DNA of 64,000 nt from Bdellovibrionales bacterium (GTDB lineage Bacteria > Bdellovibrionota > Bdellovibrionia > Bdellovibrionales > UBA1609). The notes under the pieces were generated by a model. That model worked only from the letters and a program-made list of their open reading frames with translations. It was not told the origin of the DNA and did not search any database. The stretch spans positions 62,001-126,000 of the forward strand of contig DAIDIG010000001.1 in the NCBI GenBank assembly GCA_027459485.1, given 5' to 3'. The position numbers were made by a program, and so were the translations under genes. Shown in pieces: positions 1 through 64,000 of the stretch; positions within the stretch are counted from its first letter, which is position 1; every line of letters starts with the position of its first letter.

Positions 1-61
1 CGGTTACTCGGGCGGCACGGACGGTCGCGCTTTTTTTTCATCACTGCTCGCGCTGGCGTGA
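1..61 (+). CDS. purQ: Phosphoribosylformylglycinamidine synthase subunit PurQ, C-terminal end (partial)
   Basis: The open frame entering from the left edge ends in TGA at 59-61 and encodes a tail containing GGTDGR followed by a short hydrophobic helix. That fits the C-terminus of PurQ, the glutaminase subunit of FGAM synthase. The assignment rests mostly on position: the next gene is the small-type PurL, which needs a separate PurQ, and purQ-purL order is common. Only about 19 residues are visible, so the catalytic Cys-His-Glu triad lies outside the window. Confidence 0.6.
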   Translation, partial: GYSGGTDGRAFFSSLLALA

Positions 62-70
62 AGGTGAAAT

Positions 71-2311
71 ATGTCCGATAGCGAAAATCTTGAGAAAAAA
101 CTAAAGCATTATCGGCTTTCGCGCGACGAATACGAACGCTTGACCGGGCTTTTGGGGCGCGCACCGCAAGGGGTCGAATGGGCGCTGTTCAGTGCGTTGT
201 GGAGCGAACACTGCAGCTATAAAAGTTCACGCATCCATTTAAAGAGCATCTTCAATCGCTCGGAGCGTGTGTTGGCCGCATTCGGCGAAAATGCTGGAGT
301 TCTGGATCTCGGCCAAGGTGAGCGGATCGCATTCAAAATAGAAAGTCACAATCACCCAAGTTACATTGAGCCGTATGAAGGCGCCGCGACCGGAGTCGGC
401 GGGATATTGCGTGATATTTTCGCGATGGGCGCCCGACCGATTGCACTGGCGAACTATCTCGCGTTTGGTGAGATGTCGGCTCCACGAATGACGGCGCTCG
501 TCGACGGTGTCGTGCGCGGTGTCGGCGGCTACGGCAATTGCGTCGGCGTGCCGACGATCACTGGCCAAGCTGAGTTTCATCGTTCGTACAATAAAAATAT
601 TTTGGTGAATGCCCTCGCGCTCGGTCTATTTCGCGAAGGTGAGCCGGTTCTTTCGGCGCGTGCGACCGGCGTCGGCAATCTTGTCGTGTACGTTGGGGCC
701 AAAACCGGCAAAGACGGTGTGCACGGCGCTAGTATGGCGAGCGAAAGTTTCGATAGCGCCGGCGAGAGCAAGAAACCGACGATTCAAAAGGGCGACCCGT
801 TTTACGAAAAGCTTTTGATCGAAAGCTGTTTGGAGGTCATGCGCGAGCGGTTAGTCGAAGCCGTGCAGGATATGGGCGCGGCCGGGCTCACCAGTTCAAG
901 TTTCGAAATGGCGGCGCGCGGGGGAGTGGGTTTCAAACTCGAACTCGATCGTGTGCCGCTTCGTGACCGTTCAATGACTGCAGAAGAAATTCTTCTATCC
1001 GAGAGTCAAGAGCGCATGTTGCTCATCGTAAGACCTGAGAATATTGAAAAAGTGAAAAGCGTGTTTACCCATTGGAGTCTCGACGCTGAAGAAATCGGAA
1101 CCGTCACCATCGGGCCCGATGTTGAACTCTTTTGGCACGGCGAGTGTATTTGCCGGATTGACCCTCGACTTTTGACAGACGAAGCCCCTCGCTATGAGCG
1201 TCCGTTTGATCAGTGGTCGCCGAAACATCGAGTGGACTCAAAGAGTTTGGTGGCGATGAGCGCAAGCGGCATGGAACAGCCCGCCGGGCAACTTCTTAAA
1301 ATACTGGCAAGCCCGCTTGGCGGCTCGCGCGCATGGATCTACCGCCAATACGATCAGCGCGTCGGCGCCAAGACGGTGTTTGACTGTGAAGAAAACACGG
1401 GTGTCGTGCGCTTACCCGATAGCGGGCGGCAATTGGCGCTCGTTCTTGGCGGGCGCCCGCACGTCATGCGATTCGACGCCCGCGTAGGCGGCGCCGACAG
1501 TGTGGCCTACCCGGCGCTTGAGCTTGCGGCCAAAGGTTTTCTACCGCTGGGTGTGAGCGATTGTTTGAATTTCGGCAACCCCGAAAATCGTGACATTATG
1601 TCGGAGTTCGTCGCGGCCCTCGACGGTATGAATGAAGTGGCGTGTGAGCTTGCGACGCCGGTGATCAGCGGCAATGTGAGTTTTTACAACGAAACTTTGG
1701 GCGCCAATATAACGTCCACAGTGGCCACCGGTCTTGTCGGCCTAGGCGACCCGATAGATAATACGAGCATTGATGCGTGCGAGACTCTGCCGCCGCGATC
1801 GTCATTTCAAAATGCCCGCGACGAGCTGTTTTTGCTCGAGTGCGATCAAATTACGTTCACCGGCATGAATGCCGAGTTCGTCGGAGGCGCAACATTAGGG
1901 CACGGCGACATCAATAGTCGCGATACGGCTCGGTTTATTCAGCTTGTTCGGCATCTGGCGCTCGCGGGCGCGGTTCGCTCCACGCGAGTCGTAGGCAAAT
2001 TCGGTTTGCCTTATGCGCTCGCGCGCATGTGCACGCCGAGTTTAGGCGCGAAAATCAGTTGGGAACCAAAAATAAAAGGGCGCTGGTTCGACGAAACGCT
2101 CTACCAAGTTATATTTGCAGTCGAGCCTGATCAGGCCTACGAGTGGCGGCAGCTGTTCGAAAAGATCGGCGCCAATTTGCCGGTGAAACTGGTACGCTTA
2201 GGTGAAGTGACCGGCGATGCGCTGGTGTTTGAACCGCGTGATCGTAACCAAATTTGGAGTGTGCCGACGGTGAAACTCCGCCAGGCGTATGAAACGCCAT
2301 GGGAGATTTGA
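71..2311 (+). CDS. purL: Phosphoribosylformylglycinamidine synthase subunit PurL (small type)
   Basis: The product is 746 aa, the usual size for the free-standing PurL that works with PurS and PurQ. It catalyses the ATP-dependent FGAR to FGAM step of cytosolic purine synthesis. Visible family signatures are WSEHCSYKSS near residues 44-53 (conserved His47), the glycine-rich GATGVGG stretch near 105 and QDMGAAGLTSSS in the first ATP-binding half. The ATG at 71 follows an AAGGTG ribosome site. The stop at 2311 touches the start of purF, so purQ, purL and purF form one purine operon. Length and motifs look normal. Confidence 0.96.
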   Translation: MSDSENLEKKLKHYRLSRDEYERLTGLLGRAPQGVEWALFSALWSEHCSYKSSRIHLKSIFNRSERVLAAFGENAGVLDLGQGERIAFKIESHNHPSYIEPYEGAATGVGGILRDIFAMGARPIALANYLAFGEMSAPRMTALVDGVVRGVGGYGNCVGVPTITGQAEFHRSYNKNILVNALALGLFREGEPVLSARATGVGNLVVYVGAKTGKDGVHGASMASESFDSAGESKKPTIQKGDPFYEKLLIESCLEVMRERLVEAVQDMGAAGLTSSSFEMAARGGVGFKLELDRVPLRDRSMTAEEILLSESQERMLLIVRPENIEKVKSVFTHWSLDAEEIGTVTIGPDVELFWHGECICRIDPRLLTDEAPRYERPFDQWSPKHRVDSKSLVAMSASGMEQPAGQLLKILASPLGGSRAWIYRQYDQRVGAKTVFDCEENTGVVRLPDSGRQLALVLGGRPHVMRFDARVGGADSVAYPALELAAKGFLPLGVSDCLNFGNPENRDIMSEFVAALDGMNEVACELATPVISGNVSFYNETLGANITSTVATGLVGLGDPIDNTSIDACETLPPRSSFQNARDELFLLECDQITFTGMNAEFVGGATLGHGDINSRDTARFIQLVRHLALAGAVRSTRVVGKFGLPYALARMCTPSLGAKISWEPKIKGRWFDETLYQVIFAVEPDQAYEWRQLFEKIGANLPVKLVRLGEVTGDALVFEPRDRNQIWSVPTVKLRQAYETPWEI

Positions 2312-3694
2312 TTGTTTCACGATGAATGCGCAGTTTTTGGAATCTGGGGCGATATCGAAGCTGCCCGCATGACCTATTTGGGTCTTTATGCCCAACAACA
2401 CCGTGGCCAGGAATCGAGCGGTATTGTCACCCTTCGTTCGCGTACGCCGGCTTCGCATCTGGTGCACAAGGGTTTGGGTTTGGTCGGCGATGTCTTTTCT
2501 GAAGAAATTTTGCGCGGGCTCGACGGGGCCGCGGCGATCGGGCACAATCGGTATTCAACAACCGGCGAAAATTTGATTGCGAATGCGCAACCCCTGACAG
2601 CCAATTTACAATCCGGGCCGATCGCGATCGCCCACAACGGCAACATAGTCAACGCCAAATCATTACGCGAATCGCTGATCGCCAAAGGTGCCATTTTTCA
2701 TGGCTCCAATGACACTGAAGTCGTGCTTCATTTGCTTTCGCGCAATTCAAAAAATGACCTGGTCGCCTGCTTGAAAGATATTTCGCTTGAGCTCGAAGGC
2801 GCCTACAGCTTTGTGATACTGTCGCACAATAAACTTGTGGCTATGCGCGACCCGTACGGCTTTCGTCCGCTCGTGCTGGGGCGGCGCGGCCCATCACTGG
2901 TGCTTGCGTCAGAGACGTGCGCTTTTGATCTTATTGGTGCCGAATTCGTGCGTGAAATCGCACCGGGTGAAATTTTTTGGGTCGACGATCAGGGGGAGTA
3001 TAGCGAAAAACTCCCGAAGAAAGTGGAAAAGACTGCCCATTGCGTGTTCGAACACGTGTATTTCGCGCGGCCGGATAGCACGGTTTTCGGTCGCAGCGTG
3101 TATGAAGCCAGAAAGGCGATGGGTCGAGAACTCGCCCGAGAAAACCCGACTGCTGCCGATATCGTTGTGCCGGTGCCGGATAGCGGCGTGCCGGCGGCGC
3201 TCGGCTACAGTGCGGAGAGTGGCCTGCCGTTTGAGCTTGGCATCATCCGCAATCACTACATCGGGCGTACGTTCATTCAACCGAGTCAGAGTATTCGCAG
3301 CTTTGGCGTGAAAATTAAATTGAACCCGCAAGCGCAAATTCTCGCCGGTAAACGCGTGGTCGTCATAGACGATTCGCTCGTGCGTGGCACGACTTCGCAA
3401 AAAATTATTCATCTCATCCGCCAAGCCGGGGCGCGCGAAGTGCATTTTCGCCTCGCATCGCCGCCGACCATCGGCTCGTGCTTTTACGGAGTGGACACCC
3501 CCAAACGATCTCAGCTCATCGCCGCGACCAAAAGCATCGACGAGATTCGGTCGTATATCGGGGCCGACACGCTAGGCTATTTGTCACATGACGGTCTGAT
3601 GCGCGCTGTGGGTGCCGATCACGGTGGCGGTTTCTGTGCCGCCTGTTTTACGGGGCGTTACCCGACGGACCTCTACGGGCTCGATCGGGAGTAA
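2312..3694 (+). CDS. purF: Amidophosphoribosyltransferase PurF
   Basis: 460 aa. It carries out the first committed purine step, PRPP plus glutamine to phosphoribosylamine. The N-terminal nucleophile would be Cys6 in the context DECAVFGIW, leaving a five-residue propeptide. The PRPP loop VIDDSLVRGTT lies near residues 350-360. Cys244 (before VFEHVYFARPDS), Cys390, Cys442 and Cys445 (FCAACFTGRYP) match the four [4Fe-4S] ligands of the Bacillus-type enzyme, so an Fe-S PurF is inferred. The start is TTG directly after the purL stop, supported by a GGGAG site six bases upstream inside purL. Confidence 0.95.
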   Translation: MFHDECAVFGIWGDIEAARMTYLGLYAQQHRGQESSGIVTLRSRTPASHLVHKGLGLVGDVFSEEILRGLDGAAAIGHNRYSTTGENLIANAQPLTANLQSGPIAIAHNGNIVNAKSLRESLIAKGAIFHGSNDTEVVLHLLSRNSKNDLVACLKDISLELEGAYSFVILSHNKLVAMRDPYGFRPLVLGRRGPSLVLASETCAFDLIGAEFVREIAPGEIFWVDDQGEYSEKLPKKVEKTAHCVFEHVYFARPDSTVFGRSVYEARKAMGRELARENPTAADIVVPVPDSGVPAALGYSAESGLPFELGIIRNHYIGRTFIQPSQSIRSFGVKIKLNPQAQILAGKRVVVIDDSLVRGTTSQKIIHLIRQAGAREVHFRLASPPTIGSCFYGVDTPKRSQLIAATKSIDEIRSYIGADTLGYLSHDGLMRAVGADHGGGFCAACFTGRYPTDLYGLDRE

Positions 3695-3711
3695 AAGTTC
3701 GAGAATAAACT

Positions 3712-5805
3712 ATGACTGACACCAAACTCTATATCGGCACCAATACGAAATTCTTCAACCGAGACCTTAGTTGGTTGAAGTTTAATGAACGAGTGCTGCA
3801 TCAAGCGCAGGATCATCGCGTTCCGCTTCTTGAGCGGTTGCGTTTTCTCGCCATATTTGCCACGAACCTCGACGAATTTTTCATGAAGCGCATCGCTTCG
3901 TTGCGGCAGTCGCCCGAGCGGACGATCGCTGACATCGGCCCGCAGGCCTTTACAGGGCCGCAATTATTAGCCGAAGTTCGCTCGACCGTCATTCGTCACG
4001 GCGAAATGGTCCGCCAATGTTACGAAAAACTTCTGCCCGAACTAGTAAGGCAAAATATATTTTTCTTAAAATGGCAGGAGCTCACCGATGTCGAGAAAAA
4101 GTGGGCGGGTGAATATTTCACGAGCAAAGTGTTCCCGGTTTTGACACCACTGGCTGTTGATACTTCACATCCGTTTCCGTTTCTTTCGAATTTATCCGTG
4201 TCGCTGGGTATCACTTTGAAGAAGCCGAAGACTTTCGAGCCGTTATTCGCTCGGGTAAAAATTCCCGATGTGTTGCCGCAATGGGTGCAAATCCATTCAA
4301 GCGGCGAGAAGGGGTACCGCTTGATTCGTCTGATTGATTTGGTCTCCGCGAATTTGGGCGAACTATTCCCCGAAATGTTGATTGAACACGTGATGCCATT
4401 CCGAGTTACGCGTAACGCCGACGTCGAAGATATGAGTGATGATGTCGAGGATCGCTTTGATACGGTCGAAGAAGAGCTGCGCTTGCGGCGGGTAGCGCAG
4501 ATTGTGCGTCTCGAACACGGCCCGACAGCCGATCGATCGATGCTCAATTACCTACGCGACGAACTGAAACTGACGGACGAGGATTTGTACGAGAACCGGG
4601 GCGAGATTAGCTATCACTCGCTCAGTGAAGTAGCCAACTTGAACATTCCGGCCCTTCGCTATGCGCCGTGTATGCCAGTAAAACCGGCGGTTTTTCGTGG
4701 CGATTCATCCACCGACGATCGCGACATGTTTTCGACGATCCGCGAGCGCGACGTGCTTGTGCATTATCCCTATGAGAGTTTTCAAGACAGTATCGAGCGG
4801 TTTGTGCGCGAGGCGGTGAATGATCCGCATGTGCTGGCGATTAAGATTACGCTCTATCGCGCGGGCGAAAACAATCCGATCATTCCGATGCTGATCACGG
4901 CGGCCCAAAAAGGCAAACAGGTCGTCTGCGTGTTGGAACTCAAAGCCCGTTTCGACGAGGCCCGCAATATGTACTGGGGCGAAATGCTTGAGGATGCGGG
5001 TGTGCACGTTGTGTATGGTGTTGCCGATAAAAAAGTGCACGGCAAAATTCTTCTGGTGATTCGAAAAGAAGGCGACAGCTACCGATTTTACTCGCACATC
5101 AGTACAGGTAACTACAACCCGCATACGGCGAAGATTTACACTGATCTCAGCTTGTTCACCGCCGATAAGCGGATCGGCACTGAGATTATCGAGGTGTTCA
5201 ACTTTCTAACCGGTCTCAGCCTTAAGAAAACCTATCAGAAACTTCTCGTCGCGCCCGTTAATATGCGAAAACGATTTCTTCAGTTGATTAAAAAAGAAAT
5301 CGAATTTCAGAAAGACGGTCAGGGCGGATATATTTTGGCCAAGATGAATAGTCTCGAAGATGCGGAGGTCTGTGACGCGCTATATGAAGCTTCGCGGGCC
5401 GGTGTGAAAGTCGATCTGATTGTGCGCGGGTTTTGCACTTTGCGGCCGCGAGTGCCGGGTCTCAGTGACAATATCCGCGTGACGTCGATCGTCGGGCGAT
5501 TTCTCGAGCACTCCCGCATTTACTATTTCAAACGTGGCGCGAAGGACCCCATCGACGGCAAGTTTCTCATCGGATCGGCCGATTGGATGTACCGTAACTT
5601 AAACAATCGAATTGAGACGGTGGTCCCGATCGAAGAGGTGGCGTGCAAGCAATATCTCTGGCAAGTGTTGCAAGCGATGCGGAATGACCAAGCCCAAACG
5701 TGGGAGGCCGAACCGACCGGCGAATATACGCTTCGCAAACCGATCGGTAGCGACATTCGTCCGGTGCAAGAGGAATTGGCCCGGCTGCACGGGAGTCTCA
5801 AGTGA
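3712..5805 (+). CDS. ppk: Polyphosphate kinase 1
   Basis: 697 aa, normal PPK1 length. It reversibly makes inorganic polyphosphate from ATP. The N-terminal FNRDLSWLKFNERVL is the classic PPK1 opening. The autophosphorylated His is His443 in KKVHGK, and the second active-site His is His600 in FLEHSR. YSHISTGNYNP and FLIGSADWMYRN are further PLD-like signatures. The gene starts 17 bases after purF. Its stop overlaps the next gene by four bases (GTGA), coupling it to a SixA-like phosphatase and then ppx, so synthesis and breakdown genes of polyphosphate sit together. Confidence 0.96.
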   Translation: MTDTKLYIGTNTKFFNRDLSWLKFNERVLHQAQDHRVPLLERLRFLAIFATNLDEFFMKRIASLRQSPERTIADIGPQAFTGPQLLAEVRSTVIRHGEMVRQCYEKLLPELVRQNIFFLKWQELTDVEKKWAGEYFTSKVFPVLTPLAVDTSHPFPFLSNLSVSLGITLKKPKTFEPLFARVKIPDVLPQWVQIHSSGEKGYRLIRLIDLVSANLGELFPEMLIEHVMPFRVTRNADVEDMSDDVEDRFDTVEEELRLRRVAQIVRLEHGPTADRSMLNYLRDELKLTDEDLYENRGEISYHSLSEVANLNIPALRYAPCMPVKPAVFRGDSSTDDRDMFSTIRERDVLVHYPYESFQDSIERFVREAVNDPHVLAIKITLYRAGENNPIIPMLITAAQKGKQVVCVLELKARFDEARNMYWGEMLEDAGVHVVYGVADKKVHGKILLVIRKEGDSYRFYSHISTGNYNPHTAKIYTDLSLFTADKRIGTEIIEVFNFLTGLSLKKTYQKLLVAPVNMRKRFLQLIKKEIEFQKDGQGGYILAKMNSLEDAEVCDALYEASRAGVKVDLIVRGFCTLRPRVPGLSDNIRVTSIVGRFLEHSRIYYFKRGAKDPIDGKFLIGSADWMYRNLNNRIETVVPIEEVACKQYLWQVLQAMRNDQAQTWEAEPTGEYTLRKPIGSDIRPVQEELARLHGSLK

Positions 5806-6338
5806 ACCTTCTCGTCATTCGTCACGCCGATGCCGGTGACAAGACCCTTTGGGCGCTCACGAATCGCGATGACTCCGCTCGTCCGCTCACCAAAAAGGGT
5901 CGCAAGCAGACAAAGATGTTGGCACGTCGATGCCGATTTTTATTTCGCGACGTAAAAGCGATCGCGACGTCGCCTTTGGCCCGCGCACGAGAGACGGCTG
6001 AAATTTTGCGTGAAATGGCGTGCCCGCGGGCCGAACTCCTCGAGTGGGATGAGCTCAAACCGGCTGTTGATCCAGCTACGACCCTCGCCAAAGTTCAAGA
6101 ATTCAGCGGCTCAAGCCGTACTGGATCTCGGGCTCAGAAACGAATTCAGCGGCGGATTTTGCCGCGAATCGCGATCGTTGGCCATGAACCCCACCTCAGT
6201 CATTTTTTGAGTTTCATCTTGACGGGTGGGGGTGACTCCATTTTTTCTATATCAAAAGGGGGAATGGCCCTTGTTGAACAAGGCCGACTCACATGTTTGT
6301 TACAGCCTTCACAGCTGAAAAAAATCAAAAACTCCTGA
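5802..6338 (+). CDS. sixA: Phosphohistidine phosphatase SixA-like (histidine phosphatase superfamily)
   Basis: 178 aa. The N-terminal RHADAGD is the RHG-type catalytic signature (His at residue 8). SPLARARETAEIL follows at the usual spacing and GHEPHLSHFL holds the second catalytic His, all typical of the short SixA family. SixA removes phosphate from phosphohistidine proteins, but the exact substrate cannot be read from sequence. The GTG start overlaps the ppk stop and its 3' end overlaps ppx by 46 bases. Being locked between ppk, itself a phosphohistidine enzyme, and ppx suggests a role linked to polyphosphate or phosphorelay; this is inference. Confidence 0.85.
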   Translation: MNLLVIRHADAGDKTLWALTNRDDSARPLTKKGRKQTKMLARRCRFLFRDVKAIATSPLARARETAEILREMACPRAELLEWDELKPAVDPATTLAKVQEFSGSSRTGSRAQKRIQRRILPRIAIVGHEPHLSHFLSFILTGGGDSIFSISKGGMALVEQGRLTCLLQPSQLKKIKNS

Positions 6339-7279
6339 AGAAGCGAGACAAGAGTCGTTTAGCGATCATAGATCTCGGCACGAATTCAGTGCGGGTGGAT
6401 ATCTATCGAATCAGCGGTCGCCGCGTCGTTCGTCTTCATCGCGGCAAGCGCATGATTCGTTTGGGTGACGGCGTTTTCAAAACCGGAGCGCTCACGCCTG
6501 AAGCCAAAGCGCGAACGATTCGCGCCTTTCATGCGATTCGTCGGCAGTTGATCGAATCACGTGTGTCTCATCTTGTCGCCTTCGGCACCAGTGCTTTGCG
6601 CTCGGCCTCGAATTCGAAAGAATTTCTCGACGAAATCCGGTTACGAACGGGTATTTCAATTCGCATCATTAGCGGCCAAGAAGAAGGCCGGCTTATCGCC
6701 CGCGGGATTATGGAGAGCGTGCCCGCGCCGAAAGGCTGTTTTGCCATGGTCGATATCGGCGGCGGCAGCACCGAGATTTCGGTCGCGTCGGGCAAAAAAC
6801 TTCTGAGTTGCCAGAGCTTCGCCCTGGGCGCAAACCGCCTGCAGCAAACATATCTCAAAACTGTGCCGCCACAGCATAAGCGGGGCGAACTCAATCCGGT
6901 GCTGGCGCTTCGCCAGCATTTAAAGGATTCACTTCAACCTCTTGCACAGTTAAGGGCCCGGACGCCGATCAAGTCTGTGATTGGCTCGAGCGGCACGATC
7001 CGCACGATCAGCAAAATTTTGAAAAAACTCGGTCGGTCGAATACTCCGATTTACCGCGCCGATTTGAGCGCGCTCATTTCTGAAATGCAGACGATGACTC
7101 GCAATCAATTGTTGCGTTTACCGGCGCTGGAGCCGAAACGTGTTGATTTGATTTTGCCCGGTGCTATTTTGCTCGAAGAAATTATGCTGACACTTAATAT
7201 GCGCACACTGAAGGTGACCGATATCGCCTTAAGAGATGGTATTCTTCGCCAAGAACTCGAAAAACGTGGACTTTCGTAA
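6293..7279 (+). CDS. ppx: Exopolyphosphatase / Ppx-GppA phosphatase
   Basis: 328 aa, the short Ppx-GppA form (ASKHA fold) lacking the C-terminal HD-like domain of the 500-aa enzymes. Phosphate-1 motif IIDLGTNSVRVDIY near residue 25, SGQEEGRL, the phosphate-2 motif MVDIGGGSTEIS and GSSGTIRTIS are all present. It hydrolyses polyphosphate ends or pppGpp; sequence alone does not separate the two. The ATG at 6293 lies inside the SixA-like gene and no better in-frame start precedes the IIDLG motif, so the 46-base overlap is probably real. Confidence 0.9.
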   Translation: MFVTAFTAEKNQKLLKKRDKSRLAIIDLGTNSVRVDIYRISGRRVVRLHRGKRMIRLGDGVFKTGALTPEAKARTIRAFHAIRRQLIESRVSHLVAFGTSALRSASNSKEFLDEIRLRTGISIRIISGQEEGRLIARGIMESVPAPKGCFAMVDIGGGSTEISVASGKKLLSCQSFALGANRLQQTYLKTVPPQHKRGELNPVLALRQHLKDSLQPLAQLRARTPIKSVIGSSGTIRTISKILKKLGRSNTPIYRADLSALISEMQTMTRNQLLRLPALEPKRVDLILPGAILLEEIMLTLNMRTLKVTDIALRDGILRQELEKRGLS

Positions 7280-8501
7280 ACTTCTCACGGCGCGCTTTCT
7301 TTTTGTCATCGCCGTTCAGATTCAGACCATCGTGCTCGGCTGGCACATGTACGACATCACGAAAGACCCGCTTTACCTCGGCTTTATTGGTCTTGCTGAA
7401 GCGCTGCCGGCTCTCAGTTTTGCGTTGCCGGCGGGGATGTTCGTCGATCAACACCGCCCGTTGCGAGTTTACCGCTTCGTTTTGACGGTGAGTTTGCTGT
7501 CGGGGTTGATTTTGCTAGCGTCGCAAATACCTGCCGCGCATTTCAATCACCACTTAGAGATCATCGCACTGTTTGCGTGTTCATTTACGACCGGTTTCGC
7601 GCGCGCTTTCAATCAGCCTTCCGTTTTTGCCATTATGCCGCGTATAGTGCCGCGGCAAAATTATTCGCGCTATGTCGCGATAATGACGACGAGCATGCAA
7701 AGTGCGCGAATCATCGGGCCGGCGCTGGGCGGTTTACTTTATGCGTTTATCGGGGTGCTCGGTGCCGCGGTCGTCGTGTGCGCGCTCCTTATTCTGGCGA
7801 TCGGCGTGGCGTTTCTGATTCGGGCGGATATTCGCGCCAGTCATACGCGTACCGGCTCGGCTGTCGACGACCTGTTCAGTGGTGCCAAATTCGTATTTCG
7901 CCATAAACTTCTTTTGCCGGCCATGTCGCTCGATATGGTTTCGGTATTTTTTGGGGGAGTGACAGCCTTGCTCCCCATTTACGCTGCAGAGATCTTGAAA
8001 GTCGGGCCACAAGGGCTTGGGTATTTGCGGGCCGCTCCCGCCGTCGGCGCCGTTATCTTCGGGCTTGCTCTCACCCGCCTCGAATTTCGCAAAAACGCGG
8101 GCCGCTGGTTTTTCACTGCGGTCGCGGGGTTTGGCGTCGCCACTCTGGTTTTTGCGGTGAGCCGCTATTACGCGCTGTCGCTGGGCGCCATGTTGTTCGC
8201 CGGGGGTTTTGACAGCATCAGCATGGTCATTCGTTCGTCTACGGTTCAACTGTCGTCGCCTGACCACATGCGCGGTCGCATTTCGGCGGTGAACTCGATC
8301 TTCATCGGCTCTTCTAATGAACTCGGCGAATTTGAGTCGGGCGTTGCCGCGAAGCTTCTAGGAGTCGTGCCGGCCGCGGTCTTCGGCGGTTTGGTTTGTC
8401 TTTTAACGGTTGGGGTCACGGCCGCCATCGCCCCGGCTTTGCGTGCTCTCAATTTGCACGAGCTTGAGTCTGAGCATCAACAAAAGCTATCCCACTCATA
8501 A
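7269..8501 (+). CDS. MFS transporter (EntS-like, MFS_3 type)
   Basis: About 410 aa with roughly 12 hydrophobic segments. The start MDFRKLLTARFLF, followed by VLGWHMYDITKDPLYLG and LPAGMFVDQH, is characteristic of the EntS/MefA-like drug or siderophore exporter branch of the major facilitator superfamily. GTG at 7269 is preferred over the ATG at 7236 because family members begin a few residues before FRxL. It overlaps the end of ppx by 11 bases, so it is probably the last gene of the purine/polyphosphate run. The substrate is unknown. Confidence 0.8.
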   Translation, partial: DFRKLLTARFLFVIAVQIQTIVLGWHMYDITKDPLYLGFIGLAEALPALSFALPAGMFVDQHRPLRVYRFVLTVSLLSGLILLASQIPAAHFNHHLEIIALFACSFTTGFARAFNQPSVFAIMPRIVPRQNYSRYVAIMTTSMQSARIIGPALGGLLYAFIGVLGAAVVVCALLILAIGVAFLIRADIRASHTRTGSAVDDLFSGAKFVFRHKLLLPAMSLDMVSVFFGGVTALLPIYAAEILKVGPQGLGYLRAAPAVGAVIFGLALTRLEFRKNAGRWFFTAVAGFGVATLVFAVSRYYALSLGAMLFAGGFDSISMVIRSSTVQLSSPDHMRGRISAVNSIFIGSSNELGEFESGVAAKLLGVVPAAVFGGLVCLLTVGVTAAIAPALRALNLHELESEHQQKLSHS

Positions 8502-8679
8502 TACTCAATAAGGCGACAATCAGCGGGTTGGGCTTCTGGCGCCCGCGTATACAAAATGTGACAGAATGGTAAATTTAAATTGCAACATCGACCATTATTG
8601 GAATACTTGGTGTGTTTCGCGGCCTTATTGGGAAGTCGCGCGACAAGCAGCAGGTTCATTTTTGGGGGAGGGGTTAGGG

Positions 8680-9714
8680 ATGAGAAATCAAACAGTCAGC
8701 GGGCGGACGGCGCTTTACGCAACCGCAGCCGCGATCGCATTTGCAATGTTTATAGTAGGGACTTCCGCTATTGCGGACGACTCTTCAAGCGCGTCGAGCT
8801 CGGGGCCGGCGAACGTCACGCAAGCGGACGTGAGCGGGCAGGTGAATGGCGAAAAGAAAAAGGCCAATCAAAAAAACAGCGAAGCTGACAAACTCATCAC
8901 CAATAATGAAATGCGCGCGATGTCGGGCGCGACGTCGAAGTGGTCGATGTCAAACGCCATCGGCTATCAAGGCGGTACGATCGCCTCACCGGTCGGGCAA
9001 GACCGGCCGGATATCACCGGCGGCTCAGGCAATACCGTGAAGTCATATCTTTCTGACGTGGCTTCGGTGAAATACAATCTCAACGCCACCAATAGTATTT
9101 TGGCGGGCGTCGGAATGCGCTGGATTGCCCCGACGTCGCCCACCGGGCCCAGCAATTATCCAGGTACGACGTTCGACGTAAATAACCCGCAGCTGACCTA
9201 CCAAAACATTGCGAACCTTCGTGGCGTTCAGTCGATATTTCAAGCGAGCGTTTTGCAATGGACCGAAGCTGATCAGACGGCAATCGGCGCCGCTCAACAA
9301 TATAGTTTAACCGAAACGGCCGAGTATGCATTTGGCAAACTATCTCTTGGTGCTACGTTCTACACGCAGTATCAGACGTTCAATAAGTCCGGTACGTTTA
9401 TGAACACGTCTACGAATAAGCTTGAGAGTTTGTTGACGCAACAATCTCAAGATCTATTCGCGATCTATCCGCTGCTCGAATATCAGTTCAACGATAAATG
9501 GAACTTTCGAACATTGGCGGGCTTAGCGGCTGAACACTATCGCGATCAATCGAACATCAACACCTACCAGGCTGACATTTGGTACCAATCAATTGGTGTC
9601 GGTTACGCCATGACGCGCGATATTTTCTTGTATCCGAACGTGCAATTCTTGCCGCAGCACGTGGCTATGAATCTCACCAACGTGGGCCTGTCGGCGTACA
9701 TCAACGTATTCTAG
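8680..9714 (+). CDS. Putative outer-membrane beta-barrel protein
   Basis: 344 aa. The ATG at 8680 follows a purine-rich GGGGGAGGGG site and begins a signal peptide (MRNQ, hydrophobic AAAIAFAMFIVGTSAIA, likely cut near AIA-DD). A low-complexity Ser/Ala and Lys/Asn stretch follows, then about 230 residues of alternating beta-strand character rich in Tyr, Gln and Thr. The protein ends in YINVF, matching the C-terminal aromatic signature recognised by the BAM machinery. I do not recognise a named family; transport or structural roles are equally possible. Confidence 0.6.
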   Translation: MRNQTVSGRTALYATAAAIAFAMFIVGTSAIADDSSSASSSGPANVTQADVSGQVNGEKKKANQKNSEADKLITNNEMRAMSGATSKWSMSNAIGYQGGTIASPVGQDRPDITGGSGNTVKSYLSDVASVKYNLNATNSILAGVGMRWIAPTSPTGPSNYPGTTFDVNNPQLTYQNIANLRGVQSIFQASVLQWTEADQTAIGAAQQYSLTETAEYAFGKLSLGATFYTQYQTFNKSGTFMNTSTNKLESLLTQQSQDLFAIYPLLEYQFNDKWNFRTLAGLAAEHYRDQSNINTYQADIWYQSIGVGYAMTRDIFLYPNVQFLPQHVAMNLTNVGLSAYINVF

Positions 9715-9724
9715 AGATTTTCGG

Positions 9725-9759
9725 CGCGGGTCGCTCAGATATAAGTGGCCCGCGATTTT
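9725..9759 (+). terminator. Intrinsic terminator after the barrel gene
   Basis: An 8-bp stem (CGCGGGTC with GGCCCGCG, one G-T pair, 14-base loop) is followed by four T residues on the plus strand. It lies between two convergent genes and overlaps the stop codon of the minus-strand gene. No comparable T tract exists for the minus direction. Confidence 0.6.
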
Positions 9760-10441
9760 ACTGAAAGATCAAATATCCATTGTCATCATAAGTGCCGCCT
9801 CCGTGCGTGAAGTCTTGGAGGGCGTTGCGAAATGTCGTAATAAATTCTTCGAACAATTGCTGATTTTGTAGCGCGATTTGGGGCGGTGATTGCGGGTCGC
9901 GACCGATCGCCGCGCAATAAATTTTATATACTTTCTTCTGTTGATTGAGATGAATATAGCTGTCTGTCCCGTAGTATAAAAGAAAACCCAATGCCCCCAA
10001 ACTGATGATGTGAACCCCGGTTCGCAGATTGAGGCGTAAATGAAGCGCCGACGCTTTGGCCATGATCCCCGACGGGACGACATTTTTAAACAGGCTGAGT
10101 GAACCGAGGGTACCGACGTACGCGGCGATGGTCCCAACAGAACCAGTAATGACACGAATGAATTGTTTGAGTTGGTGATTGCCCGATTGAGCCAATCGCT
10201 CGCGGTAAAAGCTCAACAGTTCCGGTACTTGATCGATGTCAATGCCCTTGAGAAGCATGGGGCCGTAACAATGCGGAGCGCCCCGAACAATGTCGCACCT
10301 GCGAAAATTGACTTTATTGGTTTGAGGGTCGACCCACCATTGAAATTCGGATTGCGGAGTCACGACAAATTGGTTTGAAGAACTGTAACCAGTGTTAGCC
10401 ACGAATATCGAAATCAAAATGCCTACGAGTACTCGACGCAT
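9758..10441 (-). CDS. Exported membrane protein of unknown function
   Basis: 227 aa. The ATG at 10441 is chosen because it starts a clear signal sequence (MRRVLVGILISIFVANTGYS). Starting further upstream would bury it. The mature part has a Cys pair (CDIVRGAPHC), which could form a disulfide, then two hydrophobic segments (IAAYVGTLGSLSLF and VHIISLGALGFLLYYG) and a soluble C-terminal tail. I recognise no family. The layout of a signal peptide, soluble region and membrane pair resembles the protein encoded at 48399-49598 in outline only. Confidence 0.6.
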   Translation of the reverse strand: MRRVLVGILISIFVANTGYSSSNQFVVTPQSEFQWWVDPQTNKVNFRRCDIVRGAPHCYGPMLLKGIDIDQVPELLSFYRERLAQSGNHQLKQFIRVITGSVGTIAAYVGTLGSLSLFKNVVPSGIMAKASALHLRLNLRTGVHIISLGALGFLLYYGTDSYIHLNQQKKVYKIYCAAIGRDPQSPPQIALQNQQLFEEFITTFRNALQDFTHGGGTYDDNGYLIFQ

Positions 10442-10479
10442 ATCATCTAATTCAGCAAGTCTTGTGCCAATTCGAGCAT

Positions 10480-11196
10480 TTAGCGCGTCAAATCTTTGTA
10501 ATGCGCCAGTGCGAAATACAGCGATGATTTCGGCAAGTTGAACCATTTATGGGCGTCGTTGCGTGGCGGGGTCAGTGTACTTTCGAGTAAATTGGCGCAG
10601 AGATTTCGTCCGACTTCTCGCCGAAAGCCGAATACTCCCCACGGTTGCGCGCCATTCGAGTCAAGCGGCTTTTCAGCGTGCCGATTGAGCTTCGTATCGA
10701 CAACACCATAGGAGCGGCACTGCTCGGCGCTCGCCTCAAACAATGCCCACACGGTTTGTGCCGACGCCAGGGCTTCGATCATTTCGCCCGCGATCGCCTC
10801 GGGTGTAAAATCGCTGTCGGGCAAAACGACGAGATTGCGCATGCGCCAATGCGGCTCTGAAACGAGAATGCTCTCGGGCCATTCGCGCGTGGGCTCGACA
10901 AATTGAAACGTAAGCGGCTGTTCGCGCTGGCGCCGTTCGAGATGAGCCGCGAGTGAAACTTTGTCTTTGCGCGTGATCACGTGGGCCGCGACGTGTAGTC
11001 GTGCGGCGATATCGAGCGCAAAATCGATCATGTGATTGTAGTCCGGTCGCGACAGCATCTCTTTGCAATCGGGCGATGCAGATGGCGTCGCACAGTCCTG
11101 CACGGTGCGTACGCGCGTGCCGTAGCCCGCCGCCGGTATGAGTATCAAGGCATCGTTGACAAACGCGCGCTCATTCAACAAAGAATAACCCCTCAT
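10480..11196 (-). CDS. Sugar-phosphate nucleotidyltransferase-like protein
   Basis: About 238 aa. LIPAAGYGTRVRTVQDCATPSAS near the N-terminus resembles the AAGxGTR nucleotide-binding loop of NDP-sugar pyrophosphorylases. NLVVLPDSDF supplies the internal Asp region that holds the metal. Such enzymes make activated sugars for surface polymers. The loop lacks the usual Arg-Lys pair (TRVRTVQ... replaces TRLxPxTxxxPK), so activity is uncertain. ATG at 11196 shares its bases with the start of the divergent glycosyltransferase. Several TTG codons just downstream are alternatives. Confidence 0.6.
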   Translation of the reverse strand: MRGYSLLNERAFVNDALILIPAAGYGTRVRTVQDCATPSASPDCKEMLSRPDYNHMIDFALDIAARLHVAAHVITRKDKVSLAAHLERRQREQPLTFQFVEPTREWPESILVSEPHWRMRNLVVLPDSDFTPEAIAGEMIEALASAQTVWALFEASAEQCRSYGVVDTKLNRHAEKPLDSNGAQPWGVFGFRREVGRNLCANLLESTLTPPRNDAHKWFNLPKSSLYFALAHYKDLTR

Positions 11197-11956
11197 GATA
11201 GTGGCTGTCTTGTCATACAATCATCCTGAGCACACGTCACGGGCCGTAAACTCAGTGCGCGCTCTCGTGCCCGATGCGAGCATTTTGCTCGTGCATAACG
11301 GCTCGCGTGCTGAGGTCGAATCGCGATTGCGCAAAGAGTTCACCGGCATTCAGCATTTCTTGGTCCACGAAAATCACGGCTTTTCTCAAGGGGCGAACAT
11401 TGCGCTTCGCGAGTGTTTCGCGCGCGAATCTGACTGGGTTTTATTTGTAACGAATGATTGTGAGCTTTCGGCGATCGGTGCGATGCCGCCGCGGCCGGGG
11501 CTCTATGCGCCGCTTATTTTTCGCCGCTCGAAAAATAAAGTCGATTCGATCGGGGGAGGGTTTCAGCCTTTGACCGGTCGCTTACGCCATGAACGCGAAG
11601 TCACTTCACCGGGGTTGGGGTGGAAGTTTTACGTCCCCGGCACTGCATTTCTGATTCATCGAGATACTTGGCGAAGGTTGTGGCGCGCTCCCTGTGAAAT
11701 TTACGATGAATCACTTCATACGTATTGGGAAGACGTCGATCTCTCGATGCGTGCGCACGCGCTGAAATTGACAATTGGGGTGTGGCCCGAATTTCAGCTG
11801 ATTCATAAGGTCGGCAAAACCTGTCATAAAAATCCGTTTTACACCCGCTACCTGTTTCAGCGAAACCGAGCTATCGTGAGCCGCCGTTATACTCCGAAAT
11901 GGCTGAGGCTCGTGCAGCGGCTATTTGTGCAAAACGCCCCTTCTGGCGCCTTCTAA
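11195..11956 (+). CDS. Glycosyltransferase family 2
   Basis: 253 aa. IVAVLSYNHPEHTSRAVNSV is the typical GT-A N-terminus. LFVTNDCEL supplies the DxD-like metal and nucleotide-sugar site, and WEDVDLSMRA is the ED catalytic-base region seen in rhamnosyltransferase-like GT2 enzymes. There are no membrane segments, so a cytosolic or peripheral enzyme is expected. It is paired divergently with a nucleotidyltransferase-like gene, which fits cell-surface polysaccharide synthesis. The acceptor and donor sugars are unknown. Confidence 0.8.
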   Translation: MIVAVLSYNHPEHTSRAVNSVRALVPDASILLVHNGSRAEVESRLRKEFTGIQHFLVHENHGFSQGANIALRECFARESDWVLFVTNDCELSAIGAMPPRPGLYAPLIFRRSKNKVDSIGGGFQPLTGRLRHEREVTSPGLGWKFYVPGTAFLIHRDTWRRLWRAPCEIYDESLHTYWEDVDLSMRAHALKLTIGVWPEFQLIHKVGKTCHKNPFYTRYLFQRNRAIVSRRYTPKWLRLVQRLFVQNAPSGAF

Positions 11957-12029
11957 GAGTCACACTTGGCCCCAATTTCGCAGATCGAATCAGTGGTTCG
12001 ATTCACCAACGTTTTAATTGAGGGTTCGC

Positions 12030-12935
12030 GTGCCTAAACTTTTAACAGCGTTACCATTTTTTGTCTCTTTATCGGCATTTTTGCTTCTAACCGGGTGGAG
12101 TGGACGAAGTTTTGCCAAGACTTATTATCAGGTTTTGGACGTGCCAAGGGGCGCGTCGATAGACGTAATCACGATGGCCTACCGCCGATTGGCCATGAAG
12201 TATCATCCCGATCGAGATAAGGTCACAAACTCGGGAAGCAAAGATAAATTTCAAGAGGTACAAGAGGCCTTCGAAGTGCTCAAAGACCCCGAAAAGCGAG
12301 CGCAGTACGACAGTAATCTAAAAGGCGACTTTACGACCAACATCAATCGATCAAATAGGCCGTCGCCGAATTCGAGTTGGGATGCAACTTGGCTCAACAT
12401 CACGCGCGCGGTAACGATTGCGGATTTGATTCGGGCAAAGGATGCGGCCCTGGCCGTTGCACCAACAAGCGAGGATTTTACTCAAGCATTTCTCTACAAG
12501 AGTGCCGAATTGCAAACCGCGCCACTCTCAGAGTTATTGATCCGTTACATGCTTAAATTTTGGACTTTAAAGCCGCGCGCCGATCAGATTGCCGCGGTTA
12601 CGCTTGCATCGGGCAACAATGCGCTTTTGTACGGAACTTATCGCACATTTTTACAATACACCCAAGACCCCACTCGCTACGTAGAGCTGCTCAATTTTAA
12701 TTTTCAAAAGCATATGATGTTTGGGGAGCGAGATTATATTTTGGCCGCCGTTCGTGAAACCATTCGGCATTTTCGCGAGATCAACAAGTCGGAGGTTCAC
12801 GTTGCTGAGCTCTTCGATGTGCTACAGCAAAGATTCGGGCCGGATTCTGCACGTCAAGCGATGCGCTTAGGTTATCCCGACGATAGCTCTTTTCGAGTCA
12901 CTTGCGGAGAATTTCTCCGCAAAATCTTTCGTTAA
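12030..12935 (+). CDS. J-domain protein with N-terminal signal or anchor
   Basis: 301 aa. GTG at 12030 is preferred over TTG at 12018 because a GAGG site lies six bases upstream. After a hydrophobic segment (residues about 4-27, ending SFA) comes a complete J domain, [12 protein letters not shown] to RAQYDS, with the HPD motif in KYHPDRDK. J domains stimulate Hsp70 ATPases. The remaining ~200 residues are helical and unrecognised. Whether the J domain faces the cytosol (anchor) or the periplasm (cleaved signal) is not settled by charge distribution. Confidence 0.75.
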
Positions 12936-12974
12936 AGCGTCAGCGATTAAAAGTTTTTCGGGTGCAAGGTTTTC

Positions 12975-13556
12975 TCAATGCGGCAAAGCGCGTTCAATTC
13001 GCCGATCTGGTACAAGCCACATGATCGCTACGAATACGTAGATTGAAATCGCCAACCACCGATACCAAAACGAAGCGACTATAGCTACGAAATACAAAAC
13101 CGGTGAAATATTACCTTTTAAGTCTGGCCCGATGGCGCGCTTAAGCAGTGAGTTCTCACCCTGCGATGCAATGATTTGCCTTTGCAGCAGCCAATAGGCA
13201 ATTGCGGCCATGAGCAAAATAACTCCGTAAAGCGCCGTGGGCAAACTGGAAAAATGGTTTTCGCCCATCCAACCCGTGGCAAACGGCACGAGCGACAACC
13301 AAAAAAGAAGATGGGTATTGGTCCACAGTATGGAGCCGTTCACTTTATCGAGGGTGTGCAGCATATGATGATGGTTGTTCCAGTAAATTGCGAGATAAAT
13401 GAAACTCAATACATAGCTGAAAAACACGGGGCCTAAGGGTTCAAGCGCCGACCAATTTCCGCCTTGAGGGACATGAATCTCTAAAACCAAAATGGTAATG
13501 AGAATTGCAATGACACCATCACTAAATGCCTCGACTCGATTTTTTCCAATTTTCAT
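12975..13556 (-). CDS. TMEM175-family potassium channel-like protein (DUF1211)
   Basis: 193 aa. The first helix carries RVEAFSDGVIAILITILVLEI, matching the RxxxFSDG(V)xAI signature of TMEM175/DUF1211 proteins, which form K+-conducting channels in bacteria. About six hydrophobic helices are visible, including LSFIYLAIYWNNHHHML. The length is that of a single bacterial repeat, so it would act as a tetramer. It faces the J-domain gene tail to tail, with 39 bases between. Confidence 0.82.
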   Translation of the reverse strand: MKIGKNRVEAFSDGVIAILITILVLEIHVPQGGNWSALEPLGPVFFSYVLSFIYLAIYWNNHHHMLHTLDKVNGSILWTNTHLLFWLSLVPFATGWMGENHFSSLPTALYGVILLMAAIAYWLLQRQIIASQGENSLLKRAIGPDLKGNISPVLYFVAIVASFWYRWLAISIYVFVAIMWLVPDRRIERALPH

Positions 13557-13754
13557 TTGTTCCTTTATAATTGAGGGGTACGCGTATTAAGTCAATAAAA
13601 CGAAGGTGAGCTGCCGGATGCTCGTATCGCGGACTAATTTGTGCAAGCTTCTAACTGACTGCAAAGATTCACACGTCATTTGACTATTGCGCTGTCGACC
13701 GACGGGTGCTGCCCCATCGTAAGATGGGCGCTTTCGTGTAATATGGCGGCACAT
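13557..13754. other. Intergenic region with a hairpin
   Basis: This 198-bp gap lies between two minus-strand genes. It contains a hairpin at about 13711-13729 (CCCATC, four-base loop, GATGGG) with no T tract. I see no coding frame or tRNA-like pattern. Confidence 0.4.
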
Positions 13755-14174
13755 TCAGTTTGTGATCAGATTTAATGTGCAGCCTTGAACATTGTAGAAA
13801 ATTTTGGTCGTTACTACGCCTACATTTGGGACACTACCCGATTCTGTTACAATGTCGCTAGCTGCAGAGGTCACCGTTAGCGTGTATTTTGTCTGGTTGG
13901 ACATAGCGAGAAGGGCCTCGGTTCTACAGTTTTCTAATACTGGAGGTAGAGGACCGTTAATTTGCTCTGATCCACCATTCGTGTCGGTTGTAATGCTGTA
14001 ATGAACATTATTTGAATCTGTAATAAAAAGCGTTCCAAGAAAGCTTGTGCCCACGCTCGTTACCTTTTGGATCGTCAGTGGCGCCCCAACTGGCACAGAG
14101 ACCTGTTGCGAAAAGGCGTCCATCGGTAATATCAAAGTCAGACCCACACCTAGAGCCACCAATATTTTTCTCAT
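13755..14174 (-). CDS. Small exported protein of unknown function
   Basis: 139 aa with a type I signal peptide (MRKILVALGVGLTLILPMDAFS-QQ). The mature part is Ser/Thr/Val-rich with predicted beta character and two Cys residues (ENCRTEA and QGCTLN) that could pair in the periplasm. I recognise no family. Base composition is visibly more AT-rich than in the metabolic genes around it, which may mark recent acquisition or low selection. The gene is followed by the hairpin in the downstream gap. Confidence 0.5.
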   Translation of the reverse strand: MRKILVALGVGLTLILPMDAFSQQVSVPVGAPLTIQKVTSVGTSFLGTLFITDSNNVHYSITTDTNGGSEQINGPLPPVLENCRTEALLAMSNQTKYTLTVTSAASDIVTESGSVPNVGVVTTKIFYNVQGCTLNLITN

Positions 14175-14197
14175 GGTATTCCCCCTTTTGTCTTCAA

Positions 14198-14416
14198 TTA
14201 ATAAATACCCAAAACAATGTTTGTTTCTTCATTGGATGTACTTGAATTGCTAATTTGATTAGTTGGGTTACTTTCTGGAGAAACGCTCGCTGATGTTTGC
14301 GAATTTGTTGAAGCTGCGCCTATAGATTTAAATGCTGATCCTGAGCAGTTTTGAAACTCAACAATGCCGACTAGCGCGAATATGAGAATTGCAATTTTAA
14401 TAATTTTTGCTTTCAT
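14198..14416 (-). CDS. Small putative lipoprotein with FQNC motif
   Basis: 72 aa. Lys-rich start (MKAKIIK), a hydrophobic stretch (IAILIFALVGIVEF) and then QNCSGSAF, followed by a Ser/Thr/Asn-rich disordered tail. The layout is that of a lipoprotein, but position -1 to the Cys is Asn rather than Gly, Ala or Ser. Two other genes in this window show the same deviation. The sequence is AT-rich. It probably shares a transcript with the gene at 13755-14174, 23 bases downstream. Function unknown. Confidence 0.45.
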   Translation of the reverse strand: MKAKIIKIAILIFALVGIVEFQNCSGSAFKSIGAASTNSQTSASVSPESNPTNQISNSSTSNEETNIVLGIY

Positions 14417-14538
14417 ATAACATTTAAAGAAGCAATCGTTATGCCAATTAATGGCAAATTGAGAAGGCTTACACCAACAAACAGTGTTTATGCACTTAAC
14501 GATTGTTGACTATTTTAGCGACAGTAATGCGCTTGAAA

Positions 14539-14615
14539 TGGGGCGGACGACGGGGCTCGAACCCGCGACAACCGGAATCACAATCCGGGGCTCTACCAAC
14601 TGAGCTACGACCGCC
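14539..14615 (-). tRNA. tRNA-His (GTG anticodon)
   Basis: The reverse complement folds into a cloverleaf: D arm GCTCAGTTGGTAGAGC, anticodon stem CCGGA/TCCGG around TTGTGAT (anticodon GTG), and a T arm with TTCGAGC. An extra 5' G (G-1) faces C73, the His identity element. The CCA end is encoded (14539-14541 on this strand). One U-U mismatch sits in the acceptor stem. It lies 72 bases downstream of mtnC on the same strand. Confidence 0.96.
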
Positions 14616-14687
14616 ATAGCGATGGCCTGACCCGCAAACCGGGCCGTAAGTCGACCAAAATTTCAGGCCGCCAATATAGGCTGAATC

Positions 14688-15380
14688 TCAAAGTTCATCA
14701 AGCGAAGAAAAAACGTGGTGCTTGCATGATCGGCCAGCCCGATCGTTTTCAAAAATGGCGGGGTTTCGAACAATTAGCGCCGTCATGTAACCGGCTGACT
14801 GGGCAGCATCAAGTTCTTCGACAACGTCTGAAACGAACAGAATTTCTGAGGGGTCATACCCGGTCTCGGCGGCGATTTCGCGATAGCTTTCGGAGTCGCG
14901 TTTAGACCCGGTTGAGAGGTCGAAGTGTGACGAGAGATACTCGCGCACATCGCCCTCGACACTGTAGCGAAAAAATAAATCCTGAGCCGCCTTCGAGCCC
15001 GATGAATAAATGCCAAGCTCGCGACCCTCAGTGCGCCACTCGCGCCACATCGGCAACACATCGTCATATAGGTGGGCGCGAAACGCATCGGCTTCATAAC
15101 CTTCGCGCCAGATCAAACCTTGCAGAGTTTTTAGAGCCGGGTGTTTTACGTCTTGCTTGATCCAATTGAGTAGCGTTTGAATCGCCGCTTCGTCTGTCGT
15201 CGCACCCGTTTGCCTCAAACAGTCTCGAACAGTCGGATTGTTGTAATGTTGACTGACGTACGTTCGCAAGCGCTCGGCCGAATAGGGGAATAAAACCTGG
15301 CGCACGAAAAAGAGCTCCGAAATCGTGCCTTCGATATCCATCAATACAAAGCGAGCCGCTTTGAATTCCGGTGTTTTCAT
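14688..15380 (-). CDS. mtnC: Enolase-phosphatase E1 (MtnC), methionine salvage
   Basis: 230 aa from the ATG at 15380, which overlaps the mtnB stop as ATGA. The HAD motif I is FVLMDIEGTIS (nucleophile Asp15, with the Glu-Gly spacing typical of E1). YSSGSKAAQDLFF is motif II and LFVSDVVEELDAA motif IV. The enzyme enolises and dephosphorylates 2,3-diketo-5-methylthiopentyl-1-phosphate to the acireductone in the cytosol. It is the last gene of the operon and its substrate is made by the mtnB product encoded just upstream. Confidence 0.93.
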   Translation of the reverse strand: MKTPEFKAARFVLMDIEGTISELFFVRQVLFPYSAERLRTYVSQHYNNPTVRDCLRQTGATTDEAAIQTLLNWIKQDVKHPALKTLQGLIWREGYEADAFRAHLYDDVLPMWREWRTEGRELGIYSSGSKAAQDLFFRYSVEGDVREYLSSHFDLSTGSKRDSESYREIAAETGYDPSEILFVSDVVEELDAAQSAGYMTALIVRNPAIFENDRAGRSCKHHVFSSLDEL

Positions 15381-16027
15381 ACGCCCGCAAGCTCCAAAGC
15401 ATGACATTCGAATAAAAACTCAAAAGCCTCGGCGTGTCTGCGGGCGATAGCAAGCGTCGGTGCCCATGTGTAAAGCCCGTGACCGGCGATCAGAAAGCCC
15501 GAAATCACGGGGTTACTGGCCAGCAGTTGGACTACCTGCCGCGCAAAAGCGACCATGTCCTGGCTATTGGAGAGAATTGGCACGCGCACGACATTTTCGT
15601 GGCTGTATTCGCCATCGAACGCCTTTTGTAACTCGTAACCTTTAAAGAGCAGATGGCCTTGTTCGCAAAAGCGAAGAGATAGGCGGGTATTGTACGGCGA
15701 GTGCGTATGCAACACCGCCCGAGCTTGCGGGCGCGCGCGATAAATCGCCGTATGTATCAACGTCTCCGCTGAAGGCCGCGCCTCGCGTGGGGCCACCACC
15801 GCGATGTCGTCCGCAGCCGGCGCGATGACCATCACATCCTCGGCTGTCATTTTAAATTTATCGACGCCCGAGCGAGAGATCGCGATGAAATCCGCCGCGA
15901 GTCTGGCGGAATAGTTCGAACTCGTCGCGGGCGACCAACCTCGCTCGGCCAGAAAACGCCCCGTTTCGGCGAGTTGAAGCGCGAGATCAAGAAACTCATT
16001 TGATTTTAAAATGCTTTCAACTGACAC
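15377..16027 (-). CDS. mtnB: Methylthioribulose-1-phosphate dehydratase (MtnB)
   Basis: 216 aa, class II aldolase fold. The zinc ligands His107 and His109 are in AVLHTHSPYNTRLS and the third His183 in LIAGHGLYTW. WSPATSSNYSAR is the N-terminal MtnB signature. The enzyme dehydrates 5-methylthioribulose-1-phosphate in methionine salvage. Its start overlaps the end of mtnD by 11 bases and its stop overlaps mtnC by 4, pointing to coupled translation. Confidence 0.93.
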   Translation of the reverse strand: MSVESILKSNEFLDLALQLAETGRFLAERGWSPATSSNYSARLAADFIAISRSGVDKFKMTAEDVMVIAPAADDIAVVAPREARPSAETLIHTAIYRARPQARAVLHTHSPYNTRLSLRFCEQGHLLFKGYELQKAFDGEYSHENVVRVPILSNSQDMVAFARQVVQLLASNPVISGFLIAGHGLYTWAPTLAIARRHAEAFEFLFECHALELAGV

Positions 16028-16556
16028 GAATCGACATCCCAGTGTAGTTCGCTACCCAACCTTCTTTGTTCGTGAAATACCTCACGGCTTTTATCCGCCG
16101 GCGCTCGTCAAGTACGAACCAATGCTCCGTTTCGGCCGGTACACGGATGTATTCGCCGGCTTCGACCGTCAACAGAACCTGTTGTTTGTCGGGCATAATA
16201 AATCCGAAGCGGCCCGATCCGTCGACGATATATCTCACTTCATCGTCGTCGTGAGTGTGAGTTCGGTTGAAAATTTTGAGCAGCTCGTCGAGTTTCGGGG
16301 TCTCTCGGTGAAGAACGACTAGATCGCGCGCCTGATAACCGAACCGCCTTTTTTGATTTTCGAAGCGATCGTCGAGCGCAATCAATAGCTCTTCTTTTTG
16401 CACGTCAGTTAAAGTGTCTGAGGCCAGCAATGCCGACAATTTCGGAGTTCGTTCAAACGGCCATTGTGCGAGTTCAATACCTAGACGAGAAAGCGCCTTT
16501 TGAATGTTGTCGAGCGTCGTCACAATTTGACCGTCTTCGAACTTAAGTTGCGCCAT
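16017..16556 (-). CDS. mtnD: Acireductone dioxygenase (MtnD)
   Basis: 179 aa, cupin fold. Metal ligands are His100, His102 and Glu106 in RTHTHDDDEVRYI and His145 in PAETEHWF, the full acireductone dioxygenase set. With Fe2+ the enzyme gives the ketoacid precursor of methionine plus formate. With Ni2+ it follows the off-pathway route giving CO. Gene order mtnE, mtnD, mtnB, mtnC supports the salvage role. It starts three bases after mtnE. Confidence 0.94.
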   Translation of the reverse strand: MAQLKFEDGQIVTTLDNIQKALSRLGIELAQWPFERTPKLSALLASDTLTDVQKEELLIALDDRFENQKRRFGYQARDLVVLHRETPKLDELLKIFNRTHTHDDDEVRYIVDGSGRFGFIMPDKQQVLLTVEAGEYIRVPAETEHWFVLDERRRIKAVRYFTNKEGWVANYTGMSIRVS

Positions 16557-16559
16557 CGG

Positions 16560-17723
16560 CTAAAACCCTCCGCGCAATTCGCGCAGCTGTTTGCAGGCTT
16601 TATTGAGCCGTTCGTCCGTCACTCCGAAGCAAAATCGTATGTAGCGATCACCGGCGCTTGAATGAAAGAATGCCCGCCCCGGCACTCCGGCGACGCGAAC
16701 TTTTTCGAGCAACTTCATGGCGAAATCTCTCGAATCGGCCACACCGAAGCGCGAAGTGTCGGCGAGCACGTAATATGCGCCCTGCGGGGCGATCGGATTC
16801 ATCCCAACCGTCTCGAGCGTTTCGCAAATCTGATCGCGTTTAGCCTGAAACTCCTCGCGTAACTCGGTGAAATAAGATGGATTCAAAACAGTGAATCCGG
16901 CGAGCGCGCCATGTTGGAGTGGCGTTGGTGCGCAAACATAAAATAAGTCATTCGCCAGGCGAATTTTCTCGGCCATCGCTTCAGGGGCGCACACGTATCC
17001 CAAGCGCCAACCGGTCATTGAAAACGTTTTCGACAGACCCATGAGCGTGACCGTGCAATCGGCTAGTGACGCAAGCGACCCCGGCGACACGTGCTCGCGG
17101 CCGTCGTAGCGAAAGTATTCGTACATTTCATCCGTAATTACGATGAGATCGTGGTCGTGAGCGACGCGGGCAACTAATTCAAGTTCGCTTTCGTTCCACA
17201 TTTTGCCGCTCGGGTTCGCCGGCGTGCAAACGACGATCGCGCGTGTGTTCGGCTGAATTGCTTTTCGAATCGCTGTTTCATCGACGGTCATACCCGAAAA
17301 CGGCACGAATTGAGGTTCTAATTCGGCGAGTACGGCGGCATTGAGGTGATAGCCGTAAAACGGTTCAAATAGTAGAATTCCATCGCCCGGGTTAAACAAA
17401 GCCATCAGAGTCGACGCATACCCGCCGGTTGCGCCAACGGTTACGATGATTTGTTTGTCGGCATGAACGCGAATGCCGTTTTCGCGCTCGAGCTTTTGGG
17501 CAATCGCTGCGCGCAAAGGGGCAATACCTTCAGCCGCTGAATAAATTGCCTTGTCGTGCGAGACCAGAGCGGCTTGGGCGGATTTGACAATTGGCTCAGG
17601 GGTTGGCAATTCGCAGATTCCTTGCCCCAGATTGATGCCGTTCAAGCGCAGACACTCTCGTGTCATGGCGCGAATATCAGATTGGACCAGCCCCTCGATA
17701 CGTTTCGACCCGATTTTATTCAT
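16560..17723 (-). CDS. mtnE: PLP aminotransferase, probable methionine-salvage MtnE
   Basis: 387 aa, fold-type I class I/II aminotransferase. Visible are NLGQGICELPTPEPIV at the N-terminus, CTPANPSGKMWNE, ITDEMYEYFRYDG and the PLP lysine in LSKTFSMTGWRLGY. The family alone does not fix the substrate. Placement directly before mtnD, mtnB and mtnC makes the final step, transamination of ketomethylthiobutyrate to methionine, the likely role. A general aspartate or aromatic aminotransferase is the alternative. Confidence 0.85.
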   Translation of the reverse strand: MNKIGSKRIEGLVQSDIRAMTRECLRLNGINLGQGICELPTPEPIVKSAQAALVSHDKAIYSAAEGIAPLRAAIAQKLERENGIRVHADKQIIVTVGATGGYASTLMALFNPGDGILLFEPFYGYHLNAAVLAELEPQFVPFSGMTVDETAIRKAIQPNTRAIVVCTPANPSGKMWNESELELVARVAHDHDLIVITDEMYEYFRYDGREHVSPGSLASLADCTVTLMGLSKTFSMTGWRLGYVCAPEAMAEKIRLANDLFYVCAPTPLQHGALAGFTVLNPSYFTELREEFQAKRDQICETLETVGMNPIAPQGAYYVLADTSRFGVADSRDFAMKLLEKVRVAGVPGRAFFHSSAGDRYIRFCFGVTDERLNKACKQLRELRGGF

Positions 17724-17737
17724 TTGAATTCTATAGT

Positions 17738-18205
17738 TTATTTTTGGGAGCGTTGCAATTCTTGCCGAATAGTTAAGGCAATTTCACCGGCCACTTGCAT
17801 GGCCGGATTGGTGCTGACTTGGCCGAAAAGCTGTCCGACCAATAAAGCGATCTGCAGCCAGAATTCGGGGTTTTTAAAGGCGGGCGCGTCGGACGAATAA
17901 TCCGTCTCGGCTTTTCGCCAGCTTCGCAAAAAATCGAGAACAGAGCTTTGAATTTCGCGCCGTAGCGTTTGGATCGCACGGCCGATGAGCGCAATCAACA
18001 CCATTGGCAAAATTACGCCGAACGCGAGAGTCAAAATTCCCGTTGCGATGAGTTCTTTTTGAGTGGCGGTCGTATTAGCGCCAAAGTAGCGAACCCCGAT
18101 TACAAGCGCGGCCGAAATCGAAAACGCATTGACCGCAGCAAACAAAATCATCAAGCGTTTGTAAAGCTGCATTCGCCTGAGAGCGCGATCAAGATGAGGC
18201 GTCAT
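17738..18205 (-). CDS. Small membrane protein in the mtn operon
   Basis: 155 aa. Two transmembrane helices are visible (residues about 18-42, LMILFAAVNAFSISAALVIGV, and 54-75, GILTLAFGVILPMVLIALIG), followed by a charged helical region and an amphipathic C-terminus. No family is recognised. Its start overlaps the AI-2E-type permease gene by four bases (ATGA) and mtnE follows 14 bases later, so it may be an accessory subunit of the permease. Confidence 0.6.
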   Translation of the reverse strand: MTPHLDRALRRMQLYKRLMILFAAVNAFSISAALVIGVRYFGANTTATQKELIATGILTLAFGVILPMVLIALIGRAIQTLRREIQSSVLDFLRSWRKAETDYSSDAPAFKNPEFWLQIALLVGQLFGQVSTNPAMQVAGEIALTIRQELQRSQK

Positions 18206-19332
18206 ATGATCCGATAGGCTTTGAGACCTGAATAGAGCGTTTCAACGACGACTTTTACAACCATGATTGTTGGGACAGCAAAAATAAGACCGGCAAAACC
18301 GAACATCATTGAGCCGCCCATGACGCCGACCATGACAACAAGCGGATGAATTTTCGCCGCGTGACCGACAATCATCGGCTGATATATTGCGTTGTCGAGC
18401 AAGTGCGTGACGACTACGACGCAAACGACCGCCAATGCGAGATTGTCTATATTGATGAATGGGATGAGCGGGTGAATGCTGTCGGCGACCAGCGCATATA
18501 TCACGCCGATGAGACACGCGATGAGGGTGCCGACAAACGGGATCGCATTGGTCAATCCGCCGATCGAGCCGATCAAAATCGCGACTTTGGGGTCGATGCC
18601 GCAAATGAAAAACCCAATGGCTAATGTGATGCCGACAAGCAAACCTTCAAGCATGGTGCCGCGGATGTATCGACCGAGAGCCTCATCGACGTTTTCGACC
18701 AACGAATGCGCGAGCTCGAAGTAACGGTTGGGCGCGAGACGAATGAAGAAATGAAGGATTTGCCCGCGATCAAATAGGACGAAGAGAAACGTGATCGGCA
18801 ACATGATCCAGATGGTAAACGCATACATCATATCAACGGCTTGCGGAGTTTGCACGTCCTCAGAGGTCGGCCCGGTTTTTAGGACGACATAGACCCGTTT
18901 CATCACTGGATCTAAATCGCGGCCGAAGATTTTGTGCAAGAAGTTGCCGTGGCCGTGATGATCGAGCCCCATCCAGCTTTCGTATCTCTCATGGCAACGT
19001 GTGCGCAGTCGCTCACGAAAAACCAATTTCTGCTGATCATTCGGCCAACTTTCTTTTATCGTCTTGCCGACCCAATAAAAGGACAGGCCTAGAACTAAAA
19101 GAAGCCCGATCGATCGCGCCCGTTTCTTAATTGACGACCCACCGAACCGCACGAGCGGCTTGCAGACGTACCCGAGAAATGCACCCATTAAGATTGGTAG
19201 TAGAAGTGGTCGCAAGCCATAAAAGAGCCCAATCGCGAGCAAAAGCCAAAGAGTAGCAGAAATGATATGAAACCAGACGCGCCTGGTTTTGCGGGATTTT
19301 TCTTGTTCCAAACGGGCCGCTGTTATGGCCAT
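18202..19332 (-). CDS. AI-2E family transporter / permease (PerM-like)
   Basis: 376 aa with about seven hydrophobic segments. FYGLRPLLLPILMGAFLGYVCKPLV at the N-terminus and the conserved C-terminal core GSIGGLTNAIPFVG ... HPLVVMVGVMGGSMMFGFAGLIFAVP are hallmarks of the AI-2E/UPF0118 family. Members have been linked to autoinducer export, Na+/H+ antiport and other functions, so the substrate is open. A central hydrophilic insert of about 80 residues (near residues 95-165) is longer than usual. The ATG at 19332 has an AAGG site six bases upstream and is preferred to the ATG at 19338. Confidence 0.85.
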   Translation of the reverse strand: MAITAARLEQEKSRKTRRVWFHIISATLWLLLAIGLFYGLRPLLLPILMGAFLGYVCKPLVRFGGSSIKKRARSIGLLLVLGLSFYWVGKTIKESWPNDQQKLVFRERLRTRCHERYESWMGLDHHGHGNFLHKIFGRDLDPVMKRVYVVLKTGPTSEDVQTPQAVDMMYAFTIWIMLPITFLFVLFDRGQILHFFIRLAPNRYFELAHSLVENVDEALGRYIRGTMLEGLLVGITLAIGFFICGIDPKVAILIGSIGGLTNAIPFVGTLIACLIGVIYALVADSIHPLIPFINIDNLALAVVCVVVVTHLLDNAIYQPMIVGHAAKIHPLVVMVGVMGGSMMFGFAGLIFAVPTIMVVKVVVETLYSGLKAYRII

Positions 19333-19341
19333 GACCATCCT

Positions 19342-19905
19342 TCAAGCTGCGATTTTTAAGCGGCGCTCGATCAATTCGTTTGTCGCTTTTAAACGATTGC
19401 CTATGATTGTAGCGAGCGCGCGATAAATTGATGATGTGATGTCGGGATTCGTCTCGCTGAGTCGATCGAGATCTTTGCGAAAGAGCGCGAGGACCTTTGT
19501 TTTCGTGAGGGCGCGGGCAGAGGCTGATCGAGGCGATTCGTCAAGCAGAGCCAGTTCGCCGACGAAAGAAAGTTTACTTACGACGGCTAACTGAGTCGAC
19601 TCATCATCGGGATTGGGGATCTCGACCGAGACCTCGCCTTGTTGAACGATGAATAGCGCGGCGCCCGGTTGTCCGATTTCAAAAATAAATTCATTTTCTT
19701 CGTACTCGCGTTCATAGACGATTTTGGCGACTTCTTGCATTTGCCGGCGGCTCAAATTTTCGAAGAACGGGATTCTCTTCAAAAATTTAACTTTGTTATG
19801 TTCCCACTCGTTGCGGTTTTGACCGCGCAGTTGACCCCAAAGTATTCGAAGTGCGGCTCTTTTCTCTTGTGATACGGGGGCGGCTTCAGGTTTCGCGGCG
19901 GTCAT
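19342..19905 (-). CDS. Cyclic nucleotide-binding domain protein
   Basis: 187 aa. A single cNMP-binding beta-roll spans residues about 50-160: RIPFFENLSRRQMQEVAKIV, ALFIVQQGEVSVEI, and the phosphate-binding cassette VGELALLDESPRSASARA with its conserved Glu and Arg. There is no helix-turn-helix, so it is not a Crp-type regulator. It looks like a stand-alone sensor, possibly acting on the membrane proteins encoded next. ATG at 19905 is chosen because GTGGAG lies six bases upstream. It is the first gene of the seven-gene operon ending in mtnC. Confidence 0.8.
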   Translation of the reverse strand: MTAAKPEAAPVSQEKRAALRILWGQLRGQNRNEWEHNKVKFLKRIPFFENLSRRQMQEVAKIVYEREYEENEFIFEIGQPGAALFIVQQGEVSVEIPNPDDESTQLAVVSKLSFVGELALLDESPRSASARALTKTKVLALFRKDLDRLSETNPDITSSIYRALATIIGNRLKATNELIERRLKIAA

Positions 19906-20054
19906 ATGCGTCTCCACCATACAAGACGGGCTTGTTAGCTACTTATCGGAAGTGAAGGGGGCGAAATGAACTCGACAAGAGTATTGAGGCGATGTGTCGG
20001 CGGGCCCGGTGCTTCGCTGTGCCCCGACTATCAAAAGACGGCTGGTATCGATGC

Positions 20055-20102
20055 GCCAAAGCAGGCGGGGAGGTTTTATCCTCCCCATGCGGTTGGCTTT
20101 TT
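20055..20102 (+). terminator. Strong hairpin with T tract, possible end of a small RNA
   Basis: Outer stem GCCAA/TTGGC, middle GCA/TGC and inner GGGGAGG/CCTCCCC with a TTTTAT loop form an extended hairpin, followed by five T residues. It reads as an intrinsic terminator on the plus strand. No plus-strand gene ends just upstream, so a short RNA starting within about 19925-20000 is the natural inference. Confidence 0.55.
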
Positions 20103-20251
20103 GGCGGGACTGGTTGCTCCCCTTTGCGGCCCTCCAGATCTGGAGAAGGAGCAGGTTGGAAGCACTTCTTTCGCCGTAGCGACCGTGCCTCACGTAGAGT
20201 CACTATTGCAGGACCGATACCAACTTTCGTGGGGTCAAAGTGCTACAAGAG

Positions 20252-20386
20252 ATGTCCAGGGTGGCAAAAAAATGGGTTGCCAAAGAGCCAAAAGATTTTC
20301 TTATACCTCTGGTTCGATACAAACGGTGGCGAAAAGAAACCGCTGTTACGACTAAAAGCAGCCAAAGATTGTCAGCGCACCGTTAA
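20252..20386 (+). CDS. Possible small basic protein (44 aa)
   Basis: An ATG frame of 44 codons encodes a Lys/Arg/Trp-rich peptide beginning MSRVAKKWVAKEPKDF and ending in TAA. It is protein-like in residue mix, but the upstream ribosome site is weak and no homologue is recognised. It may be chance, a relic, or a small nucleic-acid- or membrane-binding protein. Confidence 0.25.
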   Translation: MSRVAKKWVAKEPKDFLIPLVRYKRWRKETAVTTKSSQRLSAHR

Positions 20387-20599
20387 AAAGTGTCTAAATC
20401 TCAAACAGTTTACCTTTGGCCATAGAAATCAGGAGGTTGTAGCAACCCTCAGCTTATGAAGCTCGGGTCGGGTTTCAACTGCCGAAAATTGCTAGTCACG
20501 GCGAAACTCACTAGTCATTAAGCGGCCACCGCAAAGGCTAGGTAATTCAAGCAGTTATTCGTTCTGCGCGGGGCACTATGTTTGCCTTAGCTATAAAGC

Positions 20600-21244
20600 A
20601 TGAAGTCACTCTTAAACCAGACAAAAGTCATGGCGATCCTTGGTATACTGTCGGGGATCGTTCTCGTTGAAGCTTGCGGTCGCCGGTTGAATCCTCAACC
20701 CAGCTGCAATTTTGTTGAAAATCAAGAACTGCAGCGCGTTTCTTGGACAACCGATTTGCCGGTGAACTTATATTTGGATTCTTCTGTTCCGCCCGATTAC
20801 GTGAAGCCAATCAGCGAAGCCATTGCAACATGGAATGCTCTCGGAGAAAAAATCAACAATCGCGACTTCTTTATTTTAAATGATGGCGACCCTGGTAGCC
20901 CAACTCCCGCGCAAGACGGCTATTCCAAAATCTATGTGATGCATTCGTGGGAGCACAGCCTTGCTAACGAACAAGCCCGCACCACCATATATTGGGAAGG
21001 CAATCGCATTTACGAAGCGGACATGCGTATCGACGCAGCCAACTTTCAGTTTTTCACGGACGCATTAGACCGCAACTTCGCCCAGGTGGACTTACAATCG
21101 TTGGTGCTGCATGAACTCGGTCATATGCTGGGCCTCGCTCATACAACGGCTACGGATAGCGTGATGCAACCTAGCTTAGCTGGCGGTCAAATTAGAGAGA
21201 CTTTAGGGCAAACGGATATCAAGGATATTCAATGTCAGTATTAG
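20600..21244 (+). CDS. Matrixin-like zinc metalloprotease, exported
   Basis: 214 aa. The zinc motif HELGHMLGLAH gives ligands His171, His175 and His181 with catalytic Glu172. TDSVMQPSL provides the downstream Met-turn, typical of M10-like metzincins. The N-terminus has a hydrophobic stretch ending LVEACGRR, so it may be a lipoprotein (Glu at -2 is unusual). No clear ribosome site precedes the ATG at 20600, and TATAAA lies only two bases before it, so the internal ATG at 20630 is a real alternative. A role in extracellular or prey protein degradation is inferred. Confidence 0.8.
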   Translation: MKSLLNQTKVMAILGILSGIVLVEACGRRLNPQPSCNFVENQELQRVSWTTDLPVNLYLDSSVPPDYVKPISEAIATWNALGEKINNRDFFILNDGDPGSPTPAQDGYSKIYVMHSWEHSLANEQARTTIYWEGNRIYEADMRIDAANFQFFTDALDRNFAQVDLQSLVLHELGHMLGLAHTTATDSVMQPSLAGGQIRETLGQTDIKDIQCQY

Positions 21245-21373
21245 AAAAAGTTCCAAAGTGGAACTGGACCGTTGCGAAAAATTGAAATTTAAGATGATTT
21301 AAGTTTTGGAAAATGAAGACTCGATCTAGCATTGATGAGGACAAGACGAAAGTAAGAAAGAAGAGGCCCCCCA

Positions 21374-21586
21374 ATGAATTCAAACGAAGCTATTAATAAG
21401 ACCGCAGTCGAGGCAACAACGACAAACTCTGAATCGTCGTGGTCGAATGCGGATCTCATGAATTTTCAAATTGTAGAAACAGAAACCAATCTACTCTCGC
21501 AGTTTCGCGCGAATCTCGACCAAGTCGAGCAGCTCAATGCACGCTTGCACTTTGTACTAAATGAAATTCGCCCTTTAATGCGATAA
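21374..21586 (+). CDS. Small hypothetical protein
   Basis: 70 aa, acidic, with a Ser/Thr-rich N-terminal half and a helical C-terminal half (LLSQFRANLDQVEQLNARLHF) that could form a short coiled coil. An AGAGG site lies seven to eleven bases before the ATG. No signal peptide or family is recognised. It is convergent with the coiled-coil/Hsp20 gene, 27 bases away. Confidence 0.5.
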   Translation: MNSNEAINKTAVEATTTNSESSWSNADLMNFQIVETETNLLSQFRANLDQVEQLNARLHFVLNEIRPLMR

Positions 21587-21613
21587 CGCCACCGCTCGGC
21601 CATTATCTCGGCT

Positions 21614-22888
21614 CTAAATCTGCACCTTTGGTATACGCACGACCAGAAATCCGTCTTCATACGATTTCTGAACGGCTTTGGGTATAACTGGATGTTTCAA
21701 CGGGATGATCTCCCGAAAAGACTGCTCGGAATTCGAAGCAATGGTGCGGCCGTCTTTGACAATGTGGTCGTGAAAGCCTCGTTGGCAACTAACGACGGCC
21801 CTGTCCTCTTCGACATAAACTTCGACATTATTTTTTTCGTATTCGGGCACTTTTGTTTTCAAAATATAAAAATTTGGAGAGTCTTGAACTCGCGTTTCAA
21901 GATCTTGCATACGATAGAACGGATCTTCTTTGGCACCGTCGTATTTGCCGAACTGATCGAATAATTTTCGCTTTTGCTTCAAGACTGCGCTGATATACCG
22001 ATCGTGTTGATTTTCAAGTTCGCCACGATTCACGGCATCGTTGGCGGCGTACACGCGCTGAAATTCATCGGCTTCTTTTTTTAGAGCTTTGGTACCTATG
22101 CGATGTTGCTCGTCGAGCCGTTCACGTTCGAGTGCGTCTTCCTTTTTAATTTGAGCATCATCTTCTTTGAGTTTTCGTTGATATTTGGTTTTGAATGTAA
22201 CGTCCTGTTTGTCGATTTGCTCACGATCACGTGTTTTTTCGTCGTTGAGAGCCTTTTCACCCTCACGATGAGTCTCGTAAACCTTGTCATCGTAGTGCTT
22301 ACGCGTATGTTCGAGATCGTGCGTGCCGCGATCGATTTCTCTGTGAAGAGTTTCGTCGTTTTGTTTTCGCTCGCTGATGTATCGTTTTTCGCCCGCTTCT
22401 TTTTCCTTCGCGTATTCGTCGCGTAATGCTGTCCGCATATGGTCTAAATGTTGGCTGTCGGATTGACGCTCTTTCGAAAAGGCGTCCTGCGCATGCTCGC
22501 GCTGGCTTTTCAATGCCTCATAAGAAGCTTCGTGTTGTTTGTCCAGTTGACGCTGATATTCGTCGCGCGAACGTTTCATGTCGACTCGTTCTTGCCGGGC
22601 GAGGTCTTCGACGTCGTTTCGATTGCGCGTGAGAACTTCCGCCCGCTCGGTATTCAAGCGATCGCGTGTTTCGCGCCGGATGTGATTAACGGCCGCTTCG
22701 CCTTCGTTACGTTCATCGGCGACCTTTTTGTGATAGGTTTGCTTAAGTTGCTTGAGTTCCTGCTCGTTATTTTTGACGATTTCCGCGCGCTTTCGCCGGT
22801 AACTGTCTTTCAAATCGGCAAGGTCGTGCGCGTTTTGTTCGCGCAGCGCTGAGTTTCGTGACGATGACGAAGACACTCCATCGGCCAT
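21614..22888 (-). CDS. Long coiled-coil protein with C-terminal alpha-crystallin (Hsp20) domain
   Basis: 424 aa. Residues about 8-330 are an almost unbroken, highly charged helix rich in Glu, Lys, Arg, Asp and Gln with no prolines, predicting a long coiled coil or single alpha-helix. Residues about 336-424 match the small heat-shock protein core: FYILKTKVPEYEKNNVEVYV, then SFREIIPLKHPV and the end YEDGFLVVRIPK. Small Hsps normally have a short flexible N-terminus, so this is a fusion of a long rod with a chaperone-type domain. There is no signal peptide, so it is cytosolic. Function unknown; scaffold or envelope-stress roles are guesses. Confidence 0.75.
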   Translation of the reverse strand: MADGVSSSSSRNSALREQNAHDLADLKDSYRRKRAEIVKNNEQELKQLKQTYHKKVADERNEGEAAVNHIRRETRDRLNTERAEVLTRNRNDVEDLARQERVDMKRSRDEYQRQLDKQHEASYEALKSQREHAQDAFSKERQSDSQHLDHMRTALRDEYAKEKEAGEKRYISERKQNDETLHREIDRGTHDLEHTRKHYDDKVYETHREGEKALNDEKTRDREQIDKQDVTFKTKYQRKLKEDDAQIKKEDALERERLDEQHRIGTKALKKEADEFQRVYAANDAVNRGELENQHDRYISAVLKQKRKLFDQFGKYDGAKEDPFYRMQDLETRVQDSPNFYILKTKVPEYEKNNVEVYVEEDRAVVSCQRGFHDHIVKDGRTIASNSEQSFREIIPLKHPVIPKAVQKSYEDGFLVVRIPKVQI

Positions 22889-22926
22889 GTTTAAATATTA
22901 TCACGGCAAATGCGCGACGACGATGT

Positions 22927-23238
22927 TCAGTGGCTCGCGCCCTGGACGGTGGACGTGTTCGCGGACTGCGCCAGGGGGTCGGGCTTCGGGCAAATGGCTC
23001 GAAAGTTACTCGTATTTCCGTAGCACATCCACGAATCGACGTATTCGATCACTTCTGAGGCTTGTAGTGGATGATAGGTCGGGTATTGCAAATTATCGAG
23101 CGTAGACGCCACAGTACGAGTGACGCCGGTCGTGGTATTCGTGATTCGCAGTTCGTATGCGCGGTATTCGCCCAGAACAAGGTCCGGAAAAACAAATACG
23201 GCGAGTGTAAGCGCGATGACAATTGTACTCAGTCGCAT
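22927..23238 (-). CDS. Small secreted protein of unknown function
   Basis: 103 aa with a signal peptide (MRLSTIVIALTLAVFVFPDLVLG-EY). The mature part begins YRAYELRITNTTTG, beta-like, and carries two Cys residues in WMCYGNTSNFRAIC that could form a disulfide. The mature N-terminus with repeated Thr and a TLDNLQYPTYHP stretch does not match a family I know. It may be transcribed with the coiled-coil gene 38 bases downstream. Confidence 0.55.
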   Translation of the reverse strand: MRLSTIVIALTLAVFVFPDLVLGEYRAYELRITNTTTGVTRTVASTLDNLQYPTYHPLQASEVIEYVDSWMCYGNTSNFRAICPKPDPLAQSANTSTVQGASH

Positions 23239-23315
23239 GACCGCCGTATCGGAACAAGTCGTCGTTACATTAGTCTAGATTTTGGCTGTCCGCGTTCAGC
23301 TGGAATTCGTGCCGG

Positions 23316-23681
23316 TCAGTGCCGAACGACGCCGTTGGTTAGAAGCGTAGACTCCACGATGTGGAAGTACGTGCGCAGAAGCATTTCGTACTGCACGGGG
23401 CTCAATCGATCGATGAAGGCGCGTTTTTCTTCGATCGATGATTTTTGAATCAGTTGATCAAAGAGTTTTTGAATGACGTCCATATTTTTTGAGGTAAAAA
23501 AATCAATTTCTTCAGTCGGAGTCTTCAAAATATTCGCGATTTGCCGGTTTTCGAAAAGATGGTGAATGCCCATCATAGATTGATTGAGTAGTTTTTCGAG
23601 AGCTTCGAGCTTGGGATCCAGCGTCTTATTACTGGATGGTTTATCGGCGGATTGCATCGTGCGGCCTACCTCGCTTTCCAT
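23316..23681 (-). CDS. Hypothetical helical protein
   Basis: 121 aa (113 if the ATG at 23657 is used). It is largely alpha-helical by composition, with LEALEKLLNQSMMGIHHLF and KNMDVIQKLFDQLIQKSS as likely amphipathic helices. No signal peptide, membrane segment or cysteines. Not recognised. It sits 77 bases upstream of the secreted protein gene on the same strand. Confidence 0.5.
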   Translation of the reverse strand: MESEVGRTMQSADKPSSNKTLDPKLEALEKLLNQSMMGIHHLFENRQIANILKTPTEEIDFFTSKNMDVIQKLFDQLIQKSSIEEKRAFIDRLSPVQYEMLLRTYFHIVESTLLTNGVVRH

Positions 23682-23870
23682 GCCTTGGGGCCAACGTCGA
23701 GAACTTACTCGCTCCGGCGTCTCATCATGAGACGCATCAGGTGCTCAATATAATTAGAAAAACAAATATTCATGAGGGCAAGAGAAAAGGTGGCCGATTT
23801 GACATGCCCGGGCACAAATTCTATCCTCAATAATGAGGCAGTATATGTTCCGCTATCTCAGGATGGGTCA

Positions 23871-24716
23871 ATGAGCCGTCGTGCCATTAAAAAAGATCTG
23901 GAAAAGATCGTCATTGATGAATCAAAAAATCTGATTTTCGAATCAGAAGAAGAGCTCTATCGCCATTTCGTCAAAGAGATCTCTTTTTTAGAAAAGGAGT
24001 ATTTCTCGCTTCGCCCGAAGGACGACATTCAAGAGGCTGAATTCGATGACTACGAAAAAAATTTGAGTGTTCTACTCGAAAATCCGGATGAAATTTGGCA
24101 TGACACCCAGACCATGGACGGGGTCGACTTTCATATTTACATTAAAAAATTCGAGGTTGAAAATTCGGATGACGACGATGCCGTTCTTTATCATGTGGGG
24201 TTTGTTTACCTGACGGGCAAAGTACCGAGTTTTGTGTACCTGCACTTTCCGACGAAAAGCGAAAGCTTGGTTTCGAAATATCGGCGAGGCGAAAAAACAT
24301 ACGATCGAATCGAACAAAACATACCGGTCGGGGCGATCGATGGCGATGCCTTGCACGAAGGCGACGAACTGGCCCGCGGCCTGTATCTCGCCATGATGAA
24401 AGTTCGTAGCGACAGCGATATTAAAGAAGCGCGATTTCGCGATTTCGGTCAGTTGCGCGAAAGCACGATCGAACAGCCCGACGAAATTTGGCGTAGCAAC
24501 GATTCAATGGGTAACGTTCTTGTCAGTTTCATCAAAGAATTCCCCGAAGAAGAAGAAAAGGGCATTCACTATATTGTCGTGACTCTTGAGGATATGGCCT
24601 CGAACAGTCATGCGCTTTTGTTTTCTTTTCCGACTACGGATGAAGCGCTCGTCGGCCGGTATCGCCACGGTGAAAACCTGCAGGCCGACGAGGTCGTGCA
24701 AGAGGCGAGTCACTAA
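23871..24716 (+). CDS. Protein with two tandem PDEIW (BECR/PBECR-like) domains
   Basis: 281 aa from the ATG at 23871, which has an AGGATGGG site upstream; the in-frame ATG at 23772 lacks one. Two copies of one domain are visible. Each begins ...L-x(5-7)-PDEIW, continues through IKKF or IKEF and a beta strand (YHVGFVYL / YIVVTLED), and ends FPTxxExLVxxYRxGE. The layout recalls the PBECR (phage-Barnase-EndoU-ColicinE5/D-RelE-like) domain found in polyvalent and MuF proteins; that link is from memory and untested. An acidic helical N-terminus of about 70 residues precedes them. An intrinsic terminator overlaps the stop. Confidence 0.6.
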   Translation: MSRRAIKKDLEKIVIDESKNLIFESEEELYRHFVKEISFLEKEYFSLRPKDDIQEAEFDDYEKNLSVLLENPDEIWHDTQTMDGVDFHIYIKKFEVENSDDDDAVLYHVGFVYLTGKVPSFVYLHFPTKSESLVSKYRRGEKTYDRIEQNIPVGAIDGDALHEGDELARGLYLAMMKVRSDSDIKEARFRDFGQLRESTIEQPDEIWRSNDSMGNVLVSFIKEFPEEEEKGIHYIVVTLEDMASNSHALLFSFPTTDEALVGRYRHGENLQADEVVQEASH

Positions 24717-24729
24717 CGACTCGCCTTTT
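24704..24729 (+). terminator. Intrinsic terminator
   Basis: A perfect 8-bp stem, GGCGAGTC and GACTCGCC, encloses a six-base loop that contains the TAA stop codon of the preceding gene. Four T residues follow. It lies between two convergent genes. Confidence 0.8.
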
Positions 24730-24733
24730 CAGC

Positions 24734-27268
24734 TTACGGAGATGAGCTTTCGAGCGGCCCGAGTACCAAACTCGTTTCGCTTAACCACTGCAATATCGCA
24801 GACGGCGTTTTATCCAGATTTATCTTAGCGGGCGATTCACCAAGAGTTTTTTCGACCTGCGACTTGTACTGCTTGACGAGGGTCAGTCGCGGGGTGAACA
24901 TCCACATCGGGTCTTCACTTCGGCTTGCCTCTAACAAGTGCGCGGCGAGGATGCGATCCTTCAATGAGTAACGATAGACCGGCAACACGACCAGATGGCC
25001 GGAGAAATCAACAGGCATACCAGGCGATTCGGTCGTGAACATGATCGTACTAGCAACTTGCGATAGGTAATTACCGAAATCTTGGTCGAGCATAGAAACC
25101 TGAAACTTCAACTTGGGGTTCAGATGTTTTCCCGCCAAAATTTCAAGGTTCTGTCTATTAAAATCCTTAACGAATTGTTGAAAGAATAAACTCGCATTCG
25201 CTTCGATTGTATCGACATCCGATTTCGAAAATGAATACGGTCGCCCGCCATCACCAATCCCTTTTTTGTAGTATCCCTTTAAAAGGGTATCGAGCCGGTC
25301 AAGTGCTTGCTGGGCGTAGTCGTCGGGTAAAAACGCATACAGGGCGGCAAACCCGTCGCTATTCTGTAGCTCTTTTGTGAGTTCAGCCGTTTGCGCGTTG
25401 TAAACTTGGTATTGATTGAATTCGCCAACGGTACCGAACTGCCGCTGGACGGAAATAAGAGCGGCGGCAGGTGTCAGTTGTTTGAGAAGCTCAAGCCGCG
25501 GTTCAAGAATGTTTTCGGCCATTACGGCTGGATCTGGCAGCGCGACTTCAGCCGTCGGTGTTACAGCTTGATTCGGAAACGGCGTTTTTGCGTGAATGTA
25601 TAACTCAATCAGCTGATTGGCCAAATGATCAAGACTGTGCTGGGTCGACCAGTAGGAGTATTGAACTTCAGACGGGCCGGCGTCGAAAGTTTTGCAATCG
25701 TAAAAAATGTCGGCTGAGGTGTCGGTGCAGAAAAGCGGCCATTTGTTGCCGGGTGGGCGAACGCCGTCATAAAGCAAGCGAATGGCATCGCGATCATGGG
25801 GCAATGCCATACCGTGTAGGATCTGTTCGCTCACCATGAGATCGTCGCCCATCTTCGAGTATTCCATGATCGAGCTGGTCGCGATCAAATTCTGCGGAGG
25901 CAGCCAGTCGCCCACTGTCGACAAATACTGTTTTTCAAGGTCAGCGCGCTCAACCATTGTGTAATTGGCGGCGAGAGAACCGGCGAAATTGTGGCGCAAG
26001 CCGAGCGTGTGTCCCACTTCGTGGGCGACGACATCGCGCACTTCATCCGCCGCGGCCTTCTCGGGGAGCGTATTCATATTCGCCAAATATTTAGCCGCCT
26101 CGGCCGCATTGGCAGCATCGCCGGCAAGGGCACGAAGGCGAGTGCGGACGCCAATTTCGACTCCGTAGACAAAAGCCGTCGGCATAAACACCTGCGCGTG
26201 AAGGATTTGTCCTGTGCGGGGGTCCGCCTGCACGTCAGCATAGGCGTACCCGGCCGTATCGTACGGGACCCACTGGATGACGTTGTAATCGGGGTCGGGT
26301 GCGGTCACTCCGGCGGGGGCCATCACAACTTTGACCATTTCGCGACCGAAAACTTGGTTCCAATACAAAATGCCTTCTTTAACCGCCGACACAAACTGCG
26401 GTGGCGTATTGGCCGAAATTGCGTACGTAATCGGGTGATGAGGGTCCCATCGCATGGAGTATTGAACCGAATCGCCGTCAGTCGTGATTTGAGGGGCGAC
26501 TTGAAAATATCCGTAGTGGGTGAAGTTATCGAATTGAAGCGACGGCTTATAGGTCGGGTCCGGTAAATATGGAGATAAATAGTAGCGCACCTCAACCGGA
26601 GTAAGATTATCATTCGAGCCTTGTTGAAGCTCAGCCACCTGTTCGATCAACATGCGGTGCACATTGGCCGAATCTTCAACCTGAGCTTTTGCGATGTAGC
26701 GGCTACTCAATTGTTGAACTTGAAATTCAGCGTTCGGGTCGTATTCGGATCCGTTGAAATCGGCGCCATTCATGTCGGCTGCCACGTACACCTGTTTCAT
26801 CCCTTGATTGAAGTCGAAGACAACTTGGTTGCTGTCGGCGCTAACGACCGGGAAAGTCGCGAGTAATAAATGCTGTGGCAAATCGTTTGTAACCGTGTTG
26901 CCTTGGGTTGTTTCTAACATGTCGACTGTTTTACCGCGCAAAATAAACATGACAATGCGACTTTTCAACGAATTGCCTTCGGCGACCGGCACCTGCTGAA
27001 TCAACTCTGTCTGCAAAAGAAATTCTTTGTGTAGTGCCGATCGCGCGATTGCGATTGTGTAGTTTGCGCCTTGAGAAAGTATCGCACCGTCTTTGTTTTG
27101 AGTGCTGGCACTGATTGTTTGAGCCGCCACCTCTTTTGTTTCGGTTTTAACAACCTGAAATGATTGGCTCATGCTTGGCGCCGGTGCATTTGAGGCGCTG
27201 CGCTGGCCACATCCTGCAACGGACACGGCAACTATCAGAAAAAATGCGAACATATCGAATTTACCCAT
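24734..27268 (-). CDS. Large zinc metallopeptidase lipoprotein
   Basis: 844 aa from the ATG at about 27268, preceded by a GGGGGGAA site. The upstream in-frame TTG would add residues in front of the signal. The signal peptide ends VSVAGCGQ, a normal lipobox. The zinc motif is HEVGHTLGLRHNF (His416, Glu417, His420, His426), preceded by QWVPYDTAGYAYAD, the pattern of large zinc-dependent metallopeptidases with DUF5117/DUF4953 regions. The protein is probably anchored in the envelope and faces the periplasm or exterior, where it would cleave proteins. It ends convergently with the PDEIW gene. Confidence 0.82.
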   Translation of the reverse strand: MGKFDMFAFFLIVAVSVAGCGQRSASNAPAPSMSQSFQVVKTETKEVAAQTISASTQNKDGAILSQGANYTIAIARSALHKEFLLQTELIQQVPVAEGNSLKSRIVMFILRGKTVDMLETTQGNTVTNDLPQHLLLATFPVVSADSNQVVFDFNQGMKQVYVAADMNGADFNGSEYDPNAEFQVQQLSSRYIAKAQVEDSANVHRMLIEQVAELQQGSNDNLTPVEVRYYLSPYLPDPTYKPSLQFDNFTHYGYFQVAPQITTDGDSVQYSMRWDPHHPITYAISANTPPQFVSAVKEGILYWNQVFGREMVKVVMAPAGVTAPDPDYNVIQWVPYDTAGYAYADVQADPRTGQILHAQVFMPTAFVYGVEIGVRTRLRALAGDAANAAEAAKYLANMNTLPEKAAADEVRDVVAHEVGHTLGLRHNFAGSLAANYTMVERADLEKQYLSTVGDWLPPQNLIATSSIMEYSKMGDDLMVSEQILHGMALPHDRDAIRLLYDGVRPPGNKWPLFCTDTSADIFYDCKTFDAGPSEVQYSYWSTQHSLDHLANQLIELYIHAKTPFPNQAVTPTAEVALPDPAVMAENILEPRLELLKQLTPAAALISVQRQFGTVGEFNQYQVYNAQTAELTKELQNSDGFAALYAFLPDDYAQQALDRLDTLLKGYYKKGIGDGGRPYSFSKSDVDTIEANASLFFQQFVKDFNRQNLEILAGKHLNPKLKFQVSMLDQDFGNYLSQVASTIMFTTESPGMPVDFSGHLVVLPVYRYSLKDRILAAHLLEASRSEDPMWMFTPRLTLVKQYKSQVEKTLGESPAKINLDKTPSAILQWLSETSLVLGPLESSSP

Positions 27269-27421
27269 CCCGATTTCCCCCCGGTGTTTACCCGTCGTAC
27301 GTAAACCACACTCGGCTATTGAATGATAGGTCAAATTCAAAAATATGAATATGCTACCGGCTTGAGAGCCATGGGGAGCGTATTTCTATAAGCTTAAGTT
27401 GGAGGCGACCATAAGCGCATC

Positions 27422-28348
27422 TTAGTATCGCGGCAAGTCGTCGGCAGGGTCGCATTGAAGCGGCTTCGCTCCGGTCAGATTCTCGTCCGCCGGCGTTGAA
27501 ACGCGTGTTACCATACATGAGTCGATCGTAATGCGTGTGCTTTTGGCGGCTAAGCTTTCAGACGATTTGAGATACGAATACAATACGGTACCGCGATCGA
27601 GTGAAAATAGCAGCGTTCCGGATAGCGAACTTTTGAAACTGGGTGTCGGACTCGAGCCGGTGCTGTTAACTTGATCCGGTTTTTCTAAGTTGACCAACCC
27701 CGAGAGAGCGATTTCAGCGCAAGGCCCACTCGCGCCGCATTGCCGAATTGCCTTCAGTGTTGACTGGGTTTTCATCATGAGCGGAATTCCCGATTTCAAA
27801 CTGACCCACTCTGTCGTCATCGGCCACGAATCGCCTACTTTCACCGGATTATCGGGGAGTGACACTGGCGGTACAAAAAATAAAGTGCCGGGAGGATAAT
27901 CGCCGGCCTTCAACACTTTGCCTTGATTAGTCATCATTAGCTCGAGAGTTTCGCCCAATTCGGGTAGCGCGAAGTCGGCCAAATCGGCAATGCCAGTCTT
28001 CTTTGTCGTTTTCAAATCGTACGTAGCCGTCTGATTGTCTTTGTCGATCGCCACTGTTTTGGTCTGCACAGTGAAATCAAGCGAATCGGTGAGCGTTTTC
28101 ACAACCTGATCGTTTGAAAAAGCTTTGGTGACGGATTGCGAATGATAATCGGTGATGTCGATATTGTTGAGCTGCGGTTTAAACGCGATTGTCACTGGAC
28201 CTTGGGCCGAAGCAAGTTTGAGCGAAGGCCCGGGGGCAACCCGAGCACGACTTGGCATATGAACACAGGCGCTGAGGAGCAATACAAATGGCGTTGAAAT
28301 CGCGACGGTGACATTGATCAATCGGAACTTATTCATTTTCATCAGCAT
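27422..28348 (-). CDS. Putative lipoprotein
   Basis: 308 aa. The signal peptide ends LLLSACVHMPS, a canonical lipobox. The body is beta-rich, with repeated Lys-Thr-Thr and the segment LPDNPVKVGDSWPMTTEWV, which resembles DUF6263-type periplasmic proteins in outline; this is a weak match. Four Cys residues lie in the C-terminal half (RQCGASGPCAEI, SCMV, LQCDPADD). Three close ATG codons (28348, 28342, 28336) are possible starts. It is divergent from the next lipoprotein, with only 39 bases between. Confidence 0.6.
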   Translation of the reverse strand: MLMKMNKFRLINVTVAISTPFVLLLSACVHMPSRARVAPGPSLKLASAQGPVTIAFKPQLNNIDITDYHSQSVTKAFSNDQVVKTLTDSLDFTVQTKTVAIDKDNQTATYDLKTTKKTGIADLADFALPELGETLELMMTNQGKVLKAGDYPPGTLFFVPPVSLPDNPVKVGDSWPMTTEWVSLKSGIPLMMKTQSTLKAIRQCGASGPCAEIALSGLVNLEKPDQVNSTGSSPTPSFKSSLSGTLLFSLDRGTVLYSYLKSSESLAAKSTRITIDSCMVTRVSTPADENLTGAKPLQCDPADDLPRY

Positions 28349-28353
28349 ACCGA

Positions 28354-28359
28354 TATAAT
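28354..28359 (+). promoter_or_regulatory. Candidate -10 box (TATAAT) for the lipoprotein gene at 28388
   Basis: A consensus TATAAT sits 28 bases before the ATG, followed by a GTGAGGG ribosome site. The -35 region would fall inside the start of the divergent gene and is poor. In a 39-bp divergent gap this is the most likely promoter core. Confidence 0.4.
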
Positions 28360-28387
28360 GAAAGAATAATCAAGTGAGGGTTTTTCG

Positions 28388-29350
28388 ATGGGACCGCTTT
28401 TAAAACGACCATTTGCTTCGCTATTTTTCTTGGTTATTTTAGCGCTCTTCACATTGCCCTTAACGGCTTGCGGAGCACATAATTCAGCCCGTGGCGTAGC
28501 TTACGGAACAGCAAGTTCCGCATCCACATCGTACATCAGCGCGAACGCGGCGCTTGCCGAATGCAACAATGTAAACACGACGATCAACTTAACTGGCCAG
28601 GTGAGCACGTACTACCAAGCTGGAGTATTTGTCCCGAACATTTTGCTTCTCAACGTGACGGCTGCTCCCCAACAATTGTTCTCATCGAGCACGGCGTCGA
28701 TTGAAATCGTGCCCTATTCAGAGTCGACATCAGGTGCCAAGACCTACGGCCCAGCTTCGGATTTTCTGTTTATGGATAAACTCACAGGACAAATGACATC
28801 GAACCCGATCGGCAATTTGTCGTATGCGACAATTCAAGCGGCGTTGAAGCAACTGGGGTTAACGTCGAGTATTCCGGCCTCTGAATTTTTCAGCCGCGTC
28901 TACGTTGTTATTCTCGGCATGGATACAACTTACGATGCCGCGACGGTTGAGTATTTTGATTCAACCTCAGGGGCGGGGCCTCTTTCGCAATCGAATTTTC
29001 TGCTGCCAATTTTTTACGCCAATCCGGCGGTCTATGCTCAGTACAAACCAGTGGCTGATCTTGAGCAACTCCACCCGTTTTGGTCTTATCAAAGCAGTGG
29101 CTACAGCGACGCCCAGTTTGGGCAGCTCGACAATCAGATCTGTCAGCAAATGTCGACGGGCGGCCGCGTCCCGGCCTCTGTCGGCGACATGGACGGCGTC
29201 GATATGGTGTCAGCGTCTCAATACTTGAAAGGCTTTTTGCATACGGCTGCTGGGGCGCGATTCGACCATTCAAATTTTATGGCGCGCGCGTGGGTTCGCT
29301 ACGGTTTGCCGGTTTGGCAGAAAGTTCGCGCGGTCATCCGACTGTTGTGA
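28388..29350 (+). CDS. Putative lipoprotein of unknown function
   Basis: 320 aa. Signal peptide with lipobox LTAC (SLFFLVILALFTLPLTACGAHN). The mature protein is Ser/Thr/Ala-rich at first, with ECNNVNTT, then mixed alpha/beta with YTIQ-free, Tyr- and Gln-rich segments and a basic C-terminus (AWVRYGLPVWQKVRAVIRLL). No catalytic motif is apparent. Not recognised. It probably has its own promoter in the short divergent gap. Confidence 0.55.
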   Translation: MGPLLKRPFASLFFLVILALFTLPLTACGAHNSARGVAYGTASSASTSYISANAALAECNNVNTTINLTGQVSTYYQAGVFVPNILLLNVTAAPQQLFSSSTASIEIVPYSESTSGAKTYGPASDFLFMDKLTGQMTSNPIGNLSYATIQAALKQLGLTSSIPASEFFSRVYVVILGMDTTYDAATVEYFDSTSGAGPLSQSNFLLPIFYANPAVYAQYKPVADLEQLHPFWSYQSSGYSDAQFGQLDNQICQQMSTGGRVPASVGDMDGVDMVSASQYLKGFLHTAAGARFDHSNFMARAWVRYGLPVWQKVRAVIRLL

Positions 29351-29417
29351 GGCGAGAATCAATAGCTACGGTGTCTCGTGTTTTGAAATATGGATGTGAC
29401 AAAATCGGAATCATTTT

Positions 29418-29813
29418 CTATTGCGGGTCAAAACCCAGTCGCTTACCGATATGAATGCAAACGAAAATGAGACCGGCCGTAATTGTAAGGTAACCGATAT
29501 TCAAACCGGCGGCGCCCCAATACCGTTCGCACGCGATTGCAGGGTAAAAGCCCACTGCCGCTTTTGCGTATACCGTAGCTGTCGTGACGATCGCCATGAC
29601 GAGAAGTGCGATCGAACTTTTCAGACTATTGCGAGCGAGCATTCCGAGCCCAAGTAGAAGTGCGAAATCACTGGTGCCGATGACGGGGCCTTCGACCACT
29701 TTTTTTGTTACAATGCCTGCAACGATCCCGATGATACCGAGAATCACCAATCCGAGACCGATTCGATGCGTGCATTTGTTGCATTGACCTTGTTGCATTT
29801 GTTGTACTTGCAC
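29418..29813 (-). CDS. Small membrane protein with CNKC motif
   Basis: 131 aa from the GTG at 29813, which has a GGAGG site four bases upstream. The longer frame lacks one. A short N-terminus with CNKC is followed by about four hydrophobic helices (GLGLVILGIIGIVAGIV, SDFALLLGLGMLA, SIALLVMAIVTTATVYA, NIGYLTITAGLIFVCIHIG). The Cys pair just before the first helix could bind metal or act in redox. No family is recognised. It is divergent from the aromatic amino acid hydroxylase gene. Confidence 0.55.
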   Translation of the reverse strand: MQVQQMQQGQCNKCTHRIGLGLVILGIIGIVAGIVTKKVVEGPVIGTSDFALLLGLGMLARNSLKSSIALLVMAIVTTATVYAKAAVGFYPAIACERYWGAAGLNIGYLTITAGLIFVCIHIGKRLGFDPQ

Positions 29814-29896
29814 GACGCCTCCGTTCAATGATGAGATTGCTCGTTTGAATGTAATCGCAGTCAGGTGTATTTGTCTAGATCTATGGGGGCGTGGTC

Positions 29897-31861
29897 GTGA
29901 AACAGTCAGGCGCAAGAATGAAACAGCGGGCCATTCCGTCTCATTTGAAGCACTACATGGCGCGCCAAGATTACGAGAAGTACACGGCCATCGACCATGC
30001 CAGTTGGCGCTTTATCATGCGCGTATCGCGCGCATTTTTCAAAGATCATGCCCATGCCAAATACCTGACGGGTTTGAAAGAGACCGGCATCACCGTCGAG
30101 CGCATCCCCCGTATGATCGAAATGGATCGAAAATTGCGCAAATTCGGGTGGAAGGTTGCCACCGTCACAGGTTTCATCCCACCATCCATCTTTTTGGAAT
30201 TCTTGAGTTTGAGTATTTTACCAATAGCTTGCGACATGCGGCGGCTAGAACATCTCGATTACACGCCGGCTCCAGATATCGTGCATGAAGCAGCAGGGCA
30301 TGCCCCGATCATTTCAGACCGCAAATTTGCGTCATATCTCAACCGGTTCGGCGAGATCGCGCGCAAAGCTATATTCGCCAAAGAAGATTTGGACGTTTAC
30401 GAGGCCATAAAAGAGTTATCTGAAATTAAAGAAAGTGCGAAGGCCACACCCGAGAGCATCGGTGAGGCTGAAAAAAACTTACAGCGCGCGCTTGGTTCTG
30501 TGAGCTACACGAGCGAAGCCACAAAACTTGCGCGCCTGGGTTGGTGGTCGACGGAGTACGGGTTGATCCAGCGGCGGAACGCGCCGAAGAATGGGTATTC
30601 GTGGGCGGCTCAATCGAAAAAATTTAAAATATATGGGGCGGGGCTATTGTCCTCGGTCGGTGAAAGCTACAATTGTTTTTCGGCAGAGGTGATAAAGCGG
30701 CCGCTCACGATTGAATGTGTCAATGTCAATTACGATATCACTAAGCCACAGCCCCAATTGTTTTACGTAAACGATTTTAAAGAACTTGAAAATGTCATCG
30801 ATGAACTGTCATTGCAGCTCGCTTTTAGACTCGGCGGCATCGAAGGGTTGGCTCGCGCCAAACGTTCGGGCCTTGTGAACACGGTTGAGCTTGATACCGG
30901 CGTACAAATCAGCGGGCGATTGACCGCCGTCTATGGGCAGCGGCGCGGTGAACGCGGCGGAGTTTATGAAATCGGTGAGCCATGGCAAAAGGGGATCGAC
31001 ACGGCCTTCGCGGAATTCAACGGAGTTCGCGCCGAACGACTCAATCAAAAAGTCGAGCACAAATTCGGCCCGCCCGTTTATTTGCAATTTTCAGGTCCGG
31101 TGCAGTTAAGCCACGGTGACCGGCAGCTTCGTGGGCAGTCGGCCCGCTACCATGCGGCCGGTTACGGGACTCCAATCGGTAAAATTAAGCGATTAAATAA
31201 ATGCGCCAGTGAACTCACTCGACAAGATTTCTTGCGGCTTGGGTTTAAAAACGGCGGTCGCGGTGTTATCGAGTTCGAATCGGGCGTTCGGGTCGAGGGA
31301 ATACTGAAGAATAAGTACCGGATGAATGGCCGGAACCTCGTACTCACTTTCGCGGAGTGTCGCGTGTACCGGCCTGCGGATACACAACAAGATGAACTTG
31401 TGTTTTTTCGCCCTGAGTGGGGTGTATTTGACCTTGCCTGCGGAGAGAAAGTGACAAGCGTTTTTAGTGGAGCAGCCGACCGAGGTCGCTATTTGCGCGA
31501 CACCAGCGAAAACCGACCGCAAATTCGCGCGCAAAATTCGACATGGAAAAGCGAAGATCGAAATCTCATCCCTCTCTATGCCCGCGTACGCGCGATTCGC
31601 GAACGTGGAGCGCCGATTTCGAAACGCACCGAGGCAGAAATTCAAATGGTCACGAAAAAGCTAAGTGAATCTTATAAGGACGATTGGCTCCTTCGTCTCG
31701 AACTTTTGGAACTTGTTGAAATGATGGGACGCGAAGGTGCTGCCGATCAATTTTTTCGCGGTGTTCGTGCTCGCTTAGAGGTGGAGTTGGCCGCTATCGG
31801 TTCAAAAAATAAAACAGTTCGAATATTGATCCGACGAGGGCAAGAGTTGATCTCGAGCTAG
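29897..31861 (+). CDS. Aromatic amino acid hydroxylase, long form
   Basis: 654 aa. The first ~300 residues match the tetrahydropterin-dependent hydroxylases: the iron ligands His130 and His135 lie in HEAAGHAPIISD and Glu220 in WWSTEYGLI, followed by YGAGLLSSVGE. The enzyme would hydroxylate phenylalanine (to tyrosine) or a related amino acid with O2 in the cytosol. The C-terminal half (about 330-654) has no counterpart in the 260-300 aa bacterial PhhA; longer bacterial members are known. GTG at 29897 is preferred because GGGGG lies seven bases upstream; GTG 29891 and ATG 29918 are alternatives. The stop shares CTAG with the convergent gene. Confidence 0.85.
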   Translation: MKQSGARMKQRAIPSHLKHYMARQDYEKYTAIDHASWRFIMRVSRAFFKDHAHAKYLTGLKETGITVERIPRMIEMDRKLRKFGWKVATVTGFIPPSIFLEFLSLSILPIACDMRRLEHLDYTPAPDIVHEAAGHAPIISDRKFASYLNRFGEIARKAIFAKEDLDVYEAIKELSEIKESAKATPESIGEAEKNLQRALGSVSYTSEATKLARLGWWSTEYGLIQRRNAPKNGYSWAAQSKKFKIYGAGLLSSVGESYNCFSAEVIKRPLTIECVNVNYDITKPQPQLFYVNDFKELENVIDELSLQLAFRLGGIEGLARAKRSGLVNTVELDTGVQISGRLTAVYGQRRGERGGVYEIGEPWQKGIDTAFAEFNGVRAERLNQKVEHKFGPPVYLQFSGPVQLSHGDRQLRGQSARYHAAGYGTPIGKIKRLNKCASELTRQDFLRLGFKNGGRGVIEFESGVRVEGILKNKYRMNGRNLVLTFAECRVYRPADTQQDELVFFRPEWGVFDLACGEKVTSVFSGAADRGRYLRDTSENRPQIRAQNSTWKSEDRNLIPLYARVRAIRERGAPISKRTEAEIQMVTKKLSESYKDDWLLRLELLELVEMMGREGAADQFFRGVRARLEVELAAIGSKNKTVRILIRRGQELISS

Positions 31862-32892
31862 TTGCGGATTTTCGCAACGGCAGCCAATACAGTATTAAAA
31901 ATATCGACCATTCGGTCGGTGTTGCTTGCGCCGGAGTCATAAAAAACACTGGCAGAAGAACCTTGCTCCTCAATCTGAGCCTGGCCGGCCAGAGATTTGA
32001 TTGTGACCGGGCTGGGTTTAGGCTGAGTGGTTGTGTTCGGAAAAACCAGCGTTTGATTGAATGCCATTTTTTCGACCGGCACCCCATCGGCCAATTGTGC
32101 AAACCCTGAGGGTGGCGTAGACAATGAAAGGGAGCTACCCGAGACCTGCACCTGATTATTGATAAGCGCTTTGTACTGACTAATCTGAAATGTTTGAAGC
32201 GCGATTGCCGGTGCACTTTTGCGCATGTCGAGCTGCCCGACAATTTGCACGTTGGCGGCGTGATCGATCGTGCTGCCGTTTTGGCTTTGACCATTATTCG
32301 AATTTTGATACTGCACACTGTAATGTATTGTGCCGCTGTAATTGAACGAAAAAAGCCCTTGTTCGAGGCCCCCGCCGGTGGCGGTCTCGGTCGTAAGGCT
32401 TATGTTTTCATTGTAAATGGATAATGTGTGGATACCCGCGCTACCTTGAGCGTTGGGCTTGATTTGGAGCGAAATCGGCGGCGTGGTCGCATTGCGCGAA
32501 TCGTACGTCACCTTAGTGAGGTTGCTGTTCGAATCTATTGTTGCGGTTATATTGGGCGGGGCCCAGTTGTCTATCGGCGGGCAATTCGATTGCAAGTTGA
32601 TTGTGTACACGATTTGATTGCCGCTTGCCGCTGGAGAAATATTTAAACATGAGGGTAAACCCGTGGTGGGCGCCCAATGCGAGTTTGCAACGTCAAGGAC
32701 GGCGAGCATATTTTTTAATGCCGCCACTCCCATCGAGTACATGATGAGACCGTAAGTGTTGGGGACGGACTGTGTCCGTTGCGTGCTGGCTTTGCCGACG
32801 AAACGCGTGTCGAGCGTAGGCGGCAGGTTTTTCGCGCAGGCGGTTACCAAACAAAGTAAAACGATCGCAGCTGTGGCTCTTATTATCCGCAT
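31858..32892 (-). CDS. Putative lipoprotein of unknown function
   Basis: 344 aa from the ATG at 32892, chosen because it opens the signal peptide MRIIRATAAIVLLCLVTAC. The lipobox VTAC is canonical. The body is rich in Asn, Gln, Ser and Thr and predicted beta, with only three Cys residues, resembling exported structural proteins. The C-terminal 60 residues end in a helix (DIFNTVLAAVAKIRN). Not recognised. The nearest gene on the same strand is more than 2 kb downstream, so it is probably a single-gene unit. Confidence 0.6.
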   Translation of the reverse strand: MRIIRATAAIVLLCLVTACAKNLPPTLDTRFVGKASTQRTQSVPNTYGLIMYSMGVAALKNMLAVLDVANSHWAPTTGLPSCLNISPAASGNQIVYTINLQSNCPPIDNWAPPNITATIDSNSNLTKVTYDSRNATTPPISLQIKPNAQGSAGIHTLSIYNENISLTTETATGGGLEQGLFSFNYSGTIHYSVQYQNSNNGQSQNGSTIDHAANVQIVGQLDMRKSAPAIALQTFQISQYKALINNQVQVSGSSLSLSTPPSGFAQLADGVPVEKMAFNQTLVFPNTTTQPKPSPVTIKSLAGQAQIEEQGSSASVFYDSGASNTDRMVDIFNTVLAAVAKIRN

Positions 32893-33003
32893 AACAAACG
32901 AACTCCTTGGAAGACGACTGTTGGAGGTACAAAGTACGTGCCAGATGTAGGTTATAGCGAGCTGTTCAAAGCATTTACCAAGGGGCAAAAACTGTCAAAA
33001 CTT

Positions 33004-33033
33004 TTGACGGGCCATGCCGTATTCTGACATAAC
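33004..33033 (+). promoter_or_regulatory. Candidate promoter of the haem operon
   Basis: TTGACG (33004-33009) and CATAAC (33028-33033) are separated by 18 bases, about 40 bases upstream of the first gene. The -35 box matches five of six consensus bases and the -10 box four of six. The 180-bp gap holds no other gene. Confidence 0.4.
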
Positions 33034-33072
33034 CGTGACAATTAACGGCCGGGGGTCTGGCAAATTAAAACT

Positions 33073-33909
33073 GTGAAACTCGTTATTGTGCATCGTCGTC
33101 GCGACGCTCAGCCGACGGCTTTTTCGTTTTCTAACCCGGATTGGTATGTGTGGGAGACCTGCGTGCGCCGAATCGCGTTCGGCAAAGATACGTTTGCGAC
33201 TGAGCCATCCGAGCGCGGAGATGAAATTTTCATCGGCGACCACGCGTTTCGCTTTTTGCTCGAGATTGTGTGCGGGCTTCATTCTCCCGTCCGCGGCGAA
33301 ACCGAAGTGCACGGACAATTTCGTCAGTTTTTAAATTCAGTCCCGAAAGAATCATGGCTCAGACCGTACCTCGAAAAGGCGCACGTGCAAGCACGTAGGG
33401 TGCGCGCCGAATTTTTGCGCGATTTAGGCAGTCAATCGTATGGGAGTCTCGCGCGACGTAAGTTTCGCGACTGTGAATCGGTTGACATCGTCGGCGGCGG
33501 CCAACTGGTTCGCGACGTGCTGCCGTGGCTACTTAAAATGGGTAAAACGATCCGAATCTGGGTGCGTTCCCCCGAAAAAATGGCCGGGATCTTTGAGCGT
33601 TACCCAAATGCTGCGTATCCGCGTTTATCGGTGCATCGTCTGAGCGAGTATTCGGCTGATGGGGCTCGTGAAAACAACGGCCTTATGGTGGCCGCGCCAG
33701 TCGAATCGGCGCGATTAGGGGTGATGGCCCGTGCCGCTCATGTAATCGTGGATTTTCGAGCCGAATCTTCGACGGACCTTATTTCAGCCGAGGCAAACCG
33801 CCTTTGCACGCTAACCGACGTGTTCGCTGAAATCGAGACCACACGCGGGCGTGTCGAGCAGCAAGCTCGCCAAGCCATCGAATGTATTCAGAGCCTTGCC
33901 GTCGACTGA
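33073..33909 (+). CDS. hemA: Short glutamyl-tRNA reductase-like protein
   Basis: 278 aa against about 420 for ordinary GluTR. ETCVRR (Cys30) corresponds to the STCNR active-site Cys. CGLHSPVRGETEVHGQFRQF corresponds to the SGLDSxVxGExQIxGQ block, and VDIVGGGQLVRDVLPWLLKMG to the NADPH-binding GxGxM region. The N-terminal catalytic domain is compressed and the C-terminal dimerisation domain is nearly absent. As first gene of a haem operon containing hemL it is the only candidate here for glutamyl-tRNA to glutamate-semialdehyde reduction. Loss of activity is possible but unlikely in this setting. The start is GTG. Confidence 0.75.
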   Translation: MKLVIVHRRRDAQPTAFSFSNPDWYVWETCVRRIAFGKDTFATEPSERGDEIFIGDHAFRFLLEIVCGLHSPVRGETEVHGQFRQFLNSVPKESWLRPYLEKAHVQARRVRAEFLRDLGSQSYGSLARRKFRDCESVDIVGGGQLVRDVLPWLLKMGKTIRIWVRSPEKMAGIFERYPNAAYPRLSVHRLSEYSADGARENNGLMVAAPVESARLGVMARAAHVIVDFRAESSTDLISAEANRLCTLTDVFAEIETTRGRVEQQARQAIECIQSLAVD

Positions 33910-33923
33910 AAAGGTAGAATAAA

Positions 33924-35453
33924 ATGCGCACTATGAATTTGCGGGTGGCCGCGCGAAAAAGCGATCTCGCGCGCTTACAAGCCTATGAAGTCGGCCGTGC
34001 CCTTGAACGCGCCCACGCTGACGTTCGAGTCGACTATCAATTTTCAACTTCGCTCGGTGACGCCAACCTGAACGATCCGTTATGGAAGATGCCCGAAAAA
34101 GGCGTCTTCACGGCCGATCTCACCGAAAAACTGATCAGCGGCGATTGCGACCTCGTCGTTCATTCATGGAAAGATCTACCGACCGATCCAAACCCAAAAA
34201 CCGAAATTGCCGCGACTCTCAAGCGGGCCGACGTGCGAGATGTGATTCTTGTAAAGCGGGATTTTCTCGAAGCGGCAGAGAGTGGCGGCTCGTTTCGCGT
34301 TTTTTCTTCATCACCCCGGCGAGAATATAACGTGCGCGATTTTTTAACTTGGTCGCTGCCGGCTGGGCCGCGCCCGAACGCGATTGAATTTGTGCCAGTA
34401 CGCGGGAACATCGCAACCCGCGCGCAGAAATATTTAGAAAACCGGGAGATCGCCGCATGGATCGTCGCCAAAGCGGCGCTCGATCGCCTGTTGTCATCGA
34501 GCGATGAGGAGTTCGCCGCGTCGCGCTCGATTATTCAGCGTGCGCTTGCGCAATCACGGTTTCAAGTCATTCCGGTTTCAGTTTCGCCGTCAGCGCCGGC
34601 GCAAGGCGCGCTGGCGATCGAAATTGCTCGCGGGCGCGAAGATGTCAAAGCACGGCTCGATGCAATCGCCGACCGGGCCGCATACGCCGATGTCACGATT
34701 GAACGTGAAATATTCCGCAAATATGGCGGCGGCTGCCATCAGAAAATCGGCGTCACCTGTGAGAGTCGCGCTTTTGGGCGCATTGAAACAGGTCGGGGCC
34801 AACCCGACTCCGGCGATGACTTCGCATTTGAGCGCTTGATCGCGCCTGGTACAGTTGAACAATTCCCTCGTACGACACGCGACTTTGTTTACCCGCTGAC
34901 ATCCGGCGAGGCCGGTTTTATTTCGGGGAGAAAGAAAATCTCTATTGACACGCGGCCTCTGCATCACGCCGATCTTTTTGTTGCGCGGGCCGAGGCTTTA
35001 CCCGACGAACTCATACTCGGTGACCGGAGGCTGATATGGGTCAGCGGTGTTCAAACCTGGCAGAAGCTCGCCAATCGGGGAGTGTGGGTCACGGGGTGCC
35101 AAGACGGTCGCGGCGAAAATGAACCGATCGGGCTTGACGCACTGATCGGCCGGGCCCTTCGTTTTACAAAATTCACCCATAGGGCCGGTCATGATCGGGG
35201 TGCATGGCCCATTGTGGCGACTTATGAGCTGATCGATAAACCTGAAACGGAATGGCCGGATTTGTCGAAAAAAACTCACTTCTATTGGAGCAGCTTTTCG
35301 CAGTTTGAACGAGCGCGGCGTCGTTATGGTGACATTTTGGCAAAAGGGTATCACGCCTGCGGTCCTGGCAATACCTTTGAAATGCTTCGCGAGGTCGTCT
35401 CTCACGTGCGTGTTTACCTTTCGCATGAATCATGGTTAGAAGATGTGCTATGA
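33924..35453 (+). CDS. hemC: Hydroxymethylbilane synthase fused to a reduced uroporphyrinogen-III synthase-like domain
   Basis: 509 aa. Residues 1 to about 300 are Hem[20 protein letters not shown] at the start, SWKDLPTD, and the dipyrromethane Cys271 in GGGCHQKIG. The remaining ~150 residues contain [27 protein letters not shown] and [13 protein letters not shown], which resemble the second half of HemD (SxSAVxxF and GxxTAxAL blocks). Full HemD is about 250 aa, so this would be a shortened version. If functional, one chain makes hydroxymethylbilane and closes it to uroporphyrinogen III. It overlaps hemL by four bases (ATGA). Confidence 0.82.
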
Positions 35454-36763
35454 ATTCCCACGAATTATTCGAACGTTCTAAAAAAGTTTCGCCGGGCGGT
35501 GTGCATAGCCCGGTGCGGTCGTTTCGCTCCGTAGGTGGTGACCCCGTTTTCTTTAAATCGGCTGAAGGGGCCTATTTAACTTCCGTCGAAGGCCGTCGCT
35601 ATATCGATTTTTGTCAAAGTTTTGGACCTAACATTTTGGGCCATCGTGATCCCGATGTCGAAAACGTCGTGCGCGCGGCGATTGGTGAAGCCTGGACGTT
35701 CGGTGCGTGTGAACCCTACTCCCTCGAATTGGCGGAATGGATCACGACTCGTTTGCCGTTTGTCGAATCGATTCGTTTTGTCTGTTCGGGCACCGAAGCG
35801 GTGATGACCGCGCTGCGGATTGCGCGCGCGGCGACCGGTCGCGATCTGATTCTAAAATTCGACGGGTGTTATCACGGCCACGCCGACTCTTTACTCGTGC
35901 GCGCTGGCAGCGGGCTCGCTGGGGTATCCGCGTCTGACAGCGCCGGCGTTCCGGCCACCATCGCCGAAGCGACATTGGTATGCCCGCTCGATGATGAAAC
36001 GGCATTCGAAGAGACAATGAAGTGCTTTGGTGACCGGGTCGCGGCTGTGATTCTCGAGCCGTTACCGGCGAATTACGGTTTACTGCCGCAGCGGCGGGAG
36101 TGGATTGAAAACGTGACGAAGATCGCGCGCGCGCGTGGCGCTTTGGTGATTTTTGACGAAGTGATTTCGGGTTTTCGCGTGGCGCTCGGTGGGATGGCCG
36201 AGACGCTCGGTATGCAGCCGGATCTCGTGACCTACGGCAAAGTGATTGGCGGCGGATTCCCGATCGGCGCTTATGCCGGTCGACGTGAATTGATGGAGCT
36301 CGTGGCTCCCGCCGGAGCTGTTTATCAAGCCGGAACATTGGCCGCGAACCCGATCGGCACGCGCGCTGGCCTTGCCACACTCAAAAAAATCGAAAACCGT
36401 CACGTTTATAAAGAGCTCGAATCGCGCAGCCGCGCCTTTGTCGAACAATTGACCGCCGGTTTTGCAAAAGCCGACGTGCCGATTTGCATTTCTCGTGTTG
36501 GCAGCATTTTTTGGTTTCACTTGAGGGCTGAGCCGACCCGCGGTGATTTGTCCGGCTCCGATGCTGACGGTTCGACGATTCGCCGGCCCGATCGTATGAG
36601 TCCGCGAACGCGAGAGTGGTACGCCAAATTTTTTCATCGTTGTTTGGGCGGCGGTGTATACCTCGCTCCGAGCCCATATGAAGTCGGGTTTATTTCGCTC
36701 GCGCACACGCCTGAAATTTTGCGCGAGGCCGGTGACACTATCGTTGCGGCGGCGGCTCAATGA
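35450..36763 (+). CDS. hemL: Glutamate-1-semialdehyde 2,1-aminomutase
   Basis: 437 aa, normal length. [21 protein letters not shown] at the start, [12 protein letters not shown], the PLP lysine Lys264 in [13 protein letters not shown], and [11 protein letters not shown] are diagnostic of GSA aminomutase. It converts glutamate-1-semialdehyde, the product of the upstream hemA-like enzyme, to 5-aminolevulinate in the cytosol. The ATG at 35450 overlaps the hemC stop. The next gene, a histidine kinase, starts within its stop codon. Confidence 0.95.
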
Positions 36764-37653
36764 ATTGGCGGCTTTTCATTGCCACACTCTTGCATGTGAC
36801 AATTTTCATATTGGTCTTGTGGTGGATGATTTTCGCGGTGTCGCTTATCGATCGGTACGAGCCTCATATGATCCAACATCGCAATATGTTGCTATGGGAG
36901 GGCGGCACGCTTTTGCTTCTCGTCGGGCTCACCGCCGCGCTCACGATCTATCTTTTCTTGCGCGACGAATGGCAAATGCGGCGACTTCGCGAATTTGTCG
37001 CCGGGTTCACGCACGATCTGAAGACGGCTTTGGCGCGGGTGAGACTTCAGACAGAAAGTTTACGGGCCGACAACAGAGACCCCGCGCTCAATGAAATGTT
37101 CAACCGTTTGACCACCGATACGTCGCGCCTTGAAACGCAAGTGCAAAATTCACTATTTGTCGGCGCGCTCGACGGCGGCGGGCGTTCGCGCCAAAATGCA
37201 AAAGAGCTTCACGTTGAATCGCATTCGCTGCGATCGCTCGTCGATTTGCTGAAAGATTCGTGGCCGCAGGTCAACGTGGCCTGCGATTTCAAAGGCGGTC
37301 GCGATGTGGTCATGAACGTCGATGGGCAAGCGATGGAGTCGGTACTGAATAATCTCGTGCACAATTCAATTGTTCATGGTCGCGCCGATCGCATACAGTT
37401 TGAAGTGTCGCCGCGCGCGACCGATCGAATCTGCCTGCGCATTGGCGACAATGGGCGCGGTTTTCAAGGCGAGACGAAGCGGCTCGGGCAAATGTTTTTT
37501 CGGCACAATCCTTCGAGCGGCAGCGGATTGGGGCTATTCACTGTCAAAAGTTACGTCGAGCGCATGAATGGGGCGGTGCGGTTCACTCCACCCGACGATC
37601 GCGGGCGGGGCTTTGTCGTTGAACTTGAGTTGCCGGGGGCCATTCAAACATGA
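36760..37653 (+). CDS. Membrane sensor histidine kinase in the haem operon
   Basis: 297 aa. Two transmembrane helices (about 8-29 and 48-67) flank a very short external loop of about 18 residues ([18 protein letters not shown]). A phospho-acceptor region [12 protein letters not shown] (His85) and a HATPase domain with [18 protein letters not shown] and SGLGLF follow. There is no HAMP or PAS domain. The loop is too small for a normal sensor domain, so sensing may occur in the membrane. It overlaps hemL and the response regulator gene by ATGA each. Confidence 0.88.
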
Positions 37654-38372
37654 TGTCGGATGCGCTCACCCACCCGCGTGTACTTTTGCTTGAAGACGAT
37701 CGCAGTCTCGGCGCGACGCTCACCGAGCGGCTGCGCAAAGAAGGTTTCTCGGTCGAGTGGTCCGAGACGGTTGCGAATGTGCAACTTAATGATCTCCCGA
37801 ACCGCTTCGATTTACTTATTCTCGACATCGGTCTGCCTGACGGCGACGGCCTTGAAATCGCAAAACACGCGCGCGCGACGAGCGACATCCCGGTGATTTT
37901 TCTGACGGCGCGAAGTACGGCCGAAGATCGCTTGCGCGCGTATGAACTCGGGGCCGAAGAGTTCATCCCGAAACCGTTTCATTTGCGTGAATTGTTTTTG
38001 CGTATCGAGCATGTGCTCGCGAATCACGCCAAAAGCTCGCAAGTGAAGATCGGCGACTCGGTCGTGGATTTTTCGTGCATGTCTGTCAGCCGCGCCGCGG
38101 GAGTCGAAAAGCTCAATGTGAAAGAAGCGCGCGTGCTCAAAATTTTGATCGACCGTTCGCCGAAAGTTGTCAGCCGCGACGAGCTTCTCGATCGCGTGTG
38201 GGGCGAAACGGAGTACCCATCTAATCGAACCGTCGATAACGTGATCGTGCGTTTACGCCAAGTGCTCGGTTCGGCCGGCGGCAATCGAATTGTTTCTGTG
38301 CGTGGCATCGGGTACCAGCTTTTGATAGATACGCCGGCAAAAGACATCGCCACAAAAGAGGGGGCTTCGTGA
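37650..38372 (+). CDS. OmpR-family response regulator
   Basis: 240 aa. Receiver domain with acidic pocket Glu15, Asp16, Asp17, phospho-acceptor Asp59 in LILDIGLPDGDG and the lysine in EEFIPKPF. A winged-helix DNA-binding domain follows: LNVKEARVLKILIDRSPKVVSRDELLDRVWG and NVIVRLRQVLG. It is the cognate partner of the kinase just upstream. Its GTGA overlap with hemE makes haem gene expression its most likely target, possibly by autoregulation of the operon. Confidence 0.92.
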   Translation: MMSDALTHPRVLLLEDDRSLGATLTERLRKEGFSVEWSETVANVQLNDLPNRFDLLILDIGLPDGDGLEIAKHARATSDIPVIFLTARSTAEDRLRAYELGAEEFIPKPFHLRELFLRIEHVLANHAKSSQVKIGDSVVDFSCMSVSRAAGVEKLNVKEARVLKILIDRSPKVVSRDELLDRVWGETEYPSNRTVDNVIVRLRQVLGSAGGNRIVSVRGIGYQLLIDTPAKDIATKEGAS

Positions 38373-39391
38373 GTTCATTGAGATTTCAAAATGCGCTCGA
38401 GTTGAAGGCGCAAAACGTGCCACCGATTTGGTTTATGCGTCAAGCGGGGCGCTATCACCGCCACTATCAACGATTGCGCGAGCGCCATGGTTTTATGGAG
38501 CTTTGCAAAGAGCCCGAACTCGCGGCTGAAGTCGCTCTCGGCCCGGTCGCCGATTTCGATTTTGACGTCGCGATATTGTTCAGTGATTTGCTATTCCCAC
38601 TCGAAGCGTTGGGTATGGGCTTGGTTTACGACCCGGGCCCTAAATTGGATCGAGCGTTAACGGCCAAAGAATTGCCGCGACTTCGACCCATTGACGAAGC
38701 CGTTGAACATCTTAAATTTCAGAAAGCGGCTGTTCAGCTCACGCGCGAGCGATTGCCGAAAAACAAAAGTCTGATCGGATTTGTCGGCGGCCCCTGGACG
38801 TTGTTCACCTACGCTGTGGGGACCGGCCACCATGGCGATCTGATCAACGCAAAAACTCAGTTTTCGCTCTTTCAAGATTTTTCGCGCGTGCTCGTTGAAC
38901 TTTTGAAACGCAATATTCAGCTGCAGCTCGACGGCGGTGCTGAAATCGTCATGGTGTTCGATACAGCGGCCGGTGAATTGTCGCCTCATGACTTTAACCG
39001 TCTGTGCGTCCCGGGCATACGCGAAATCGCCGATCAGTTCAAAGGACGTATCGGCTACTATTCGCGCCAAACGCAACGCGCGCACGTTGGCCCGCTTTTC
39101 TCACACAAAAATTTGGCGGGAGTAGGTATCGATCACCGTTGGGGGATGGCCGACGTACTGAAAAGTGAGCGATCTGGTTTCGTGCAGGGTAATTTCGACC
39201 AAGCTCTGCTATTTTTGGCACCAGCCGATCTCGAGCGAGAAATCGAGCAATGGTTGGCTCCGATTCGCGATTTGTCTTTCGATGTGCGAGCTGGGTGGGT
39301 TTGCGGTTTAGGCCACGGCGTTTTGCCGAAAACTCCCGAAGATAACGTGCGAAGGTTCGTGAATCGTGTTCGAGAGCTTTGCACAAAGTGA
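38369..39391 (+). CDS. hemE: Uroporphyrinogen decarboxylase
   Basis: 340 aa, typical size. WFMRQAGRYHRHYQRLR is the N-terminal HemE signature, and SDLLFPLEALGMGLVYDPGP and FVGGPWTLFTYAVG follow as expected. It decarboxylates the four acetate side chains of uroporphyrinogen III to coproporphyrinogen III. The GTG start overlaps the response regulator stop. No hemB, hemF or hemN lies in the window, so those steps are encoded elsewhere. Confidence 0.95.
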   Translation: MSSLRFQNALELKAQNVPPIWFMRQAGRYHRHYQRLRERHGFMELCKEPELAAEVALGPVADFDFDVAILFSDLLFPLEALGMGLVYDPGPKLDRALTAKELPRLRPIDEAVEHLKFQKAAVQLTRERLPKNKSLIGFVGGPWTLFTYAVGTGHHGDLINAKTQFSLFQDFSRVLVELLKRNIQLQLDGGAEIVMVFDTAAGELSPHDFNRLCVPGIREIADQFKGRIGYYSRQTQRAHVGPLFSHKNLAGVGIDHRWGMADVLKSERSGFVQGNFDQALLFLAPADLEREIEQWLAPIRDLSFDVRAGWVCGLGHGVLPKTPEDNVRRFVNRVRELCTK

Positions 39392-39429
39392 ATGCGCAGG
39401 CGGCGAACTTGAATGGGAAAAGCTCAACA

Positions 39430-40725
39430 ATGACAGACGCAAAAATAACGATCATTGGCGGCGGGTTCAGCGGCTTGACGCTTGCATATTATCTGCTGCG
39501 TTTGGGTGTCAAAGTCGAGGTTTTTGAAAAATCCGACCGGTTGGGCGGCTTGATTTCAACGCTGAAGTTTGATTGGGGTTTTGTCGAAACGGCGGCGAAC
39601 GGGCTCATCGGTTCGCCTCTTGTCGATGAACTGTTTCGCGACTTGGGTATCGAGTACGCTGAGCACCCCGCCCATGCCACTCGCTCGCGCTACATTTTTC
39701 GCGGACACCCGCGACGCTGGCCGCTCGTCGGTAAAGAAAATGTGAAATTGGCGTCGGGGCTCGCACGAATTCTTAGCCGCAAATACCTGCCGCAAGTTAT
39801 GACGGCGGGTGTTGCCGATTCAGAACGCCTGACGGCAAGAGAATGGGTCTCACGAGAACTAGGGCCTGCCGCTTTTGATTATCTAATAGGCCCCGCTGTG
39901 CAGGGGATTATGGCAACCGACGACATAGCGGCCGACACCTTGATCGGCTATGTTCGTGGAGCGTTCGCGAATCGAAAAAACGTTGGCAATCAAAGAGTAA
40001 AGACAAAAGTGAGGCGCGGGACCGTTTCGCCTAAACATGGCATGGGTGAACTCATCGCGGCGTTGGTCTCACGAATCGAAAATCTCGGCGGTGCGATTCA
40101 TCTGAATTCGACTCGCCAGCTGCAAACGAATGGTATAACAGTTCTGGCGGTACCGGCTCACGTTGCGGCCAAAATGCTGAGTGTGCAGTTGCCGGAGTTG
40201 TCGCGTGAGCTGGCGAAAATCGATTATTTGTCACTAACAACGGTGACGGCGGATTTTGCCCGGAGTGAGGGAGAGAAAATTACGAGCGGGTTTGGTTGCT
40301 TGTTCCCCCCGAGTGAGAACTTTGCCGCGTTAGGCGTTTTGTTTTCGAGCGCCATATTTGCTCGGGAGCAACCCGCGGATGAAAGCCATTCGATCGAGAC
40401 GTGGCTGGTTCGCCCGTCGCCGGATGAGCACCAAGAAGCGATCATCCGAAAAATTGTGAACGATCGGTCACGACTTCTCGGATTTAAAAGCGGCGAACCG
40501 AAAAATTTCAAAGTCACCCGGTGGCCGCAAGCGTTGCCGCATTACAATCTGAAATCGAATGACGCACTCAAAAATATTCGAAGTCTCGGCGAACCGGCGC
40601 TCGGCAAAACCGGTGAGCGCGTCTATTTGACAGGCAACTATTTGGGTCAAATCGGGTTGGGCCGAATTCTCGCGCGCAACCATTCTTTAGCGGGTCAAAT
40701 CGCCTCGGAGTTGCCAAATGAATGA
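39430..40725 (+). CDS. hemY: Protoporphyrinogen/coproporphyrinogen oxidase (FAD, HemY type)
   Basis: 431 aa. The FAD-binding Rossmann motif ITIIGGGFSGLTLAYYLLRLG starts six residues after the chosen ATG. VEVFEKSDRLGGLIST and the C-terminal YLTGNYLGQIGLGRIL complete the HemY/PPO pattern. GTG at 39388, overlapping the hemE stop, is an alternative start. The enzyme oxidises protoporphyrinogen IX (or coproporphyrinogen III) at the membrane. With a ferrochelatase next door, the protoporphyrin branch is more likely; this is inference. Confidence 0.88.
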   Translation: MTDAKITIIGGGFSGLTLAYYLLRLGVKVEVFEKSDRLGGLISTLKFDWGFVETAANGLIGSPLVDELFRDLGIEYAEHPAHATRSRYIFRGHPRRWPLVGKENVKLASGLARILSRKYLPQVMTAGVADSERLTAREWVSRELGPAAFDYLIGPAVQGIMATDDIAADTLIGYVRGAFANRKNVGNQRVKTKVRRGTVSPKHGMGELIAALVSRIENLGGAIHLNSTRQLQTNGITVLAVPAHVAAKMLSVQLPELSRELAKIDYLSLTTVTADFARSEGEKITSGFGCLFPPSENFAALGVLFSSAIFAREQPADESHSIETWLVRPSPDEHQEAIIRKIVNDRSRLLGFKSGEPKNFKVTRWPQALPHYNLKSNDALKNIRSLGEPALGKTGERVYLTGNYLGQIGLGRILARNHSLAGQIASELPNE

Positions 40726-41686
40726 TTCATCCGCTCTCATTTTGATAAATCTCGGCAGCCCGAAGTCGACGGAGGTCGCCGACGTGCGCGCCTATTTGCG
40801 CGAGTTCCTAAGCGATCCGCTCGTCCTCGAGATGCCGAGCCCCCTTCGCTGGCTACTCGTGAACGGCATCATCGCACCTTTTCGTTCGCCGAAATCGGCC
40901 GAGGCCTATAAGAAAATTTGGAATGCGCAAACCGGTTCGCCGCTTCTCAATTACACACGGCTGATGGCAGCGAAATTGGCGGTTGAACTTCCGGATCTTA
41001 CTGTTCATGTGGCGATGAGATACAGTGAGCCAAGCCTTCGGGCCATACTTGAACAAGTCTCATCTTGTCGGCGGCTTTACATTTGGCCGCTGTACCCACA
41101 GTTTGCGCGATCGTCGACTGAAACAGTGCTTGTCGAAGCCCGCCGGGTCTGCCGTGAGCTTAGCTATTCGGGTGAAATTTTCGAGTGCCGCAGTTTTTCG
41201 GAGCGACCCGAGTTTATCCGTGCGGTATCTTCGGGTGTCGCGCGTGAGATCGCAACCTTTCGCCCCGATCACGTGTTGCTCAGTTATCATGGTTTGCCGA
41301 TTCGGCAAGCCGGCAATTATCGTGAAGAGTGTTTGGCCACTTCGCGCGCGATCACTGACGAACTTGTTCGGCAAAACGTTTGGACAGAGGATAAAATTTC
41401 GACTGGATTTCAATCGCGTTTGACAAACCGATGGATTCAACCTTTCTCAGATTACTTCTATCGTACGTTGCCGAGCCAAGGCATAAAACGTTTGCTTGTC
41501 GCTTGCCCGTCTTTTGTCGCCGATTGTCTTGAGACGCTTGAAGAAGTCGCAATGCGTGGACGTGAGCAATTTATCGAGCATGGCGGCGAAGATTTGCGTT
41601 TGGTGCCGTGCCTGAATGACTCGCCCGAATGGATAACGGCTGCCGCCCATATCGTACGCGATACGAAGTCCTGGCAACGGATCTAG
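40718..41686 (+). CDS. hemH: Ferrochelatase
   Basis: 322 aa. LILINLGSPKSTEVADVRAYL at the start, GSPLLNYT, YPQFARSSTETV and the metal-site His191 in LLSYHGLPIRQ are all diagnostic. The enzyme inserts Fe2+ into protoporphyrin IX. The ATG is preceded by GGAG and overlaps hemY by eight bases. It is the final gene of the operon, and with it the window encodes every haem step except hemB and the coproporphyrinogen oxidation. Confidence 0.95.
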   Translation: MNDSSALILINLGSPKSTEVADVRAYLREFLSDPLVLEMPSPLRWLLVNGIIAPFRSPKSAEAYKKIWNAQTGSPLLNYTRLMAAKLAVELPDLTVHVAMRYSEPSLRAILEQVSSCRRLYIWPLYPQFARSSTETVLVEARRVCRELSYSGEIFECRSFSERPEFIRAVSSGVAREIATFRPDHVLLSYHGLPIRQAGNYREECLATSRAITDELVRQNVWTEDKISTGFQSRLTNRWIQPFSDYFYRTLPSQGIKRLLVACPSFVADCLETLEEVAMRGREQFIEHGGEDLRLVPCLNDSPEWITAAAHIVRDTKSWQRI

Positions 41687-41720
41687 ACAGGCGCTCATTT
41701 CGTTGTATGATGGCCGCTGA

Positions 41721-42521
41721 ATGGTGAATCGTGAACTCAACCTTCAACGAAAGAAAACCCGTATTCTGATTGCGGTGCTTTCAATTGCGCTCGGCGGGTG
41801 CGCGACGGTTGAGTCCGGTTTCGGCGGTGTCAGCATGAGCCCATATGGGCGGTTCAGTGAACTCCCTGAAGGGTCGAATTTCGTGAACCCGTTTGCAACC
41901 GTGCAATATTATGACCTTCGTCAACAAGGTTACACCGAACATTTTTTGACTTTGACGGCGGACGGAGCTGTGGTTGAAACGAGCGATTCGCTCGTGACGT
42001 ATCATATAGCGCGACATGAGCTCGTGGCGCTCGCGCGCGAAACCGGCCCCGATTACAAAAATATTTTAATACGTCCGGTTGTTCAGGCGGCTGTGCGCCG
42101 GGTTTTGGCGGGGTATCGATGGGATCAACTGGATTCAGCCCATATTCGCGAAGCCAGCGAGAAGATTACCGGGTTTGCCGCCGCTAAACTACGGCCGTAT
42201 CATATCGTATTAGAATCGGTCGTACTCAGAAACCTCGAAGTTCGCCAGCCGCTTTATGAGAAGGCCGTGATTCAAACATCAGTCATGAAACAGCGCGCGC
42301 TTCAAGAAAAATCAGACACCCAAATCGCCACCCATCGTGCGGAGCAACGCCGCATCGAAGCGAACGGCGTTGTCAAAGCTCATAAATTGATTGGGCCGAC
42401 ATTGACGAGGCGGGTTCTCGAAGATGACGAAATTAAAACCTGGGGAAGCCTTGTCGGCGCACCGAATACTCAGATAAAAATAATAGAATCGAATAACTCG
42501 GACGTGGAGGTTACACCATGA
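41721..42521 (+). CDS. SPFH/Band 7 domain lipoprotein, copy 1
   Basis: 266 aa. The signal sequence ends LGGCATV, a lipobox. The rest is an SPFH (prohibitin-like) domain: SLVTYHIARHELVALARETGPDY, VQAAVRRVLAGYRWDQL, LESVVLRNLEVRQPLYEKAV, then a helical coiled-coil end. SPFH proteins form large membrane rings or microdomains. Most have a transmembrane helix instead of a lipid anchor, so placing one on the periplasmic side is unusual. It overlaps its paralogue by four bases. Confidence 0.8.
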   Translation: MVNRELNLQRKKTRILIAVLSIALGGCATVESGFGGVSMSPYGRFSELPEGSNFVNPFATVQYYDLRQQGYTEHFLTLTADGAVVETSDSLVTYHIARHELVALARETGPDYKNILIRPVVQAAVRRVLAGYRWDQLDSAHIREASEKITGFAAAKLRPYHIVLESVVLRNLEVRQPLYEKAVIQTSVMKQRALQEKSDTQIATHRAEQRRIEANGVVKAHKLIGPTLTRRVLEDDEIKTWGSLVGAPNTQIKIIESNNSDVEVTP

Positions 42522-43324
42522 AATTGCATTATAAAAATCTGGCCGGATACGTCGCGCTTTTGGCCTCGGCTGCGACACTCAGCGCCTGTGCGACGGTCGG
42601 GCCCGGCCGAATCGGCGTGCTATGGACGTCGATGAGCGGCACGCAAAACAAAACGTACGGTGAAGGGTCTTATTACGTATTTCCTTGGAACGACATGTAC
42701 GTTTACAATTTGCGTACGCAAAACCACGACGAAGTTTTGGATGTGATCGCGTCGAACGGTCTCAACATAAAACTCGATGCTTCGATTCGTTACCACATTG
42801 ACCCTCAGCAGGTTGTTTCGCTTCAACGTGAAATCGGCCCGGATTATTATGACGTGGTGGTGGCGCCGATATTGCGATCCGAAGCGCGTCGCGTGATCGG
42901 TCAGTACACTCCCGAAGAAATTTATTCGACAAAACGCGATTTGATCGAGCGCGAAATTCGCGAAGGGTTGGCGACGAAAATGGCGGGTAAACACATCGAT
43001 TTAGAAGCCGTGCTCATTCGCAACGTCGAATTGCCCGATGCTATCCGGCGGGCGATTGATCAAAAACTCGAAGCTGAGCAAGACGTTCTTCGCATGAAAT
43101 ACATTTTGCAAGTCGCGCAGTCGAAAGCGGATCAACGTCGAATTCAGGCGCAGGGGATCGCCGATTACAACCACAAAATCGCCAATAGCCTCACGCCTTC
43201 GATTCTCGAATTTGAACGCATTCAGCAGCTGGGGCAACTAGCGAACTCGACCAACGCGAAAACCGTGGTCATGGGGCCGGGTATGAACCCCCGCGTTTTG
43301 CTCTCGACTAAACATGGCCAGTAG
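42518..43324 (+). CDS. SPFH/Band 7 domain lipoprotein, copy 2
   Basis: 268 aa. Lipobox LSACATV, then GPGRIGVLWTSMSGT, SIRYHIDPQQVVSLQREIGPDYYDVVVAPILRSEARRVIGQYTPEEIY, the prohibitin core, and a charged helix (EAEQDVLRMKYI). It aligns along its length with the preceding protein, sharing the LARETGPDY/LQREIGPDY and VLRNLEV/LIRNVEL blocks, so the pair arose by duplication. The two probably assemble together in the envelope. Confidence 0.82.
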   Translation: MKLHYKNLAGYVALLASAATLSACATVGPGRIGVLWTSMSGTQNKTYGEGSYYVFPWNDMYVYNLRTQNHDEVLDVIASNGLNIKLDASIRYHIDPQQVVSLQREIGPDYYDVVVAPILRSEARRVIGQYTPEEIYSTKRDLIEREIREGLATKMAGKHIDLEAVLIRNVELPDAIRRAIDQKLEAEQDVLRMKYILQVAQSKADQRRIQAQGIADYNHKIANSLTPSILEFERIQQLGQLANSTNAKTVVMGPGMNPRVLLSTKHGQ

Positions 43325-43360
43325 TGGATGATCGGTTGTAAAGAATAATTCAGAGGGGAT

Positions 43361-43903
43361 ATGGGTAGACTCATTTTTGTCTCCGCGCTCGCCGCGTTTT
43401 TTACTTTTGCAAGTGCTCCGGCAATGGCGGGGCTTTTGGTTGAACCCTACGTCGGTTATTATTCGGGCAAGTGGACGAAGGGGAATTGCAATTGTTCAGC
43501 GGGTCAAAGCGGCGCCACTTTTGGTGCGCGCGCTGGCGTGGAATCGGAAGGCTTCATGCTTGGTGCCGATGCGATGTCGGGGAGCTGGATCGACAAAAAC
43601 ACGCCGAGCGACGATGAAACGCCCGCGTCGGTGGGGGCGTTTGTCGGTTACACCGGCCGATCGTTTCGTATTTACGGCGGCTATGGAATCGCGTCGAGCC
43701 TTAAACAAAGCGCGGTTGGTTACAGCGACACATTTACAGGGACCGACTATAAAGTCGGGTTCGGTTTTCTACTCGTGCCGCTCATCGCGATCAACATCGA
43801 ATATCTCAACGCCACTTACACCAAAGATTCGAGCGGTCCGCTCACGCAGGATGTGAAAAGTTCGATGTGGGGCGCGAGTCTGAGTATTCCGGTCGACTTT
43901 TAG
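43361..43903 (+). CDS. Small outer-membrane beta-barrel protein
   Basis: 180 aa. Signal peptide to AMA-GL, then alternating strands (VEPYVGYYSGKW, FGARAGVESEGFMLGADAM, GAFVGYTGRSFRIYGGYGI) consistent with an eight-strand OmpA-like barrel, ending in PVDF with the C-terminal Phe. A Cys pair (CNCS) lies in the first loop. An AGAGGGG ribosome site precedes the ATG. Its place 36 bases after the SPFH pair suggests a linked envelope role. Confidence 0.7.
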   Translation: MGRLIFVSALAAFFTFASAPAMAGLLVEPYVGYYSGKWTKGNCNCSAGQSGATFGARAGVESEGFMLGADAMSGSWIDKNTPSDDETPASVGAFVGYTGRSFRIYGGYGIASSLKQSAVGYSDTFTGTDYKVGFGFLLVPLIAINIEYLNATYTKDSSGPLTQDVKSSMWGASLSIPVDF

Positions 43904-44075
43904 GTTACCCTGGCGTCTTTTCTCAAACTGATACAAATCACATTTCAAGTTCCTGTCTAAATCGTAACACTGTCAGCTTTTTGAACGGTTGTAAGCGACG
44001 CAGGGGCTTTCGACGACCGCTCCGCCAGCTCGGAATTTGCATGACATATTTATGCGACCTAAATGGGGGGAGATC

Positions 44076-45179
44076 ATGCAACTTAAACGACGTTTATTGT
44101 CTAAGCTTTTGATAGTCCTTTTTTATGCTTCTCTTTTTGTGACTCTTGGCCTTTGCTTCAACAATTGCCAGGCAACTCATGATTTAGCATCTGCTGACAG
44201 TGCTTCAATTTTATCGGCGGGTGGGACATTAACAGCTGACCCCACGCTTGAATCGCAGGCCGTTTCGATATTGAATACCTACTGCGTTGCTTGCCATGGC
44301 GGCGCGCCCGGGAATGGTGGTGTCCATAATATAACCGATAAAAACTCTCTTTTTCTTCAGGGACTCATCTTTCCCGGCAAAGGCACACAAGGTCTGTTAA
44401 TCAGCGCGATTTCACCTGGGGGACTAATGCCACCCGGAATGTCGCTGTCCTCGCAAGACGTTCAGACGATAGAAAACTGGATCGGCTCGATGAAAATTGT
44501 GCCGGCGGCGGTAGGCTCATCGACGTCCGGCTCTACCGGAACATCCGGCTCTACTGGTACACCCGGCTCTACTGGTACATCCGGCTCGTCTGGATCAACA
44601 GGAGCTGCAATCAATGCCGATCCCACACTAACGTCGCAAGCGCAAAGCATTTTGACGACGTATTGTGGCAGTTGTCACATATCGACTGCAGCTGGTGGTA
44701 TTTCAAATATCGACAATGCGAATTCGCTTTATGCGCAAGGGCTTATTGTTCCTGGGCAAGGCACGCAAGGGTCATTGATCGCTGCCATTTCACCCGGCGG
44801 CAATATGCCGCTCGGCAACGCCGGATCTATGTCGTCACAAAACTTAACTATTCTTGAGAACTGGATCAATTCTATGCAAGTTGTGGCTGGATCATCAGGA
44901 ACGTCTCCGACCGTTCCGCCGCCGCCGCCGCCTCTGACAGATACGTATCAAAGTTTAAATGCCAATATTTTCGTTCCATACTGCGTGTATTGCCATGGAC
45001 CCAATTCAAGCCAGGGTGATGGGCTGCGGCTCGATACGTATCAAAGCGTTTACAATAGCAGAGGCGACGTGCTTGAGAAGTGTTTATCCGGGAGTATGCC
45101 AAGAGGTGGCCCGCCACTAACCTCAGCGGAGCTCGCAGCCCTTCAAGACTGGGTAAACGCAGGCGCCCCAAACGACTGA
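44076..45179 (+). CDS. Exported protein with three cytochrome-c-like CxxCH domains
   Basis: 367 aa from the ATG at 44076, preceded by GGGGGGAG. The N-terminus is hydrophobic and ends LGLCFNNCQ, lipoprotein-like with Asn before the Cys. Three domains each have one haem motif and a possible distal Met: CVACH...MPPG, CGSCH...MPLG and CVYCH...MPRG. Domains 1 and 2 are close duplicates. Linkers are (GSTGTS)n and a proline run. It resembles planctomycete-type c cytochromes and would be a periplasmic or outer-membrane electron carrier. Confidence 0.78.
   Translation: MQLKRRLLSKLLIVLFYASLFVTLGLCFNNCQATHDLASADSASILSAGGTLTADPTLESQAVSILNTYCVACHGGAPGNGGVHNITDKNSLFLQGLIFPGKGTQGLLISAISPGGLMPPGMSLSSQDVQTIENWIGSMKIVPAAVGSSTSGSTGTSGSTGTPGSTGTSGSSGSTGAAINADPTLTSQAQSILTTYCGSCHISTAAGGISNIDNANSLYAQGLIVPGQGTQGSLIAAISPGGNMPLGNAGSMSSQNLTILENWINSMQVVAGSSGTSPTVPPPPPPLTDTYQSLNANIFVPYCVYCHGPNSSQGDGLRLDTYQSVYNSRGDVLEKCLSGSMPRGGPPLTSAELAALQDWVNAGAPND
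44526..44597 (+). repeat. Four 18-bp tandem repeats in the cytochrome linker
   Basis: Four consecutive 18-bp units, each close to TCCGGCTCTACTGGTACA, encode the repeating linker GSTGTS. They keep the reading frame, so copy-number change would alter linker length only. Confidence 0.9.
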
Positions 45180-45194
45180 AAGTGATCTGAGACA

Positions 45195-45222
45195 CCTCGC
45201 GAAGATTCAGTAAATCGCGGGG
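45195..45222 (+). terminator. Hairpin between convergent genes
   Basis: CCTCGCG pairs with CGCGGGG (one G-T pair) around a 14-base loop. It spans the stop codon of the minus-strand GTPase gene and follows the cytochrome gene. The T tract is poor, so it may act only as a transcript end stabiliser. Confidence 0.35.
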
Positions 45223-47204
45223 GGGTTCTCTTTCAATCGCCGAGTAGCGGAGCGTAATCTGTAGAATTCCTTAGTCACAGGAATTCCGTTTGGCTGAGGG
45301 TCAAATTTGGTGAAGCGATTAAATACATCTGTAAAAAACGGCAACTGCTGATCATGAAACCAGTCGCCGATTTTTTTGAGCCATTCTTTGCCCGGTTTGC
45401 GAGTATCCTTAAACGAAAGAAAGCGGGCCCATAATACAGCCGCGGCCAAGCCCATGGCAGTTTTGATATCAGCGGCCCCGGACATAAACATATACAGTAC
45501 AACCAACCCTGCTGGTGTCACTGCCAATACGGACCGGCCGTAGCTTTTTGTATTGTACCAAACTCCGGTTCGGCCCACAGCTTTCTCTAAATCCGCTTGA
45601 ACGATGTAAATCAAGCGAAAAACATTATCGAGCGATGATTTTTTTATTTCGTCGGCGATATGATCCCAATCGCGATTGAGAAACCCGTCGATTCGTCTAG
45701 TGACTTCCGGTACGCGAGGCAGGTGAAGTTCTACGAAATCGCCTTTTTCGACAATATACGGTGCTTCATTTTCGGGTATGTTGTATCGCTCGTGAATTTC
45801 ATCGACGGCCTTTTTAATTTTCAACACACCGTCCTCATCTTTCGGTAAGTTCATGTACCCGCGCGAAGCCGCGAGCAACATCACTGAAATGACGTGATCC
45901 ACAGTGGCATTCAAAAATGATTTCATGCGCTCGGTATCTTTTTCGTCCAGGGTCAAGGACGTCTTGATATTGCTGAACCAACCGAACGGATGCCCGATAA
46001 AACGGGCCATCGCGTGCAAGCCGAGTTTGCGGTTGATCGCTATTTCGTGAAGGTCAGTTGCCATTTTGTCGTGAGGGAAGTTTCGCAGCGATCGATCGAC
46101 AGAAGACCTCAATAAAACGCGAAACGCCTTATCGGTCAATCTCACATCCGCTTCGTTCAGTTCGAGGTGCTGGATGTCTTCATCGATGCCGTTGATAACA
46201 AATTTAAAATTGTTTTGTAGAGATTGGCGGCGTTGCTTGAGAGCGCCCAAATTTAATGTATCGAGCAGAACGGGAAATGGATCGGTATTCAATAAAGGCT
46301 TTAAGCTTGGTTGAGCTTGACCACCGGCCACGTCGGGTGAATCAATTAATGCGTACGTCCCCTGCACGGGGTCGGGAAAGCGAGTCTTAGGATTGATCGG
46401 CGAGTTTGGAAACATCGCCCGCGCCATTTCGTACAAATGGGTCAGCACATCTCGGGTTTGCATTGAGGCAGGGGCTCGAAATATTAGAATCACCGGCTTT
46501 TCGCCGATGCTGCGAAAGGTGTCGCGAAGCGTTTGAATATTGAACTCGTTGCGATAATTCGTATAAGTAAAAACATAGACGAGGACATCGCCCCAAAGTG
46601 CGGCTAGCGAAGCAGCTCGATGGTGTTCTTGAATATCAAACGACGGCGCGTCGATGAGAATCAGGTTTTTGTAGAACCGTTGTGCCGGGAATACGACCGG
46701 CGGGCCAGGTTTTACGGTCATCGCAGGTGACTCCCACGGCACAATTCTGCGGAATCGTTGCACGAGCATCGAACCGTGCGCAGTGGTTGCGTTAGTAACA
46801 AGGACTAACCTCGAAGTTGAACCTTCTGAAAAATCACGCGCCGAAATGCGATCGGGCGCGAGAAGCGAATTAAGTATCGTCGATTTACCTGAATTGCCGG
46901 GACCGACGAACGAAATGGCCAGTTGATTTGAATGAGATTGGCGCGCGGGAAGAATATAGTCGACTAATATTTGATACCAAGCCGGAGGATTGGGCTCACG
47001 CTCCAATCGATGCACGAGCGCTGGAGAATCCTGAATCAGATAGAGGAGAGCTTCGTCCGCCGACATTTTCTTGTCACCCGGGTCGGGGACCAATATTGCC
47101 TCGCACTTATCGCGCGACCTCTTCCAGGGAATTAACCTGACGGCGCTCGCCGCCTGCTCGTTTATCATAAGTAGACAAACGAGCAGGCAAATTATTCTCT
47201 TCAT
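45207..47204 (-). CDS. Dynamin-like P-loop GTPase with signal peptide and C-terminal membrane hairpin
   Basis: 665 aa. Residues 1-21 look like a Sec signal (MKR, hydrophobic IICLLVCLLMI, ASA cleavage site). The G domain has G1 FVGPGNSGKS (101-108), a Thr after EGS as possible G2, and G3 ILIDAPS (Asp185; Ser replaces the usual Gly). The expected (N/T)KxD G4 is not visible; FRAPA stands there. Helical regions follow, then two hydrophobic segments (about 558-577 and 582-598) and a basic tail. The order G domain, helical stalk, membrane hairpin suits a membrane-remodelling dynamin relative. The predicted export is hard to reconcile with GTP supply. Last gene of a four-gene operon. Confidence 0.72.
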   Translation of the reverse strand: MKRIICLLVCLLMINEQAASAVRLIPWKRSRDKCEAILVPDPGDKKMSADEALLYLIQDSPALVHRLEREPNPPAWYQILVDYILPARQSHSNQLAISFVGPGNSGKSTILNSLLAPDRISARDFSEGSTSRLVLVTNATTAHGSMLVQRFRRIVPWESPAMTVKPGPPVVFPAQRFYKNLILIDAPSFDIQEHHRAASLAALWGDVLVYVFTYTNYRNEFNIQTLRDTFRSIGEKPVILIFRAPASMQTRDVLTHLYEMARAMFPNSPINPKTRFPDPVQGTYALIDSPDVAGGQAQPSLKPLLNTDPFPVLLDTLNLGALKQRRQSLQNNFKFVINGIDEDIQHLELNEADVRLTDKAFRVLLRSSVDRSLRNFPHDKMATDLHEIAINRKLGLHAMARFIGHPFGWFSNIKTSLTLDEKDTERMKSFLNATVDHVISVMLLAASRGYMNLPKDEDGVLKIKKAVDEIHERYNIPENEAPYIVEKGDFVELHLPRVPEVTRRIDGFLNRDWDHIADEIKKSSLDNVFRLIYIVQADLEKAVGRTGVWYNTKSYGRSVLAVTPAGLVVLYMFMSGAADIKTAMGLAAAVLWARFLSFKDTRKPGKEWLKKIGDWFHDQQLPFFTDVFNRFTKFDPQPNGIPVTKEFYRLRSATRRLKENPPAIY

Positions 47205-47209
47205 AACTT

Positions 47210-48427
47210 CTATTTCTGTAAAATCGCACGGTAGACAGTTTTCTCGTCTGCATTATATTTCATAACTAAAGCATCTCGGTATTTTTGTGCGACAGTCGAA
47301 CTGAACAACATTTTGCCGACAATCAAGTTCTTAAATGCCGGAGTTCGATTGTTCAGATGGTATTGCGCGACAGTACGCTGAATCGTCGAAACTCCTTCGG
47401 CGCATTCTTGCATGTCAATCGAATACCGATCGTTGGAATTTAAATTACAAGTGACGTGAATGTTCGGAGCGTTTTCTTGTAACCATTCAAGGCCTTCGCG
47501 CGCTTGTCGGCGATTTTCGCGAAACAGAACGACGCGGTTCCAGCTGTAATCGCTACCGCTGAAAGTATTGGGGCCGAAGCCGAACTTCAGGTGTTGATAC
47601 CAATGGTTTTTCGGTGCCGCCAATTGGCTGATCAGGCGGATTTGCATTTCCATCGGACTGTCGGTGGCATCGAGATGAATGCGAAGCTCGCCTTGGTCCT
47701 CATACATGTTGCGATCGTGAGCGCCAAGTATGACGCGATCGAAGCCAAGTTTCGCCGCTTCTTCGGCGCTTGGTTGGTCCTTTACGTACAATGTCGAAAG
47801 AGCGAAACCGAGACGCTCGAGGCCGTCATGATAGACGATGGGTTGAATATCGGGGGCCGGGCTCACTCGTATAAAATATTTGCTCAGAATTTCATGTGCT
47901 CTTTCGCTATTTTCTTTTCGCACGTCCGATAAGCTCACATTGTTCAACAAATTCACTTCTTTGCTGATAAACTGAGCCATAACGTCTGAAGGAGCTTGAT
48001 AAGGGATCACGAGTTCTTGATCAGAGTACGTGAGACCACCCCAATCGCCGGCATCACCGATTTGAACGTACACTTCACGAACGAGCCGCTTCGAGTCTTC
48101 GTTCAGCTTCGAAAGAGCGATCTCCAGATTTTGCAACCCTTGCACGCAATCGCGGTTTTTTGTCGATGTCGAAAACATCCCTTCATCGCACGACGTGGTG
48201 ACGCCGAAAGCACCTTGAATGCGGTATTGCAGCTCCTTCGAATAGTCGGTATCGCCGCGCGCGATTTGTTCGACGCGCTGGCCGACTTTCGCCTGCACTT
48301 CTGCCGCAGGTGGCGGCATCGGCGGCACCGCGGCGGTTGCCACCGTTGCTAGTAATATTAGACCTGTGGCAAGCGTGAACCCGGTCGCGATGACTCGGTT
48401 AGCCCGCCCGTTGATTGATGGTTTCAT
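47210..48427 (-). CDS. Exported protein with repeated Cys motif (GTPase operon)
   Basis: 405 aa. A strong AAAGGAGGAAC site precedes the ATG. The signal peptide (FTLATGLILLATVATA-AV) is followed by a short proline-rich stretch. Two related segments are visible: TSCDEGMF...DCVQGLQNLEIAL near the N-terminus and VTCNLNSN...ECAEGVSTIQRTV near the C-terminus, each with two Cys about 15 residues apart, suggesting one disulfide per repeat. The middle is mixed alpha/beta. No family is recognised. It overlaps the upstream gene by 29 bases and precedes the GTPase by 5. Confidence 0.65.
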   Translation of the reverse strand: MKPSINGRANRVIATGFTLATGLILLATVATAAVPPMPPPAAEVQAKVGQRVEQIARGDTDYSKELQYRIQGAFGVTTSCDEGMFSTSTKNRDCVQGLQNLEIALSKLNEDSKRLVREVYVQIGDAGDWGGLTYSDQELVIPYQAPSDVMAQFISKEVNLLNNVSLSDVRKENSERAHEILSKYFIRVSPAPDIQPIVYHDGLERLGFALSTLYVKDQPSAEEAAKLGFDRVILGAHDRNMYEDQGELRIHLDATDSPMEMQIRLISQLAAPKNHWYQHLKFGFGPNTFSGSDYSWNRVVLFRENRRQAREGLEWLQENAPNIHVTCNLNSNDRYSIDMQECAEGVSTIQRTVAQYHLNNRTPAFKNLIVGKMLFSSTVAQKYRDALVMKYNADEKTVYRAILQK

Positions 48428-49598
48428 TTTTACGTTCCTCCTTTAAATGAATCAATGCCGCGTCGACCGAGCCGTATTTGGTCTCCATTTCGGCTAAAAA
48501 ATTTTGATTTTCGACGAGAAATTTGTACGCCGCTTGCCTATCCAATCCGGCTATGAGGTGCAAATAGGCATAATAAAGTTGCGGCGAGTTTAAGTTCGAT
48601 TGCGTGACCTGTTCACCTTTCGCCATGAGGTCGGCCCACTTCGATAGTGTCATGCCCTTGAGTGAAACGCCCGGTTGCAAAAACGAAAAGTGCGCCGACG
48701 CCTCGCTGTCGAGTTTCGTGAACGCCAGTGAAAACGCCACAAGTGCACCAACCGACATGGCCCATCGGAGTGCAGGCAAATCCACACTCACCTGGGCGCG
48801 CTTCAGTAGCGGTGAAACGCCTTTGACCCAGAGAAGTATGGAGCCAACCAATTCGCCGAGAGCCCATGTGACCCGTGCGACTTTCTTTCGTCGTGCTGCC
48901 ACATTATTTAAATGGCGGACGATATCGGCCGATGTTTTAAAATCGAGCGCACTGCGAAAGCCGAAGACGGTTTCGTGCAAATTCTTAAGATCCTGATGAG
49001 TTTGCACCAAAGCTGTCAGCCATTGCATGCGATTGGCTCGTACGCACTGTACTTGGGCCGTGGGGTCGAGCATCGAAATGCCGCCTTCTTGACCCGCGAT
49101 AGCCAAGCTAAAAAGCACGGTTTCGAACAGTTTGAGCGTGTAAAGCCGGCCCTCGATATTTTTTTTAAGATCAAGGTTTGACCCGTTGTCAGCCAACCAA
49201 ACGGTCGGCGATAAAAGCTGATCGTAGTATTCGACCAGTTGAGTTCCGACTGCCGCATATAGATGATCGAATCTTTCGCAGTTCGGTGAGCGGCTGGATA
49301 GATCGTTGGTCTCTCGTTCAACCTGGGCGAATGACGACTGAAACTCGTTCAGCGCATTCAATCTGGCTCGGGGATCGGTGGACGGAGCAACTCCATCGCG
49401 AATTCCAATGTACGTTTGTAGAGTTTGAATTTCGCGGTCCGTTTGCATTTCGTTCACCTCTCCAGCCGATACCATTTGTGTTCCCATTGTCAGGACGATC
49501 AACGTCGCCAATCCTTGCTTAATCCAGCGGCTGCGCCAATTGAGTCGGAACTTTCGCTTCGTTTTGCAGTTCCGTCCGCAAATCGTCAGGGAAGTCAT
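48399..49598 (-). CDS. Exported/membrane helical protein (GTPase operon)
   Basis: 399 aa. A basic 30-residue n-region leads into GLATLIVLTMGTQMVSA, a signal peptide or anchor. The ATG at 49598 is kept because no better start follows, but it overlaps the upstream gene by 80 bases, so a TTG near residue 30 is possible. The protein is mainly helical, with two hydrophobic segments (TWALGELVGSILLWVKGV and LRWAMSVGALVAFSLAF) and two isolated Cys. Not recognised. It is probably an envelope partner of the GTPase. Confidence 0.6.
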   Translation of the reverse strand: MTSLTICGRNCKTKRKFRLNWRSRWIKQGLATLIVLTMGTQMVSAGEVNEMQTDREIQTLQTYIGIRDGVAPSTDPRARLNALNEFQSSFAQVERETNDLSSRSPNCERFDHLYAAVGTQLVEYYDQLLSPTVWLADNGSNLDLKKNIEGRLYTLKLFETVLFSLAIAGQEGGISMLDPTAQVQCVRANRMQWLTALVQTHQDLKNLHETVFGFRSALDFKTSADIVRHLNNVAARRKKVARVTWALGELVGSILLWVKGVSPLLKRAQVSVDLPALRWAMSVGALVAFSLAFTKLDSEASAHFSFLQPGVSLKGMTLSKWADLMAKGEQVTQSNLNSPQLYYAYLHLIAGLDRQAAYKFLVENQNFLAEMETKYGSVDAALIHLKEERKNETINQRAG

Positions 49599-51246
49599 TG
49601 AGGTTTATTCCTTTTTTAGAGAGTGCAAGTAAGTAATCGTTAACTGTCAGATATCGGGTATTGATCGGATCAAGCGCCCAGAAGGTCAGCAAACCGGACG
49701 CGCTGCCGACGGCTGTGGATTGGATCCATTTTTTGCCGGCTTCGCTGGTCAGCATTTGCGACAAGCGTGAGTTGGTTGTCCAATCTTTTACTTGAGTTGT
49801 GCCACGTCTGAAGAAGCCGGCCGTGTCTTGAGCCCAGCCACGCATACGACTCGCGGCCATGCCGATAACAGTCGGGCCCGTCGTAATCAATCGATGGCCG
49901 TCTTCGGTAATAGTTTCAACTCCACGACCTCGGACGTAGAAATATTCGTAACCTTTCGACGTGATCGTGCGAACCGTTAAGTAGATTGTACCCTCGACCT
50001 GGTTCATCGCAAGGTACGGAATTCCAGTTCGGTTGAACTTCAAACCCCGTATAATTTCCATTTGTTCAGGGGCAACAGGGATGACTTCAAACCCACGCGC
50101 CAGCTGCGGCGGCAACGCACGGGCCATATCGCGCACAATCACTTGTTCCGGCGTCAAACGGCCGAATCGAGTTTTGAGCGCGCCCATCACGCGAATATAA
50201 AGAGAAGGGCGTACTGCTTTCACGACCGGAGAGACTGTTCCGCTCGGTGATACAGTTTCGCCTGTTACAGTTTCGCCAGTTGCGCCTGGGATGGTTCCAT
50301 TTGTCGATTCGCCGACAGTTCCGGCGACGTCATCGAAAGTTTCAGGGCGGGAGACTTGGGCCGCTTGCTCAACGGCGGCTTCGCTGGCAGCGACTTCAGC
50401 TGCCTGTTGCGGAGCCACTCCGGCAGCCGTGGCACCGGCGGCACTTGCCGCACGAGATGCAGCGGTGGCATCTTCAGCGGCCGTCTCAGAGACGATGCCT
50501 TCAGCCGCGGATTTGCTGCCGCGCCTAAATAATGAACTGATCCAATCTGAGGTTGTTTGATATCCGCGCTTAATGCCATTCACGATGGCATTTTTCGGTG
50601 TCTGCACGATTGAAGAATCAAGTGCGTTGCTGCCGGCATCCACGATCTCAGGGGCGTAAGCACCTGTCACCAGAGCAACAACGGTCGCAGTCCCATATTT
50701 AAAGTATCGACCGTAGCGATCGTGATCTTGAATTGTTTGAATCAACCGCTTATTGAGGGCCGTATCGAGAATTTGAACTTTATCCTCATCTTCGGCGGAA
50801 AATTGGCCGGCATTGCGCAACTTTAAAATGGCTGCCGAAATTTCGCCCAGCCGAATCGGGGCTTTTCTCTGTGTATCAAAAACTTGATCCACGACTGTTT
50901 CGCCAGAGAACGTACCCCTTAAGTACCCAACGAGCAGGCGGCCGCCCTTCGTATTGATTGCCGTGGCTGGCGGTACGTCGTTTGGGATTTGCCCAATACG
51001 CGACTGCACGCCGAGGGCGGCTCCGGTAAAAGGGACGAGGAGTCCTCCTCGACTTGTTGAATTCGGAGTACCCGATGTGTTGGTGTGGGATTGGGCCGAA
51101 TTTTGTGCCGACGTGTTCGCCGTGCCCTTATTGTCTTGGCTCGTATTCGGCGGCGCTGAATTCTTGGTGGAATGCGATCGGGGCGCGCATCCAAACAGAA
51201 ATAGGATAGCTATGGCGGTGCCCACCACTCGTTCTTTGCTCTTCAT
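49519..51246 (-). CDS. Large lipoprotein (GTPase operon)
   Basis: 575 aa from the ATG at 51246, which has an AGAGGAG site; upstream frame extensions lack one. The signal peptide ends FLFGCAPRS, an acceptable lipobox. A Ser/Thr/Asn-rich linker, a folded region (GRRLLVGYLRGTFSGETVVDQ), a hydrophobic patch (ATVVALVTGAYAP), an Ala/Glu-rich low-complexity region of about 70 residues and a C-terminal domain with YFYVRGRGVETI follow. A second hydrophobic segment (VGSASGLLTFWAL) lies near the end. No family is recognised. It is the first gene of the operon, so it sets the transcript start. Confidence 0.65.
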   Translation of the reverse strand: MKSKERVVGTAIAILFLFGCAPRSHSTKNSAPPNTSQDNKGTANTSAQNSAQSHTNTSGTPNSTSRGGLLVPFTGAALGVQSRIGQIPNDVPPATAINTKGGRLLVGYLRGTFSGETVVDQVFDTQRKAPIRLGEISAAILKLRNAGQFSAEDEDKVQILDTALNKRLIQTIQDHDRYGRYFKYGTATVVALVTGAYAPEIVDAGSNALDSSIVQTPKNAIVNGIKRGYQTTSDWISSLFRRGSKSAAEGIVSETAAEDATAASRAASAAGATAAGVAPQQAAEVAASEAAVEQAAQVSRPETFDDVAGTVGESTNGTIPGATGETVTGETVSPSGTVSPVVKAVRPSLYIRVMGALKTRFGRLTPEQVIVRDMARALPPQLARGFEVIPVAPEQMEIIRGLKFNRTGIPYLAMNQVEGTIYLTVRTITSKGYEYFYVRGRGVETITEDGHRLITTGPTVIGMAASRMRGWAQDTAGFFRRGTTQVKDWTTNSRLSQMLTSEAGKKWIQSTAVGSASGLLTFWALDPINTRYLTVNDYLLALSKKGINLNDFPDDLRTELQNEAKVPTQLAQPLD

Positions 51247-51479
51247 GATTTTTCTCCTCTGCGCAAAGCCCCTCAGGTCGTTGGCCGCACGCCACGAAAA
51301 TTGGCCTGCTGTTGCCTCACGCGAAAAATATTTAACACATCCGACATGGCGTCTTTGCAACGGCCATGCCATTTCGAATGCCGTGTAAGATCGTTGAAAA
51401 TATTGAGCGGTCGGTTCTAACAGTAACGACCATGTTCAATATTGCCTCGTACGGGGAAGTTCGCCTCGTTGACCATGCG

Positions 51480-51493
51480 ACAATATTTATTGT
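51480..51493. promoter_or_regulatory. 14-bp palindrome upstream of the divergent exported gene
   Basis: ACAATATTTATTGT is a perfect inverted repeat (6-2-6) ending 11 bases before the ATG at 51505. A second inverted pair, AATATTGA and TCAATATT about 30 bases apart, lies upstream at about 51398-51442. Both sit in the shared control region of the GTPase operon and its divergent neighbour and could be operator sites. Confidence 0.35.
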
Positions 51494-51504
51494 TTGATGC
51501 GCGC

Positions 51505-52395
51505 ATGAAACTGTTAGCTTTTCTACTGTTAGCCGGCTTGGCCGCGGTGACTTCGGCGCAAACACCACGAATGCTGGTCGCGACCTCGCACAGTAAAACA
51601 GTTGTCGCACCGGGCTCTGATATCATTGGCGATGCCCGCCACATTCCACCCATCGGGTGGCCGCTTGACCCTATGGTCTATTCATCAGGTTACATTCTCG
51701 GCGCTCTCACAGGCGTGCACAAAACAGGCTATGTCATTCAGACGCTCGAGGGGTTCGTCAAAGTCGGTGAGGCCAGCACGAGCGGTGGGTACGTCAACCA
51801 GAGATGCTTCAACCAAAAAAAGAACAATATTAAATACGGCCCCAATTATCCGGCTGAGGTGCAAGCGGCTCAAGAGGATTGCACAGTCGAATTGAACCCT
51901 TTTCCATTTAGTAATCTCGACGAAGATTTGATCGCTCAGTTGTCATCCGTTGGTACGTCCGAAGTCGTACTGTTTTACAAATCCTATTTCTGGCTACCTT
52001 TTGTGCAGTCGCAAAATTATCTAGAAAAAGTCTACTTGGTTGACCCGACGGTATTGCCTCCGAAAGCGACGTACGAAGTCCCAATCCCGATATTGGCGCA
52101 CGTGCCGCGACTCGTGACGGGCTTCTATGTCGGGCGAATCGTCAAGGCCTCTCTCGACAACGTCATTCGAAAGTCACATCAAGTTGTGATTCAACAAGGC
52201 ACAGGCGGCGCGATTTATACCCAGGTCAGCGTGCCCAATCATCGACTCTTTCGATTCATTGTGGACGCGATGGCAACCGGGCGCTATTTGCGACTTTATT
52301 GGTACGGCTTGATGGAGCCGTTTGCATTCCCTGATAACGTGGCACATGGTTACAAAACTTATCAGTATGCCTACAAGGTTGAACTGTTAAATTAA
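51505..52395 (+). CDS. Exported protein divergent from the GTPase operon
   Basis: 296 aa. ATG at 51505 starts a clean signal peptide (MKLLAFLLLAGLAAVTSA-QT). Earlier in-frame ATGs would precede it with 21 residues. The mature protein is beta-rich with many Tyr and Val, two Cys (QRCFNQ and EDCTVEL), and FPFSNLDEDLIAQL in the middle. No lipobox or barrel end signature. Not recognised. The shared promoter region suggests it belongs with the GTPase operon. Confidence 0.6.
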   Translation: MKLLAFLLLAGLAAVTSAQTPRMLVATSHSKTVVAPGSDIIGDARHIPPIGWPLDPMVYSSGYILGALTGVHKTGYVIQTLEGFVKVGEASTSGGYVNQRCFNQKKNNIKYGPNYPAEVQAAQEDCTVELNPFPFSNLDEDLIAQLSSVGTSEVVLFYKSYFWLPFVQSQNYLEKVYLVDPTVLPPKATYEVPIPILAHVPRLVTGFYVGRIVKASLDNVIRKSHQVVIQQGTGGAIYTQVSVPNHRLFRFIVDAMATGRYLRLYWYGLMEPFAFPDNVAHGYKTYQYAYKVELLN

Positions 52396-52436
52396 CCTGA
52401 TCTGCCGCCTTGACTGATCAGTGACCTGCGGCCACG

Positions 52437-53207
52437 ATGTGCTTCACGATGAAAAAAACTCCCGCTCTCCAAAATACACTGATTTATTCGGATGGAGCCT
52501 GTTCCGGTAACCCCGGGCCGGGAGGGTGGGGTGCCATTATTATAAAACCTGAAGGTACTGTTCAAGAATTAGGCGGCGGTGAATTGGGCACAACGAACAA
52601 CCGCATGGAATTGACCGGCGCGATTATGGCACTTCGTGAAGTTGCCGCCGAATCGAGACCCGTCGAATTTTACACGGATTCTACCTACGTCATTCGGGGT
52701 ATTACGCAATGGATTTGGGGTTGGCGTAAACGGGGGTGGAAGAACGCGCAAGGCGAAGACGTACTTAATCGAGATTTGTGGGAGGCCCTTGGGCGGCTAA
52801 TCTCGGCTCGAAAAAAGGACTCAGCGGTCGTCTGGCATTATGTGCGCGGCCATCGCGGTACGGCGGGCAATGAAAGGTGCGATGAGATTGCCGTCGCTTA
52901 CAGCAAGAAAAAATGGGTAGACCTTTATCATGGTCCGCTTCTTCAGTATTCGGTGCCCGTCTATGATTTGCCGGAAGATGAACCTTTACCGGAAATGAAA
53001 CCACGGGCAGAAAAAGTGGCGCCCTACTCCTACTTGAGTCTGGTTCACGGTGAAGTGTGGCGACACCGGGACTGGCCGTCTTGCGAGCGCAGAGTCAAGG
53101 GGCAGCCTAATGCAAAATTCAAAAAGGCCATGGGGCCCGAAGATGAATCTGCCATTCTTACCGAATGGAATGTACCCTCAACTGTCACGATCCGCGAAAA
53201 CAAATAG
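52437..53207 (+). CDS. rnhA: Ribonuclease HI with C-terminal hybrid-binding domain
   Basis: 256 aa. The RNase HI core shows YSDGACSGNPGPGGWG (Asp19), NNRMELTGA (Glu58), YTDSTYV (Asp81) and the last Asp149 in HRGTAGNERCDEIA. It cuts the RNA of RNA-DNA hybrids. After the core, residues about 205-255 contain WPSCERRVKG and KFKKAM, matching the RNase H1 hybrid-binding/viroplasmin domain, which in eukaryotic RNase H1 and many bacterial forms is N-terminal. ATG at 52449 is an alternative start; neither has a clear ribosome site. Confidence 0.88.
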   Translation: MCFTMKKTPALQNTLIYSDGACSGNPGPGGWGAIIIKPEGTVQELGGGELGTTNNRMELTGAIMALREVAAESRPVEFYTDSTYVIRGITQWIWGWRKRGWKNAQGEDVLNRDLWEALGRLISARKKDSAVVWHYVRGHRGTAGNERCDEIAVAYSKKKWVDLYHGPLLQYSVPVYDLPEDEPLPEMKPRAEKVAPYSYLSLVHGEVWRHRDWPSCERRVKGQPNAKFKKAMGPEDESAILTEWNVPSTVTIRENK

Positions 53208-53251
53208 ATTCGTCTTAGCTTCACAATGTATGATAAATTAATTGTTCAACC

Positions 53252-54109
53252 ATGAGTGGCAAAATGGAACGTAAAAAGATTTTTATTATTCTCGGCGTCT
53301 TGTTATCGGTCATCGTGCTTTATTTTGGCTACCAAGCGATCATGTACGTATCGACAGATGATGCGCAAATTGATGGGCACTCGGTATTGCTGGCCGCGAA
53401 AGTCGGCGGGTACGTTACGGCTGTGCACGTGATCGACGGTCAAAAAGTAAAAAAAGGCGAAGTGCTTGTTGAAATTGATGACCGCGATTACAAAAACACT
53501 CTCGATCAAGAGCAGGCGGATCTCGACGCGATTCAGGTGAACCTGCAAGACGCTCAGCGAAACTTCAACCGATTATCCGAATTGTTTAAAAACGGCGCGG
53601 TCTCGCGCCAGCAGTACGATAACGCTTCGGCCGCGTATTTCAGCGCGAAAGCCAAATTCGACGCAATGACCGCGCAAGTCGCGCAAGCGAAACTCAATTT
53701 AGAAAATACAAAAATCATGGCGCCGGATGACGGCATTATCGCCAGAACTTCCGTTGAGGTCGGGCAACTCGCGAGCCCCGGCGTACCCCTCGTCGGTTTC
53801 GTCGACTCAACAGAGAGATGGGTGACCGCCAACTTTAAAGAAACGCAACTGTCGGGCATCCGCCCTGGAGCTAAGGCTGACCTGAGTGTAGACGCCATTT
53901 CGTCCGAAACATTTCACGGTCGTGTCGATTCGCTTAGTAGCGCCACAGGCGCAACTTTTAGTTTACTACCGCCAGATAACGCCACCGGCAATTTTACGAA
54001 AGTGGTGCAGCGGGTACCGGTGCGGATTTCACTGCCTGGTTTGACCCGTCATCAAATAGAGGAGTTGCGGGTCGGGCTTTCTGTCATCGTCAAAGTGCAC
54101 AAACACTAG
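53252..54109 (+). CDS. HlyD/EmrA-family periplasmic adaptor protein
   Basis: 285 aa. An N-terminal membrane anchor (IFIILGVLLSVIVLYFGYQAI) is followed by STDDAQIDGHSVLLAAKVGGYV, the typical EmrA opening, then lipoyl halves around a coiled-coil hairpin (EQADLDAIQVNL to KLNLENTKIMAPDDG) and a barrel domain. It would link the inner-membrane exporter encoded next to an outer-membrane channel. It is slightly shorter than E. coli EmrA (390 aa) because the hairpin is short. Confidence 0.88.
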   Translation: MSGKMERKKIFIILGVLLSVIVLYFGYQAIMYVSTDDAQIDGHSVLLAAKVGGYVTAVHVIDGQKVKKGEVLVEIDDRDYKNTLDQEQADLDAIQVNLQDAQRNFNRLSELFKNGAVSRQQYDNASAAYFSAKAKFDAMTAQVAQAKLNLENTKIMAPDDGIIARTSVEVGQLASPGVPLVGFVDSTERWVTANFKETQLSGIRPGAKADLSVDAISSETFHGRVDSLSSATGATFSLLPPDNATGNFTKVVQRVPVRISLPGLTRHQIEELRVGLSVIVKVHKH

Positions 54110-54123
54110 CACCTGGAAAATAA

Positions 54124-55698
54124 ATGACGACACTGAGTCGCCAATCTAAACTTATCATATTTGTCGCTGTTTTGGCGTCGATGCTCGAGATTATCGACAC
54201 GTCAATCGTGAACGTCGCGCTCCCCACAATGATGGGCAATCTTGGTGCCACCCTCGAAGATATCAGTATGGTGGTAACGGGTTACGTCGTGGCGAATGCT
54301 ATCGTGTTGCCGGCTTCAGCATGGTTGGGCGAGACATTTGGGCGCCGCCGTTACTATCTGGGGTGTATACTGATTTTCACTGCGGCATCGGTGGCGTGTG
54401 GTCTGGCGCCGAATTTGGTTTTTTTGACGATTTTTCGAATTGTACAGGGCTTGGCCGGCGGCGCGTTGCTGCCGACGTCGCAAACTCTTTTGTATGAACA
54501 GTTCCCACCCGAAGAGGCCGGTACGGCCGGCGCACTGTTCGGGATGAGCGTCATGATCGGCCCGGCGCTCGGTCCGGTCATTGGCGGGTATTTGACGGAC
54601 CACTTCGGATGGCGCGCAATTTTCAATATCAATTTGCCACTTGGGATCATCGCCTTTTTTGCTGGGCTTTTGTGCATTTTCGACCGGGAATCAAAAGAAA
54701 ATCGCGCCCAAAGAGATTTCGATGCCCTCGGGCTTGGGCTTCTGATTGCGGGCATTGGGTGTCTGCAGTTCATGCTCGAACGCGGCCAGGCCGACGATTG
54801 GTTTTCTTCTACGGCGATTACAATGTGCGCGGCCGTAGCGATGGTAGCAATACCGACATTTATTTGGTGGGAGCTTCGAGTGAAACATCCCATAATCAAC
54901 TTGCGATTATTCAAATATTCGTGCGTTCGTAATGGTGTTTTGTTGGTGGCGGCGCTGGGGCTTTTTTTATACGGCCTCGTCTTTGTGCTCCCAGTATTTT
55001 TAACGCGCACATTTAATTACGATGCGACTCAAATCGGAGAACTATTTATACCAGGTTCGATCATTACCATGATGATGATGCCGTTCATCGGCAAGCTCAT
55101 GCAGCGACGGACAAATCCAAAGATCCTGATTTTCATCGGGCTGGTTTCGCTCGAAGTGTGTATGTTGATCATCACCAACTTTTCTCCACTGACATCTAAA
55201 TGGAGTTTGCTAGATATGCTCTACGTGCGGGGTTTTGGTCTCGCCTTTTTGTTCGTGCCGATCAATGCCTCGATCATGAGTCAGTTCGTCGCGCCTGAAA
55301 TGGGCGAGGTGTCAGGCTTGATGAATCTATTTAGACAGCTCGGCGGCAGCATGGGGATTGCTCTCATTGCCACACTCATGTCGTCGAAGATGAGTCAAAA
55401 TTATGCGGATTTGGCGAGCCGCGTGACATTGCTCAGTTCGCCGGGGCGGCAGGCATTTTTTCAATCGACAGCGGCAATGTCCTCGAAGATGAATGATTTG
55501 GTCGGATGGTCCGTGCATCATCGAGCGGCGCTGCAGCTTTTGCAATTTCGCGTCTTGAATCAGGCCTTCATGCTCACGTTTTTACAGCTCATGTGGATCA
55601 TCATGGGAATTTTTGCGCTCTCGCTAATTCCGCTTTGGATGTTAACGTATCACCGGACGCCCAATGCTCGTGGAGGAGCTGCGACAGGCGCGCATTAG
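54124..55698 (+). CDS. DHA2-family MFS efflux pump (EmrB-like)
   Basis: 524 aa with about 14 hydrophobic segments. ASMLEIIDTSIVNVALPTMMGNLGAT is the EmrB/DHA2 start, and GETFGRRRYYLGC, GLAGGALLPTSQTL and GPALGPVIGGYLTD are the MFS A, B-like and C motifs. It uses proton motive force to expel drugs or fatty acid-like toxic compounds together with the adaptor encoded 14 bases upstream. No regulator of the MarR type is adjacent. Confidence 0.92.
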   Translation: MTTLSRQSKLIIFVAVLASMLEIIDTSIVNVALPTMMGNLGATLEDISMVVTGYVVANAIVLPASAWLGETFGRRRYYLGCILIFTAASVACGLAPNLVFLTIFRIVQGLAGGALLPTSQTLLYEQFPPEEAGTAGALFGMSVMIGPALGPVIGGYLTDHFGWRAIFNINLPLGIIAFFAGLLCIFDRESKENRAQRDFDALGLGLLIAGIGCLQFMLERGQADDWFSSTAITMCAAVAMVAIPTFIWWELRVKHPIINLRLFKYSCVRNGVLLVAALGLFLYGLVFVLPVFLTRTFNYDATQIGELFIPGSIITMMMMPFIGKLMQRRTNPKILIFIGLVSLEVCMLIITNFSPLTSKWSLLDMLYVRGFGLAFLFVPINASIMSQFVAPEMGEVSGLMNLFRQLGGSMGIALIATLMSSKMSQNYADLASRVTLLSSPGRQAFFQSTAAMSSKMNDLVGWSVHHRAALQLLQFRVLNQAFMLTFLQLMWIIMGIFALSLIPLWMLTYHRTPNARGGAATGAH

Positions 55699-55779
55699 CT
55701 GGACGTTACCCCAGGATCTTGGTCTGGAGCTTCTAAGCCTCGACTCATGGGCTCGCGCTCTGAGGCCGATAAACATGGC

Positions 55780-56196
55780 ATGGAAGACGCAAAACCAAAA
55801 GATACGATTCTTATCGCTGAAGACTCAATTCCAAATCAAAAAATATTGCAGCATCTACTCGTGAAGCTCGGCTTTGACGTGATTGCGTGCAACAACGGTG
55901 CTGAAGCATGGGGCAAAATTAAAGATCAAGAAACAAAAAATCTCGTCGGCATTTTTTCTGACATGATGATGCCGGAGCTCGATGGGCTATCGCTCCTAAA
56001 GAAATTGCGCGCCGAAGACAAATTCAAAGAACTGCCGTTCGTTTTTATATCGGCCGTATCTGACAAAGACCAAATTATTGCGGCGAAGTCGCTTAAGGTA
56101 AACGGCTATATTTTAAAACCGGTCACGTTCGATAAAGTGCTGACGAAATTGAAACAGCTTTTTCCGGATCGGGTATTTCCGAAGCTAGCCGCTTAA
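55780..56196 (+). CDS. Single-domain response regulator (CheY-like)
   Basis: 138 aa from the ATG at 55780; the ATG at 55747 would add 11 residues. Receiver domain only: TILIAEDS (acidic pair), phospho-acceptor Asp61 in FSDMMMPELDG, Ser/Ala at FISAVS and the lysine in GYILKPVTF. With no output domain it probably acts by binding a partner. The HDOD and PAS-kinase genes follow directly, and the kinase is its likely phosphodonor. Confidence 0.88.
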   Translation: MEDAKPKDTILIAEDSIPNQKILQHLLVKLGFDVIACNNGAEAWGKIKDQETKNLVGIFSDMMMPELDGLSLLKKLRAEDKFKELPFVFISAVSDKDQIIAAKSLKVNGYILKPVTFDKVLTKLKQLFPDRVFPKLAA

Positions 56197-56222
56197 TTGC
56201 CGGGTAGGGAAGGTCACTGAAC

Positions 56223-57149
56223 GTGGGCGCCATCGTCATAAACACGCCAAAACTCGTAAAGAGGCTCGACGAAATTCCTTCATTGCCTTCGGTCGTCTAC
56301 GAATTGAGCCGCGTGATTAACGACCCCATGTCATCGACCAAAGACGTTGAGCGAATCATGTCGCAAGATATCGGCATGACGACAAAAGTGTTGAAGCTCG
56401 CGAACTCGGCCTACTATGCAATCCCCGGCGGCGTCACAAGCCTATCGCGCGCTATCGCGTTTATCGGGTTTGATACGGTTCATCAGTTGGTGCTTTCTGC
56501 GTCGATCATAAGCGCCCTTGACGTAAAGGCCGGGGCAAAATTCGATATCTCTGAATTTTGGAAGCACTCCATCGCCGTTGCGATCGCGAGTGAAACGATC
56601 GCGAAGCACATAGCCCACCCGACGCCGTCGGATCTCTTTACCTGCGGGCTCGTTCACGACATGGGCAAAGTGGCCCTTTATATCGCCGAGCCGGACGCAT
56701 TGACTCAACTGAGTGAGCTTGCGACGTCGTCGAATAAAACCTTTTACAATATCGAGCTGGAGCAAGGTGTCACTCCGCACAGTGAAATCGGCCGGTTGCT
56801 AGCCGAGAGGTGGCAATTGCCGAAATCGCTACAAGCGGCCATTCGATTCCACCACGTGGGCGAGATAGGGCGACGGGCGGACCTCTCATCGGATTTCAAT
56901 CAAACGGTCGATATCGTGATGCTGGCCAATTTACTTATCCACGCCCTCAAATTCGGTAACAGTGGGCATAGGTCCATAGAGGGAGCTCCGGTTGAACTTC
57001 TCAACCGTCTGCACATCCACCAGGTAGCGGACATGCCAGTTATCATTAGAAAAATCAAATTTCAGCTCGAGCAAGGCTCCGATTTCATCAAAATGATTGC
57101 CGGTCAGGACGGTGGCGCTGAGGCGACAGGCGCGCGAAAGGTTTCATGA
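56223..57149 (+). CDS. HDOD domain signalling protein
   Basis: 308 aa. LDEIPSLPSVVYELSRVINDP, IGMTTKVLKLANSAYYAIPGG and SRAIAFIGFDTVHQLVLSASI form the HDOD signature. The HD-superfamily metal residues are partly kept (LVHDMGKVAL, RFHHVGEIGR), but HDOD proteins are generally not phosphodiesterases. They act as signalling adaptors, often in chemotaxis or c-di-GMP pathways. The GTG start lies 26 bases after the receiver gene; its end overlaps the kinase (ATGA). Confidence 0.88.
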   Translation: MGAIVINTPKLVKRLDEIPSLPSVVYELSRVINDPMSSTKDVERIMSQDIGMTTKVLKLANSAYYAIPGGVTSLSRAIAFIGFDTVHQLVLSASIISALDVKAGAKFDISEFWKHSIAVAIASETIAKHIAHPTPSDLFTCGLVHDMGKVALYIAEPDALTQLSELATSSNKTFYNIELEQGVTPHSEIGRLLAERWQLPKSLQAAIRFHHVGEIGRRADLSSDFNQTVDIVMLANLLIHALKFGNSGHRSIEGAPVELLNRLHIHQVADMPVIIRKIKFQLEQGSDFIKMIAGQDGGAEATGARKVS

Positions 57150-58351
57150 GCGCGAAACCGAAAATGCCGTCGCCTGAGATTTATCGTATCATCGTGCAAG
57201 AGGCGACGATGGCGATCCTTGTCGTTAAATCCGACGGTGGTTTTATGTATGCCAATCAGTTGGCGCGCGACCTTTTCGAACTGCCGTTTGAGGCCGACAT
57301 AGCAAAATACCGCGTCGAGCAATTGTTTCCGACCTCCACGAGTGACAAGCGGAGCAAGACATTGAGCGGAGATATCCTTGAATTGCAAGGGCTCATTCAA
57401 GAGATTCTCGTTCGAAAAATAAACGGGCAGAACTTTTTTGCTACGATCGGCATTAAACACGTCGAAATCGAAGGGGATAAAATTCTTCTTTTGATGGTTC
57501 AAGATGTTACGCGACAAAAAAAACTGCAAAGAGAAATCACTGAAAAGCAATCGGCGATTCATCAGGCTTACCAGGAGCTACTCCATCAAAATAAACAGCT
57601 GAAAGATCTCGATGTGGCGAAAAACCGCTTTATCGCCACCACCACGCATGAGTTGCGAACACCGCTTTCTGCGATCGTCGCGTCAGCTGAAATTTTGAAA
57701 CTGAAACTTTACGACACGACAGAACAGCTCGATGAGTTTGCGGAGATGATCTACAACCAAGGTCAGCACATGCTGGATCTCGTTAATGACATCCTCGATT
57801 TTGCGAAAATTCAGGCTAACCGAATGGACTATTTTATCGAACAGCGTGATCTCAAGACGCTGGTTAAAAACGCGGTGGAAGGTCTCGCGGTGATGGCCGA
57901 AGCCGCAAGCGTCTCGATTTCTTTTGTCGAACCGGCTTTTGATACGCATTGCTATTACGATGACCTTCGCATGCGGCAAATTGCTGCCAACATTATTAAT
58001 AACGCGATTAAATACAATCATGCCGGCGGCCGCGTTGAAGTGTTTTTCGTCCAGAATGGGGCGATGATCGAAATGCATGTGATAGATACCGGCCCCGGTA
58101 TTGCCGAGAGCGACAGAGAAAAAATATTCAATGAGTTTGAAACTCTGGGTAAAATTGCCAACCACTCCAAGGGTACCGGGCTTGGCATGCCGATTAGTCA
58201 GCGCATGATTCGAGCCATGGGTGGTGATATCTACTTCAACAGTACGGTCGGCGTCGGCACTGAGTTTTGGATCACCGTCCCGAAAGAAAAGATATTGGCT
58301 GACGAGAATTATCGCTCGCGTCCCGACTCGACCGGTGATCTCGCCGCCTAG
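57146..58351 (+). CDS. PAS-domain sensor histidine kinase (cytosolic)
   Basis: 401 aa without membrane segments. A PAS domain (about 12-125; TMAILVVKSDGGFMYANQLA to VQDVTRQKKLQ) is joined by a coiled coil to the HisKA region IATTTHELRTPLSAI (His168) and a HATPase domain (NIINNAIKYN, DTGPGIAE, GTGLGMPISQ). As a soluble sensor it may detect an internal ligand or redox signal. It forms a unit with the receiver and HDOD genes. Confidence 0.92.
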   Translation: MSAKPKMPSPEIYRIIVQEATMAILVVKSDGGFMYANQLARDLFELPFEADIAKYRVEQLFPTSTSDKRSKTLSGDILELQGLIQEILVRKINGQNFFATIGIKHVEIEGDKILLLMVQDVTRQKKLQREITEKQSAIHQAYQELLHQNKQLKDLDVAKNRFIATTTHELRTPLSAIVASAEILKLKLYDTTEQLDEFAEMIYNQGQHMLDLVNDILDFAKIQANRMDYFIEQRDLKTLVKNAVEGLAVMAEAASVSISFVEPAFDTHCYYDDLRMRQIAANIINNAIKYNHAGGRVEVFFVQNGAMIEMHVIDTGPGIAESDREKIFNEFETLGKIANHSKGTGLGMPISQRMIRAMGGDIYFNSTVGVGTEFWITVPKEKILADENYRSRPDSTGDLAA

Positions 58352-58423
58352 TAAACACAATCTACGGCTTGGTACCTTTTTGTGTCGCTAAGGTATCATC
58401 TTTAATGATAAATTCAGCCCTAT

Positions 58424-59314
58424 ATGAAAAACGGAAACTGGACGGCGGCCGCAGAGCTGCTTCTTGCCACCTCGATCTGGGGTTTTGGCTTCACGGCAAC
58501 TATTTGGGCTCTTCGCGCCTTTGATACGGTCACCATCACCATCGGCCGATTTTCTATCGCTTTTGTTATCGGTGCCATAATACTGATGCTGAGCCCAGGC
58601 CTTCGCCATCATTTCAATCGACGTACGTTTCGCATGAGTCTGTGGCCTGGGATATTACTTGGCCTCACATTGGTTTTACAGACGTGGGGTCTCGAATACA
58701 CATCGGCTACGAACAGCAGTTTTATCACCACTCTCTATGTTGTCTTCGTTCCGCTGATCGAAGTCGCCTTTTTGCGAAAGCCTAAAATCGGGGTGTTCCA
58801 TTTTTTATGGGTTGCGGTGGCCTTGATCGGCACCGGTTTGATGGTGAATCTTCATCTCGGGCATTTTAGTGAGGGTGACATGCTCACACTCGCCTGTTCA
58901 GTTACCGCCGGGTTGCAAATCGTTATTATTGGCCGTGATAGTCGCCAGATTGAATCACCTTTTGCCTACAATACCTTTCAAAGTTTTTGGGCGAGCTTGA
59001 TCGGCCTCTTATTTTTACCGATTTATCCGCAGCACTATATTCGTCACGCAGATTGGCGCGCGCTTGTGGGAGTGGTCTCGCTCACCCTCGGCTCGACACT
59101 GTTCGCATTCTTTCTTCAAGTTCGCGCGCAGAAGACGCTGCCAGCTTCGATCGCTAGCCTACTCTGTTTGCTCGAATCGCCGTTTGCTTCGCTGTTCGCG
59201 TTCTTTTTAATCGACGAAAAAATCACAGGTCTTCAGCTGGTCGGCGGTTTTCTTATATTTCTGTCTGCTTTAGGGGCGACGATGAGTGGCTTTGCCGCTC
59301 AAGGTAACGGATAA
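58424..59314 (+). CDS. EamA/DMT-family transporter
   Basis: 296 aa with about ten hydrophobic helices arranged as two EamA repeats: ELLLATSIWGFGFTATIWALR and later LRAQKTLPASIASLLCLLESPFASLFAFFLIDEKI, the conserved second-repeat end. DMT carriers export or import metabolites such as amino acids; the substrate cannot be told. Its 3' end overlaps the convergent ATP-grasp gene by 62 bases. Confidence 0.88.
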   Translation: MKNGNWTAAAELLLATSIWGFGFTATIWALRAFDTVTITIGRFSIAFVIGAIILMLSPGLRHHFNRRTFRMSLWPGILLGLTLVLQTWGLEYTSATNSSFITTLYVVFVPLIEVAFLRKPKIGVFHFLWVAVALIGTGLMVNLHLGHFSEGDMLTLACSVTAGLQIVIIGRDSRQIESPFAYNTFQSFWASLIGLLFLPIYPQHYIRHADWRALVGVVSLTLGSTLFAFFLQVRAQKTLPASIASLLCLLESPFASLFAFFLIDEKITGLQLVGGFLIFLSALGATMSGFAAQGNG

Positions 59315-60158
59315 TCTCTTCGGCGACGTTGATATCGGTTGTGGATTCGATGCCTTCAAGACCCGGCGACGAATTCACTTCAAGAACCATCGGCCCATGT
59401 TTGGAACGAATGATATCGACGCCCGCAACTCGAAGCCCTAAATCGCGAGAGGCACGGACTGCAATTTTGCGCTCTTGATCGGTGATTTTAACTTTTTGGG
59501 CTGAACCGCCGCGGTGTACATTAGAGCGAAAATCGCCTTTGGCGGCTTTGCGAAGCATCGCCGCTGCAACCTTGTCGCCCACTACGAAAAGGCGCAGATC
59601 GCACCCACGGGCCTCGCCGATAAAATCTTGCACTAGGATATCCGATCGTAAACCGCAAAATGCCTGAATGACCGACTCTGCGGCTTTTCGCGTGCGCGTG
59701 AGAACAACTCCCAAACCCTGGGTGCCTTCGACGAGCTTTACAACAAGGGGCGTGCCCCCGACGACGTCGATCAAGCCGCCCACATCATTTGTGGAATGCG
59801 ATGAGCCTGTATCGGGAATCATAAAACCCTTACGGGCCAATGTTTGTAGAGCGCGCAATTTATCTCGTGAGCGCGTGATACCGAGAGACGAGTTCATGCA
59901 AAAAGTTTTCATTATCTCGAATTGGCGCACGACCGCCGCGCCGAAAAACGTATGCGAAGCGCCCACACGCGGGATCACGGCATCAAAGTCGTTGAGCTCG
60001 CGTCCGCCATAAAAAATCGTACATTCTTTCGGGGTTAGCTTCAGGTAACAGCGCAGGTAATTTACAAGCTCGACCCTATGGCCGCGCTTTTCGGCTTCAA
60101 AAACGATGCGACGATTCGAATAATTATTTGGGTTAGTTGTTAAAATGCCGATTTTCAT
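59253..60158 (-). CDS. rimK: RimK-like ATP-grasp ligase
   Basis: 301 aa, same length as E. coli RimK. MKIGILTTNPNNYSNRRIVFEAEKRGH, DAVIPRVGAS, LVVKLVEGTQGLGVVL (ATP-grasp lid), LVQDFIGEARGCDLRLFVVG and MVLEVNSSPGLEGIE (metal ligands) match the RimK subgroup that adds glutamate to proteins such as ribosomal protein S6 or makes peptide-like products. The family is sure and the exact substrate is not. It is the last of three minus-strand genes after the phosphorylase and cystathionine synthase, with a 33-base gap. Confidence 0.85.
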   Translation of the reverse strand: MKIGILTTNPNNYSNRRIVFEAEKRGHRVELVNYLRCYLKLTPKECTIFYGGRELNDFDAVIPRVGASHTFFGAAVVRQFEIMKTFCMNSSLGITRSRDKLRALQTLARKGFMIPDTGSSHSTNDVGGLIDVVGGTPLVVKLVEGTQGLGVVLTRTRKAAESVIQAFCGLRSDILVQDFIGEARGCDLRLFVVGDKVAAAMLRKAAKGDFRSNVHRGGSAQKVKITDQERKIAVRASRDLGLRVAGVDIIRSKHGPMVLEVNSSPGLEGIESTTDINVAEEIIRYLERQSHSSSPLKQTEI

Positions 60159-60191
60159 AAAGAGCCTGAAGCCTTTTGGTAATAGCTCGAG

Positions 60192-61139
60192 TCAAAAGTT
60201 ATTTCTTTTCAGCCATTCATCGTCCAAGAATTTCGACATGTAATTGCGAACGCCGTCGGGGACGAGCACGACGAGGTTTTGCCCCTTTTTCAGAGACGGC
60301 GCGCAGGCAAACGCCGCTTGCAAGGCCGAGCCGGTCGAGCCTCCGCAAAGAATTCCTTCTTCGCAAATCATCCGCCGCGCGAGCCGGAACGTATCGCGAT
60401 CATTGGTCTTTACCCAGCGATCGACCTTCACGTTTTTCATAACATTCGGGATGAAATCGTAACCAATGCCTTCAACCGCATAAGATTTCACTTCACCCGG
60501 GCCGGCCAGGATTGAGCCTTCGGGGTCAGCACCAACAATTTGAATCTTGGCATTTTCTTCTTTCAAGCGATCGGCTACACCGGCAAGGGTGCCACCCGTC
60601 CCTGCGCCGATCACCACCATGTCCACTTTACCGTTCAAATCTTCAAGAATTTCAGCGGCCGTCGTCTCATAGTGAACGCGTGGGTTATCGTCGTTGCCGT
60701 ATTGGTCGAGAATGTGCGCGTTCGGCAATTCTTTTTGCAATTTCCGCGCGACGCTGATGTGACTTTCGGGCGCATCATAGGCCGCTTCGGTGGGAGTGCG
60801 AATGATCTTGGCACCGAGCGCCTCAATCACCACCTGTTTTTCGCGGCTCATTTTTTCAGGCATGGTGATAATAACCTTGTAGCCGAGAACAGCGCCCGCG
60901 AGCGCAATACCGATGCCGGTGTTGCCTGAAGTTGCTTCGATCAATGTGTCGCCGCGTTTGACTCGCCCTGATTTCTCGGCTTCAAGCACCATGCGGTATG
61001 CGATTCGATCTTTGACCGATCCGCCTGGATTAAAAAATTCGCATTTTGCCCACATTGTGCATTCAAATTCTTTGCCAATGCGATTGAGGCGGACAAGTGG
61101 AGTGCGCCCGATCGTTTCAAGAATATTATTGTAAATCAT
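60192..61139 (-). CDS. Cystathionine beta-synthase (eukaryotic-type core, no regulatory domain)
   Basis: 315 aa, fold-type II PLP enzyme. KCEFFNPGGSVKDRIAYRM holds the PLP Lys43 and SGNTGIG (71-77) the phosphate loop. The fingerprints MPEKMSREKQ, DPEGSILAGP, YAVEGIGYDFIP, GGSTGSA and VRNYMSKFLDDEW follow cystathionine beta-synthase rather than the CysK/CysM branch. The haem-binding N-terminus and C-terminal CBS pair of animal enzymes are absent. It would join serine and homocysteine for cysteine synthesis; a cysteine synthase side activity is possible. Confidence 0.85.
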   Translation of the reverse strand: MIYNNILETIGRTPLVRLNRIGKEFECTMWAKCEFFNPGGSVKDRIAYRMVLEAEKSGRVKRGDTLIEATSGNTGIGIALAGAVLGYKVIITMPEKMSREKQVVIEALGAKIIRTPTEAAYDAPESHISVARKLQKELPNAHILDQYGNDDNPRVHYETTAAEILEDLNGKVDMVVIGAGTGGTLAGVADRLKEENAKIQIVGADPEGSILAGPGEVKSYAVEGIGYDFIPNVMKNVKVDRWVKTNDRDTFRLARRMICEEGILCGGSTGSALQAAFACAPSLKKGQNLVVLVPDGVRNYMSKFLDDEWLKRNNF

Positions 61140-61164
61140 TTTAGCCCCGCAGTTTCGGCAGAGC

Positions 61165-61956
61165 CTATCTCAACTGAGCGGTGGATCTCAACAACGCAGC
61201 GCATGTGTTTTGAAGCAAAATCCGCCGGGCCTCGACCGTTTCGCGAATATGCGGCTGCCACGTGGGGTGCGCCCCAGGTTTGAGCACATCCGTCACCAGC
61301 AAACCGGCTACAGTAGGAACTTTGAAGCAATTGCCCAAGGTGAAAAGGGTGGCGGTCTCCATATCCACAAGTTGGGCACCTTGTGCGTGGGCTTGGGCCA
61401 AACGGGCAGGGGTTTCGCAAAAAAGCGCACCGGTGCTCCATACTGTCTCGATCGCGACGACATTAGTATTTCTAGAGACCAAACCGTCGAGCTCGCCTGA
61501 ATTTTGCGGTCGTTCGATGCGGCGATTGTCATCTGGCAAATCCAGATATTGCGCGATCAATGAGGGCGCGGCGAGTGCCGCCGTCGGGAACACCACATGG
61601 CCGGGCTCGACCGTGTTGCCTCCGTCGCGCATCGAAGCCTCTTCGAATACAATGGCACCCGCTTGACCGAGCAAGATAAATTTTTGCGCGCCGTAATGAA
61701 GCGCCATTTCGAAATAAAATGCGAGCGAGGGCGACCCGAGGCCGAGGTTCGAAAGTACAGTCAATTCGTCGCCGAAGCGTGTGGCATGAGCGCCGAAAAA
61801 TGAATCTTTTGTTGCCGTCAATATCCCGATCGATTTGGGTACGGGTTGATTTAAAAAATTAAAAATCACAATTGGCGCGAGCCGTGTTTCATTGGTGGCC
61901 GCACCCAGTGCTTGCGCGAGACGGTCGGGAGTTATGAGCGCTTTCGTTTTGTTCAT
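61165..61956 (-). CDS. Nucleoside phosphorylase-superfamily protein
   Basis: 263 aa from the ATG at 61956. FILLGQAGAI, TVEPGHVVFP and VDMETATLFTLG (the xMExA ribose-binding motif) with LLVTDVL place it in the PNP_UDP_1 superfamily, close to uridine phosphorylase in layout. The GTG or ATG upstream would add residues with no support. Adjacent cystathionine synthase makes S-adenosylhomocysteine or methylthioadenosine metabolism an attractive possibility, but uridine or purine nucleosides fit equally well. Confidence 0.78.
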   Translation of the reverse strand: MNKTKALITPDRLAQALGAATNETRLAPIVIFNFLNQPVPKSIGILTATKDSFFGAHATRFGDELTVLSNLGLGSPSLAFYFEMALHYGAQKFILLGQAGAIVFEEASMRDGGNTVEPGHVVFPTAALAAPSLIAQYLDLPDDNRRIERPQNSGELDGLVSRNTNVVAIETVWSTGALFCETPARLAQAHAQGAQLVDMETATLFTLGNCFKVPTVAGLLVTDVLKPGAHPTWQPHIRETVEARRILLQNTCAALLRSTAQLR

Positions 61957-62057
61957 ACAAAGAAAATTTACCAACCGTGCAATGCTCGTCACAAGAAGTG
62001 ACTGATCAATTGACAGAAATTGAAAATTTGACAGTCGCGAGCCCTATGCGGCGGAGT

Positions 62058-62063
62058 TATAAT
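62058..62063 (+). promoter_or_regulatory. Consensus -10 box (TATAAT) close to the start of the protease gene
   Basis: TATAAT ends eight bases before the ATG at 62072, which would give a near-leaderless transcript. Two TTGACAG copies lie upstream at 62010 and 62028, but the nearer is 24 bases away, too far for a standard promoter. Confidence 0.35.
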
Positions 62064-62071
62064 CTGAAGGC

Positions 62072-63007
62072 ATGAAGGTGCTAAAGGTTTCACTATTTTT
62101 CAGCCTAATTATCGTCGGCGCTTTGATGAATTGTGGCTGTGATTCTGTATTTGATTTGTACCCTCCCCACGGCGAAATATATTATTACGAAGCGCCGTCG
62201 CCAGCCGAAGCTCAAAAGATGGCGAGAGAAGCCACCGTAGACTGCCAGTCGTTCTCTTCGTGTTCGTCGTCCGTCGGCCTTCTGACCGGCAATACCGGAG
62301 CAAATGCGTACCAGTGCACAGCATTTTTGGTGGCACCACAGATCGCCATCACCAACAGCCATTGTATCCCCCGCGATTTGGCGGCGGCGGGCAGCGATTG
62401 CTCGAATCGGATTTGGTTGCATTTTCCTGAGACATCAGAATATTTGGCGACCTCGGCCAAATGCTCACGTGTAATCGAAGCGACGACTTTGATCGGCCTG
62501 CGCGATTCATCACTGGGCGAAACGTATAGTAAGCTTCAGCCTGATTTTGCCGTGATCGAGTTAGACCGACCGGTCAATCGCTCGGTGATACCGATTAGTC
62601 GCGATGGCTTTCAAAATGAACGCAATTACACGATCGATAAAGTGGACCCGGTGCCAGGCTACAGTCACATTAAAGGCCGCCTGGTATCGATCGAATGCAC
62701 CGCCAAATACGGCGACGCGCCCGCTTCGCAGTTCAACAGTTCAAATATTTTTTTCGATAACTGTGACGTGGTTTCGGGCAACTCGGGTTCGCCTGTGCGG
62801 GATGGTGCCGGTGCCGCCCACGGCGTGGTGCAGGCGATTTCGGTGCCGACCGACGCTCTGTCGCAAACGCGAGATCCGCTGAAGCAATTCGAAATTATGG
62901 CCAAAGCCCCGCGCATGGGCACGAATTTTGCGTGTTTAAATTTGCCCGCTGTTGTTGGCGCCCCTGAAATGCCGTCGACTTGTGGAGCTTTGTCAGCGTC
63001 TCGCTAA
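62072..63007 (+). CDS. Exported trypsin-like serine protease
   Basis: 311 aa. The catalytic triad is visible: His97 in ITNSHC, Asp158 in PDFAVIELD and Ser238 in SGNSGSPV, the chymotrypsin-fold V8/trypsin pattern. The signal peptide ends ALMNCGCDS, so the protein is probably a lipoprotein, again with Asn before the first Cys; the second Cys has Gly before it. Four or more Cys in the mature part may form disulfides. Probably active in the periplasm or outside the cell. Confidence 0.85.
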   Translation: MKVLKVSLFFSLIIVGALMNCGCDSVFDLYPPHGEIYYYEAPSPAEAQKMAREATVDCQSFSSCSSSVGLLTGNTGANAYQCTAFLVAPQIAITNSHCIPRDLAAAGSDCSNRIWLHFPETSEYLATSAKCSRVIEATTLIGLRDSSLGETYSKLQPDFAVIELDRPVNRSVIPISRDGFQNERNYTIDKVDPVPGYSHIKGRLVSIECTAKYGDAPASQFNSSNIFFDNCDVVSGNSGSPVRDGAGAAHGVVQAISVPTDALSQTRDPLKQFEIMAKAPRMGTNFACLNLPAVVGAPEMPSTCGALSASR

Positions 63008-63015
63008 ACAAAACT

Positions 63016-63681
63016 CTAATCGGGAGTTACCCGCTGATAGTCGGGCACGACAACCTGAGGTCGTCGCCGGTTGGCTGGGCCCCAGCCTTTGTACAACTGC
63101 TGGCGCGGCCGAATGTAAAAGAAGTAAAATAGTATGCCGGCAAAGGCGCCGCCGAGATGTGCGCCATGACCGATCGGCAAACCGCCGCCGTGCGCTTGCG
63201 CGACGAGCCCCCAAACATCCAGGCCCATGAATGCAATGGCTCCAATGAGCGCAGGGATCGGGATGAGACCTAATATGTAAAGCCGCAGCCGCGGGAACAT
63301 AAGCGCAAAGACAAGGACTAGGCCCGAAATCGCGCCCGATGCGCCGAGCGCCGCCTGATCGGGTTGATGCAAAATATAGTTTGAAACCATCGCGTGCACG
63401 AATGAGCTGATCACGCCGCAGCTTAGATACATAATAATGAAAAGGCGCCGCCCGAGAACTTTTTCAAGCACCATCCCGAAACTGTAGAGAACGTACATAT
63501 TGATGAGAATGTGCCAGACTGCGAAGTGAGAAAAAACGGCAGTGAGAAGTGTCCAGTACCGCCCGGCCGCAAGCGCCTTCCAGCTGATCAAGAAATTCGA
63601 CACCATAAAGGTCGAATTTTCGCCCAATGCGTGCCACATGAAGAAAACGAGTATGTTTAGAAAAATAAGCGTGCGAACCAT
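63016..63681 (-). CDS. Rhomboid family intramembrane serine protease
   Basis: 221 aa with six hydrophobic helices. The catalytic Ser115 is in LGASGAISG and His175 in GHGAHLGGAFAG. HILINMYVLYSFG provides the conserved His and Asn of the second helix. Rhomboids cut single-pass membrane proteins within the bilayer. The substrate is unknown. It lies eight bases from the stop of the convergent trypsin-like gene. Confidence 0.92.
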   Translation of the reverse strand: MVRTLIFLNILVFFMWHALGENSTFMVSNFLISWKALAAGRYWTLLTAVFSHFAVWHILINMYVLYSFGMVLEKVLGRRLFIIMYLSCGVISSFVHAMVSNYILHQPDQAALGASGAISGLVLVFALMFPRLRLYILGLIPIPALIGAIAFMGLDVWGLVAQAHGGGLPIGHGAHLGGAFAGILFYFFYIRPRQQLYKGWGPANRRRPQVVVPDYQRVTPD

Positions 63682-63772
63682 GTTGATATCAGCGTATCAG
63701 GAATTTTGTTGAAAGTCGCTCCTATCTGAACATAATAGGCCATGTGGCGCACCTTTGGCGGCCGGGGACTTA

Positions 63773-64000
63773 ATGAATTTTTCACCTATTCAATTCGATG
63801 CCGAAGCTCTCGAGACGATGATCGGAGGGCAAACTTTTTTAGATGTTCGCCGCCTGTCGATTCAAAATCGTGAGCAGGGGTGTTCATTTTTTAAAGCCTA
63901 CGGTTATGATGTGCAAAACGACGAAGATCTCAAAAAGCTCTGGGCCTACCACCGCAAAGCTGTCACTTATATTCAGGACGAACTTCTCTCGCCTGGCGAA
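63773..64000 (+). CDS. N-terminal part of an uncharacterised protein (runs off the window)
   Basis: The ATG at 63773 opens a frame that is still open at the window edge (76 codons). It begins MNFSPIQFDAEALETMIGGQ and contains FLDVRRLSI and FFKAYGYDVQNDEDLKKLW. The pattern recalls an uncharacterised family of delta-proteobacterial proteins (TIGR04552, from memory), but this is not verified. No signal peptide. The divergent partner is the rhomboid gene, with 91 bases between. Confidence 0.6.
   Translation, partial: MNFSPIQFDAEALETMIGGQTFLDVRRLSIQNREQGCSFFKAYGYDVQNDEDLKKLWAYHRKAVTYIQDELLSPGE

Follow-up and report, generated by a model that had tools for sequence, protein, structure and literature searches.

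Dynamins are treated as cytosolic, GTP-driven machines, and GTP is scarce outside the cytoplasm. BDLP of Nostoc (2j69) has canonical G motifs and is cytosolic, mitofusins retain their GTP motifs and face the cytosol, and the EHD ATPases, in which a dynamin fold uses a non-guanine base, are eukaryotic and cytosolic. Mgm1/OPA1 is a dynamin of the mitochondrial intermembrane space, a compartment equivalent to the periplasm. It is an active GTPase, and GTP arrives there through porins. Bacterial dynamins frequently act in pairs, e.g., DLP1/DLP2 of Campylobacter (PMC6104087). The dynamin-like LeoA, of the LeoA/LeoBC system of E. coli, was found in the periplasm, which was called unexpected since nucleotides are absent there, and the Leo proteins have no obvious signal sequence (PMC4159319). 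LeoA, without such a sequence, is the sole periplasmic bacterial dynamin for which we found a report. In the open-access literature no paper was found on exported dynamins with signal peptides in Bdellovibrionota.

The stretch analysed here (the window) comprises 64,000 nucleotides from a Bdellovibrionales bacterium. The open reading frame at 45207-47204 on the minus strand encodes a predicted exported dynamin-superfamily homologue of 665 aa, P0001. Its position and motifs agree with the original prediction, which had described an intact GPGNSGKS, DAPS, and FRAPA in place of NKxD. By Pfam, P0001 falls marginally below threshold as a P-loop GTPase (MMR_HSR1, 21.4 bits against a cut-off of 21.9) and further below it for Dynamin_N (14.3 against 27). 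Relatives retrieved via P0001 exceed both cut-offs, and that of Dynamin_N is exceeded by L042, L043, and L045. What is unusual is the occurrence of dynamin homologues with clear predicted Sec signals at three separate positions in the tree, part of them with NKAD intact and part without. They make it testable whether a dynamin works outside the cytoplasm, and on what energy.

The fold was examined on an AlphaFold2 model built from an alignment of five rows. Its mean pLDDT is 68.6, with values of 70-92 in most of the G domain and below 50 in the hairpin. The model resembles BDLP, Fzo1/mitofusin, and SynDLP. Its top Foldseek match is BDLP (2j69, E 4.5e-10), followed by dynamin, the Campylobacter DLP pair, Mfn1, and EHD. 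With VIA the best match is Fzo1 (9kfe; Z 19.1, rmsd 3.8, 299 residues across 48-665). For Fzo1 and Mfn1 the Z-scores are 18-19, with about 300 residues aligned between residue 48 and the C-terminus; unrelated GTPases reach about Z 12. Both searches give the G domain a GTPase fold homologous to that of dynamins, and in a model of middling confidence the Fzo1/Mfn1 alignment also covers a helical neck/trunk with a packed N-terminal helix. A hydrophobic hairpin near the C-terminus (residues 559-598; 45411-45530, minus strand) would be equivalent to the paddle or transmembrane segment. Hydrophobic C-terminal segments are found in all full-length homologues, at the position of the BDLP paddle and of the mitofusin membrane hairpin. 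As modelled, P0001 is a BDLP/mitofusin-type dynamin homologue, and the superfamily membership presumed in the original prediction is borne out by the modelled fold. It shares with BDLP the G domain, the long helical neck/trunk, and the hydrophobic tip, and with mitofusin/Fzo1 the bundle of N- and C-terminal helices and the hairpin. Unlike BDLP, it has a signal peptide and no NKxD.

The nucleotide-binding motifs of P0001 are partly retained. The G1 P-loop GPGNSGKS (residues 101-108; 46881-46904, minus strand) agrees with GxxxxGK(S/T), and its Lys and Ser are retained in the exported members. The G2 threonine T130 (46815-46817, minus strand) is invariant across the aligned exported proteins. The G3 position reads DAPS rather than DxxG (residues 185-188; 46641-46652, minus strand); D185 and P187 are invariant, and Gly is replaced by S, A, or D in every exported member. 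At the G4 place, where (N/T)KxD (RD in GBP/atlastin) is expected, stands FRAPA (residues 242-246; 46467-46481, minus strand). FRAPA terminates the strand that carries NKxD in relatives, and R-A-P-A aligns column by column with N-K-x-D. In the window subfamily this place reads RAPA, RAPA, RAPS, and RGSH, and YRAG in the second copy of G058. Its Arg (R243 in P0001) is invariant there, and both base-contacting G4 residues are missing throughout. No canonical G4 is seen elsewhere in P0001, in whose AlphaFold2 model the strand before FRAPA lies at 238-244. Judging from the alignment, guanine recognition is lost throughout the window subfamily, as had been proposed for P0001, whereas the residues for phosphate and Mg (P-loop, G2 Thr, G3 Asp) are retained. 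That the degenerate G4 is kept across the window subfamily, and a predicted signal peptide in every homologue with an intact N-terminus, is more than chance. Since NKxD is lacking at G4, we class P0001 as a candidate pseudo-GTPase homologous to dynamins rather than as a dynamin GTPase.

Motif degeneracy by itself is not new, because cytosolic relatives also carry DxPD and lack NKxD. NKxD is found in only 5 of the 26 aligned non-exported relatives, and many of them have DxPD at G3, a frequency partly ascertained by the search pattern used to find them. The closest cytosolic relative, L071 (Desulfobacteraceae; E 3e-21 to P0001, 349 aa aligned), already has DAPD at G3 and YRTGSSM at G4. The claim that each possible explanation of P0001 would be new for the dynamin superfamily therefore does not hold. 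Use of another nucleotide would not be unprecedented either, since the dynamin family includes ATPases, the EHD proteins (titles of 2qpt, 4cid, and 5mtv), and a periplasmic dynamin is already on record in LeoA (PMC4159319). P0001 itself matches the LeoA profile weakly and in the P-loop region only (E 0.0013). Among exported relatives, L043 matches the LeoBC profile of PADLOC with E 3e-9 and L045 the LeoA profile with E 3e-6.

In contrast to the Leo proteins, P0001 begins with a predicted Sec signal peptide, MKRIICLLVCLLMINEQAASA (47142-47204, minus strand), with cleavage before V22. By a heuristic its n-region has charge +2 and is followed by an uncharged core of 11 residues and an A-x-A site. 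The same simple heuristic, with a threshold seen post hoc and with relatives taken from their most upstream start, finds a signal peptide in all nine exported homologues with an intact N-terminus and in none of about 46 non-exported relatives. The nine differ in sequence, yet each has a short n-region, basic or neutral, ahead of a hydrophobic core and a small-x-small site. This conservation upholds the signal peptide of the original prediction. Cysteine content points the same way: the exported mature parts have 0.21 Cys per 100 aa versus 0.71 in the cytosolic relatives, 41 in number (p 2.5e-6 by Fisher's test and 5e-4 by the Mann-Whitney test, statistics that ignore phylogeny and base composition (GC)). 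The closest non-exported relatives, L071, L056, and L057, have 7, 7, and 11 Cys, compared with 1 in their exported neighbours. The mature N-terminus of P0001, VRLIPWKRSRDK, is strongly basic, with +5/-1 in the first 12 residues. Such an N-terminus usually hinders translocation, and here it counts against export. At third codon positions, conservation in the signal peptide region (47142-47204) is 0.81 and 0.67, compared with about 0.3-0.4 in the rest of the gene, hinting at a constraint on the translation start.

By whole-genome searches, the gene is present in three of the six genomes of the genus: G000, G003 (45%), and G005 (59%, N-terminal part). G058, from another family of the same order, has two copies, and by profile search the gene was also found in G205, G273, G277, and G278, all from the same phylum. 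Since related exported proteins are found elsewhere in the phylum, the arrangement is real and unusual. Weak family matches in the order cover the P-loop region only, look like housekeeping GTPases, and were dropped. A scan of species genomes yielded about 150 other matches besides L054, a protein from Oligoflexales. About 50 matches were inspected, and apart from the exported L054 none has a signal peptide. No match was found in a plasmid protein search with P0001, in a first scan of genome contigs using P0001 alone, or in viral contigs searched with A1.

In a provisional G-domain tree (35 rows, 202 alignment columns, long branches), exported proteins are found in three places. These are the window group, with the cytosolic L071 as sister; the exported proteins of G277, G278, and Oligoflexales; and the G273 protein, beside cytosolic proteins of Planctomycetaceae. 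The well-supported branches force three label changes, so the idea that all exported members go back to one unbroken origin was provisionally set aside. The three changes may represent one gain and two losses. At L071 (9821-13610, plus strand) two dynamin-like genes overlap, one with the degenerate G4 YRTGSSM and the other with NKCD. Because the closest relative is the degenerate member of such a pair, the window lineage probably arose from the degenerate protein in a cytosolic dynamin-like pair. The pairing at L071 recalls Campylobacter DLP1/DLP2. P0001 differs from that pair in having no second dynamin-like gene beside it, and its own genome contains no second match to it.

The P0001 gene closes a run of four genes on the minus strand (45207-51372), all of whose products have a predicted N-terminal export signal or lipobox. 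The other three products, whose predicted export is in line with that of P0001, have no family match. Partner 1 (47210-48427, minus strand; 405 aa, predicted exported) is restricted to the three genomes of the genus that have the dynamin gene and is absent from G058 and the other relatives searched. Its Cys 80, 94, 327, and 342 are invariant in the three genomes. An apparent repeated motif is also seen in it (CVQGLQNLEIAL, HDGLERLNFAL, CAEGVSTIQRT). Its AlphaFold2 model (mean pLDDT 44.7) is too poor for a structure search. Partner 2 (48399-49598, minus strand) is a predicted exported protein of 399 aa. Partner 3 (49519-51372, minus strand) is a predicted lipoprotein with the lipobox LFGC and probably starts at codon 43, at about 51246. 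When partners 1 and 3 were compared by sequence with solved structures, only weak and implausible matches to ribosomal proteins were obtained.

On the plus strand, two exported SPFH-like lipoproteins are encoded in tandem (41721-43324), and Band_7 was tested for the second only (42518-43324; E 2e-33), a predicted exported SPFH/Band 7 lipoprotein whose neighbourhood is partly kept in G005. DynA of B. subtilis is genetically linked to flotillin (PMC3551649), and the SPFH lipoproteins near the gene recall this link, as a lead only. A small predicted exported protein follows (43361-43903, plus strand), and in G003 and G005 its homologue adjoins the dynamin gene. The interval from the SPFH cluster to the dynamin operon holds a gene for an exported cytochrome c-like protein (44037-45179, plus strand) with PF13442 in two stretches. 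It is not found at this spot in G003 or G005.

We lean towards P0001 being a periplasmic, membrane-attached dynamin homologue without a GTP cycle, which tethers or remodels membrane and whose G domain is now a structural module. P0001 would no longer cycle on GTP, and its G domain would have become a module for dimerisation or assembly, perhaps steadied by phosphate or nucleotide. From the periplasm it would tether or reshape the inner or the outer membrane, and its three exported operon partners would act together with it. Its ancestor would be the degenerate member of a cytosolic dynamin-like pair comparable to that at L071. We infer its periplasmic location, membrane attachment, and role from sequence, and membrane remodelling from the superfamily only. 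It would share its kind of compartment with Mgm1/OPA1, but not the activity of that GTPase. A dynamin acting without GTP is not absurd, since Mg-dependent, GTP-independent fusion by DynA of B. subtilis is cited in PMC4159319. The invariance of the P-loop Lys and Ser, of the G2 Thr, and of the G3 Asp points to continued binding of a nucleotide or of phosphate. This counts against a purely structural role, for which no such ligand is needed.

The main rival to a structural G domain is that a nucleotide is used after all. P0001 would be exported and would still bind a nucleotide, not GTP but ATP or any NTP, and hydrolyse it to drive membrane remodelling outside the cytoplasm, the nucleotide coming from prey, by lysis, or by secretion. 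We consider this unlikely but far from implausible. It would explain the phosphate/Mg residues retained in exported members, and the NKAD/NKSD retained in the exported L043, L045, and L054 suggests that sister lineages bind guanine outside the cytoplasm. The EHDs are existing ATPases of the dynamin family, and exported ABC1-type kinases adjoin two exported dynamin genes and have profile matches in 59 of the 369 genomes of the phylum. On the other hand, P0001 has lost G4 together with its base-packing Lys, the window lineage has no match to the exported ABC1 profile, and the periplasm is generally taken as free of NTP (PMC4159319). A wider proposal, which seems rather unlikely to us, is that Bdellovibrionota repeatedly exported dynamin-like proteins and, separately, ABC1-type kinases by means of Sec signals, for NTP-dependent membrane remodelling and phosphorylation in the periplasm or the prey-cell space with the nucleotides present there, and that the window dynamin dropped guanine specificity to suit.

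Two other explanations place the G domain in the cytosol. The original prediction had offered an inverted topology. In that case the N-terminal segment would be an uncleaved N-out/C-in anchor. The cytosol would supply GTP, and the basic flank VRLIPWKRSRDK after the core, which outweighs the charge of the N-terminal MKR, favours such an orientation. This topology is nevertheless disfavoured, and we regard it as distinctly improbable, because the 11-residue uncharged core is too short to span a membrane, an A-x-A cleavage site is present, and Cys is depleted. The operon is co-exported as well, and the NKAD-type exported L043 and L054 have a signal peptide yet no such basic flank. It is very improbable that P0001 is an ordinary cytosolic GTPase with a mis-called start, e.g., at Met47. 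L071 does have a possible start, Met23, near the equivalent of residue 44. However, the ATG of P0001 lies 5 nt past the stop of the upstream gene, a coupling with the same spacing in G005. Neither G003 nor G005 conserves Met47, and in the signal peptide region both the codons and the amino acids are conserved.

In two lineages, genes for kinase-like proteins of the ABC1/UbiB type (PF03109) that carry signal peptides directly adjoin exported dynamin-like genes, at L054 (6684-9890, plus strand) and L045 (10825-13689, plus strand). One of the two is 9 bp upstream and the other is divergent. Further ABC1-type kinase loci are L154, L156, L169-L177, L181-L183, L185, and L186. Exported kinase-like lipoproteins with catalytic motifs merit a study of their own. 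Several exported ABC1-type kinases have intact HADLHxGN and DFG motifs, and in most of the inspected profile matches a signal peptide or lipobox stands at the N-terminus and H(A/S)DLHxGN, or a motif like it, is retained.
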